Source: Chlorobaculum sp.
GTDB taxonomy: Bacteria > Bacteroidota > Chlorobiia > Chlorobiales > Chlorobiaceae
Assembly: GCA_013334855.1 (NCBI GenBank)
Contig: JAAXWU010000010.1
Coordinates: 1 to 36,541, forward strand
Direction: 5' to 3'
Length of the DNA: 36,541 bases
Positions 1 through 36,541 of this stretch are shown one piece after another. The notes beneath the pieces were generated by a model that saw only the letters and a list, made by a program, of their open reading frames with translations, searched no databases and was not told where the DNA came from. The stretch's first letter is position 1. Each line of letters opens with the position of its first letter. Position numbers and translations under genes: made by a program.

Positions 1-148
1 TACAACTGGTCGGACAGACCGTGGCGCAGATGCCGCAACCCGTGCAGAGATCGGCCGTCACGACGGCCACAGCCTTTTTGCGGGGCTGCCGTGCGCCTTT
101 CACTTCTTCGGGTTCCCTCTGCTGGGCAGTCTCCTCGTAACTATTCAT
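1..148 (-). CDS. 4Fe-4S ferredoxin-domain protein (3' end beyond window)
   Basis: Partial gene; only the first 49 residues are visible, because it runs off the left edge. The start ATG is preceded by a GGAGGA Shine-Dalgarno, one of the better ones here. After a polar, charged stretch of about 30 residues comes CTGCGICATVCP (Cys35, 38, 41, 45), the classical CxxCxxCxxxCP ligand set for a [4Fe-4S] cluster. No signal peptide is visible, so a cytoplasmic or membrane-associated electron carrier is likely. It lies 30 bp downstream of the Rieske gene on the same strand, so the two are probably co-transcribed and may belong to one quinol-oxidising or electron-transfer complex. That link is inference. 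The rest of the protein, possibly a second cluster or a larger oxidoreductase, is unseen. Confidence 0.85.
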   Translation of the reverse strand, partial: MNSYEETAQQREPEEVKGARQPRKKAVAVVTADLCTGCGICATVCPTSC

Positions 149-178
149 GTTCCTCCACTCTTAGGATTGATTCATGCA

Positions 179-739
179 TCACGCTTTCAGGAGGCTCTGC
201 GGGTAGACCTCGTTCGACTCTCTGCCGGGAATACCCGGATACTTGATCGTCTTGTCCACCTGAAGCTGTCCGTCGTCGGCGATACTGATCTTGAAGCGAT
301 CCATCGGCCTCGGAGCCGGACCTTCAAAGTTCAGCCCGGTGATGTAGTAACCGCTGCCGTGGCACGGACACTTGAACTTCTTCTGCGACTCCATCCAGTT
401 CGGCGTGCAGCCGAGGTGCGTGCACTTCGACTCCATCGCGAAGAAGCGTCCATCCGGCAGGCGGATGATCCAGGTGCCGAACTCGCGCTTGTACTGCGAA
501 TTGACGACGCCGGGCGGATAATCGCTCGGGAAACCGACCTTGAACTTCGACGGCGGTTCGAACAGCACCCTCGGGAAAAAGAACCTCAGAAAGGCATAAC
601 TGTTGATACCCGCAAAAGCGGCAAGGCTCCCCCACCCAACACGCGAAAGAAACTTCCTCCTGTCGGGAGAAGCCTCCTCGTGCGAGCCGGAACCGTGGCT
701 GTGCTCGTTACCGAGCTCGTTTTCATACTGATCCTGCAT
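179..739 (-). CDS. Rieske [2Fe-2S] iron-sulfur protein
   Basis: 186-residue protein with both Rieske cluster motifs, CTHLGC and CPCHGSGY, which supply two Cys and two His ligands. The N-terminus is hydrophilic, then has DRRKFL followed by a hydrophobic segment (WGSLAAFAGINSYAFL). That resembles a twin-arginine-type membrane anchor as in cytochrome bc/b6f Rieske proteins, although the twin Arg is in an RRKF context. The cluster domain would face the periplasm and accept electrons from quinol. The motif pair is direct evidence; membership of a bc-type complex is inferred. No cytochrome b gene is seen next to it, since the downstream neighbour is a ferredoxin-type protein. It may therefore be a second Rieske protein distinct from the main petCB pair expected in green sulfur bacteria. 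No strong ribosome-binding site precedes the ATG. Confidence 0.9.
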   Translation of the reverse strand: MQDQYENELGNEHSHGSGSHEEASPDRRKFLSRVGWGSLAAFAGINSYAFLRFFFPRVLFEPPSKFKVGFPSDYPPGVVNSQYKREFGTWIIRLPDGRFFAMESKCTHLGCTPNWMESQKKFKCPCHGSGYYITGLNFEGPAPRPMDRFKISIADDGQLQVDKTIKYPGIPGRESNEVYPQSLLKA

Positions 740-948
740 GGCAGATTGTTTATTCTTTCACTGAAAACTTTAGTTGACTGAAACTCGCTTGTCGAACTGT
801 TCATATCGTTTTCATACGTAAAAAAGGGTGCCTGCGAAACAAGAAATAATACTATCGCGCAGGCGTACCGTTGTCACACACACAACAAAACACATAACCA
901 TTCACCACAACCGGATGCCTGAACATCCACTAACCTTTACTACACATT

Positions 949-985
949 CCGGCATGTTCTGCTTTCTTGTATCAGAACATGCCGG
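949..985. other. Perfect 13-bp inverted repeat
   Basis: CCGGCATGTTCTG (949-961) and CAGAACATGCCGG (973-985) form a perfect 13-bp stem with an 11-nt loop. It sits between the 3' end of the cytochrome-porin gene and the upstream region of the Rieske gene. No U-tract follows on either strand, so a classic intrinsic terminator is not supported. It could be a factor-assisted terminator, an mRNA 3' end stabiliser or a large operator for the Rieske promoter. A shorter 6-bp inverted repeat (CCGGTT/AACCGG, 996-1015) follows directly. The rest of 740-1028 shows nothing coding. Confidence 0.7.
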
Positions 986-1028
986 TAAATCATATCCGGT
1001 TAACAATAAAACCGGACATTACAGAACA

Positions 1029-2312
1029 TCAGAAAGCGAAACCGGCCGTAACAACGAATTGATCCGCAGTGGTGTTGCTAATCGGAGTGATGCGGTTCTT
1101 GGTATGAGCAGTATAAGTCGTCGTAATGTAAGCATTTGCCCTGAGATGCGTATTCACTGCAAATGCGACCGTCGGATCGTTAGTGATCTCATCGCCACCC
1201 CTGAGATTTGAATACGTAACCGTCGCCTGCATCCAGGGGAATACAAAGTATCCAGCCTGAATCCGTGAGTTGTCAAACTTGACACCATCACCACTTGACT
1301 TACTGTACGCGACACCACCGTAGAAACTGCCAATACTACCGGTAACATCAGCACCGTAAAAGTCCGTTGCGCTGGCGAAGTTAGCTGCCGTAACAAGCGA
1401 CTGCTGTCTTGCGCTCACATACTCGGCGCCAACAGAGAAATGGTTGTCGAGACCGACAAATTCGTTTCCATAGGTTCCGCCTGCGCCACTGAGCAAGCCT
1501 GCGCCACCGATTTTGTATTTTGCTCTGACGTATCGAATGTCATCGAGTTTGTTAACGCCTGCTGCGGTTCCAGCTTCAGCAAGACCGCCTGTAATTTTCA
1601 AACCACCGCTGTTCCCTTTGATATAGGAGAACTCCACGCCGGTGCCCGGCGTCGGATACAGTGCGTTATAAAGCTGGATAGCGTTACCAAAAGTCCAGTC
1701 AGAGAAACCGTTACCAAAGCTCAGATTCACACCGGGCGCAAAGCTCCAGGTAACATGCCCGGATAGCGCTGTGTTGGTATAAGGGTTTGCAGCAGACGGA
1801 GCTGAGGTCGCCGAAGAGGGCACGTTGGTCAGGTTGTACTGACCGAATGCTGAAAGGTTATCACCCATCGTACCACCAAAGAACAACGTTGCCGCGCCCA
1901 TGCCTCCGGTACCATAGTTGAGGGTAGATTTGTTTGCAGGGTTGCCGGCTGAAGTTGTGGTACCTTCGGTATATGTAACCAGCGGACCTCTGACCCAGAG
2001 AGCAAAAGGAACAGATCCTGGAATTTCGCCCGGCCACGGTGATTGAGGAAATGATTTCTTCCAGCCGTCTGAGCCAAGCTTCAGTTGTTCCTGCTTGGAC
2101 TTGTCCTCATCCTCGCCACCGGGCCAGCGATAACCATTATTTCTAAAAGCTTCACCGAAAGAGTTCCTTGCCGGGAAGCCCGAGTGACAGGTGTAGCAGG
2201 AGGTGCCGTACTTTCTCGCGAATGCTGGAATCGCCGAGGCATCCTTGGCAGGTACCAGCATAGGCAGCACGGAAAGGGATACAGCCGAAGCAATGGCTAA
2301 TTTTTTTCTCAT
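1029..2312 (-). CDS. Cyc2-like monoheme cytochrome c fused to outer-membrane porin barrel
   Basis: 427 residues from the ATG at 2312, chosen because GAGGAG lies about 7 nt upstream and the next residues form a clean Sec signal peptide (MRKK, hydrophobic core, cleavage after ASA, residue 27). The mature protein starts IPAFARKYGTSCYTCH, with one CxxCH heme-c motif at residues 39-43. This is followed by FPARNSFGEAFRNNGY, then about 370 residues rich in Gly, Ser, Asn, Thr and aromatics with alternating polarity, ending in Phe as outer-membrane barrels do. The PAFAR...CxxCH...FG..F...GY block and the cytochrome-then-barrel order are the layout of Cyc2, the outer-membrane cytochrome of Fe(II) oxidisers. 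A role in extracellular electron uptake is inferred from architecture. A porin-like cytochrome with another role is the alternative. Confidence 0.75.
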   Translation of the reverse strand: MRKKLAIASAVSLSVLPMLVPAKDASAIPAFARKYGTSCYTCHSGFPARNSFGEAFRNNGYRWPGGEDEDKSKQEQLKLGSDGWKKSFPQSPWPGEIPGSVPFALWVRGPLVTYTEGTTTSAGNPANKSTLNYGTGGMGAATLFFGGTMGDNLSAFGQYNLTNVPSSATSAPSAANPYTNTALSGHVTWSFAPGVNLSFGNGFSDWTFGNAIQLYNALYPTPGTGVEFSYIKGNSGGLKITGGLAEAGTAAGVNKLDDIRYVRAKYKIGGAGLLSGAGGTYGNEFVGLDNHFSVGAEYVSARQQSLVTAANFASATDFYGADVTGSIGSFYGGVAYSKSSGDGVKFDNSRIQAGYFVFPWMQATVTYSNLRGGDEITNDPTVAFAVNTHLRANAYITTTYTAHTKNRITPISNTTADQFVVTAGFAF

Positions 2313-3011
2313 TCTTACTCCTCTTGGGTTGATTGATTGATTGCCTCCGTTATGCACGGATTAACTTTTTTCTGAACTATTGTTCATCCATATAGTTCAG
2401 AACATATATTGACTCTATTCAATCGAAAGCAATACTCAACAATTGTTAAAAAAGCATTAAAAAGAATGCCATCAACAACAGTATTAAGTCAATTCTGACT
2501 CCAAAAGAACTGCTTTATCTATGTATCATTCGGGTGTTTCTATACGAGGAAACGAAGGATCGAGCCAAACTTTTTTGAAATCATACCGTGAAATATGAAA
2601 CGATACTTACAAATTATTGCCTTATCCAGGTTACGGCACTCTATTACCATTATTTCACAGTTCAATTCTTACCGCTCTTCACCTTTCGCAAACAGATCAA
2701 AAGAATAAGGCCAAGGCAAAACTTGTCGCTGAAGAGATGCTACATAGTGGCTTTCAAGCCGTGACGATCAAGGCAAACCCTTAACCGCTACGGGCTTTTG
2801 GTAATCATGATGACTTGCTATTACGGCATATGGGTAGAAGCTATCGAAACTACCGATGTTGTTCCACTGCCGGTTCATTGCCCTTACTTTTCACAATTGT
2901 AAACAATCGTTAAGAGTAATCCAAATCCAAATAGCCTTTTTCTGTATTTTTAAGGAACTTTTAAGACAAGAAGTGTAAACTCAAGTGTATTTATCGCCCA
3001 GAATACGCCAA
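2313..3011. other. Long AT-rich intergenic region, no supported gene
   Basis: About 700 bp separate the Cyc2-like gene from the Sel1 gene. The first 100 bp upstream of the Cyc2-like start (2313-2450) are AT-rich and probably carry its promoter, including the palindrome at 2438-2447. Around 2690-2880 base composition becomes more coding-like in several frames, but stops interrupt every frame and no family is recognised. It may be a decayed gene. No RNA gene or repeat was recognised. Confidence 0.5.
2438..2447. promoter_or_regulatory. AACAATTGTT palindrome upstream of the Cyc2-like gene
   Basis: A perfect 10-bp palindrome about 125 bp upstream of the Cyc2-like start codon. The same palindrome, extended to 12 bp, lies just upstream of the copper-receptor start (5704-5715). 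A shared regulator site is inferred only from this recurrence and position. Confidence 0.3.
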
Positions 3012-3398
3012 TCAATCACACCGTTTGAGTTCCTCGTCCATCAACTCCTTATAGCGTCTGCACCCGCATTTGCAGTCGTGCTCGCACGACTTTTTGTAGA
3101 GAGCCATCGCCTCCTTAAGATCTTTCGGCACTCCCCTGCCTGCCTCGTACATCTCACCAAGATTATACATCGCCTCGCCATGCCCCAAATCCGCCGCCTG
3201 TCGGAACCACCTGACCGCCTCGGCGTCATTCTGCTCGACGCTTGCGCCGATCTCATAGAACACGCCAAGCTTGTTCATCGCGGCGGAATCGCCCTGTTCA
3301 GCAGCCTCGCGGACAATCTGCACTCGCCGGGCATCGGCTTTGGCCGTTCCAGAAAGAAATACCAAGCACAACGCTAAAAAAACAACCTTGATTCGCAT
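3012..3398 (-). CDS. Secreted Sel1-repeat (TPR-like) protein
   Basis: 128 residues from the ATG at 3398. That start was chosen because it gives a standard signal peptide (MRIKVVFLALCLVFLSGTAKA). A GTG start 48 nt further upstream would put 16 polar residues in front of it. The mature part has two Sel1-like repeats: AAMNKLGVFYEIGASVEQND with AVRWFRQAADLGH, then AMYNLGEMYEAGRGVPKDL with AMALYKKSC. It ends in a Cys-rich tail with CEHDCKCGC. Sel1 repeats fold into alpha-helical solenoids used for protein-protein contacts, so this is probably a small periplasmic adaptor. The four closely spaced Cys could bind metal or form disulfides, which is suggestive next to a copper receptor but unproven. It shares strand and a terminator-separated position with that receptor. 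Confidence 0.8.
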   Translation of the reverse strand: MRIKVVFLALCLVFLSGTAKADARRVQIVREAAEQGDSAAMNKLGVFYEIGASVEQNDAEAVRWFRQAADLGHGEAMYNLGEMYEAGRGVPKDLKEAMALYKKSCEHDCKCGCRRYKELMDEELKRCD

Positions 3399-3511
3399 GA
3401 AGACTGGAGGCTTGACAGATTCGTAACAGCGTGAACATCGACACACTGATATTAATCATTGTTAACATCCGTTCCAAGGGTTTAACCCAAAGAATTTCAA
3501 TAAAATGAGAG

Positions 3512-3548
3512 AAAAAGGAGAGCCGCCTGTCAAGCTCTCCTTTTTTTT
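3512..3548. terminator. Bidirectional-looking intrinsic terminator
   Basis: GGAGAGC (3517-3523) pairs with GCTCTCC (3534-3540), extended by A:T pairs on both sides, with an eight-T run on the plus strand and a five-T run on the minus strand. It lies 12 bp beyond the stop codon of the TonB receptor, so it most likely ends that transcript. Confidence 0.85.
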
Positions 3549-3559
3549 GTCCTTTTCGC

Positions 3560-5692
3560 TCAGAACCGCTGGGTCAGCGCGATGTTGAACGAACGCCCCT
3601 GCCCGGCAAGCGGCTCGAACTTCGTTGTTTTTTTGGTCGCAAGAAAATCATCGTAATTGATGCCCCCAAGCGGCAGATAATAGTGCGTGTCGAACAGGTT
3701 CGTGACGCCAACCTCGACTCTCGAGTTCTTGTACTCGTAGGCTGAGCCGATGTTGAACAGCGCATAACCCGGCGTACCCGGCTCGAACCGGTGCGGATCG
3801 GTCTCGCTTTTTCGCGACACCATCTGCATCTCGACGCTGTTGGTGAAACCCGACAGCTTCTGCTCGATCGATACCCGTGCGTTCAGAGGCATCATGTGAT
3901 AGAGCGGATCGCCGTTTTCGAGATCGATACCGTGAACATAGCCAAGCGTACCATTCAGCCTTCCGCTCCCCAGCCCTTTGCTGTCCCAAAGCGCCGCTGA
4001 ACCCGAAATATCGATACCGTACAGCTCCGCATTGTGGTTTGTGAACTGGAGGATGTTACGTACCTCACTCGTAAAGGTTTTGATGCCGACTCTTTGCACG
4101 TCGATGTAATCGTGCACATGGGTAAAGTACGGCGTGATCTTGAGTTGCCACGCATTACGATCCGCATCGCGCCATGAACCCGACACGCTGATGGTGTGAG
4201 CGACCTCAGGTTTGAGGTTCAGGTTGCCCACATACCCGTTGCCATCGCCAAACCAGCCGATCATGCCGCTGGTCATCCAGGTATTGCACCAGGCGTAACG
4301 CTCGTAGAGATTGGGCGAACGGGTCTTGCGCGAATAACCGAACTCGTAATTCGAAGCGGCGTCCGGCTCGTACTTCAGCACCGCGCTGAAATCCCAGTTG
4401 CTGTCGCTCTTTGCATGATCCTGTGCATTGAAGGCGTTGGCTGGCGTGGCATACATCGCACCGGTGGAATAGCCCTGTACATCGCCGGTATCCATCCGTA
4501 CCTGCTCATGACGCACGCCGAGGATCGAGGTCATCGAGCTGGAAACCTTCCCTTCCCACTCCGCGAAAAACGCATAGCGGTCGCGGCTGCCGTGATTGAT
4601 GTTCACGAATGTGTTGGGACTCATGCCGGTTCCGGGCACAGGAGGCCACCGGTCATTCAGGCTGAAACGATGGAACTCGTTGCCGAGCCTGACGACATCA
4701 TCGTCGGCAATCTTGATCTCCGTCTTGAAGGTATAGCCGGTCGAAACGCCGCGGGTGATCATCGGCATGTAAGGCATGGCGTTCCAATACAGCGCGATCG
4801 GCAGCTTGTCCTCGCCGGAGTCCATCTTGTGCCAGGTATTCTGCCAGTAACCCGTGGCGTCGATCTTTCCCCAATCGAAACTGCCCTCATATCCGAGGTT
4901 GACAAACGACGATTTGTTTTCGAGCATGTCCATCCACTGGTTGACGAAGCCCTGGCCTGGAATGTACTGGTTGCCGGCCTTGAGCGTCACCTGATGATTG
5001 TCCGATCTGGCCGCGAAGGTCAGCCCGAGATTTTGGGACTCGTAGTACGTGGAGGTCACCTTTTTACCGTTGCCATCCCGGTAATCGCTGGCATGATCGA
5101 CGGATGCCGTAACGCCGAGGCTCAGGTTCCGGCTCGCCACCGTGCCGCCAAACGACGCACCGGCAGCGCGATTGTTGCTCCTGTAGTAGGACGAGACAAC
5201 TCCTTCTGTTCTCGTCTTGTCATCGACGGCAAAAAGCGGCGGTTGCGATTCGACCTGTATCATGCCACCGATGCTGTCGCCCCCCATACTGACTGGCGTG
5301 ACCCCCGTATTGACGTAGATATTGCCCACGCTCGACGAGGGCATGTAGGAGAGCGGAGGATTCATATGATTGGCGCAGGCCGAACAGACGATCATGTTAT
5401 CGACATAGATCAGCAGCCGGTCGTCGGCAAATCCGTTGATTACCGGAAGGTTCGACACCCCGCCGCCGGTCTGAACGTTGACGCCCGCAGTATCTTCGAG
5501 CATCGTCGCCGTGTCGCTGCTCTTCAGCTTTTTCGATTCGAGCGAGCTTTTCTTGGTATCGACTTTACCCTTGACGACAATCTCTTCTGACTGCACATCG
5601 GCGGCGTGAACGGTCGCCGGCCCCACTGTCAGCGCGACGAGCAATGCGGCAAGCGGCCTGAATTTTAAAAGAAGTTCATATGAGTTTTTCAT
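3560..5692 (-). CDS. TonB-dependent copper receptor, OprC/NosA type
   Basis: 710 residues from the ATG at 5692, which gives a proper signal peptide ending near VHA-AD (residue 31). A TonB-box-like EEIVVKG follows at about 37-43, then a plug domain and a 22-strand-type barrel ending in a terminal Phe. In the plug is CSACANHMNPPLSYM, carrying CxxxM (Cys106, Met110), and in the barrel WHKM gives HxM (His288, Met290). From my knowledge of Pseudomonas OprC, a CxxxM pair plus an HxM pair about 176 residues later bind copper; here the Met-to-His spacing is 178. Copper import across the outer membrane is therefore a well-supported inference. The small Cys-rich gene upstream on the same strand probably works with it. 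Other metals remain possible. Confidence 0.88.
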   Translation of the reverse strand: MKNSYELLLKFRPLAALLVALTVGPATVHAADVQSEEIVVKGKVDTKKSSLESKKLKSSDTATMLEDTAGVNVQTGGGVSNLPVINGFADDRLLIYVDNMIVCSACANHMNPPLSYMPSSSVGNIYVNTGVTPVSMGGDSIGGMIQVESQPPLFAVDDKTRTEGVVSSYYRSNNRAAGASFGGTVASRNLSLGVTASVDHASDYRDGNGKKVTSTYYESQNLGLTFAARSDNHQVTLKAGNQYIPGQGFVNQWMDMLENKSSFVNLGYEGSFDWGKIDATGYWQNTWHKMDSGEDKLPIALYWNAMPYMPMITRGVSTGYTFKTEIKIADDDVVRLGNEFHRFSLNDRWPPVPGTGMSPNTFVNINHGSRDRYAFFAEWEGKVSSSMTSILGVRHEQVRMDTGDVQGYSTGAMYATPANAFNAQDHAKSDSNWDFSAVLKYEPDAASNYEFGYSRKTRSPNLYERYAWCNTWMTSGMIGWFGDGNGYVGNLNLKPEVAHTISVSGSWRDADRNAWQLKITPYFTHVHDYIDVQRVGIKTFTSEVRNILQFTNHNAELYGIDISGSAALWDSKGLGSGRLNGTLGYVHGIDLENGDPLYHMMPLNARVSIEQKLSGFTNSVEMQMVSRKSETDPHRFEPGTPGYALFNIGSAYEYKNSRVEVGVTNLFDTHYYLPLGGINYDDFLATKKTTKFEPLAGQGRSFNIALTQRF

Positions 5693-5703
5693 ATAACGAA
5701 GAA

Positions 5704-5715
5704 TAACAATTGTTA
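5704..5715. promoter_or_regulatory. TAACAATTGTTA palindrome just upstream of the copper receptor
   Basis: A perfect 12-bp palindrome 12 bp upstream of the receptor ATG, where a bound repressor could block transcription or an early step of translation. Its core recurs upstream of the Cyc2-like gene. The identity of any regulator is unknown. Confidence 0.35.
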
Positions 5716-5896
5716 ATAAACAGAGCAAGCAGTCAAAAAACCGACAGCAAGCTCGACGTTAAACGCTCTGGCTCTGATTTGTACGGACAGAACGAATTGT
5801 CATCAACAGACAAATACTTCCCGTGAGAAGAAAACTTCCCTGAACCGGACGATCTGGCCAGCGAGGACTGTGATTATTGAGATTATGAGATAGCCT

Positions 5897-6286
5897 TCAG
5901 ACTTTGGGTGGGTGATCGATGCCTGGCAAGGCTCCTGTACGCAGATTGCAAGTGAAACAATCAATGAATTTCCTGCCGACAACAGGCGCGCTCCAAGCCT
6001 GTCGGCTTTCAGGCTCGATCCCTTGCAAGAAATCGAGCAGTTTTTCGAACGACTTTGGCAGGGACTGATTGCTGGACTCTGCCGGACGGGACTCAGGCGA
6101 AGCCGCCGCGACTTTCTTCTGCAAAAAGCAGTGTCCGCAACAGTTACGGGTTTTCTTCTCGCAGAGTTTCTCAGCAATTGCCTTGCGATTCAGAAAAAAC
6201 AGGCCGTAACAAGCCAGCACGCCATTGATCTGCACGAACATGGCCAGAAGCGTCAGAACGACGATATGCCGCTTGAATGAGGCCAT
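5897..6286 (-). CDS. Small Cys-rich secreted protein next to copper receptor
   Basis: 129 residues with an N-terminal hydrophobic segment (HIVVLTLLAMFVQINGVLAC), either a signal peptide or an anchor. A lipoprotein is also possible, since VLAC is a fair lipobox. Then comes LCEKKTRNCCGHCFLQKK, with Cys42, 49, 50 and 53, and a later CFTC. From memory, Bacteroidota have short proteins with a similar LC...C.G.C.L.K motif encoded beside TonB-dependent receptors, and this looks like a relative. It lies about 200 bp upstream of the receptor on the same strand. The Cys clusters suggest metal binding, perhaps delivery of copper to or from the receptor, but function is unproven. The C-terminal half (rich in E, S, P, Q) is less convincing than the first 60 residues. 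Confidence 0.65.
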   Translation of the reverse strand: MASFKRHIVVLTLLAMFVQINGVLACYGLFFLNRKAIAEKLCEKKTRNCCGHCFLQKKVAAASPESRPAESSNQSLPKSFEKLLDFLQGIEPESRQAWSAPVVGRKFIDCFTCNLRTGALPGIDHPPKV

Positions 6287-6595
6287 AAGTGCTGACTGGC
6301 GTGATTAGATGGCTGTTGAGCGAGATGCCGGAAGGGCAATACTGCAGAAGAGCTGCTTCGCAAGCGAAATTACTATATAACTGCATAAGTATAACGCCGA
6401 TAAAATAAACATACAATAGCAAAAACATATTATTTATACATTCACCACATCTTTTTTTCAGGTCACAGACTCAACTCCCCTGCCCAAACGCTCGGTCAAC
6501 GCCACAAACACGTCAAATAACGCAATAGCAAGCAGATATTCTTGCTATTCGATGCCGGATTACACTGCGCATTGCTTGCCATTTTGTGCTCCATC
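6287..6595. other. AT-rich intergenic region
   Basis: About 310 bp upstream of the Cys-rich secreted gene and downstream of the small membrane-protein gene. It is AT-rich, consistent with a promoter for the former. No gene, repeat or clear terminator was recognised. Confidence 0.4.
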
Positions 6596-6979
6596 TCAAG
6601 ACTCCTGTCCGAAGCAGTGCAACTCACTGAGAAACAAATAGAAATAATAGAGTATTAAATAGAAATCAAACAACAGCAAAGTGACGACTGGAGGCTTCAC
6701 GCCAACGATTACGCCAATACCGGCGAGCAGGAACGAAAAAATTGGCGCGAGTGTCAGAATCAGATGCACCCACTGCTTATGTCTAATCTGATAAAGAGCA
6801 AATACGACGCTCCCGATCAGAAAAGAGCCATGCATGATCTGGAGAGAAAGCTCGACGAGCGAAGCGTTGTTGACTCCCGACACTCTGTCGAACGCCAAAA
6901 CACCGATAAGAAGACAAGTTGAGGTTACAATAGCCAGCGAAAACAGCGCTCTCAATGCGTTCATCCTGATCTTCATCAT
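6596..6979 (-). CDS. Small integral membrane protein, unknown function
   Basis: 127 residues from the ATG at 6979 (MMKIRMNALRALFS). Four hydrophobic segments are visible: LFSLAIVTSTCLLIGVLAF, LQIMHGSFLIGSVVFAL, LILTLAPIFSFLLAGIGVIVG and VVTLLLFDFYLILYYFYLF. They predict a four-helix inner-membrane protein with a short polar tail. The frame stays open upstream, but that part overlaps the preceding gene and reads as low-quality sequence, so the internal ATG pair is preferred. No recognisable family. It lies about 100 bp downstream of the STAS-like gene on the same strand and may be co-transcribed with it. Confidence 0.65.
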   Translation of the reverse strand: MMKIRMNALRALFSLAIVTSTCLLIGVLAFDRVSGVNNASLVELSLQIMHGSFLIGSVVFALYQIRHKQWVHLILTLAPIFSFLLAGIGVIVGVKPPVVTLLLFDFYLILYYFYLFLSELHCFGQES

Positions 6980-7076
6980 GCGTACTGACGACGGAATCCA
7001 GTGGTTTGCACGGCCATTTGTGCCTGCTGGTTGGAAAAAAAGCGAGCGGAAAGCGATGCGCAAATAAAAGGTCAGT

Positions 7077-7451
7077 CTAACTGTCGTGCTTGTGTAGCCA
7101 CTCTTTTGCCCGATCGATGTCAGTATCGACGCGAACCTGAAGCGCCCGGTTGACGGCGACCGTCTCCCAGAATTTGCCATCTTTAAAAAACTGCGGCCCA
7201 CACACAATGGCGATGCGGGCTAACCTCGGAGCGAGCTCGGCAATTTTTTGCGCTGACTGAAAGGTATCGAAAGTGTCAAGCGCATATTCAAGATTTCGCT
7301 CATCGCACAAAATAAGAGTCACCCCACTCTCGATCGCCTGATCGATTACTGCGCTGCCGTAGTCGATCACCTGCTGTAAATTTTCGTCACGCCCGGAAGC
7401 TGTTATGAGCAAAACTCCGTTCGCAATTTCGGCATGAAAAGATATTGCCAT
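7077..7451 (-). CDS. STAS/SpoIIAA-like small cytoplasmic protein
   Basis: 124 residues without signal or membrane segment, preceded by a strong AAAGGAG ribosome-binding site. The pattern of strands and helices fits the STAS/SpoIIAA-like fold: FHAEIANGVLLITASG, then a helix, then LILCDERNLEYA, and LARIAIVCG later. That fold is used in anti-anti-sigma factors and related regulators. The phosphorylatable Ser of true anti-anti-sigma factors is not obvious, so a divergent member is more likely than a classical one. The partner is unknown; the gene downstream is a small membrane protein. Confidence 0.6.
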   Translation of the reverse strand: MAISFHAEIANGVLLITASGRDENLQQVIDYGSAVIDQAIESGVTLILCDERNLEYALDTFDTFQSAQKIAELAPRLARIAIVCGPQFFKDGKFWETVAVNRALQVRVDTDIDRAKEWLHKHDS

Positions 7452-7941
7452 ACTCCTTTAGCATTTAGCCTTTCCACCAAATAATCAAATCGATACTTTA
7501 AACAAACGATAAGAGCTTTAATTATTAACCGTTGCAGCAAACTCAATCTCGCGTTCCAAGACGATCTTCTAATTCACAGGTAGCGGACACTTAATATTTA
7601 CATCATAAAAAAAGAAAATATTCATAAGTTCAAATGTTATACATTATTTACAGGAATACCAAAATAGTCCCGCTCGATTGCGCCAGTGTCATGCGGAACA
7701 AAGTGCGCTGCCTGACCTCACTACCTCTCATAATGGAGAATCGCCGCCCGCTCAATCCTCCGAACAATTCCTCTCCACAGTATTTGTGACGCAGAAACCC
7801 TAATAAATAATTTTTGTATTTCAGAATTAATGTTATATTGTTTGATCAGACCAAATGTTGGTCGGTACGCTTTCAAGTAATTTGTGTTTTTTTATTTGTC
7901 GGCTCATCTCTTTGAAAAAGCACAATTACTCTATCACACCT
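7452..7941. other. AT-rich divergent intergenic region with probable long leader of RRM gene
   Basis: About 490 bp between divergent genes. It is AT-rich, with A runs near 7608-7618. Near 7815-7845 there are TTGTAT- and TTATAT-like hexamers that could be promoter boxes for the RRM gene. That would leave a leader of roughly 100 nt. No other gene is supported; the apparent upstream extension of the RRM frame (from 7855) does not resemble the family. Confidence 0.4.
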
Positions 7942-8208
7942 ATGAATATTTACATTGGAAACCTTGACTACGAGGTAACTGAGTCTGATCTCCGCGAAGC
8001 TTTTGGCGAATTCGGAGATGTCAGTAAGGCAAGCGTCATCATGGACAAGTTCTCCGGACGCTCCAAGGGTTTTGGTTTTGTCGAAATGTCAAACAACGAA
8101 GAAGCGAAACAGGCCATTTCGTCTCTGAACGAGAGCCGGATTGGCTCCAGAAACGTGAAGGTCAATGAGGCAAAACCTCGCGAAGAGCGTTCTTCGTCAA
8201 GGTACTAA
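7942..8208 (+). CDS. Single-RRM RNA-binding protein
   Basis: 88 residues from the ATG at 7942, the point where RRM homology begins (MNIYIGNLDYEVTE). It carries RNP2 (IYIGNL) and RNP1 (KGFGFVEM) in order, i.e. a complete RRM, plus a short basic, Ser-rich tail (REERSSSRY). Proteins of this size in cyanobacteria and Chlorobi (Rbp type) bind single-stranded RNA and are often cold- or stress-regulated. The frame is open for 29 further codons upstream, but that part is hydrophobic and unlike the family. No good Shine-Dalgarno precedes the ATG, so translation may depend on leader structure. A strong terminator follows at 8261. Confidence 0.93.
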   Translation: MNIYIGNLDYEVTESDLREAFGEFGDVSKASVIMDKFSGRSKGFGFVEMSNNEEAKQAISSLNESRIGSRNVKVNEAKPREERSSSRY

Positions 8209-8260
8209 GCCATTGAGGTTTCGACGGATTCCCGTTGAAGCATCCTTATAGCCGATCTAT

Positions 8261-8305
8261 CGACGGTGATGATACAGTAATTTGTTCATCACCGTCGTTT
8301 TTTTT
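8261..8305 (+). terminator. Strong intrinsic terminator after RRM gene
   Basis: A perfect 12-bp stem, CGACGGTGATGA (8261-8272) with TCATCACCGTCG (8286-8297), followed by an eight-T run. It is oriented to end the RRM transcript and has no matching T run for the opposite strand. Confidence 0.92.
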
Positions 8306-8351
8306 CTACCTTCCCTGCTTAAAATTTCCACACCGATACATTGTCATAACT

Positions 8352-8714
8352 TTACTCCCCATCGCTTTCTTTTTTCGATGATTGCGATAGTTGCTGAGTG
8401 TCGGGCGTCGAAAGAGTCGGTACAGGTTTCTGAAGTTCCGCGACTTTGGCTTTGTGCTGGCTGACTTCATTTTCAAGCGCATCGATGCGTTTGCGCTGAC
8501 TCGATGATTTGAAGGTTTTCTTGAGCAGAGACGGAGCAAGCACAAGCAGTCCAATCAGCACGCCGATTGCAAGCGTCGCCAACAAAACGAGCGAGAGTGA
8601 GCCGGTGATTGTCCAGCTAAAAAAAGATATGGTGACAAGCATCGAATTCTGCAACGCAAACACCACAGCCAGAACCGCAATCACAAGTGCGATAATCAAA
8701 TAGAGTGTTGCCAT
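8352..8714 (-). CDS. LapA-domain (DUF1049) membrane protein
   Basis: 120 residues. Two hydrophobic helices (LYLIIALVIAVLAVVFALQNS and a Leu-rich segment, LSLVLLATLAIGVLIGLLVL) are joined by VTISFFSWTITGS, the FALQN...V..SF hallmark of the LapA/DUF1049 family. They are followed by a basic stretch (KKTFKSSSQRKR) and a predicted coiled coil (RIDALENEVSQHKAKVAELQK) with a low-complexity tail. LapA in gamma-proteobacteria works with LapB to control lipopolysaccharide synthesis through LpxC turnover. Whether this homologue does so is unknown, as no lapB-type TPR gene is adjacent. The product should sit in the inner membrane with its coiled coil in the cytoplasm. Confidence 0.85.
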   Translation of the reverse strand: MATLYLIIALVIAVLAVVFALQNSMLVTISFFSWTITGSLSLVLLATLAIGVLIGLLVLAPSLLKKTFKSSSQRKRIDALENEVSQHKAKVAELQKPVPTLSTPDTQQLSQSSKKESDGE

Positions 8715-8803
8715 GGTCTAGCAGGAATTTGGTTTTGATGTGTTTTCAGAGATAATATAATCAGTGATGCTTTGTGGTTATACAGGCAAAATAAATCTGC
8801 GCT

Positions 8804-9016
8804 TCATGCTTCCCAGCCTTCACGATCCGCTGCCTGTTCAAGAAAATCAAGCACCTCCATTTCATGAGCATCCGACTTGAGCAACTCCGACTGACGACGG
8901 CACTCCATCGCGAATCCGGGCCGCCACGTATCCGGTACCCAAATCTGCACCGGCCTCAATCCGCTCTGTCGAAGCTTGTCTTTGTGGCGCTTGAGCCTTT
9001 CAGTGACGATTTTCAT
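8804..9016 (-). CDS. MazE-like antitoxin (DUF3018), apparently without toxin
   Basis: 70 residues: a basic N-terminus (MKIVTERLKRHKDKLRQSGLRP), then VQIWVPDTWRPGFAMECRRQ and an acidic helix. The layout RxxGLRPVQIWVPDTR-like followed by C-terminal acidic residues is the DUF3018 family of MazE-type antitoxins. The C-terminal acidic part normally covers a MazF-like toxin encoded directly downstream with a few-base overlap. Here the stop overlaps an ATG (ATGA) as expected, but that frame reads MKRRFILPV and stops. No MazF follows before the LapA gene. The gene begins 16 bp downstream of the Fic gene and could be co-transcribed with it. Confidence 0.75.
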   Translation of the reverse strand: MKIVTERLKRHKDKLRQSGLRPVQIWVPDTWRPGFAMECRRQSELLKSDAHEMEVLDFLEQAADREGWEA

Positions 9017-9032
9017 GACCTGTTTTCATAAT

Positions 9033-10442
9033 TTATATCTCACTCGCAATTTGAGCTATAGTTAAGGTCAAGACGCTCTCCAAATAACTTCTTATATTTT
9101 TTTCTTTTGAATCAACATCCTTATCAATTGATATAACATGAGGTTTTATATCTAGCGGCAATACTGTATTGATTCGGTCTTCTGTATCTTTCACCTCAGA
9201 ATCAGCACTTAAATACTCCAAAAACGCCCCAATCGCGACTGTGTATTCGCCATACCCGTAATGATGTATCGTAACTCCTAATTGATATATTTTTTCTGTG
9301 GACAACTCGATCCTAAACGTTATCCATGCCTTAGGCATACCTCTGTTAAAATAGTAATTATGCTTGTTTGCGTATTTAATAATCTGCCCAAAATAAAAGT
9401 GTGATTTTGATGTATCATCAGGCCCACAAGGATGAACAAATATCTTCACATCACCATTCAATCTTTCTTTTAACGAAGCTGACGCTTCATTTAAATAAGA
9501 CTCACAATATTTAAATACTTTGTTTCTATTCTCATTCAATATGGCGACTTTTTCTGCTGACCTCCTTTCATGCCAAGAAGTAATTTTGCTAGAAAAGATA
9601 TTTGTCACCTCATCGAGTGAAGTGCTTGAAACATCTTTAATATTCAAGGCTTTTTCTATATTCCTTTTTTGAATCTCAATAAAATAATCTACCAATCCTT
9701 GTGGCTCTCCATTATCAGCACGCTCTAATGCATTTATATATTTTTCTTTTGCTTCTTCTCGTAGTACCGTGAATGGGAAAAATCCTTCTTTGATTAAAAT
9801 CAAGCTGGACAAAAGCCTGGCAACCCTGCCATTACCATCTTGAAAAGGATGGATTGTCGTAAACGCATGATGAAACCATGTAGCGTTAATAATTGGGTGT
9901 ATCTTATTCTGTACAGATTCATTATAGATATGAATCAAATTATCCATCTCGGAATCAACTTGCTCGGGAGGGCAATACATAATCACTGTTCCGTCATCTC
10001 TTGTAGGGTTATTTTCCCTTGTTTTGAATCTTCCACGAATCAAGCTGATTTTTGTTTTATTCCCGAATTGGTCACGACCTTCTGCGCATTCTTGATGTTG
10101 GGTAACAAGAGAATGTAGTTCTTTTATAAAACTTACTGTGAGTGACCTGTTTTGCTTTACAACATTAAAGACAAAATCAACCGCATCCAAATGATCTTTT
10201 AAATGACTTATTAACTTCGGAATCGGAATATCTGTATCTCCATGACTTATGTACGATTGTACGAAACCTTCATTAATAAAAGTTTCAGTAATCCCCTTTT
10301 TCAAATCGTACATTCGCTCGACTATTCCCGTCTCAATAGCGTGCTCTCTTTTTAATTTCGCGATAAACGCTTCATAGTCAGCAGAATTATCTTGAAGAAT
10401 CTTGCTTCGTTCAAACCATGAAGATGATATATCATCAATCAA
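9033..10442 (-). CDS. Fic-family protein (AMPylase-type), start disrupted by poly-A run
   Basis: At least 469 residues, with the complete Fic catalytic motif HPFQDGNGR (His198 in the form starting at 10442), which positions nucleotide and Mg for transfer of AMP or a related group to target hydroxyls. An upstream helix, HAIETGIVERMYDL, is a candidate for the self-inhibitory segment. The nearest listed start is a TTG with no Shine-Dalgarno. The frame stays open to 10517 and the extra 18 codons (YLWRHIEFSDSWEKCDTS) look like genuine family sequence. The upstream ATG at 10513 would fit, but a ten-A run (10497-10506) puts it out of frame by one base. The gene is markedly AT-richer than the core genes around it, which suggests transfer. 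The target is unknown. Confidence 0.85.
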   Translation of the reverse strand: MIDDISSSWFERSKILQDNSADYEAFIAKLKREHAIETGIVERMYDLKKGITETFINEGFVQSYISHGDTDIPIPKLISHLKDHLDAVDFVFNVVKQNRSLTVSFIKELHSLVTQHQECAEGRDQFGNKTKISLIRGRFKTRENNPTRDDGTVIMYCPPEQVDSEMDNLIHIYNESVQNKIHPIINATWFHHAFTTIHPFQDGNGRVARLLSSLILIKEGFFPFTVLREEAKEKYINALERADNGEPQGLVDYFIEIQKRNIEKALNIKDVSSTSLDEVTNIFSSKITSWHERRSAEKVAILNENRNKVFKYCESYLNEASASLKERLNGDVKIFVHPCGPDDTSKSHFYFGQIIKYANKHNYYFNRGMPKAWITFRIELSTEKIYQLGVTIHHYGYGEYTVAIGAFLEYLSADSEVKDTEDRINTVLPLDIKPHVISIDKDVDSKEKNIRSYLESVLTLTIAQIASEI

Positions 10443-10496
10443 GGAGGTATCACATTTTTCCCATGAATCAGAAAACTCTATATGCCTCCACAGATA

Positions 10497-10506
10497 TTTT
10501 TTTTTT
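10497..10506 (-). repeat. Ten-A homopolymer between likely Fic ATG and body
   Basis: On the coding strand ATG-AAA-G is followed by ten A and then TATCTGTGG. With 11 (or 8) A the ATG joins the Fic frame; with 10 it reads M-K-E-K-K-K-I-S-V-E-A-Y-R-V-F and stops. The position is that of a contingency tract or a recent frameshift. Confidence 0.75.
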
Positions 10507-10609
10507 CTTTCATTGCCCTATTTTTTACGCTTTTAAATTATTTATAAATCAATATAATTACGTCCAACAACTTGTCTGAATTCTACTATTGCTACTTACT
10601 CTTCATTTT

Positions 10610-10945
10610 CTAAAAAAACCAAAAAAAACTCACAATTGTTCCGAATGAGAACCCCCTCCCCTGCAACCATTTCTTAAACGACGCCAGACTCTCGCCAGAA
10701 CGCTTCCCCGCAAGTAGCCCTTCCACGCTGATGTCTTCATCCAGATCGGGCCAGTGGATTCCGTGGCCTTTGCCAATCAGCCTCCAGTTTGCCCGCTCTT
10801 CAGATCGGCCATGTTCCAGACGCGGGAACCAGCCCAAAGGGACAGTGATTGTGCGGCCATCGCTCAAATCGACGGTAAGAGCATCATCAGTAACGTGAAC
10901 GTCCTGAGCGTAGGGATATTCGATTTCAACAGCCAAAGTATTCAT
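10610..10945 (-). CDS. DUF2442-domain protein
   Basis: 111 residues from the ATG at 10945, preceded by GGAGG about 8 nt upstream. The core VHVTDDALTVDLSDGRTITVPLGWFPRL followed by WRLIGKGHGIHWPDLDEDISVEGLLAG is the DUF2442 signature. DUF2442 genes are commonly found directly after a DUF4160 gene in toxin-antitoxin-like pairs, and remains of such a DUF4160 gene do overlap its start here. The C-terminus (GFSFGTIVSFFWFF) is hydrophobic and unlike the rest, so the final residues may be a readthrough into AT-rich spacer after loss of the original stop. Function of the family is unsettled; I infer only an accessory role. Confidence 0.8.
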   Translation of the reverse strand: MNTLAVEIEYPYAQDVHVTDDALTVDLSDGRTITVPLGWFPRLEHGRSEERANWRLIGKGHGIHWPDLDEDISVEGLLAGKRSGESLASFKKWLQGRGFSFGTIVSFFWFF

Positions 10946-11099
10946 TCCATGCCTCCATGAAGGATTCCTGTTGCTTTTCAATTATACCGCGAATCTCTTT
11001 CAATTCAAAGCGGCTGAAGCCAACGCTGTTCTGGTAACGGATCGGATCGAGCCAGAACTTTGCAAGCTTGTCGTCTCGCTCCACATGGATGTTATTTGT
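10926..11099 (-). pseudogene. DUF4160 gene fragment (C-terminal part only)
   Basis: The minus frame from 11090 to the TGA at 10926 reads IHVERDDKLAKFWLDPIRYQ, continues NSVGFSRFELKEIRGIIEKQ and ends with EAWNEYFGC. This is the second half of a DUF4160 protein, whose complete form starts about 30 residues earlier and reaches HIHVER through a PPH-type motif. Here the frame hits a stop (11100-11102) inside the end of recD and has no start codon. The N-terminal third is therefore missing, replaced by the recD 3' end. It overlaps the DUF2442 start by 20 bp, the usual arrangement for the intact pair. Confidence 0.7.
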
Positions 11100-12825
11100 T
11101 TACCAACTTTTCCCTCAAACCGCTTCTCCGCTCCGTTCGTCGCTTCACCGCAGCGCTGAAAATGGCATCGTCGCTCCACAACGTCACCGATTGCCTCGCT
11201 CTCGTGATCCCCGTATAAATCAGCTCCCTCGTCAGCAAAATAGTATCCTCCGGCGGCAAAACCATCAGCACCCTGTCGAACTCCGAACCCTGGCTTTTGT
11301 GCACCGTCATCGCGAACGCGGTTTCGTGCCTGGGCAGAAACTCCGGGGGGATGGCTCGGACGGTTCCGTCGGGGGCGGCGAAGAAGGCTCTCAGGTGGCC
11401 GGATTCCGGGTCGGGGAGTATGATGCCGGTGTCGCCGTTGAAGAGTTTGTGGATGTAGTCGTTTTCGGTGACGAGCACGGGGCGGCCTCGGTAGAACTGT
11501 GTGTCGAGGCGGATGAGCGCGGCTTCGTGGAGCAACGATTCGGCGGCGTGGTTCATGCCGGTGGCTCCCCACGGGCCTTCGCGCAGGGCGGTGAGGATGC
11601 GGAAGCGGTCGAAGCGGCGCAGCGCTTCGGCGGGCGTTCCGGCTTCGAGGTACGCGCGGAAGCCGTCGAGCACCGGAGCCTTGAGGCGCTTTTTCAGCGT
11701 TTCTCGCGTCGGGGTCGCTTCGAGCGCGATGGCGCTGCTGCCGGAGTCGGCGAGCAATCGGAGTGCTTCGCGGTCGCATCCAGCGTTCACGGCGCGGCTG
11801 AGGGCGGCGATGCCGGAGCCGTCGCCGAAGCGGTAGTTGCGGTCGAGCACGGTGACGCATCCGGCGATGGACGAGCCGGGCGATTCGGCGGCGCGGCAGA
11901 TGTCGCCGAGCACGGCTCCGGCTTCGACCGAGGCGAGCTGGTCGCGGTCGCCGATGAGGATGAGCCGGGCTTGCGGCGGGAGAGCCGTGACGAGGGCGGT
12001 CATGAGCGGCAGATCGACCATCGAGGCCTCGTCAACGATCACCGCGTCGCAGGGCAGCGGGGTGCGCTCATTGTGGCGGAAGCTGGTCGAGCCGGGCAGT
12101 GTGCCGAGCAGGCGGTGAATCGTCGTGACCTGGCCGGGCACGGCGCGTTTGACCTCGTCCGGGCACGGCAGCGTTTCCCGGAGCAAGGCGATGGACGCGG
12201 CGAGGCGGGCGGCGGCTTTGCCGGTGGGCGCGGCCAGGGCAATGCGCATCCGTTCACCACCGGTCTGTTCGAGCATGAGGCCGAGGATGCGCACGACGGT
12301 GGTGGTTTTGCCGGTGCCGGGACCGCCGGAGATGACCGAAAAGCGCCGCCGGAGCGCCGTCAGCGCGGCCTGTCGCTGGCGATCCTGTGCGTTTACGGGC
12401 GGAGCGAAGTAGCGGTCGAGCTGCCCGGCAAGCGCGGCTTCGTCGAGGCCACCGCCCTCCGATGCGGCGCGGGCGCGAATGGCGTCGGCCAGCAGCGCCT
12501 CGTAGCGGAAGTAGCGGTAGAGGTAGAGCCGTCCGGCGGCGTCGAGAATCAGCGGGCGGTGCTCCCCCGGCCTGCCGAGCGTTGGCAGCGAGCGGAGCGC
12601 CGCGAAGAGGCAGGCAGCGTCAGGCAGGCGCAACGATTCGTCGTTTCCGGCAGTCCGAACGAGCTGCCCGGCGATCTCCTCCAGATCGAGGCAGACGTGC
12701 CCCTGCCCCACCGCCTGGCTGAGCAGCGAAACGACCGTGCGCACCACGCCCGATTCATCCTTCGCGCCACGGCAAAGGAAAGCCGCCGCCTGCCGGTCAA
12801 TCGGCCGTTCGATGAAGTCGATCAT
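11092..12825 (-). CDS. recD: Exodeoxyribonuclease V alpha subunit RecD
   Basis: 577 residues, close to RecD of RecBCD and shorter than RecD2. An N-terminal domain of about 150 residues precedes a superfamily 1B helicase core. Visible motifs are Walker A GGPGTGKTTT (about 167-176), Walker B VDEASMVDLP, IGDRDQLASVEAGAVLGD, and, near the end, FAMTVHKSQGSEFDRVL and YTGITRARQSVTLW. RecD is the 5'-3' motor of the RecBCD complex that processes double-strand ends for recombination repair and degrades foreign linear DNA. It is the third gene of recC-recB-recD on this strand but lies about 330 bp from recB behind repeat DNA, so it may need its own promoter. Its final codons abut the truncated DUF4160 gene. 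Confidence 0.95.
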   Translation of the reverse strand: MIDFIERPIDRQAAAFLCRGAKDESGVVRTVVSLLSQAVGQGHVCLDLEEIAGQLVRTAGNDESLRLPDAACLFAALRSLPTLGRPGEHRPLILDAAGRLYLYRYFRYEALLADAIRARAASEGGGLDEAALAGQLDRYFAPPVNAQDRQRQAALTALRRRFSVISGGPGTGKTTTVVRILGLMLEQTGGERMRIALAAPTGKAAARLAASIALLRETLPCPDEVKRAVPGQVTTIHRLLGTLPGSTSFRHNERTPLPCDAVIVDEASMVDLPLMTALVTALPPQARLILIGDRDQLASVEAGAVLGDICRAAESPGSSIAGCVTVLDRNYRFGDGSGIAALSRAVNAGCDREALRLLADSGSSAIALEATPTRETLKKRLKAPVLDGFRAYLEAGTPAEALRRFDRFRILTALREGPWGATGMNHAAESLLHEAALIRLDTQFYRGRPVLVTENDYIHKLFNGDTGIILPDPESGHLRAFFAAPDGTVRAIPPEFLPRHETAFAMTVHKSQGSEFDRVLMVLPPEDTILLTRELIYTGITRARQSVTLWSDDAIFSAAVKRRTERRSGLREKLVNK

Positions 12826-13158
12826 GGGTTTCTCGAAAAATTTGTTCCGCGATCCGATTGCTGCCCAAACGATCCGCTGATGGCGGGTTGTCCCGAAAGC
12901 ATAATATTCTCCTTGAATAACGACGAATCGTCATCGCGAGTCCCGACCTGTCGGGACGTGGCGATCCATCTTTGCTGACTCCGCCGATTCTGTATCGATT
13001 GCCACGTCGGTGCGCTCTTTTCCATGAAAATCAATGGGTCCCTAAGAGGACGGCCACAAGAGCCGTCCCTACAAGAGAATGGAAGGTTTGTACCAGGATA
13101 ATCATGTTCGTGGCTTGTAATGACTGCACTTGCGCAAGACTTCTGGTTGAATTCCCAC
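12826..13158. repeat. recB-recD spacer with palindromic repeat elements
   Basis: A 333-bp spacer with no convincing gene. 12929-12966 reads CGTCATCGCGAGTCCC followed by a TCCCGACC/TCGGGA hairpin and ACGTGGCGATCC. A partner in opposite sense follows at 12997-13017 (GATTGCCACGTCGGTGCGCTC). This matches the widespread genomic repeat built on GTCATTGCGAG...GTGGCAATC. At 13048-13068, GGACGGC and GCCGTCC flank CACAAGA in a second hairpin type. Copies elsewhere in the genome are expected but cannot be checked here. Confidence 0.65.
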
Positions 13159-16100
13159 TCATCGTTCCCCCTCCTCTGTTCCGGTTTCGACAAGCAACTC
13201 GCCCAATTCGCGGATCAGCGCTTCCGGCGGGAGGTCGCGGTAGAGGCCGAACTCTTCGCCGCGTTCGGCGCTGACGCCGCGCAGAAAGACGTAGATCGCG
13301 CCGCCGAAGTGCGTGTCGTAGCGGTAGCCCGGTACGCGCAGCGCGAGGTAACGGTCGAGCGCCACGGTGTAGAGCAGGTATTGCAGCCGGTAGAGGTTCT
13401 CCTGCATCGCCCGGTCGAGCCGCTCGCGGCGGTACTCTTCGACCGAATTGCCGAGGTGGTTCGATTTCCAGTCGAGCAGCCAGAATCGCCCCTGCGCCTC
13501 GAATACCATGTCCATGAAACCCATCAGCATTCCCTTGACCGGCGCGAAGTCGAGCGCCTGCAATGCGGCGGCAGGATCTGTGCCGGACGGGATAACGCCA
13601 TGTTTCACAAGCACTTCAGCAAGCCGGGGCGAAGTAATGTGCCTGAGCGGGAAGAAAAACTCCAGCTCGGTGAACCACGTACGCGGCTTCAGGCCGCCGA
13701 GGGTGAACGGGCCGTCCGGCGATGAAAGCGGCGTCGAGAGCACCTGTCGAACCATGCTGGCAAGAGCGGGTTGCCACTCCTCGTCGAAACCGTACTTGCC
13801 GAGCGCCGTCGCGCAAGCCTCATCGATGGCACTGCCGGTCGCCGAGGCGAAGTCGAGCGTCTCGAAGATCGAGTGCATGAGAATACCCGCTCCGGCCCCT
13901 TTCGGGAAGGCGAAGATGCTTCGATCCCCGTCGGGCAGCGCGACCGGCGCAGCGGCGGGTTCCGGCAGGTTTTCGTCGCGATCTGGCAGCTCGAAGGTCA
14001 TGTGCTTGAGACGGCTGAGAGTGGTGAAACTCGCGACGCGCCAGTCGGTGTCGAGAGTCGCCTTGAACTCCCGGAGCACGAGCGGCGAGCGTTCGGTCGC
14101 GACGGGACGGACAACGGGCGTGCGGAGATCGTCACCAAGAGATAGGCGCTTGAGCTGAATCGCACCATCCGAAACTTCAGACAGCGCCTGAAGCTTGAGC
14201 GCCATCGCGGCGGCGGCGAGTCCCGAAAGCTCGCGCTGCGCCTCGCCGACCGGATGGGAACTCTGCCGGGCCTCATCCGAGGCGTAGAGCAGGTACGAGG
14301 CGGGCGTGAGTTGCGGCGTGCGACCGGAGCTGCGGCCATCGACGACGCGGGCGGTGAAGAAGATGCAGCGCCGTTCGGCCCTCGTCAGAGCGACATAGAA
14401 GAGGCGCAGGTTTTCGGCGAGCGTCTCGCGAGCGGCGGCAGTTCGATGCGCGTTGATCGTCCGCGACCCGAAATCCCTGACCATGCGGCCCCGCTCGTCG
14501 TGACAGAGCACCGCCTCGCCGTTGCCGTTGCCGCCGCCTAACTGGAAGGGGCAGAAGACCACCGGGTACTGCAACCCCTTGCTGACGTGCGCGGTGACGA
14601 TTTTGACCGCCGGTTCGTCGCTTTCGAGGCGAATCTGGTACTCCTCGCCAGGTTCCTGCGCCACGACCCGCTCGCTGAACCACGCCACAAGGCTCTCCAT
14701 GCCAAGCCCACGCGCATGCGCCTCGCGGTGCAGCAGCTCGAAGCAGTGCAGCAGGTTGGTCAGCGCCCGCTCGCCGGATGATCCTGCCAGAGCCAGCAGC
14801 CGCTCGCGCACGGCCTCGCGGCGCATCAGCTCGCGGGCCATCACCATGAAGCCGCGCTCCTGCCAGAGCCGGTGATACTCCCGGAACTCTTGCAACCGTG
14901 CGGCCCAGCCGTTTTCGTCGGCGTTCAGTCGTGCAATGTCGCTGCCGTTCAGCCCGAAGAGCGGCGTCACCAGCGCGGCGCGGACGAGCGGCTCGCGCCC
15001 CGGATCGGCGAGCGCCGTGACGAGGATGCGCACCTCCTCGGCTTCGATGGAGGCAAACACGCTCTCGTCGCTGCGCATCACCGAGACGATACCCGACTTG
15101 CGAAGCGCCGCATGCATCATGCGGGCCTGCCGGTGAGTTCTCACGATGATGGCGATGCCGCCCGCCGCAGTGCCGCCGCTGATCGTTTCGGCCACCATCG
15201 AGGCGCACGCCTCCGCCGCGAAACTCGCAGCGTCGCCGCTCTTCAGGCTGCCGTCGCCGTCGCTCGCTTCGAGCAGGCAGATTTCGAGCGGCGGTTCGAT
15301 GGATGCCGTTCCATCAGTATCAGAGCGGCCCGCCACGAGCGGTGGCGAGGGGATGTCGTCGATGATGAAGGGCTGGCGAGCCTCTTCGAAAAGGCGATTG
15401 AAGCCGTCGAGCAGCTTAGGCGTCGAGCGCCAGTTCGCGTTGAGCGTAAAGCGCCGCTCCTGGCCAACGTCACTCGCCGCTTGCAGATAGGCGAAAATAT
15501 CCGCTCCACGGAAGCTGTAGATCGCCTGTTTGGGATCGCCGATGAGAAAGAGCGGCGCGTCCGACCCGGCGTAGATGCGCCGGAAGATGTCGTACTGCAC
15601 CGGATCGGTGTCCTGAAACTCGTCGATCAGCGCCGCCTTGTAGCGATTGCGGAGCGCTTCGGCAAGCGCGGCGGCTTCAGAGCCGTCCGCGAGCGAGTGG
15701 TAGAGATCGGCAAGCAGATCGTCGAAAAAGCGGATGTTCCCCTCTTTCTTGCGCTCCGGCAAGCGGTTGCGGTAAAACGTAACAAGCTCGGATTTGAGCG
15801 CAAGCAAGCGCTCATCCGCAAACGATTGCAAGCGTTCGCAAGCGTCGAAAAACGGATGCGAGGGCGGAGTGCCGGAGTTTTTCGTGCCGACTGCGATACC
15901 GGATGTTGACATCTTCTCGAAGCCATCGAAAAGACCGAAGGGATTACCGCCCGCCACGAACGCTTCCATCGATTCGAGCAGCGACCCGACTTTATCATCA
16001 CGATACCATTTCTCAGACCGGCTCAGCGCCTTGCTCGTCCGTAAAAGCTCTGAAAGCGCCTCGCGCTCCTCATGCCAGATGCGACAAATCTCGTCAAACG

Positions 16101-16758
16101 CCGCTTGCGCCTCATCCTCGATGCGGGCGACCTCAGCTTCTCCATAAGCGGGAATTACTTCGTCACGCTCAGAAAGCTGTAACGAGTTCAGGAAGTTTTT
16201 GAGCGCATCCGGTGACCATTTTTTCAGCAAAGCGTAATCGAGCAGCCGGTTGGCGTCGCCGAAAAAGCGCTCCCGCCAAAAGTCGTCGATCACCTGCCCT
16301 GCAAGCGCCGACTGGTCAGTCACGAGTTCGGTATCGTACAGCGCTCCGCTCTCGAAGGCGTGATCCTGCAACGCCCGCAGGCAGAAGCCGTGGATCGTGA
16401 AGATCGAGGCCATATCGAACTCCGCCAGCGCGGCTTCGAGCAGCACGGCGGCGTGTTCCGTCGCTCCGGCTTCTGCTGTTCTTTCGAGAAGTTTGACGAG
16501 GAACTCGTCCTCGGTCTCCTCGCCACGCATGACGTCAAGCGCTTCACGAATACGTCGGCGTATTCGCGAGCGAAGCTCCTGCGTGGCCGCTTCGGTGAAG
16601 GTGACGACGAGAATCTCTTCGGGGCGGAGTTCCTTTTCGACGAGCAGCCGCAGATAGAGCGATGCAATAGCCCAGGTCTTGCCCGTGCCCGCGCTCGCCT
16701 CGATGAGGTTCATGCCCGAGAGCGGCACGGCGATGTGGTCGAGGATGCGGATGGTCAT
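13159..16758 (-). CDS. recB: Exodeoxyribonuclease V beta subunit RecB
   Basis: 1199 residues from the ATG at 16758 (MTIRILDHIAVPLSGMN), where RecB homology starts. An upstream TTG in the same frame adds only Pro-rich residues. It has a UvrD-type superfamily 1A helicase: Walker A EASAGTGKTW at residues 20-29, VVTFTEAATQELRSRI, LIDEFQDTDPVQYDIF, IGDPKQAIYSFRGAD and LFYVALTRAE. The C-terminal nuclease domain has GFMDMVFEAQGRFWLLDWKSN, with the Asp and DxK residues of the RecB nuclease family. As the 3'-5' motor and the only nuclease of RecBCD, it resects broken ends and loads RecA. No Shine-Dalgarno is visible. The spacer before it holds a palindromic element of about 180 bp. Confidence 0.96.
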   Translation of the reverse strand: MTIRILDHIAVPLSGMNLIEASAGTGKTWAIASLYLRLLVEKELRPEEILVVTFTEAATQELRSRIRRRIREALDVMRGEETEDEFLVKLLERTAEAGATEHAAVLLEAALAEFDMASIFTIHGFCLRALQDHAFESGALYDTELVTDQSALAGQVIDDFWRERFFGDANRLLDYALLKKWSPDALKNFLNSLQLSERDEVIPAYGEAEVARIEDEAQAAFDEICRIWHEEREALSELLRTSKALSRSEKWYRDDKVGSLLESMEAFVAGGNPFGLFDGFEKMSTSGIAVGTKNSGTPPSHPFFDACERLQSFADERLLALKSELVTFYRNRLPERKKEGNIRFFDDLLADLYHSLADGSEAAALAEALRNRYKAALIDEFQDTDPVQYDIFRRIYAGSDAPLFLIGDPKQAIYSFRGADIFAYLQAASDVGQERRFTLNANWRSTPKLLDGFNRLFEEARQPFIIDDIPSPPLVAGRSDTDGTASIEPPLEICLLEASDGDGSLKSGDAASFAAEACASMVAETISGGTAAGGIAIIVRTHRQARMMHAALRKSGIVSVMRSDESVFASIEAEEVRILVTALADPGREPLVRAALVTPLFGLNGSDIARLNADENGWAARLQEFREYHRLWQERGFMVMARELMRREAVRERLLALAGSSGERALTNLLHCFELLHREAHARGLGMESLVAWFSERVVAQEPGEEYQIRLESDEPAVKIVTAHVSKGLQYPVVFCPFQLGGGNGNGEAVLCHDERGRMVRDFGSRTINAHRTAAARETLAENLRLFYVALTRAERRCIFFTARVVDGRSSGRTPQLTPASYLLYASDEARQSSHPVGEAQRELSGLAAAAMALKLQALSEVSDGAIQLKRLSLGDDLRTPVVRPVATERSPLVLREFKATLDTDWRVASFTTLSRLKHMTFELPDRDENLPEPAAAPVALPDGDRSIFAFPKGAGAGILMHSIFETLDFASATGSAIDEACATALGKYGFDEEWQPALASMVRQVLSTPLSSPDGPFTLGGLKPRTWFTELEFFFPLRHITSPRLAEVLVKHGVIPSGTDPAAALQALDFAPVKGMLMGFMDMVFEAQGRFWLLDWKSNHLGNSVEEYRRERLDRAMQENLYRLQYLLYTVALDRYLALRVPGYRYDTHFGGAIYVFLRGVSAERGEEFGLYRDLPPEALIRELGELLVETGTEEGER

Positions 16759-16800
16759 GGGCGGCGCGTCGGGAGGTGGCGGGAGTGCCAACAGTGATCG

Positions 16801-16977
16801 TTGCCCCGACCTTCAAGCCGGGGATCAGGAATACCACATAAGAAACCGGGCTTTAGCCCAATCGTTTTCAAGACATTGATGGCGACGAATTGCGTCCGAA
16901 GTAATGACAGAAGAAATTGGGCTAAAGCCCTGATTTTTATATTTGCTGCCCTATCCCCGGACTGAAGTCCGGGGCAA
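16801..16977. repeat. MITE-like nested inverted-repeat element between recC and recB
   Basis: The outer ends TTGCCCCGACCTTCAAGCCG (from 16801) and, reversed, TTGCCCCGGACTTCAGTCCG (ending 16977) match at 19 of 23 positions over the full arms. Each end also folds into its own hairpin. An inner pair, AAACCGGGCTTTAGCCCAAT (16843-16862) and the reverse complement of 16916-16935, matches at 18 of 20. The central 50 bp is unique and non-coding. No clear target-site duplication was seen. The whole resembles a REP doublet or a miniature inverted-repeat element. Confidence 0.75.
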
Positions 16978-17065
16978 TTGAACGGCAACGCATCGAATGA
17001 AAAAGCAGGCTGCTTAAACAAAATGTCAGCTCGAAAGTTCCGCCATAAAAGATATTGTCGTGCAC

Positions 17066-20000
17066 TCATCCTTTCCCTCCGTGCTCGATCATCGGTTGCA
17101 GTAACGATTCGGCGATGGCGGCGAAACGCTCGCCGAAAGGCGGCTTCTCGCCGAAGCAGCGGCGAATGGCCGGGTCGCTCCCCTCGCCTTCGCGCCCACC
17201 GAAGCCGTCGAGCCATTCGCCCAACGCGGCTTTGCGCCGCTCCTCCTCCGACTTCCCAGCCTTTTCGGCCCAGGCGAGCGACGAGCGCGGGAACAGAGGC
17301 AGCGGCTCCGAAAGCCCTTCGCGATAGAGATCGAGCAGCGCTTCGAGCCGTTCCGATGCGTCTTCGACGGGGCGGTAGCGGATCGAGCGGTCGAGCGTGA
17401 CGATCAGCGTGTCGCTCGATGCGCCTTCTTCGACGGCGTGGTGCGCCAGATGCAGCAGCCACGAGCGGAGCCGATCCTGCGCCCGCATCCTGGCGCAACG
17501 GTACAGAAGCTGCCCCTCCGGCAGCAGATGGTCGAGCTGACCGGTGATGCGGAATCCGCCGATGTCGAGATCGAAGTCGAGCTGGCCGAACGCGCCGCTC
17601 CCCTTCAACTCCCGCACCTTCGCGGCGAACTGTTCGACCTCGGCGAGCAACTGCCGGAAAAGCAGCTCGCCATGCGTCGCCGGAGGCAGGAGGCCACGTG
17701 ACCGGAAGAGCGGCAGCATCGCGCCTCCGTCGCCACCATCGAGCAGCGCTTCGAGCAGCTCCTGACGCATTGCGTAGCGTTCGAGTCCGACGGCTTCGAA
17801 AGGCTCGCGCTCTTCGAGCGGTTCCGTCGCGGCTGAGGGTTTCAGGCCGAGCCGACGTTCGAGGAAATACGCCGCCGGATTGGCGAAAAAACGGGCGAGA
17901 TCGTCGAGCGTCACCGTCCGCTCCTCATCGGCGAAGTCGTCCAGCGGCGACTCGATGAAGGGGCGCTCCGTGACCGAATCGCGCCGTTCAAGCGCTTGAA
18001 AGTTGTCCGTCGAGTAGCTGAAAAAACGGGAATCTGGCGTGAAATAGGCCGGATTGAAGCTTTGCAGCTTGTGTCTGACCGTCAGGCTCGACGCAGCATC
18101 TTGGCCATCGGGGAACTCGAAGCCCCGGTCAAGGGCGTCGAGCAGTTCGCTCACCAGCACGGAGGGCGGCAGTTCACTGTTGTCGCGGACGCTCTGGCCG
18201 ACGTAGCTGAGATAGAGCACGTCGCGGGCCGAGAGAATCGATTCGAGGAAGAGGTAGCGGTCGTCGCCGCGCACCGAGCGGTCGCCTTTGCGCGGCTCGC
18301 GAAACATCATGTCGAAGCCCGGCGGGCGCTGCTGGCGCGGGAACTTGCCGTCGTTCATGCCGATCATCGCCACCACGCGGAACGGAATGCTGCGCATCGG
18401 CAGCATCGCGCAGAAAGTAATGCCGCCGGTCATGAAGCCGAGGCCCATTTCCGCTTTTTCGAGCTTCTCGCGCATCCAGGCGATCATCACCGAAGCCGAC
18501 ACCTCGCCCTCGAAGCGGGAGTGTTTGGCAAGTGACGTAATCTTGTCAATCTCCGACTTGACATGCACCAGCTCGCGTGCGGACTCCTCGTCAGCCTCGA
18601 TGAAGAGATCGAGCATCCAGAGGAACAGTTCGCGCCACCCGTCGAGCGTACGGGGGCGGTCGAATTTCGACGACAGCGCATCGACCGCATCGACGAAGTC
18701 CGCCAGCTTGCCAAGCGTTTCGGCGTCGCCCTCGACATCGAAAGGCTGCACGCCGTCGAACAGTCGCCCCTCGTCTGGCATGGCGTAACCAAGCAGCAAG
18801 CGCCCCAGACCGGCCCGCCACGAGTTTTCGCGGAAGGGCGGCAAGCCGAGGCTGCTGCGCGACCGCTCGTCCATGCCCCAGCGGATGCGCGTCTCCGAAA
18901 TCCAGCGCCGGATCGCGTCGAGCGCCTCGCCATCGAGCCGGAAGCGGCGGCTCACCGGCGGCGACGAGAGCAGGTCGAAGAGCGCGGGCGCGGTCAGTCG
19001 GCTGCCGTGCAGCTCCAGCAGCTTGAGCATGGCGGGCGCAATGCCACCCTCATCGAGCATCCGGCGGTCAGCAATGGAGTGCGGCAAGCGCGGCGCGCCA
19101 TCCCCGGCAGCGCCGAACACCGTGGCGATATAGGGCGCGTAGGTTTCGATCTCAGGCGTCATTACCACGATGTCGCGCGGATCGAGGCCTGGCAACCGTT
19201 CCAGCAGATCGAGCAGATTGTCGCGAAGCACCTCTACCTCGCGCAGCGGATTGTGACACGAATGCACCTGCACCGAGCAGTCGTCCGCGTCGGGTGCTGG
19301 ATGCTTCCCATCATCACCGTCGCCGCGCAGATTGAGCATATCGGACTGCAAGGCGCGAAGCAGCGTATCAGTGCCGGGGTCGTCATACAGGTCATACTCG
19401 TCCTCGACCTCGCCCACGTCGAGCAGCAGTTCGGCGAACTCGCGACCGCTTTTGCCGAGCGAGGCGAGCAGCGGATTACCCTCGGTGCTCAGCGCCCGCT
19501 CGCTCTCGCTCATGCGGAAAAGCCGCCGCCGGGAGACGATGTCCGTCCAGTACTCCTGCGTCGGACTCAGGAGGAACAGGTTCACCGGAATCCGTGCGGC
19601 CAGCGCCTGGAGCATCTCGACGTGATATGGCGGCATGTAAGAGACGCCAAAGAGCGAAATACCCGTCGGGAAATCCGGTGGCAGCGTCGCTTTTTTTATC
19701 TTCTGGATGAACTCCGCCCTGAGTTGACCGCGATGCTTCCCCAAACTCTCCGCGACCAGTGCCCGCCACAGCTCCGGCTGCCAGTCGCGAGCGCCGTCAT
19801 CCCGCCCCGCCTCCCAAGCGGCGAGCAGGTCGGAGCGAAAAAGCGTGTACTGATCGAAGGTATCGGCGATCCGGTCGCAAAGCTGGAAGAGCTTCAGGCC
19901 GTCACGGTCGCCATCGAGGTAGCCTCGCAGCGGCGCGAACGATGCGCGGTCGAGCAGCTCCGGCAGAAGGCGCATGAGGCTCCAGCTCATCGTCTCCTTC

Positions 20001-20263
20001 GAAAAGCTCTCGCCATCCGCATTGTCCGACAGCTCCAGCCACTCGAAAAGCTTTTGCAGCAGCGCGTTCGGAAAAGGATACTCCGCCCCTGCCCAGACGC
20101 CGAACCGTGCGGCAAGCCGCATCGACAGCCACCGCTGCATCCCCCGGCTCTGCACGACGATCCACTCCTTCACGAAGGGCGAATCAAGCGGCCTCGTGGA
20201 TACCGTTTCGCCAAACGCCAAAACCAGCTCCTCCAGCCGGTTGCCCGTGTACATCTCAAGCAT
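17066..20263 (-). CDS. recC: Exodeoxyribonuclease V gamma subunit RecC
   Basis: 1065 residues, near the usual RecC length. The N-terminus MLEMYTGNRLEELVLAF, followed by VVQSRGMQRWLSMRLA, is diagnostic for RecC. Further support comes from LFLLSPTQEYWTDI, FLIQ-region-like SCHNPLREVEVLRDNLLDLL, VMTPEIETYAPYI and, later, FRVVAMIGMNDGKFPRQQRPPGFDMM and GDRSVRGDDRYLFLESILSA. RecC has an inactive helicase-nuclease fold. It scaffolds RecB and RecD, splits the DNA strands and, in E. coli, recognises Chi. It is the first gene of the recC-recB-recD series and ends 307 bp before recB. Confidence 0.95.
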   Translation of the reverse strand: MLEMYTGNRLEELVLAFGETVSTRPLDSPFVKEWIVVQSRGMQRWLSMRLAARFGVWAGAEYPFPNALLQKLFEWLELSDNADGESFSKETMSWSLMRLLPELLDRASFAPLRGYLDGDRDGLKLFQLCDRIADTFDQYTLFRSDLLAAWEAGRDDGARDWQPELWRALVAESLGKHRGQLRAEFIQKIKKATLPPDFPTGISLFGVSYMPPYHVEMLQALAARIPVNLFLLSPTQEYWTDIVSRRRLFRMSESERALSTEGNPLLASLGKSGREFAELLLDVGEVEDEYDLYDDPGTDTLLRALQSDMLNLRGDGDDGKHPAPDADDCSVQVHSCHNPLREVEVLRDNLLDLLERLPGLDPRDIVVMTPEIETYAPYIATVFGAAGDGAPRLPHSIADRRMLDEGGIAPAMLKLLELHGSRLTAPALFDLLSSPPVSRRFRLDGEALDAIRRWISETRIRWGMDERSRSSLGLPPFRENSWRAGLGRLLLGYAMPDEGRLFDGVQPFDVEGDAETLGKLADFVDAVDALSSKFDRPRTLDGWRELFLWMLDLFIEADEESARELVHVKSEIDKITSLAKHSRFEGEVSASVMIAWMREKLEKAEMGLGFMTGGITFCAMLPMRSIPFRVVAMIGMNDGKFPRQQRPPGFDMMFREPRKGDRSVRGDDRYLFLESILSARDVLYLSYVGQSVRDNSELPPSVLVSELLDALDRGFEFPDGQDAASSLTVRHKLQSFNPAYFTPDSRFFSYSTDNFQALERRDSVTERPFIESPLDDFADEERTVTLDDLARFFANPAAYFLERRLGLKPSAATEPLEEREPFEAVGLERYAMRQELLEALLDGGDGGAMLPLFRSRGLLPPATHGELLFRQLLAEVEQFAAKVRELKGSGAFGQLDFDLDIGGFRITGQLDHLLPEGQLLYRCARMRAQDRLRSWLLHLAHHAVEEGASSDTLIVTLDRSIRYRPVEDASERLEALLDLYREGLSEPLPLFPRSSLAWAEKAGKSEEERRKAALGEWLDGFGGREGEGSDPAIRRCFGEKPPFGERFAAIAESLLQPMIEHGGKG

Positions 20264-20394
20264 GGCGAGTTGCGTTTTGGGTTATGACGTGCAGCAAATG
20301 GAGCATGGGTGTTTTTTGTTTATAGTAATGAATTTATCACTGCATCGGCAAGCGCGGACGTTATGGACGAAGTGGACAATGGGTGCCGGGTGAG

Positions 20395-20445
20395 GGCCGT
20401 TCATTATCCATTATCCATTGTCAATTCTCCATTATCAATTCCCTG
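20395..20445. repeat. Short imperfect tandem repeat upstream of small regulator gene
   Basis: CATTATC/CATTGTCAATT-type units repeat four to five times imperfectly (TTATCCATTATCCATTGTCA, then ATTCTCCATTATCAATT). It looks like low-complexity intergenic sequence in the divergent spacer between recC and the winged-helix gene. No function is assigned. Confidence 0.5.
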
Positions 20446-20508
20446 AATTCGTTACATTGAATACAAGAGCAAACCTGACTCACTTTCAAACCGAACTATA
20501 AAACCACT

Positions 20509-20688
20509 ATGGACGCGAAAACCACCATTCTCGAAGTGCTGAAAAATGAGGGCGAACCGATGAGCGCCGGCCAGATAGCCGAAAAGAGCGGCCTTGACCG
20601 CAAAGAGGTGGACAAGGCGATGAAAAGCCTCAAGGATGAGGAGCTGATCGTCTCGCCGAAGCGCTGCTACTGGACGCCAAAAGCGTAA
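20509..20688 (+). CDS. Short winged-helix DNA-binding protein
   Basis: 59 residues, [20 protein letters not shown] then [20 protein letters not shown], ending [11 protein letters not shown]. The helix pattern ([28 protein letters not shown]) followed by a two-stranded wing ([12 protein letters not shown]) is a minimal MarR/GntR-like winged-helix fold. It is probably a small transcriptional regulator or a DNA-binding partner of another protein. Codon use matches the high-GC neighbours, and wobble positions are G/C-rich, as for a genuine gene. It lies divergent from recC and 64 bp upstream of the UPF0149 gene on the same strand, so the two may form a transcript. What it regulates is unknown. 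Confidence 0.75.
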
Positions 20689-20752
20689 CACGGAGACCGG
20701 ATACCGGCAAAAAATTTCTCGGGGATACATTCACAACCATCTACAAACCATT

Positions 20753-21367
20753 ATGCTGCAATCAGAACGCGCCCATCAACCGCTCTCCGAAGAGGAGCTG
20801 AACATGCTCGAAGCGTTCCTCGCCTCCGCGGACTCTCCCGAGGAGTGCATGAACTCACTCGAAATGATCGACGGCTACCTGACGGCCATTGTTATCGGGC
20901 CGGAGGTTGTCCCCGAGCACCGGTGGATCAAGTACATGCTCGATCCCGAAAACCTGCGTGAAACGCTCTTCAACTCGCCCGAAGATGAAGCGTCGATCAC
21001 CGATCTGCTGAACCGGCACGTTCTGGCCATCGATGCCCAGTTCGAGAACGATCCGGAAGCGTTCCTGCCGATCTATGAGATGTTCAGCTACTCTGAAGAG
21101 GAGGAGCGCCAGATCGCCATCGAGGAGTGGGCGCTCGGCTTCATTCTCGGCATGGAGCTGTGCCACGAGGCATGGCAGCCACTCTTCGCCAACGAATCCA
21201 CGGCCATGCTCGCCGGGCCGCTCTTCGTGCTCGGCAAGGTGACAGACGATTTCGACACCATGACGCAGGAACAGAAAGATCAGATGATCGACATGCTCGA
21301 CGAATCGATCATCGGCATCTACGCCTTCTGGCAGCAACAGGCAGCGGAAGAGGAAAATGAAGGGTAA
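20753..21367 (+). CDS. UPF0149 / YecA-family protein
   Basis: 204 residues. The central block MNSLEMIDGYLTAIVIGPEV, the following EDPEAF-like segment and EEWALGFILGMELCHEAWQPL match the UPF0149 (YgfB/YecA) family. This is an all-helical cytoplasmic fold, and the C-terminal SEC-C zinc motif found in longer YecA proteins is absent. The N- and C-termini are acidic. Biochemical function of the family is not established. A strong terminator follows about 90 bp beyond the stop. Confidence 0.85.
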   Translation: MLQSERAHQPLSEEELNMLEAFLASADSPEECMNSLEMIDGYLTAIVIGPEVVPEHRWIKYMLDPENLRETLFNSPEDEASITDLLNRHVLAIDAQFENDPEAFLPIYEMFSYSEEEERQIAIEEWALGFILGMELCHEAWQPLFANESTAMLAGPLFVLGKVTDDFDTMTQEQKDQMIDMLDESIIGIYAFWQQQAAEEENEG

Positions 21368-21455
21368 AAGTACGCTATAGCGTTTTTCTTACAGGACTTA
21401 TACGACCTATAAGATAAGACCTATAGGTAAAGCAAGATTTCACCGCAGCGTTTAC

Positions 21456-21492
21456 AAAAAAAAGCCGGACTTGTAACAGCCCGGCTTTTTTT
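21456..21492. terminator. Bidirectional intrinsic terminator
   Basis: GCCGG (21464-21468) pairs with CCGGC (21481-21485), flanked by an eight-A run on the left and a seven-T run on the right. It therefore works in both directions, between the convergent UPF0149 gene and the Arg/Asp-rich gene. Confidence 0.88.
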
Positions 21493-21533
21493 GAAATTGC
21501 CTTACCTCAACATTCACAATTCATCATTCTTCA

Positions 21534-22043
21534 TTACCTCGGCGGCATTGGCCTGCCATCATCGTTACGTCCGGGGCCATCCCAGCGATCTGGTCTCCTT
21601 TCGTCGCGGCGATCGTCCCTGCGGTTATCGCGCCAGTCACCTCTTCCGTCACGGCGCCAGTCGCGGTCGTAACGGTCGCGATGCATGCGGTACTCGTTAT
21701 CCCTGAAGCGGCGAATCTGATCGATCCGGTAACGACGGAGTCTCGGCGGCAGCTCACGGTAACGCACCGTGCGCCAGGGACCATCGTACCGTGCTGAACG
21801 ATACCAGCCTCCATTATCGTACAGATAATAGTCATTGCCATACAGAACGATATCGTAGGGTGCGCCGTACGAGACCGAAAATCCCGGCGTCGCCAGTTGG
21901 ATGAATGACGGGGGCCTGTCGATGACGAATGCCCTTCTCGTACCGACGCCAAGATTGACATTCACTTCAGCCAGCGCATCGACCGCTGGACTTGACATCA
22001 GCATACCGGCAACACCGGCCAGCATCAAGATTTTGCGTTTCAT
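21534..22043 (-). CDS. Secreted Arg/Asp-rich protein
   Basis: 169 residues with a good Sec signal peptide (MKRKILMLAGVAGMLMSSPA, cleavage near DALA). A middle domain has YDIVLYGNDYYLYDNGGWYR then SARYDGPWRTV, and PPRLRRYRIDQIRR. The last 60 residues are a low-complexity run of Arg, Asp and Gly (RDWRRDGRGDWRDNRRDD). The W(Y/F)RS..Y.GPW element recurs in small periplasmic proteins of delta-proteobacteria and Chlorobi that I know only as hypothetical. The tail should be highly soluble and charged, perhaps interacting with polyanions or the envelope. Function is unknown. Confidence 0.75.
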   Translation of the reverse strand: MKRKILMLAGVAGMLMSSPAVDALAEVNVNLGVGTRRAFVIDRPPSFIQLATPGFSVSYGAPYDIVLYGNDYYLYDNGGWYRSARYDGPWRTVRYRELPPRLRRYRIDQIRRFRDNEYRMHRDRYDRDWRRDGRGDWRDNRRDDRRDERRPDRWDGPGRNDDGRPMPPR

Positions 22044-22227
22044 CGTTATCTCCTTTTAGTTCATTACTTTCCTGACAAGCTTAAGGCGGTAATGATGAAT
22101 CCGTTGCCGGCCAGGGCCTCATCAGAACTACCTGCTTCTGTTTGTTCTGACGACAGTTATGAACAGATTCCTGCGCACAAAAATTCAGATTGAAGAAAAA
22201 ATCCCTCAACCGCAATCCATAATTTGT

Positions 22228-22518
22228 ATGAATACCGATGAACGGAACCAGCTCGAAGCTCGCTATCGGCCAACGGTTGAAGCGCTTGTCGAGCGCTGGG
22301 CCATCGGCAAGCCGCCAAATCCCTCGCCTGCCGCGACCTCCAGCAAACCGAGCGGTTACTTCCGCCTCACGAACTGGCTGCTCGACTATCTGGTGGCGAA
22401 TGGAGAGTTTCCGAAAGGCGTCCACATGATGCCGGAAGGACGCGACCGCTTCGGCGAACTGGAACCTTCGTTTCCGGTCGATTTCGATCCGCTGACCGTC
22501 GATACGCCGCTGCCATGA
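22228..22518 (+). CDS. Hypothetical protein, possibly lineage-specific
   Basis: 96 residues from the ATG at 22228 (MNTDERNQLEARYRPTVEAL). An earlier ATG at 22159 adds 23 residues of less coding-like sequence, so the inner start is preferred. The protein is soluble, with a helical N-terminal half, a Pro/Ser linker and a WLLDYLVANGEFPKGVHMMP segment. No family recognised. It is convergent with the DUF2461 gene, with stops only 9 bp apart. Confidence 0.65.
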   Translation: MNTDERNQLEARYRPTVEALVERWAIGKPPNPSPAATSSKPSGYFRLTNWLLDYLVANGEFPKGVHMMPEGRDRFGELEPSFPVDFDPLTVDTPLP

Positions 22519-22527
22519 CGTAATCGC

Positions 22528-23202
22528 TTACAGCGCTTCAATGGCGTCGTTCAGGAACCCGACCATCGGCATGACCGAGCGCAGGCACGAGGCAAGTTGA
22601 TCCGTGAAGTCGCTGGACAGTACCTCCCCGTCGCTAAAGAAGCGCTGGGTGTAGTAGCCCTTGAACTTGAGGTAATGAATCGCAGGATTTGAGTCCTCAT
22701 ACCCTTTCGGGGGACGTTTGGTCGCGCCCGACGGCACCACGCCTCCGGGGAAAGCGGCGAGCAGGTCGGGATCGGTCACGACGGCGCTCCACTCGTCGAA
22801 GCGGGTGTCGATGGCCTGGCGGGTTTTGGCGAGCACCGGCGCTTCGGGCATGTAGAGGCCTCCGCCCGCAAACGATGCGCCCGGCTCCAGATGCAGGTAA
22901 TAACCCGCCAGCGGCCCTTTCCTCCCGCCAGCGCTGACGTAAGCGAACAGGCCGGTTTTGTAGGGAGTCTTGTCTTTCGAGAAGCGCACATCCCGGTAGA
23001 TGCGCATGATGCACGATTTCGGATCGGGCCGCAACTCGGCGATGGCCGGGTCGAACCGGGCAATCGACTGCAAGAGCGTGGCGACGACGCCAAAAAAGTC
23101 GCCAAATGCGGTTTCGTAATCGTTTTTATGAGCCAGGAACCACTCCCGGTTGTTGTTCGACTTGAGCGCCGAGAGGAAGTCGAGGGTGTTTTTGGTAATC
23201 AT
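22528..23202 (-). CDS. DUF2461 (TIGR02453) family protein
   Basis: 224 residues from the ATG at 23202 (MITKNTLDFLSALKSNNNRE), which aligns with the usual family start and has GGAG upstream. An ATG 15 nt earlier overlaps that site. Typical motifs: NNREWFLAHKNDYE, IYRDVRFSKDKTPYKTGLFA, GYYLHLEPG and the C-terminal LKFKGYYTQRFFSD. The family is widespread and conserved in length, but its biochemical role is not established. Cytoplasmic. The context gives no functional clue. Confidence 0.85.
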   Translation of the reverse strand: MITKNTLDFLSALKSNNNREWFLAHKNDYETAFGDFFGVVATLLQSIARFDPAIAELRPDPKSCIMRIYRDVRFSKDKTPYKTGLFAYVSAGGRKGPLAGYYLHLEPGASFAGGGLYMPEAPVLAKTRQAIDTRFDEWSAVVTDPDLLAAFPGGVVPSGATKRPPKGYEDSNPAIHYLKFKGYYTQRFFSDGEVLSSDFTDQLASCLRSVMPMVGFLNDAIEAL

Positions 23203-23262
23203 CCCGTGGGTCTCCATGAGGTATTGATAAATGATTACATAGAGTCCAACAAAATCCGCGGC

Positions 23263-23556
23263 TTAACGGGTAAAGCGGCGTGCCGTGGCGACAAGCAAAA
23301 TTGCGCCGCCGATATGAAGTATTCTGGAAGGAAGCTCCAGCAGAATTACCGGAGAAATAGGATTAAACAGTATTGCAATAACAGCGTAAACGACAGCGAG
23401 CGCGGTCATAGGGCCGATGGGCTCGAAATTACGGAATGCCCCCCATCCGAATGTACCGAACGCAATCATGTTGATGACTTCCCTGTAACTTTCCTGAACC
23501 GGAAAGAGACCTGTCAACAGAATCACCGCAGTGGCATAGACAATAAATACCGGCAT
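23263..23556 (-). CDS. Small four-helix membrane protein coupled to bciA
   Basis: 97 residues from the ATG at 23556, preceded by GGGAG at the right spacing (an ATG 12 nt earlier lies inside that site). Four hydrophobic stretches: MPVFIVYATAVILLTGLF, INMIAFGTFGWGAF, MTALAVVYAVIAILFNPI and ILHIGGAILLVATA. The layout resembles short membrane proteins such as DUF6804, but I cannot assign a family firmly. It starts 12 bp downstream of the bciA stop, so the two are almost certainly co-transcribed and perhaps translationally coupled. A role in bacteriochlorophyll synthesis or membranes is inferred from that only. Confidence 0.75.
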   Translation of the reverse strand: MPVFIVYATAVILLTGLFPVQESYREVINMIAFGTFGWGAFRNFEPIGPMTALAVVYAVIAILFNPISPVILLELPSRILHIGGAILLVATARRFTR

Positions 23557-23568
23557 GTGAACTCCCAT

Positions 23569-24603
23569 TCAGAACATTGAGTGCGCACCAAGCTCCTGAC
23601 CGGCAAGCCCCTTTTCGAGTGCCTGCCTGTAGAAATCGTGCAGGGTGTCGGAGCCGTACGAGGGGGTGGCGTCGGCGTCGTAGCGCTTTTTTACCGGATC
23701 CCAGACCAGCATCGACTCCGAGCAGTAGTACTTGCCGATTCGGGCGAACTCCGCTTTTTCGGCAAATGACGGAAGTACTTTCGACAGCAGCGTCAGTACT
23801 GGAATAATAATGTCGAACATCTGGATCGGCATCTTCTTGAGCTTCGGCTCGCGGCCAAGCAGCTCGAAAAGCATGAGCGCCTGGTCGAGGTTGGTCACCG
23901 CCTCCCCCGGCCCGCCGATGGGCAGAATTTTGTTCTGCTTCGCCGGATCTTCGAGGCAATCGGCGATGAAGCGAGCCAGATCGGCCTCGCTAATCGGCTT
24001 GCAGGCCGTCAGTTTGCCGTCGCCGAACATGACGTACGGCTTGCCGTTTTTCACCTTCTCAATCTGTCCGGCAATCGACTTGAAGAAAGCGGTCGGACGG
24101 ACAATCGACCAGGTCACGCCAGACTCCCGTAACTCCTTCTCGAACTTGAGCTTGGCCCGCTGGAACTCCAGCATCGGCTTCTGTACACAGATTGCCGAGA
24201 GCAGCACGAACTGGCTGATACCGGCGGAGATGCCCGCGTCGAGCGCGTTGCGGGTCGCCTGATAATCGATGTTCCACGAATCCCTGATGCCGCCGTTGCG
24301 CGAGGTAAGGCACGAAACTACGGCATCGAAGTGCTCTTCCCTGATCCCATCCCGCAACAATGACGCCATGTCGGATACGTCACCGAAGCGTACTTCAGAT
24401 CCCTTGAGCTGCCGACGGGTCTCCTCCTCGCTCGTCGAAGCGTTCACGCCAGATCGCGGGCGAGCGAAACTGACCACATCATAGCCTCTCGAAACCAGTT
24501 CACGGGTGACAAACTTGCCGATGTAACCGGTCGCACCGACCACGAACACTCGCTTTTTCTGGATGCCGGATCGGGTTTCTGCCGGTGAAGTCGAAGGTGC
24601 CAT
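23569..24603 (-). CDS. bciA: Divinyl chlorophyllide 8-vinyl reductase BciA
   Basis: 344 residues. An NAD(P)-binding Rossmann fold begins RVFVVGATGYIGKFVTREL (GATGYIG at 23-29). Later comes FVLLSAICVQKPMLEFQRAK with LKFEKEL and SIVRPTAFFKSIAGQ, which match the plant DVR / BciA family (atypical short-chain dehydrogenase). BciA reduces the C8 vinyl group of divinyl (proto)chlorophyllide to ethyl with NADPH, a step of chlorophyll and bacteriochlorophyll synthesis. This is strong evidence that the host is phototrophic. The enzyme is the iron-free alternative to BciB. The product is soluble or peripheral. A small membrane-protein gene follows 12 bp downstream. Confidence 0.92.
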   Translation of the reverse strand: MAPSTSPAETRSGIQKKRVFVVGATGYIGKFVTRELVSRGYDVVSFARPRSGVNASTSEEETRRQLKGSEVRFGDVSDMASLLRDGIREEHFDAVVSCLTSRNGGIRDSWNIDYQATRNALDAGISAGISQFVLLSAICVQKPMLEFQRAKLKFEKELRESGVTWSIVRPTAFFKSIAGQIEKVKNGKPYVMFGDGKLTACKPISEADLARFIADCLEDPAKQNKILPIGGPGEAVTNLDQALMLFELLGREPKLKKMPIQMFDIIIPVLTLLSKVLPSFAEKAEFARIGKYYCSESMLVWDPVKKRYDADATPSYGSDTLHDFYRQALEKGLAGQELGAHSMF

Positions 24604-24854
24604 AGTCGGAAATCAGTGAATTGGGGCCGAAGCCATGAGTAGCCGTTCAGAACGAGTATAAGGCTAAAATCATGATTTTGAAACTCATGCGGCACAGTTC
24701 GCTTTTTGCCGAACCATTTTGATAATATTGTTCTGTGCTTTATTTTTTAAAGAACTCTATATCAATCATTCAAAGCTGAGAGAAACCTTGCATATGTTCA
24801 ATCGGCGAGAGTACCTTTTCAGGTAGACAAATTTCACCACAATCGAAACTCACC
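24604..24854. promoter_or_regulatory. Divergent promoter region of bciA and GNAT gene
   Basis: The 251-bp spacer between bciA (leftward) and the acetyltransferase gene (rightward) must hold both promoters. It is AT-rich around 24700-24790, unlike its flanks. I see no clear operator or terminator in it. Confidence 0.45.
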
Positions 24855-25706
24855 ATGTCAAAGATTCCGGGATATACCATCAGAAGCATGAACCGTCAGG
24901 AGATCGACCTGGCTGTTGAATGGGCCGCCGCCGAAGGGTGGAATCCCGGTCTGGAAGACGCCGAGTGCTTCTATCGCGCTGACCCGGATGGATTTCTCGT
25001 CGGGTTGATGGACGGCGAGCCGGTCGCCTGTATTTCGGTCGTCCGGTACGGAGAGTCGTTCGGATTTCTGGGATTTTACATCGTGAAGCCGGAATATCGC
25101 GGACGGGGGCTGGGTCTGGAGCTGTGGAAGGCCGGACTGCAACGCCTCGAAGGTCGGGTGGTGGGCCTCGACGGCGTGGTGGCGCAACAGGAGAACTACC
25201 GGAAATCGGGCTTCACGCTCGCCTACCGGAACATCCGGTATATGGGTGTGGCAAGCGGAAGCCGCAATATTCAGGAAACGGTTCCCCTCTCGTCGATTCC
25301 TTTCGAAGAGGTGGCCGCCTATGATCAGGCGTTTTTCCCGGACGACCGGCAAGATTTCCTCCACTGCTGGTCGAGCCGCCAGGGAAGCCGTGCTTTCGGC
25401 ATACAAGAGAACGGCACTCTGGTGGGCTACGGTCTCATCCGTCCCTGCCGCAACGGCTTCAAGATCGGCCCGCTCTTCGCCGACCGCGCCGAACTGGCTG
25501 AGACGCTGTTCCGCACGCTCGAAAGCTCCGTGCCGGAAGGCTCTCCGATCTTCCTCGACATACCGGAGGTCAACCCGGCGGCGCTCGAACTGGTTCAGCG
25601 GCACAAGATGAGCGTGGTTTTCGAAACCGCACGCATGTACAAAGGGGCTGCGCCTCAACTTCCCGTGGAACGAATTTATGGCGTTACCACATTCGAACTC
25701 GGATAA
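24855..25706 (+). CDS. GNAT-family N-acetyltransferase
   Basis: 283 residues. The N-terminal GNAT domain has the acetyl-CoA site PEYRGRGLGLELWKAGL (R-G-x-G motif) after the beta strand GFLGFYIVKPEY. The C-terminal third (RAFGIQENGTLVGYGLIRPC, then KIGPLFAD and GSPIFLDIPEVN) resembles the second domain of YitH/Acetyltransf_18 proteins. The enzyme should transfer an acetyl group to an amine; the substrate is unknown. Cytoplasmic. It is the first rightward gene opposite bciA and is not obviously linked to the gene after it, 111 bp away. Confidence 0.85.
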   Translation: MSKIPGYTIRSMNRQEIDLAVEWAAAEGWNPGLEDAECFYRADPDGFLVGLMDGEPVACISVVRYGESFGFLGFYIVKPEYRGRGLGLELWKAGLQRLEGRVVGLDGVVAQQENYRKSGFTLAYRNIRYMGVASGSRNIQETVPLSSIPFEEVAAYDQAFFPDDRQDFLHCWSSRQGSRAFGIQENGTLVGYGLIRPCRNGFKIGPLFADRAELAETLFRTLESSVPEGSPIFLDIPEVNPAALELVQRHKMSVVFETARMYKGAAPQLPVERIYGVTTFELG

Positions 25707-25817
25707 TATACGCTTACTGAGACTGCAATGTGGGTTTATTGGAAATGTGTTAACGATTATTAAATTCGAGGGCTATATACGCCAGCTTATACGCTGCAAC
25801 GAAAAATCAGACAAACC

Positions 25818-26522
25818 ATGCACCACAGTATCACGTCACTGAGACACCTCGTCATGGCAATTGTTATGTATGGTTTTTTATCTCTCTTTCCTGCGAAAAC
25901 TTCATGTAGGCCGCAGAACGACAATGGTGCTCCTGCCCAAACACAACAGATCGAAAGGGATCATCAGGGCATTTCGGTCAAGGCGTCTGATCTCGATAAC
26001 GGCATAACCGGAGTGGTCGGCAAGGTTTACATCAACGCCTCGCGCAAGAACGTCTGGGCGGCCATCACGGATTACAATAACCAGAAGAACTTTGTCCCGA
26101 AGCTCATCGACAGTGGTCTGATTTCGGACAACGGATCGGAGCAGGTAATGTTCGAAAAAGGCAAAACCGGCTATTTTTTATTCAGGAAAACCGTTTACAT
26201 CAAGCTGAGCATCCGCGGCGAATATCTGCAACGTCTGTCATTCCGCCAGATAGAAGGCGACTTCAAGGTATACGAAGGTTACTGGCTGCTCGAACGCGCC
26301 CTTGACGGCAAGGGCACCATCCTCACCTTCAAGGCTAAAATCAAGCCGGACTTTTTTGCTCCGGCGATGTTCGTGCGCAAAGTTCAGGAGAACGATCTTC
26401 CAATGGTGCTCGCCGCCATGAAAAAACGTGCTGAATCGGCTGAAGCCTCTTCGCCCGTGGATCACACCGCCCAACCGAAACTCTCTTATCCGCCATCCGA
26501 AAGCAGTACAAGCTCGAAATAG
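25818..26522 (+). CDS. Secreted SRPBCC / START-like lipid-binding protein
   Basis: 234 residues. A signal peptide-like N-terminus (HLVMAIVMYGFLSLFPAKTS) is followed by a low-complexity linker. A START/SRPBCC (polyketide cyclase-like) domain runs from about residue 65: GKVYINASRKNVWAAITDYN, KNFVPKLIDSGL and GYWLLERALDGKGTILTFKA. The pattern of strand, helix and V(W)xxitDY is the ligand-pocket fold that binds hydrophobic molecules. Export suggests a periplasmic carrier of lipid, quinone or pigment. The ligand is unknown. A polar Ser-rich tail ends the protein. Confidence 0.75.
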   Translation: MHHSITSLRHLVMAIVMYGFLSLFPAKTSCRPQNDNGAPAQTQQIERDHQGISVKASDLDNGITGVVGKVYINASRKNVWAAITDYNNQKNFVPKLIDSGLISDNGSEQVMFEKGKTGYFLFRKTVYIKLSIRGEYLQRLSFRQIEGDFKVYEGYWLLERALDGKGTILTFKAKIKPDFFAPAMFVRKVQENDLPMVLAAMKKRAESAEASSPVDHTAQPKLSYPPSESSTSSK

Positions 26523-26530
26523 ACTGATTC

Positions 26531-26553
26531 CTCACAGGAAATTCCTGTTTTAA
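26531..26553 (+). terminator. Weak candidate terminator
   Basis: ACAGGAA and TTCCTGT around a single A (26534-26548), followed by four T. It would fold as a short stem between the convergent SRPBCC gene and purT. The stem is only about 5 bp once a loop is allowed, so this is a weak call. Confidence 0.35.
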
Positions 26554-26563
26554 GTGAAAGTAA

Positions 26564-27742
26564 TCAGTCTGGATCCTCGCACTGCACCGTCACTTTGGCG
26601 GCATTCGAGATGGCTTGCCGCTTCAGTTCATCGACATCGCTCCCCTTTTCACCCAACTGAAGCGCCACGCCCATGCGGCGGTACTGGCGCGTCACCGGCT
26701 TGCCGAAAATACGAATGTCGCTGCCCGGTTCGGCAAGCGCCGCTTCCAGTCCGGCATACTGCGGATTGAATCCCGCTTTACCGGCGAGGATCACCGCGCT
26801 CGATCCGGCGCGTTGCAGCTCGATGCCGGGAATTGGCAGGCCGAGCACCGCACGGGCGTGCAGCTCGAACTCGGAGAGATTCTGCGTTCCGGCGAGCGTC
26901 ACCATGCCGGTATCGTGCGGTCGCGGCGAGAGTTCCGAGAAAAAAAGCCCGTCGTCGGCAAGGAAAAACTCCACGCCCCAGATGCCCGCGCCGGTCAGGG
27001 CCGCCGTGACCTTGCCCGCAATCCGTTGCGCCTCTTCCAGATGCTCCGCGCTGATGAGGCACGGCTGCCAGCTCTCCTGATAGTCCCCCCGCTCCTGCCG
27101 GTGGCCGATGGGAGGACAGAAGAGCGTCGGACCATCTTTTTGCGTCACGGTGAGTAGCGTAATTTCGGTATGGAACGCCACGAACGCTTCGACAATTACT
27201 TCAGCGATGTCGCCCCGCTTGCCGCTCTGCGAGTAGTTCCACGCCTTTTCGATCTCCGCCTCGCTCCGCACTGTCGATTGCCCCTTGCCCGACGAACTCA
27301 TCAGCGGCTTGACCACGCAGGGCAGGCCGATCTCGGCGACCGCCGCCCGCAACTCGTCGAGCGAGGCGGCATAGCGATAGCTGGCCGTGCGCAGGCCAAG
27401 CTCGCGGGCGGCGAGGTCGCGGATCGCCTTGCGATTCATCGTGAAGTTCGCCGCCCGCGCCGACGGCACGACCTGAATCCCCTGCTTTTCGTACTCGTAA
27501 AAACGCTCGGTGCGGATCGCCTCGATCTCCGGCACGATGATGTCAGGCTCATGCAGAGCAACGATGGCGTCGAGCGCCTTGCCGTCGAGCATGTCGATCA
27601 CCTCTCGCCCGTCGGCCACCTGCTGCGCGGGCGCGTCGTCATAGCTGTCCACGGCGACGACCCGCTGGCCGAGGCGTTTGACGGCGATCACGAACTCCTT
27701 CCCAAGCTCCCCGCTGCCCAGCAGCATGATTGTTTTCGGCAT
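26564..27742 (-). CDS. purT: Formate-dependent GAR transformylase PurT
   Basis: 392 residues, the usual PurT length. The N-terminus [20 protein letters not shown], with GSGELGKE and [16 protein letters not shown], fits PurT. Then [12 protein letters not shown], followed by the ATP-grasp core ([37 protein letters not shown] and [20 protein letters not shown]), is characteristic of PurT as opposed to PurK. PurT uses ATP and formate to formylate glycinamide ribonucleotide, the third step of purine synthesis, and replaces folate-dependent PurN. That fits an anaerobe with available formate. It stands alone, without purine neighbours, and is followed by a weak terminator. Confidence 0.94.
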
Positions 27743-27869
27743 GTGCTTTGAATGATTGGCGTTATGGCAAAATCTGTTTTATCGAATGTAAAACTATCGG
27801 AGGCGTATCTACAACTTTACGGCGACAACAGACTCCTATTATCGCTCGACGGACGACTCGCCGACGTAA

Positions 27870-29552
27870 TCACGGCCCGAAGCGTTTGCCGAACCGGTCG
27901 ATCAATCTCTGGAACGCCGCGTGAACCGCCGCCGGATCGGGATTGCCGCGCTTCGACAGCACCCGGCCGCTCTTGTCGTCGATAAACAGATTCGATCCCA
28001 CCGCGTCGATCTGGCCATAGACCCACTTTTCCGTCGATCCCGTGACGAGTATCCCCCGCCTTGGCTCTGGCATCGCCCTGCCGCACGCGAAGGCCGCGAC
28101 GATCCGGCGCAGGTCGAGGTGCGAGCGCAACTCCGAGTCGCGGCCCGCCTTCACGCCGGGGCCGACAACAAGCAACGGCACGCGGTAGTTCGAAGCGTTC
28201 GCGGCTCCGAAGCGATTGCCGTGATCCGACACGATCACGATCAGGCTTTGCGGCCACGTACCATCGGCCACGAGCCGGTCATACAGTTCGTTGAAGTATT
28301 TGTCATAATACGCCAGCGTCGTAAGGCCGGTTTTCGCCCGCCACGCCGTAGTGTGCCCCCAGGCAAGCTCCTGCAGAATAAAGGTTCTCGGATTCGATTT
28401 CGCCATAGACGTAATCGCTGGAATGGCCGCACGATCTTCGGTGGCCGACTCCATCCGCCCCGATTCGACCGTCAGCCACTCGCCCCGCGTCGAAAGATCG
28501 CGGCGATGCAGGATACTCGTCCAGTCCTTGCGGACGGGCACGAAGGGCTGGGTATCGTAGGTGCTGACGAAGGAGGTACGGAACCCCGACTGCCTGAAAT
28601 CCCGCACGAGATTCGGCGAATCATTGACCGCATCGTACAGCGTCGTGTCGGTGTAGGAGCGGTACGGCACCTGCTGCGAGGTCAGCATCGCGATCAGGCT
28701 GGCGTAAGAGTCGAGGTTGTTAGTGAAGTAATTATCGAAATAGAGCGACTGCTTCACGACCCTGCCGTAAAATCGTGAAGAACGCCCCTGCATGAACTCA
28801 TTCTCGAACTCCTCCGCCGTCACGCTTTCGAGTACGATCAGGAAAATGTGCGTGGCTTTAGCGTCCATGAAACGCTTCGACTCCCCCGGCATCGGGCTGG
28901 ACTCGCCGATTTGGCGACGCGGCGCGGGCAGAAGCCTCGGCACGGCGCGAGGCGTGTTCGAGGCGCGGATGGCAAGCTCCTCGTTCAGGCTGCTGAAAAC
29001 CGGCTGCGGCGAGCGCGGCACGGTGAGCGCCCCGGCGACGAGCAGCAAAGCCCACACGGCGATGGCGAGGCGCGACGCCCATTTGAACGTCGGCGGTAAT
29101 GGAGGGACGTAGAGTGAAGCGATGGCCGCCATTGCGCTGAGGAGCGCCGGGGCGAGGCGGTCGAAGCCGAGATAGTCGCGTATCAGAATCCCGGCGGAAT
29201 CGGCGTTGCCCGCGAAGAGGTTGACCGGAAATGAGAGATATTCGCGAAGCATCTGCGGATAGAGCGACAGAAGCACTCCTGAAAGGATGAGGATTGCGAC
29301 GGTAACGCTTTCGCCCACAGACCGGACGCGGGACGGAAGCAGGCGCAGGCAAAGCCACGACAGCCCGAACAGCGCGGAGAGCACGAGCGTATCGTGCAGC
29401 CAGGCAACAAGATGCGGGGCGAGCAGGCGTGGATCGTGCGAGCTGAACGCCGTGAAGAGATGCAGGATGAACTGCACGAATACGAGCACGATGAAGACAC
29501 GGATGGCGTGCGAGCCTTTGGCGTGAACCTCCGGGAGAGGAGCAGATGTCAT
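27870..29552 (-). CDS. Membrane-bound sulfatase-superfamily (phosphoglycerol transferase-like) protein
   Basis: 560 residues. About four or five hydrophobic helices fill residues 18-175, then a periplasmic domain with IFLIVLESVTAEEFENEF, in which the Thr after ESV is the expected catalytic nucleophile. Next come FDNYFTNNLDSYASLIAMLT and SLIVIVSDHGNRFG, a metal-binding DH site. This is the layout of LTA synthase/OpgB/EptA-type enzymes of the alkaline phosphatase superfamily. They move phosphoglycerol, phosphoethanolamine or similar groups onto envelope polymers or lipids. The exact substrate cannot be read from sequence. It is the third gene of an apparent operon with pepD and the cyclase-like gene and lies 41 bp after the latter. 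Confidence 0.82.
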   Translation of the reverse strand: MTSAPLPEVHAKGSHAIRVFIVLVFVQFILHLFTAFSSHDPRLLAPHLVAWLHDTLVLSALFGLSWLCLRLLPSRVRSVGESVTVAILILSGVLLSLYPQMLREYLSFPVNLFAGNADSAGILIRDYLGFDRLAPALLSAMAAIASLYVPPLPPTFKWASRLAIAVWALLLVAGALTVPRSPQPVFSSLNEELAIRASNTPRAVPRLLPAPRRQIGESSPMPGESKRFMDAKATHIFLIVLESVTAEEFENEFMQGRSSRFYGRVVKQSLYFDNYFTNNLDSYASLIAMLTSQQVPYRSYTDTTLYDAVNDSPNLVRDFRQSGFRTSFVSTYDTQPFVPVRKDWTSILHRRDLSTRGEWLTVESGRMESATEDRAAIPAITSMAKSNPRTFILQELAWGHTTAWRAKTGLTTLAYYDKYFNELYDRLVADGTWPQSLIVIVSDHGNRFGAANASNYRVPLLVVGPGVKAGRDSELRSHLDLRRIVAAFACGRAMPEPRRGILVTGSTEKWVYGQIDAVGSNLFIDDKSGRVLSKRGNPDPAAVHAAFQRLIDRFGKRFGP

Positions 29553-29592
29553 GGCATGAGCAGGATGGATTCGGGGGAATCTTCACCTCCAT

Positions 29593-30396
29593 TCAGACGC
29601 CAGGTTTGTAAAATCCTTTCGACTTGATCTGGGCAAACCACTCCTGAGCCTTCTCCTTTGCAGTAATTTTCGGCGGCCAGTGGACGAAATTGCCGACGTC
29701 GCGCAGGTCGATCCGGCCAAGCGACGGAAAATCGACGCTCCGCGTCTCCCCGAGCTTCCAGGTCGTGGGCTGGCGAACATGGCCATGCTCCGGGTGATCG
29801 AACTCCAGCGGCGGAAACAGCTCGTCGAATGAACGCCCCCGCCACTCGGCTTCGGGAAAGGAGATGCACGAGGCCATCGCTTCATCCTGCGGCCTCATCC
29901 TGGCGCAGGCAGCGGCGAGCAGCAGCGGACGCCCGAAGACCGAGCCGGTAAACTCCTTCGGCGTCCCGGCAAATCCGGCGGCGACACGCCCGCTGGCGAT
30001 GCCCATCTCCGGGAGGAAGCGCAACTCGTCGTGCTCCCCCATCCACCGTGCGGCCCGAAGCGCATCGAAAAACGGCTCCTTCGAGCCGAACTTCTTCGAA
30101 AAGAGCAGCACGATCGAGCTGTCAAGGAACCGCTCGACCACGCAGAAGCGCTCCGCCGCGAGCGAGTCGCGCATCCAGACGAGGAACATGTTCAGGTAGA
30201 TCAGAATCTCCGTCGGCGAGAGGTCGAGCGTGAGCCGTGCAAAATCGCGCATTCCGACGTAGAGCACCGTCGCGTCGAGTTCGATGCACTTGAGCGGAAA
30301 ACAGCCCGCGGCCTCGTCGTCAACCTCCACATCGACCGTCAGCGGCTGCGACAAGAGGAAATCCGCGATGGTGTTGTAACTGTACGGCGTCTTCAT
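29593..30396 (-). CDS. Degenerate class III nucleotide-cyclase-like protein
   Basis: 267 residues, starting at an ATG that overlaps the pepD stop (ATGA). Residues about 40-170 follow the class III cyclase homology domain: ATVLYVGMRDFARLTLDLSP, then TEILIYLNMFLVWMRDSL, VVERFLDSSIVLLFS, a G-rich IASGRVAAGFAG and VFGRPLLLAAACARM. The catalytic residues are missing. The first metal Asp (of F-A-D-I-R-G-F) is Gly48 and the second (of K-F-I-G-D) is Ser93, with Asp92 one place early. The Asn-Arg pair near N-L-A-A-R is also lost. A dead cyclase used as a binding or signalling module is the best inference. Upstream in-frame sequence to 30789 lies within pepD and is not used as coding. Confidence 0.75.
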   Translation of the reverse strand: MKTPYSYNTIADFLLSQPLTVDVEVDDEAAGCFPLKCIELDATVLYVGMRDFARLTLDLSPTEILIYLNMFLVWMRDSLAAERFCVVERFLDSSIVLLFSKKFGSKEPFFDALRAARWMGEHDELRFLPEMGIASGRVAAGFAGTPKEFTGSVFGRPLLLAAACARMRPQDEAMASCISFPEAEWRGRSFDELFPPLEFDHPEHGHVRQPTTWKLGETRSVDFPSLGRIDLRDVGNFVHWPPKITAKEKAQEWFAQIKSKGFYKPGV

Positions 30397-31853
30397 GGCT
30401 CTGGAACCCCCTCCAGCGTCGCGGCGAGGAACTCCCAGAACATCAGCACCGAGGCGATCTCGACCTTTTCGTCCGGCGAGTGCGGGTGGCGAATGGTCGG
30501 GCCGAACGAAATCATGTCGAGCTGCGGACAGGCCGCGCCGATGATGCCGCACTCCAGGCCGGCGTGCACGGCGCGGATCTTCGGCGTTTTGCCGTAGCGG
30601 GCGCGATAGATGTCGCTCATGCATTTGAGAATCGGCGAGTCGGGATTCGGCTTCCACCCCGGATAGCCATGCTCGAACACGGCCACCGTTCCGGCCTGTT
30701 CGGCGACGCTTCCGATCATCCCGGCAAGCTCCTGCATCCCCTCGTCCGATGCGCTCCGCAGCAGGCACTCGACGCTCACGGCGCTGCAATCCGAATGCAC
30801 GCGGGCGAGATTGTTGGAGGTCTCGACCAGCCCCGCCATCCCGGCGCTCATGCGATGCACGCCGTTCGGACAGACCGCGACCGCTTCGAGCAGCCGTTGC
30901 GTCACGGCGTCGTCAATCACCGTCGCCGGAAGCGCGGCCTCCACCGCCTCGACGCGAAGCCCCGGATCGGCCCCGGCCAGCTCGCCGCCGATGGTCGAGG
31001 CGAGCGCCTGAAGCTCATCGAGAAACGCTACTTTTCCGGCGGAGGGCACAGCACAGAGTGCCGACGATTCACGCGGTATAGCGTTGCGCAGGCTGCCGCC
31101 GTCGATGGAGGACAGCAACAGCCCGTGGCGCTCACGACCCATCTGCAAAAGCCGGTTCATGATCTTGTTGGCGTTGCCCCGGCCAAGATCGATGTCGAGA
31201 CCGCTATGCCCGCCACGCAGACCCGAGACGCGGATTTGGAGCGCTTGATAACCGGGCGGAAGCGGAACGGAGGTATAGTCGAAGCGCATAGTGACGTCAA
31301 GTCCGCCCGCGCATCCGATGAACAGCTCACCCTCATCCTCGGAGTCGAGGTTCAAGAGGATTTCGCCGTTGAGCACTCCCGGCTTCAACCCCAGCGCCCC
31401 GGTCATGCCCGCCTCCTCGTTAGCCGTGAAAAGTGCTTCGAGCGGCCCGTAGTGAAGCGTGTCCGATTCGAGTACGCCGAGCGCCGCCGCCACGCCGATG
31501 CCGTTGTCCGCCCCCAGCGTAGTGCCCCGCGCCCGCACCCACTCGCCGTCGATCACGGCGTCGATCGGATCCGTCGCGAAATCGTGCTCCGTCCCGGCAT
31601 TCTTCTGCGGCACCATATCGAGATGCGCCTGCAACACCACTCCCCTGCGCGACTCCATCCCCGGCGTCGCGGACTTGCGGACGATCACGTTGCCCGCCTC
31701 ATCGACCAGCCACTCCAGCCCGAGACTCTTTGCAAAACTGACGATATAGATCCGAACCGCCTCCTCATGGCCCGAAGGGCGCGGAATCTGCGTCAGGCGA
31801 TAAAAATGGCTCCAAAGGCTTTTCGGCTCAAGCGAGAGAATAGAGTTACTCAT
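30393..31853 (-). CDS. pepD: Aminoacyl-histidine dipeptidase PepD (M20)
   Basis: 486 residues, typical of PepD. The zinc-binding residues are visible in VVLQAHLDMVPQKN (His77, Asp79), RGTTLGADNGIGVAAALGVL (Asp116), ALFTANEEAGMTGALGL (Glu146, Glu147) and LLNLDSEDEGELFIGCAGG (Asp170). A C-terminal His is in FGPTIRHPHSPDE. The N-terminus SLEPKSLWSHFYRLTQIPRP is the PepD form. The enzyme cleaves Xaa-His dipeptides such as beta-alanyl-histidine in the cytoplasm. It is the first gene of an apparent operon, and its stop overlaps the start of the cyclase-like gene. Confidence 0.93.
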   Translation of the reverse strand: MSNSILSLEPKSLWSHFYRLTQIPRPSGHEEAVRIYIVSFAKSLGLEWLVDEAGNVIVRKSATPGMESRRGVVLQAHLDMVPQKNAGTEHDFATDPIDAVIDGEWVRARGTTLGADNGIGVAAALGVLESDTLHYGPLEALFTANEEAGMTGALGLKPGVLNGEILLNLDSEDEGELFIGCAGGLDVTMRFDYTSVPLPPGYQALQIRVSGLRGGHSGLDIDLGRGNANKIMNRLLQMGRERHGLLLSSIDGGSLRNAIPRESSALCAVPSAGKVAFLDELQALASTIGGELAGADPGLRVEAVEAALPATVIDDAVTQRLLEAVAVCPNGVHRMSAGMAGLVETSNNLARVHSDCSAVSVECLLRSASDEGMQELAGMIGSVAEQAGTVAVFEHGYPGWKPNPDSPILKCMSDIYRARYGKTPKIRAVHAGLECGIIGAACPQLDMISFGPTIRHPHSPDEKVEIASVLMFWEFLAATLEGVPEP

Positions 31854-32010
31854 AATTGCGTTGATCAGTTCGGGTTACTATGCAAATATGCAAAAACTTT
31901 GCTTTGTTAAGTTCTTTGTAGCAAAACAACACAAGAACTATAGGTCTCACATGACAAATGAGGCGTGTTGGATAAAATAGCGATTCTGACAACATCGAGG
32001 GTTTCCCGCA

Positions 32011-32104
32011 TTACCCATCATCGCGGAGCTTGTCGAGCTGGTCGCGGAATTGCTTTTGCAGGTCGGCGACGGATTCGTTCTCCGTGTGGTAGTGGTTGTT
32101 GGGT
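32011..32104 (-). other. Coding-like tail one frame off after the Roco gene
   Basis: Directly after the Roco stop, a different minus frame reads TGFGSRPNNHYHTENESVAD then LQKQFRDQLDKLRDDG and stops at 32011. It has no start codon and overlaps the last codons of the Roco gene. The charged, helical composition (coiled-coil-like) looks like a real C-terminus. Either the Roco gene once extended here and frameshifted, or it is the remnant of another gene. The rest of the 250-bp spacer up to pepD holds nothing recognisable. Confidence 0.4.
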
Positions 32105-34672
32105 CTACTGCCGAATCCGGTAAGCGTCAAGAATCAGCTTCGCAATCTCCTCAGCGGATCGCTCTTTTAGCTTGATGCCAAAACCGACGGCGGGCCAGCC
32201 GGGAATTTTCGTGTCGTCGAGATGCACCGGAATCACAGCATCATCCTTGTGACGGTTGAGCAAAATGCCCCGGATTGTAGTCCACTCCATGTTGCACCAC
32301 GGCTTGGTGTAGTATTTGGAGAAGAACGGGACGACGAGTTCCACCTGATTGTAGCACTCCTGAAGCTTGAGGTCGCCACCGCTGCCGAGCAGGTGAGCTT
32401 CGTACCATTCGTCGTAAAACACGCGATCTTTTCCAAACTCCTTCGCAAGAAGCTCGACGATTTCAAGGACAAACGCCCGATGCTCGCCAGGAAAAGAGAC
32501 CGCGATGGCGAAGCGTTTGCCATTTGTTTCCGGCTCACGCGCCCATTCCGGCAACTGATGGATGCTGATTCCGTCGAGCAGCTCAAGCACATTGACATCT
32601 GCGTAATCGGGCGGTTTGGGACACTCGATTGTCCGTTTGCCTCTGTGTTTGCGTTCGATCAACTCTTTCTGGTCAAACTTTGCCGGTTCTTCCAGTCCGC
32701 GACAGGTTTTACAGATGCAGGGCACCCATTTACTGACTCTGTTTTTGAGACCCTCGAAGCTGTCGTTCAGGGCGTCGAGATCGCTGGCGATGACGCTCAG
32801 GAGCGCTTTGTGTTCCGGGCCTCGGCTGCGGAGCGTGATTTCGTTGCCTCGCGTGGCTGTCTCCACGAGCACCTGCGTGCCGTCGTGCTCGAAGAGCGCT
32901 CCGTATGACCAGCAGAGATCGGGCTGTTTGACGAAACGGTGCATACGCACGATCAGGCGGCTTACGAGACCCCTCGGCAGAAATTCGTAGCGGTAAGTCA
33001 GCACCAGATCGCCCGGTTTCGACCAGTCAGCCAGCTCCGGCGGCTTGGATGGCGAGAGGTGTTGCGGCACCAGCCAGGTATCCTCGCTGGCGTCAGGAAC
33101 TTTGTAGGCCAGCTCGAAGCGCACCATCAGCGCTCGCAGCTCTATCTCCTTGTCTGCATAGCCTTTGTCGGCCCACAGGCGGTCGCAGTCGGCGAGCGTG
33201 AAGCGCCCCCGCCGGGCTTTCACCTGCTCGTCGTCAAGGATGCGGAACACGGCGTCCGTTACCCACTTGTTCTGCAGGAATACCGTTCGCCGAAGCTCGC
33301 GTGGTTGCTGGAAGTGCAGGAACACGCCAAGATCATGCAGATACTGGCTCAGGTGCAGCGCCTTGTCGCGGTCGAGCTGGAGATGATGCCCGTACACTTC
33401 GAAATAGTCGTCGAGCGAAATGTATGGCCGCGACTGCGCCAACTCCTCAAGCTCCATGCGGATCGGCACCCACCTGGCGGGCACATCTTCGCCGATATGC
33501 GGCAGGTTCTGGGCGAAATACTCCACCGCTTTGCGAATGCCGTCCGCCGCATCGGGTTGTTCGAGGTTGCCCCGGTAGAACTCTTTCACGTTGGGAAATC
33601 GCCCCTTGATGCCAGCTTCATCGATCTGCTTGCTTCGTCCGCCTTTTTCGTTCTGAAAGATCAAGAGCGGGCACGCTTCGCTGAGCGTTTCGACCACTTC
33701 GAGCCAGAACTTGAAGCTCTCGTTATGGATCGACTTGCTGTCGGTGCGCGTGTCGTCAACCAGCACGTAGAGGGAGCGCTTTGTCAGGAAGAACTGATGC
33801 GTGGCGTGGTAGATTTGCTGCCCGCCGAAGTCCCAGGCGTTGAGCCGGAAGGTGCGTCCGTCATCGATTGAAAACTCATGCCGATAAATATCGATGCCGC
33901 GAGTAGTTTGGTCTTCCGCAGGCAACTCCATACCAGGCATGAACATACGCCGAAGCAAACTCGTTTTCCCAGCCCCGCCCTCGCCGACAATCAACAACTT
34001 CGCCTCGAACAGCCGATCCGTGCCCTGCTCCTCGATTTCTCGGAAGTAGTTCAGTACCGCTTCGGGGCCTTGCTGGGCGATTTCTACTGGAGGAATAGAT
34101 AGCGGGCAGGCTTCAACATAGATGCCCGGACCGTTCCACCATTTGTCAGGCCATTTGACAGGCAAGCCAGACAGAATCATCGATTTCAGAGGCGACAGAT
34201 CCGAGACTTCTGAGTTTGCAATATTGAGCGTAGAAAGCTTTTCGAGATGCTCCGAGATGAATCGTAAACCAGCATCACCAATCTGGTTGTGGCTCAAATC
34301 GAGTGAAGTGAGTTGACCGAGATGCTCTGCGATGGCTTGTGCACCAGCATCGCCAATCTGATTAAGGCTCAAATCGAGTGAAGTGAGTTGACCGAGATGC
34401 TCCGCGAGAGCAAGTACATCTTTGTCTCTTAGCTCAACTGACATAAGAATTAGGGTTTGCAATTGCTCAAATTGCAACAGTTCGTGCGGTAACTCGGATA
34501 GCTTATCAGTCAATTGAAACACGTTATTGGCATGGAATCCTTGAGGTATAGCAGTAAGCCATGCATCTGGACCGAGCACTGCCAAATATGTCGTTTTTTC
34601 GACATCGAGTTGACTGAGTACTTTCGGCAGCTCTTCCGGGGTGACTCGCTGAATTCTCGGTTCGTTGTTCAT
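32105..34672 (-). CDS. Roco GTPase with LRR, Roc-COR and C-terminal TIR domain
   Basis: 855 residues. Three or four leucine-rich repeats occupy about 80-165 (SLDLSLNQIGDAG and SLDLSHNQIGDAG). The Roc G domain follows, with Walker A GEGGAGKTSLL at 230-240, the DFGGQQ switch at 281-286 and QNEKGG near the G4 position. A COR region runs to about 600, then a Cys pair segment (CICKTC). The TIR domain spans about 719-855 (FAIAVSFPGEHRAF, VFYDEWYEAHLLGSG, VPFFSKYYTKPWCNMEW); Glu796 is in the WCxxE position used by TIR NAD-cleaving enzymes. Roco proteins were first structurally studied from Chlorobaculum, but this one is shorter in LRRs and has a TIR end. A defence role is inference. The initial ATG has no clear Shine-Dalgarno. 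Confidence 0.9.
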   Translation of the reverse strand: MNNEPRIQRVTPEELPKVLSQLDVEKTTYLAVLGPDAWLTAIPQGFHANNVFQLTDKLSELPHELLQFEQLQTLILMSVELRDKDVLALAEHLGQLTSLDLSLNQIGDAGAQAIAEHLGQLTSLDLSHNQIGDAGLRFISEHLEKLSTLNIANSEVSDLSPLKSMILSGLPVKWPDKWWNGPGIYVEACPLSIPPVEIAQQGPEAVLNYFREIEEQGTDRLFEAKLLIVGEGGAGKTSLLRRMFMPGMELPAEDQTTRGIDIYRHEFSIDDGRTFRLNAWDFGGQQIYHATHQFFLTKRSLYVLVDDTRTDSKSIHNESFKFWLEVVETLSEACPLLIFQNEKGGRSKQIDEAGIKGRFPNVKEFYRGNLEQPDAADGIRKAVEYFAQNLPHIGEDVPARWVPIRMELEELAQSRPYISLDDYFEVYGHHLQLDRDKALHLSQYLHDLGVFLHFQQPRELRRTVFLQNKWVTDAVFRILDDEQVKARRGRFTLADCDRLWADKGYADKEIELRALMVRFELAYKVPDASEDTWLVPQHLSPSKPPELADWSKPGDLVLTYRYEFLPRGLVSRLIVRMHRFVKQPDLCWSYGALFEHDGTQVLVETATRGNEITLRSRGPEHKALLSVIASDLDALNDSFEGLKNRVSKWVPCICKTCRGLEEPAKFDQKELIERKHRGKRTIECPKPPDYADVNVLELLDGISIHQLPEWAREPETNGKRFAIAVSFPGEHRAFVLEIVELLAKEFGKDRVFYDEWYEAHLLGSGGDLKLQECYNQVELVVPFFSKYYTKPWCNMEWTTIRGILLNRHKDDAVIPVHLDDTKIPGWPAVGFGIKLKERSAEEIAKLILDAYRIRQ
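34271..34420 (-). repeat. Two 75-bp tandem copies within the Roco LRR
   Basis: 34271-34345 and 34346-34420 are near-identical at the DNA level across their first 55 bp. They encode successive 25-residue LRR units (AEHLGQLTSLDLSLNQIGDA and AEHLGQLTSLDLSHNQIGDA). The high nucleotide identity suggests recent duplication. Confidence 0.8.
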
Positions 34673-34846
34673 ATGCGGATTGGGGGCGTCGGTTTTTTCG
34701 GGCGGCGATGGCGTCGGGCTTGTGCTTAGAGCGTGTTGCCGATGCCGGGATTTGCCATGTCACAAAATACCGGTTTTTGCGCCATTTTCCGCTCTTGCAC
34801 TGCTCGAATCAGCGAGGCGGAGTGCTGAAAAATCCAGCAAATTTCG

Positions 34847-35061
34847 TCACCCCGCGGCGAGCCTGATGCCAATCAGCGCGAGCAGCATGGCGGTTCCGGC
34901 GAGGTAGATGCGGCGGATGTAGCGGAGCTTCGGCAGCGTCCGGTGGTCGAGCAGCCGCCAGACTGACCAGGCGACGACGGCGTCGAAGGCGATGATCGGA
35001 GGCAGGTACGGCCAGCCGAACCATCCGGCGACGAAAGGCACGGCGCTTCCCGCGATCAGTT
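34847..35061 (-). pseudogene. UbiA-like membrane prenyltransferase, C-terminal fragment
   Basis: About 70 residues at the end of a minus frame read PFVAGWFGWPYLPPIIAFDA, then VVAWSVWRLLDHRTLPKLRY and TAMLLALIGIRLAAG. Two hydrophobic helices around a basic loop and the AGWFGWPYL block resemble the end of UbiA-family prenyltransferases (GGGP-transferase type), recognised from memory. The N-terminal three quarters are gone and replaced by transposase sequence, so the gene is dead. Confidence 0.55.
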
Positions 35062-35436
35062 TCGTTCCTTGGTCAGTTTTGATATGATTTTTGTATCCGA
35101 AAAAATTGACTTCGTTTTTTTGAGCCATCTCGCATCGGTGTCTTTTTGACGGATCTTGCGCGGCTTGGATTACCATTCTTCAGGAATATGGCCCTGTTTG
35201 ATTTGTGTGTTTTCCTCCCGGCTGTTTCGCTGACGAGGTACTTCGACGATACTGGCATCGACAATCTGTCCGTTTCCGGCAAAGAGGCACTGGTCATCCA
35301 TCGCTTGGTAAAAACGGTAAAACAGAGTATCGATAACTTCTTCTTTAACAAGCGTTTCCCCGAAATTCCAGACGGCTTTACTATCCGGCACCTTATCACT
35401 TGAATGTAATCCGAGAAAGCGTACTTTATTTTTCAA
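35062..35436 (-). mobile_element. Degenerate IS5-family transposase remnant
   Basis: From 35436 leftward the minus frame reads RFLGLHSSDKVPDSKAVWNF, followed by QIVDASIVEVPRQRNSREEN, typical of the IS5 (IS1182-like) transposase region with its first catalytic Asp. It is interrupted by TAA at 35170, continues in that frame as RQKDTDARW, and then shifts frame in an A run to give NEVNFFGYKNHIKTD before ending at the UbiA-like fragment. Both the N-terminus and the C-terminal catalytic part are absent. No inverted ends were found. Confidence 0.7.
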
Positions 35437-35671
35437 AGTTAACAGGGCTTCATTATTTATTTCTGCCTTCGGTACCGTCGCTACTGGCTTGGCCTTTGTT
35501 TGGATAAAAAACGATTACACCGTTAGCACTGAACTGTCGGTAATTGAAAAAAATTACTCAACGGCAATACCCTACTTTTAATCAGACGGGTACAACAAAA
35601 TCATGAAAGTGTTCTGAACTGCGACTCATAAAGAGGATACCAATTACTGAATGGGGAAGTCAGGGTGAATA

Positions 35672-35748
35672 TTGACACACCGGGTATGCCACGAACATCA
35701 GCATTGTATTATATACGAATTGGTTACTCCTTTATGAAAGTAAATAGT
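35672..35748 (+). repeat. Diverged direct repeat, copy 1
   Basis: Shares TTGACA, TGCCACGA, CATCAGCA and a 3' AAATAGT in the same order with 36098-36173. Identity is about 70% by eye. Lies on the left of the restriction-helicase remnant. Confidence 0.55.
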
Positions 35749-35763
35749 GCTGCGGAACGCTTA

Positions 35764-36011
35764 TCAAATGCCCGGATAGTTCGACTCGCGCCACTTCCCC
35801 ACCTCCGACCGGACGAGATTGACCAGAAGATCGCGGTACTCGCCAGTCAGATCGTTGATCTCGAATACAGCACGTTGCGCTCCCTGTCGGGCGTGAAAAT
35901 GCGCCTGCCGTGGCGTATATCGCCGTAATCGAGCGATCCATCATGCGAAGTGGCGTAATGCAACTGCGGCGCTTCGTACGGAGAGTTCAGAATCGGATTC
36001 ATGTCGCTCAT
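35764..36011 (-). pseudogene. Restriction-helicase (type III-like) N-terminal remnant
   Basis: From the ATG at 36011 the minus frame reads [20 protein letters not shown] then [20 protein letters not shown]. After a one-base shift near 35900 the next frame gives [20 protein letters not shown] and SEVGKWRESNYPGI, and stops at 35764. Both halves resemble the start of long DEAD/DEAH restriction subunits ([17 protein letters not shown], later GEYRDLLVNLVR), recognised from memory. The segment that should join them is missing and the helicase motifs are absent, so this is a broken, internally deleted fragment. Confidence 0.6.
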
Positions 36012-36097
36012 GATCGAATCATCGAGAATTTTGACAAATGCACAGAAGATAAGATTCATAGCGGGAAAACTGATTCTGAAAAGGAGTTCAGTATACG

Positions 36098-36173
36098 TTG
36101 ACATCACGGAGCTGCCACGAGCATCAGCACTACATCATATACTGAATTAATACGCTGTTTACAAGCAAATAGT
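36098..36173 (+). repeat. Diverged direct repeat, copy 2
   Basis: Second copy of the repeat at 35672-35748, on the right of the restriction-helicase remnant. It may reflect duplication around an inserted or excised module. Confidence 0.55.
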
Positions 36174-36447
36174 AAGAAGTCAAAGCGGCATAACGTGCAT
36201 CTCTGAATTATGGGATAGCGTGAAGCTTTTTTCGTCTGCGATCCCGATCCCATGTAATTTCTTTTACTTATCGCTCTCGGTTTATTAGCTTTTCCTTATG
36301 AAGGGGAAGAAATACGTTGAACCGTTATTCTTAAGAATAAATCGAATATTTTACTTCATACGTATCATCTCTTACCTGTTTACAGTTGTTTACTGTCAAA
36401 TCTGGCTTCTGATCAGTATCGATTCAACAAATAAAACCGAACGAATT
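36174..36447. promoter_or_regulatory. Upstream region of the last gene
   Basis: About 270 bp, AT-rich, without a gene. It probably holds the promoter of the gene at 36448. I see no clear promoter boxes or operator. Confidence 0.35.
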
Positions 36448-36541
36448 ATGAAAAACGGTTTTCTCGCCCTTATGCTTGCAGGTGTCTGCCTGATACCTTC
36501 TCTGTCACTTGCAGATACACCGTATGTGAGCGTTTCTTTCG
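36448..36541 (+). CDS. Secreted, probably outer-membrane protein (5' part only)
   Basis: Only the first 31 residues are present, with the gene running off the right edge. They read MKNGFLALMLAGVCLIPSLS followed by LADTPYVSVSF, a Sec signal peptide with cleavage after LA-D and the start of a mature sequence rich in alternating polar and hydrophobic residues. YVSVSF at the mature N-terminus is typical of a first beta strand in small outer-membrane barrels of this group. No family can be fixed from this much sequence. Confidence 0.75.
   Translation, partial: MKNGFLALMLAGVCLIPSLSLADTPYVSVSF

What the first reader, a model, noticed from the sequence alone, without database searches (positions are those of the whole stretch)
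32105..34672. Roco-TIR protein: a possible NAD-cleaving defence GTPase
The protein joins a sensor-like LRR, a Roc-COR GTPase and a C-terminal TIR domain with Glu at the WCxxE position. This parallels NLR-type immune receptors and TIR NADases of prokaryotes. It sits beside broken restriction and IS genes, i.e. in a plausible defence hotspot. The combination is known for some Roco proteins, but its function in green sulfur bacteria is, as far as I know, undescribed.
Basis: partly seen in the sequence, partly recalled or inferred. Interest (0 to 1): 0.65.

Follow-up and report, generated by a model that had tools for sequence, protein, structure and literature searches.

The report
Bacterial LRR-GTPase-TIR receptor with exchanged effector
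A green sulfur bacterium carries an intact LRR-GTPase protein ending in a TIR domain that probably destroys NAD to stop infection, and just behind the gene lie the last 28 codons of a different NADase-type effector, showing that the killing part of such receptors is exchanged like a cassette.

Summary
In detail: ORF 32105-34672(-) is an intact 855-aa LRR-Roc-COR protein with a C-terminal TIR, and Glu796 of the WCxxE motif is invariant in all seven relatives that carry this TIR. The general kind (LRR + Roc-COR + variable C-terminal effector, TIR included) was catalogued from sequence in 2021 (PMC8195603). I found no experimental test of it, so NADase activity and defence remain inferred. What is new lies beside the gene. 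Right after the TIR stop, 32014-32095(-) encodes the last 28 residues of a DUF4062-like effector (93% DNA identity to the effector of a congener). Most receptors of this subfamily carry that effector, and DUF4062 was recently shown to be a TIR-like NADase family (PMC13174449). In Thiosymbion (purple sulfur bacteria), two sister receptor genes at one locus share core, displaced DUF4062 remnant and flank but carry different effectors: an in-place swap. The receptor tree rejects a single TIR-bearing clade (p-AU 0.0001). The window's site (pepD-argH) is a hot spot with different contents in congeners. Whether the window itself arose by an effector swap or by replacement of the whole resident gene is not settled.

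The parts
32105..34672 (-). LRR-Roc-COR-TIR gene, 855 aa, intact
   Evidence: orthologues L107-L110
34178..34477 (-). LRR region, about 3 repeats of a 25-aa ribonuclease-inhibitor-like unit (75-bp tandem repeat at 34243-34407); relatives have about 7-15
33503..34003 (-). Roc GTPase domain (residues 224-390): P-loop GEGGAGKTS, DFGGQ; subfamily-specific NEK in place of the canonical NKxD
32570..33481 (-). COR-A and COR-B (residues 398-701)
32621..32719 (-). putative zinc site CxCxxC..C (C652, C654, C657, C684), invariant in 37 receptors, just before the effector junction
32560..32572 (-). core/effector junction (about residue 702): DNA similarity to the congener receptor ends here
32108..32518 (-). 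TIR domain (residues 719-855)
32285..32287 (-). Glu796, putative catalytic residue of WCxxE
32014..32095 (-). remnant: last 28 residues of a DUF4062-like effector (HYHTENESVADLQKQFRDQLDKLRDDG), out of frame with the TIR, directly behind its stop codon
30393..31853 (-). pepD-type M20 peptidase, conserved left border of the variable site
34850..35032 (-). C-terminal fragment of a UbiA-type prenyltransferase
35170..35436 (-). IS5-family transposase fragment (continues, frame-shifted, to about 35040)
35898..35999 (-). N-terminal fragment of a BPTD_3080-type restriction endonuclease

Best explanation
The gene encodes a single-protein, NLR-like immune switch. The fast-changing LRR senses an invader cue (inferred). 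Nucleotide binding by Roc-COR changes the oligomeric state or conformation (shown for the C. tepidum homologue, inferred here). That brings C-terminal TIR domains into an active arrangement which cleaves NAD+ through Glu796 and stops growth of the infected cell (inferred). The effector slot behind COR-B is exchangeable (shown by sequence comparison). In this subfamily the usual occupant is a DUF4062-like domain, itself of a TIR-like NADase family. At the window's site a resident gene ending in that domain was overwritten by the TIR version, leaving its last 28 codons as a scar (shown). Confidence by step: exchange of the effector slot within the family 0.93; window scar derived from a resident DUF4062-ended gene 0.9; TIR is an NADase 0.75; role in anti-phage defence 0.65.
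For: Domain architecture and intact gene. Glu796 and W792 invariant in 7 TIR homologues down to 34% identity. The TIR model resembles TIR structures, including plant RUN1 and bacterial SPARTA and TIR-STING; the TIR profile's weak best PDB sequence matches are the plant NLR TIRs RPS4 and SNC1, aligned through WCxxE. The LRR count varies from 3 to 15 within one clade. A different effector sits on a 78%-identical Roc-COR in congener G017, next to the same genes. The remnant is 92.7% DNA-identical to that effector, the level of a core gene (argH 91.1%). TIR-bearing L107 and DUF4062-bearing L113, sisters by core (99/99), share the core (89.7% DNA), a displaced DUF4062 remnant (91.4%) and the downstream flank (83%) but not the effector. 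TIR carriers as one clade are rejected, p-AU 1.3e-4. Effector-like sequence behind the stop in 9 of 97 loci, all sense, against 1 of 86 in front, that one being a broken Roc-COR frame. Effector members match PF13271 DUF4062 in 26 of 28, and DUF4062 proteins are NADases, one of them an antiphage protein (PMC13174449). Patchy distribution: COR-A in 15 of 98 genomes of the order; the pepD-argH site has empty and differently filled states.
Against: No enzymatic or phage data. The TIR model is of moderate confidence (mean pLDDT 72.6, only 7 sequences), its fold matches are modest and also include non-enzymatic TLR and MyD88 TIRs. No characterised defence gene lies beside it and PADLOC does not recognise it. 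DUF4062 matches are below Pfam's curated cut-off for individual members. GTP drives the C. tepidum Roco protein towards monomers (PMC11052575), whereas TIR NADases usually need to assemble, so the coupling is unclear. The remnant in the window is short (82 bp). The hot spot's other half lies on another contig.
Confidence: 0.68

Rival explanations
1. The TIR is a non-enzymatic scaffold (as in MyD88 or TLRs) and the protein signals by protein-protein contact, as a regulator rather than a cell-killing defence protein.
For: Top fold matches include TRAM, MAL, TLR10 and MyD88 TIRs. No partner or defence gene is clearly co-encoded in the window.
Against: Glu796 and the preceding Trp are invariant across divergent homologues, and there is no second gene for the TIR to recruit. 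The alternative occupants of the same slot are DUF4062-like (an NADase family), other TIRs and other predicted effectors.
Confidence: 0.2
2. A metabolic or developmental Roco protein of green sulfur bacteria, as usually assumed for CtRoco, not concerned with defence.
For: The physiological role of CtRoco-type proteins is unknown; a CtRoco-like paralogue exists in the same genome.
Against: Patchy presence (15 of 98 genomes with any COR-A), orthologues in unrelated phyla, variable LRR number, exchange of the C-terminal domain and a hot-spot location are all unlike a housekeeping gene.
Confidence: 0.1
3. In the window the whole Roco-TIR gene arrived from outside and replaced a resident DUF4062-ended gene (Roco-DUF4062 as in G017, or nSTAND3/Mrr + DUF4062 as in G001), recombining in the shared effector tail; it was not an effector-only swap.
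For: The remnant is 93% identical to G017 while the receptor core is only 73% identical in DNA. Core and TIR diverge together from Thiosymbion L109 in one unbroken alignment (75.7%). G001 carries a different receptor gene in front of the same DUF4062 tail at the same site.
Against: The core tree puts the window with G017 (83/87, not decisive), which would fit an effector-only swap with a fast-evolving core.
Confidence: 0.5
4. The downstream DUF4062 piece is an independent companion gene or a chance match, not a displaced effector.
For: DUF4062-like domains also occur as stand-alone or unfused ORFs in these genomes; in L128 and L159 an intact second gene with a TIR follows the receptor.
Against: All four pieces (window, L107, L109, L113) lack the N-terminal strand and keep the C-terminal end, so they are not functional genes; they are sense-oriented, directly behind the stop, and E is as low as 1e-82.
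Confidence: 0.07

Closest known systems
Prokaryotic AP-GTPase (Roc)-COR conflict proteins, Burroughs/Aravind 2021 (PMC8195603)
   Same: LRR + Roc + COR with a variable C-terminal effector, TIR explicitly listed; several paralogues with different effectors in one genome (three here)
   Different: That work is a catalogue of architectures; it predicts function and, in the section read, does not describe displaced effector remnants or a DUF4062-to-TIR exchange at one locus
Chlorobaculum tepidum Roco protein (CtRoco; PDB 3dpu, 6hlu, 8r4b)
   Same: LRR-Roc-COR core, E 1.9e-57
   Different: Its C-terminus is not a TIR; G4 motif NKID instead of NEK; a different subfamily (about 27% identity for the CtRoco-like L021)
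Swarozyc and other DUF4062 TIR-like NADases (PMC13174449)
   Same: The displaced effector belongs to the DUF4062/NPHP3-like group
   Different: Swarozyc as described is a DUF4062 protein activated by phage portal, with no LRR-Roc-COR; the window retains only 28 residues of the domain
Bacterial TIR NADase defence proteins (Thoeris, SPARTA, SpbK, TIR-STING)
   Same: TIR with WCxxE Glu, predicted NAD+ cleavage
   Different: Different sensor and switch; no Thoeris or other PADLOC model matches
CdiA-CT/Rhs orphan toxin modules (PMC6336857)
   Same: New C-terminal effector inserted, older effector displaced 3-prime and decaying
   Different: Those are secreted toxins with immunity genes; here it is an intracellular receptor without an immunity gene

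Membership tests
Roco proteins | Roc GTPase followed by COR (COR-A and COR-B) | tested here: met
   Pfam Roc 4.5e-21, COR-A 7e-35, COR-B 7e-28, all over cut-off
Roco proteins | GTP binding and hydrolysis | not testable with these tools
   P-loop and DFGGQ present; the G4 motif is NEK, not NKxD, conserved in the subfamily, so nucleotide preference should be measured
Prokaryotic AP-GTPase-COR conflict systems | rapidly evolving N-terminal LRR | tested here: met
   3 to 15 repeats in one clade
Prokaryotic AP-GTPase-COR conflict systems | variable C-terminal effector on a conserved core | tested here: met
Prokaryotic AP-GTPase-COR conflict systems | several paralogues with different effectors in one genome | tested here: met
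   three COR-A genes in G000 with different C-termini
Prokaryotic AP-GTPase-COR conflict systems | protects against invaders | not testable with these tools
   no experiment; I found no published test in the library
TIR NADases | TIR fold | tested here: met
   TIR_2 over cut-off; moderate-confidence model matches TIR structures with TM 0.55-0.65
TIR NADases | catalytic Glu of the WCxxE motif | tested here: met
   Glu796 invariant in 7 of 7
TIR NADases | NAD+ cleavage | not testable with these tools
   needs purified protein
Known TIR defence systems in PADLOC (Thoeris etc.) | match to a PADLOC model | tested here: not met
   no PADLOC match for the protein
DUF4062 effectors (displaced piece) | similarity to PF13271 | tested here: met
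   26 of 28 full-length relatives match at E up to 0.5, best 1.3e-4, NPHP3 21 of 28; member 1 is below the curated cut-off. Group level only, the window piece is too short on its own

The most novel reading that the evidence does not exclude
LRR-Roc-COR immune receptors diversify by C-terminal cassette exchange that leaves displaced, decaying effectors 3-prime of the gene, as in polymorphic toxins. The leftover tail serves as the homology anchor for the next exchange, and exchange often trades one NADase fold (DUF4062) for another (TIR), keeping the reaction while changing the enzyme, for example to escape phage inhibitors.
Probability: 0.35. Interest if true: 0.75.

Novelty: new member of a known kind. 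Interest (0 to 1): 0.57.

Why it matters
Bacterial Roco proteins are the structural models for LRRK2, yet, as far as I could find, no bacterial Roco has a tested physiological role. A full-length LRR-Roc-COR-TIR with a ready active-site mutant (Glu796) makes the immune-receptor idea directly testable, and gives an enzymatic read-out (NAD loss) for the Roc-COR switch. The displaced effector tails give direct sequence evidence of how such receptors change their effector, parallel to CdiA/Rhs toxins.

Tried and rejected
TIR donor: no close relative of this TIR in the order (best 35%), in plasmids (35%) or in viral contigs, so the donor is unknown. Phage and viral carriage: no receptor in phage records except LRR-only matches in Wolbachia phages; one distant relative in a viral contig (L187). 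Profile comparison of TIR against DUF4062-like effector was not significant, so I rest the kinship of the two on Pfam matches and the DUF4062 paper. No solved structure matched the single TIR or the effector profile by sequence. L123 and L185 downstream hits were set aside as an assembly gap and a broken reading frame, L163 as an internal repeat, L128 and L159 as an intact two-gene variant. I considered an own-genome TIR as donor: G000 has 18 TIR_2 matches, but the query TIR finds only itself there. The full-length model (mean pLDDT 78.6) has a poorly placed TIR, so no claim on domain contacts is made.

Full report
Observation. The window is the whole of contig C180 of a 2.55-Mb, 233-contig assembly (88% complete). 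The ORF at 32105-34672 on the minus strand is intact. Pfam finds LRR_6, Roc, COR-A, COR-B and TIR_2, all above their cut-offs, and the LRR-Roc-COR part matches the C. tepidum Roco protein at E 1.9e-57. The WCxxE motif is WCNME with Glu at 796.

Relatives. A search of 98 genomes of the order found the closest receptor in a congener, G017 (74% over residues 88-713), but that protein ends in another domain. A scan of 85,000 species genomes gave 80 relatives. Four, all Chromatiaceae (two Thiosymbion symbionts, Chromatiaceae ppb02, Lamprocystis purpurea), carry the same TIR; their Roc-COR is 71-80% identical. Most others in the subfamily with more than 50% core identity carry a domain beginning IFLASSxELREDRDAFDLYFRQQNDRL. 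Its members match Pfam DUF4062 (26 of 28) and the Nephrocystin-3 domain (21 of 28). DUF4062 is reported as a TIR-like NADase family, with a bacterial antiphage member activated by phage portal and an active human member, TEP1 (PMC13174449). The subfamily therefore carries mostly domains of two related NADase-type families in one slot.

The scar. Directly behind the TIR stop codon, on the same strand and out of frame, window 32014-32095 encodes 28 residues that are the C-terminus of the DUF4062-like effector (82% protein identity). DNA identity to G017's effector is 92.7%, to G001's 87.7% and to Thiosymbion's 73-79%; a core gene, argH, is 91% identical between G000 and G017. So the piece is local and inherited with the genome, whereas the receptor core is only 73% identical in DNA to G017's. 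Thiosymbion L109 and L107 have longer pieces of the old effector (89 and 72 residues) behind the same TIR, and L113 has 138-140 residues of an older DUF4062 domain behind a newer one. L107 and L113 are sisters by core (99/99) and lie at one locus: the core (89.7%), the displaced piece (91.4%) and the downstream flank (83%) align, the effectors do not. That is an effector exchange in place. A single clade of TIR carriers is rejected by the core tree (p-AU 1.3e-4). Across 97 loci, effector-like sequence lies behind the stop in nine, all sense; in front of the gene one of 86 has a hit, a broken Roc-COR frame. Of the nine I count four as displaced remnants; the others have other causes.

The site. 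In congeners the block cyclase-pepD ... argH-ctp-fba is conserved. Between pepD and argH, G019 and G004 have about 0.4-0.5 kb and no large gene; G015 has an IS3-type insertion; G005, G008 and G020 have an FAD oxidoreductase (GGR) and further genes; G001 has GGR, a DUF4062 domain and an Mrr-nSTAND3 protein; G017 has GGR and Roco-DUF4062. The window has the DUF4062 tail, Roco-TIR, and fragments of a prenyltransferase, an IS5 element and a restriction enzyme. In this genome argH is on contig C217 with a large CHAT-like/TPR-like protein beside it (domain call by eye). This is a variable, defence-like site. That it is one site in G000 too is inferred, because the assembly breaks there.

Mechanism. 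LRR repeat number varies from 3 (window) to 15 among close relatives, which fits a fast-evolving sensor. For the C. tepidum homologue, GTP binding drives dimer-to-monomer change and large rearrangement (PMC11052575). How that couples to a TIR, which usually works in assemblies, is open. Four cysteines (652, 654, 657, 684) and the segment up to residue 701 are conserved in 37 receptors, and the effector joins immediately after; this looks like the output hinge. The conserved NEK in place of NKxD means nucleotide preference cannot be assumed. The TIR model is of moderate confidence and matches TIR structures, including NAD-cleaving plant and bacterial ones and non-enzymatic animal ones. NAD cleavage is thus inferred from fold, the invariant Glu and the kind of domain it alternates with.

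Known and new. The architecture is a catalogued, predicted counter-invader kind (PMC8195603); in the held library I found no experimental test of a bacterial Roco in defence. The new parts are the displaced effector remnants, the DUF4062-TIR alternation at one junction, and the sharing of this receptor between green and purple sulfur bacteria. Displaced 3-prime remnants are known for CdiA and Rhs toxins (PMC6336857). Whether tails act as recombination anchors is a hypothesis. Whether the window's event was an effector swap or a whole-gene replacement is unresolved: the core tree weakly groups it with G017 (83/87), the DNA identities favour replacement.

Noticed in passing
G000 genome; family survey: This genome has 18 TIR_2 matches, among the highest of 86 genomes of its family (G001 has 19, G057 18; many have 0-4).
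   Followed up: partly
L066 8309-11104 (G001); L089 (G002): An Mrr-nSTAND3 protein is followed, in another frame and within about 15 bp of its stop, by a DUF4062-like domain 92% identical to the Roco effector of G017; the same arrangement is seen in a second genome.
   Followed up: partly
L128 and L159, behind the receptor ORF: In Methylococcaceae a new small C-terminal domain plus a second overlapping gene ending in the TIR replaces the fused TIR of a sister receptor (L138): the effector moved to a separate gene.
   Followed up: partly
window 33640-33660 region (residues 340-348): The G4 motif of Roc reads QNEKGGRSK throughout the subfamily instead of NKxD; nucleotide specificity may differ.
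   Followed up: no
L107, about 60-160 bp behind the TIR stop: A palindromic GTAGGCTGGGTT...AACCCAGCCTAC-like element (MITE-like, by eye) lies between the TIR stop and the old-effector remnant.
   Followed up: no
window 9033-10442 and 11092-20263: A Fic/DOC protein, and recD, recB and recC genes on the minus strand, about 12 kb from the receptor; RecBCD is a phage target, but no link was tested.
   Followed up: no
L013-L018, L020, L022, L024, L033, L034, L036: Other Roco proteins of green sulfur bacteria end in at least three further TIR-like types, so Roco-TIR arose several times in this group.
   Followed up: partly
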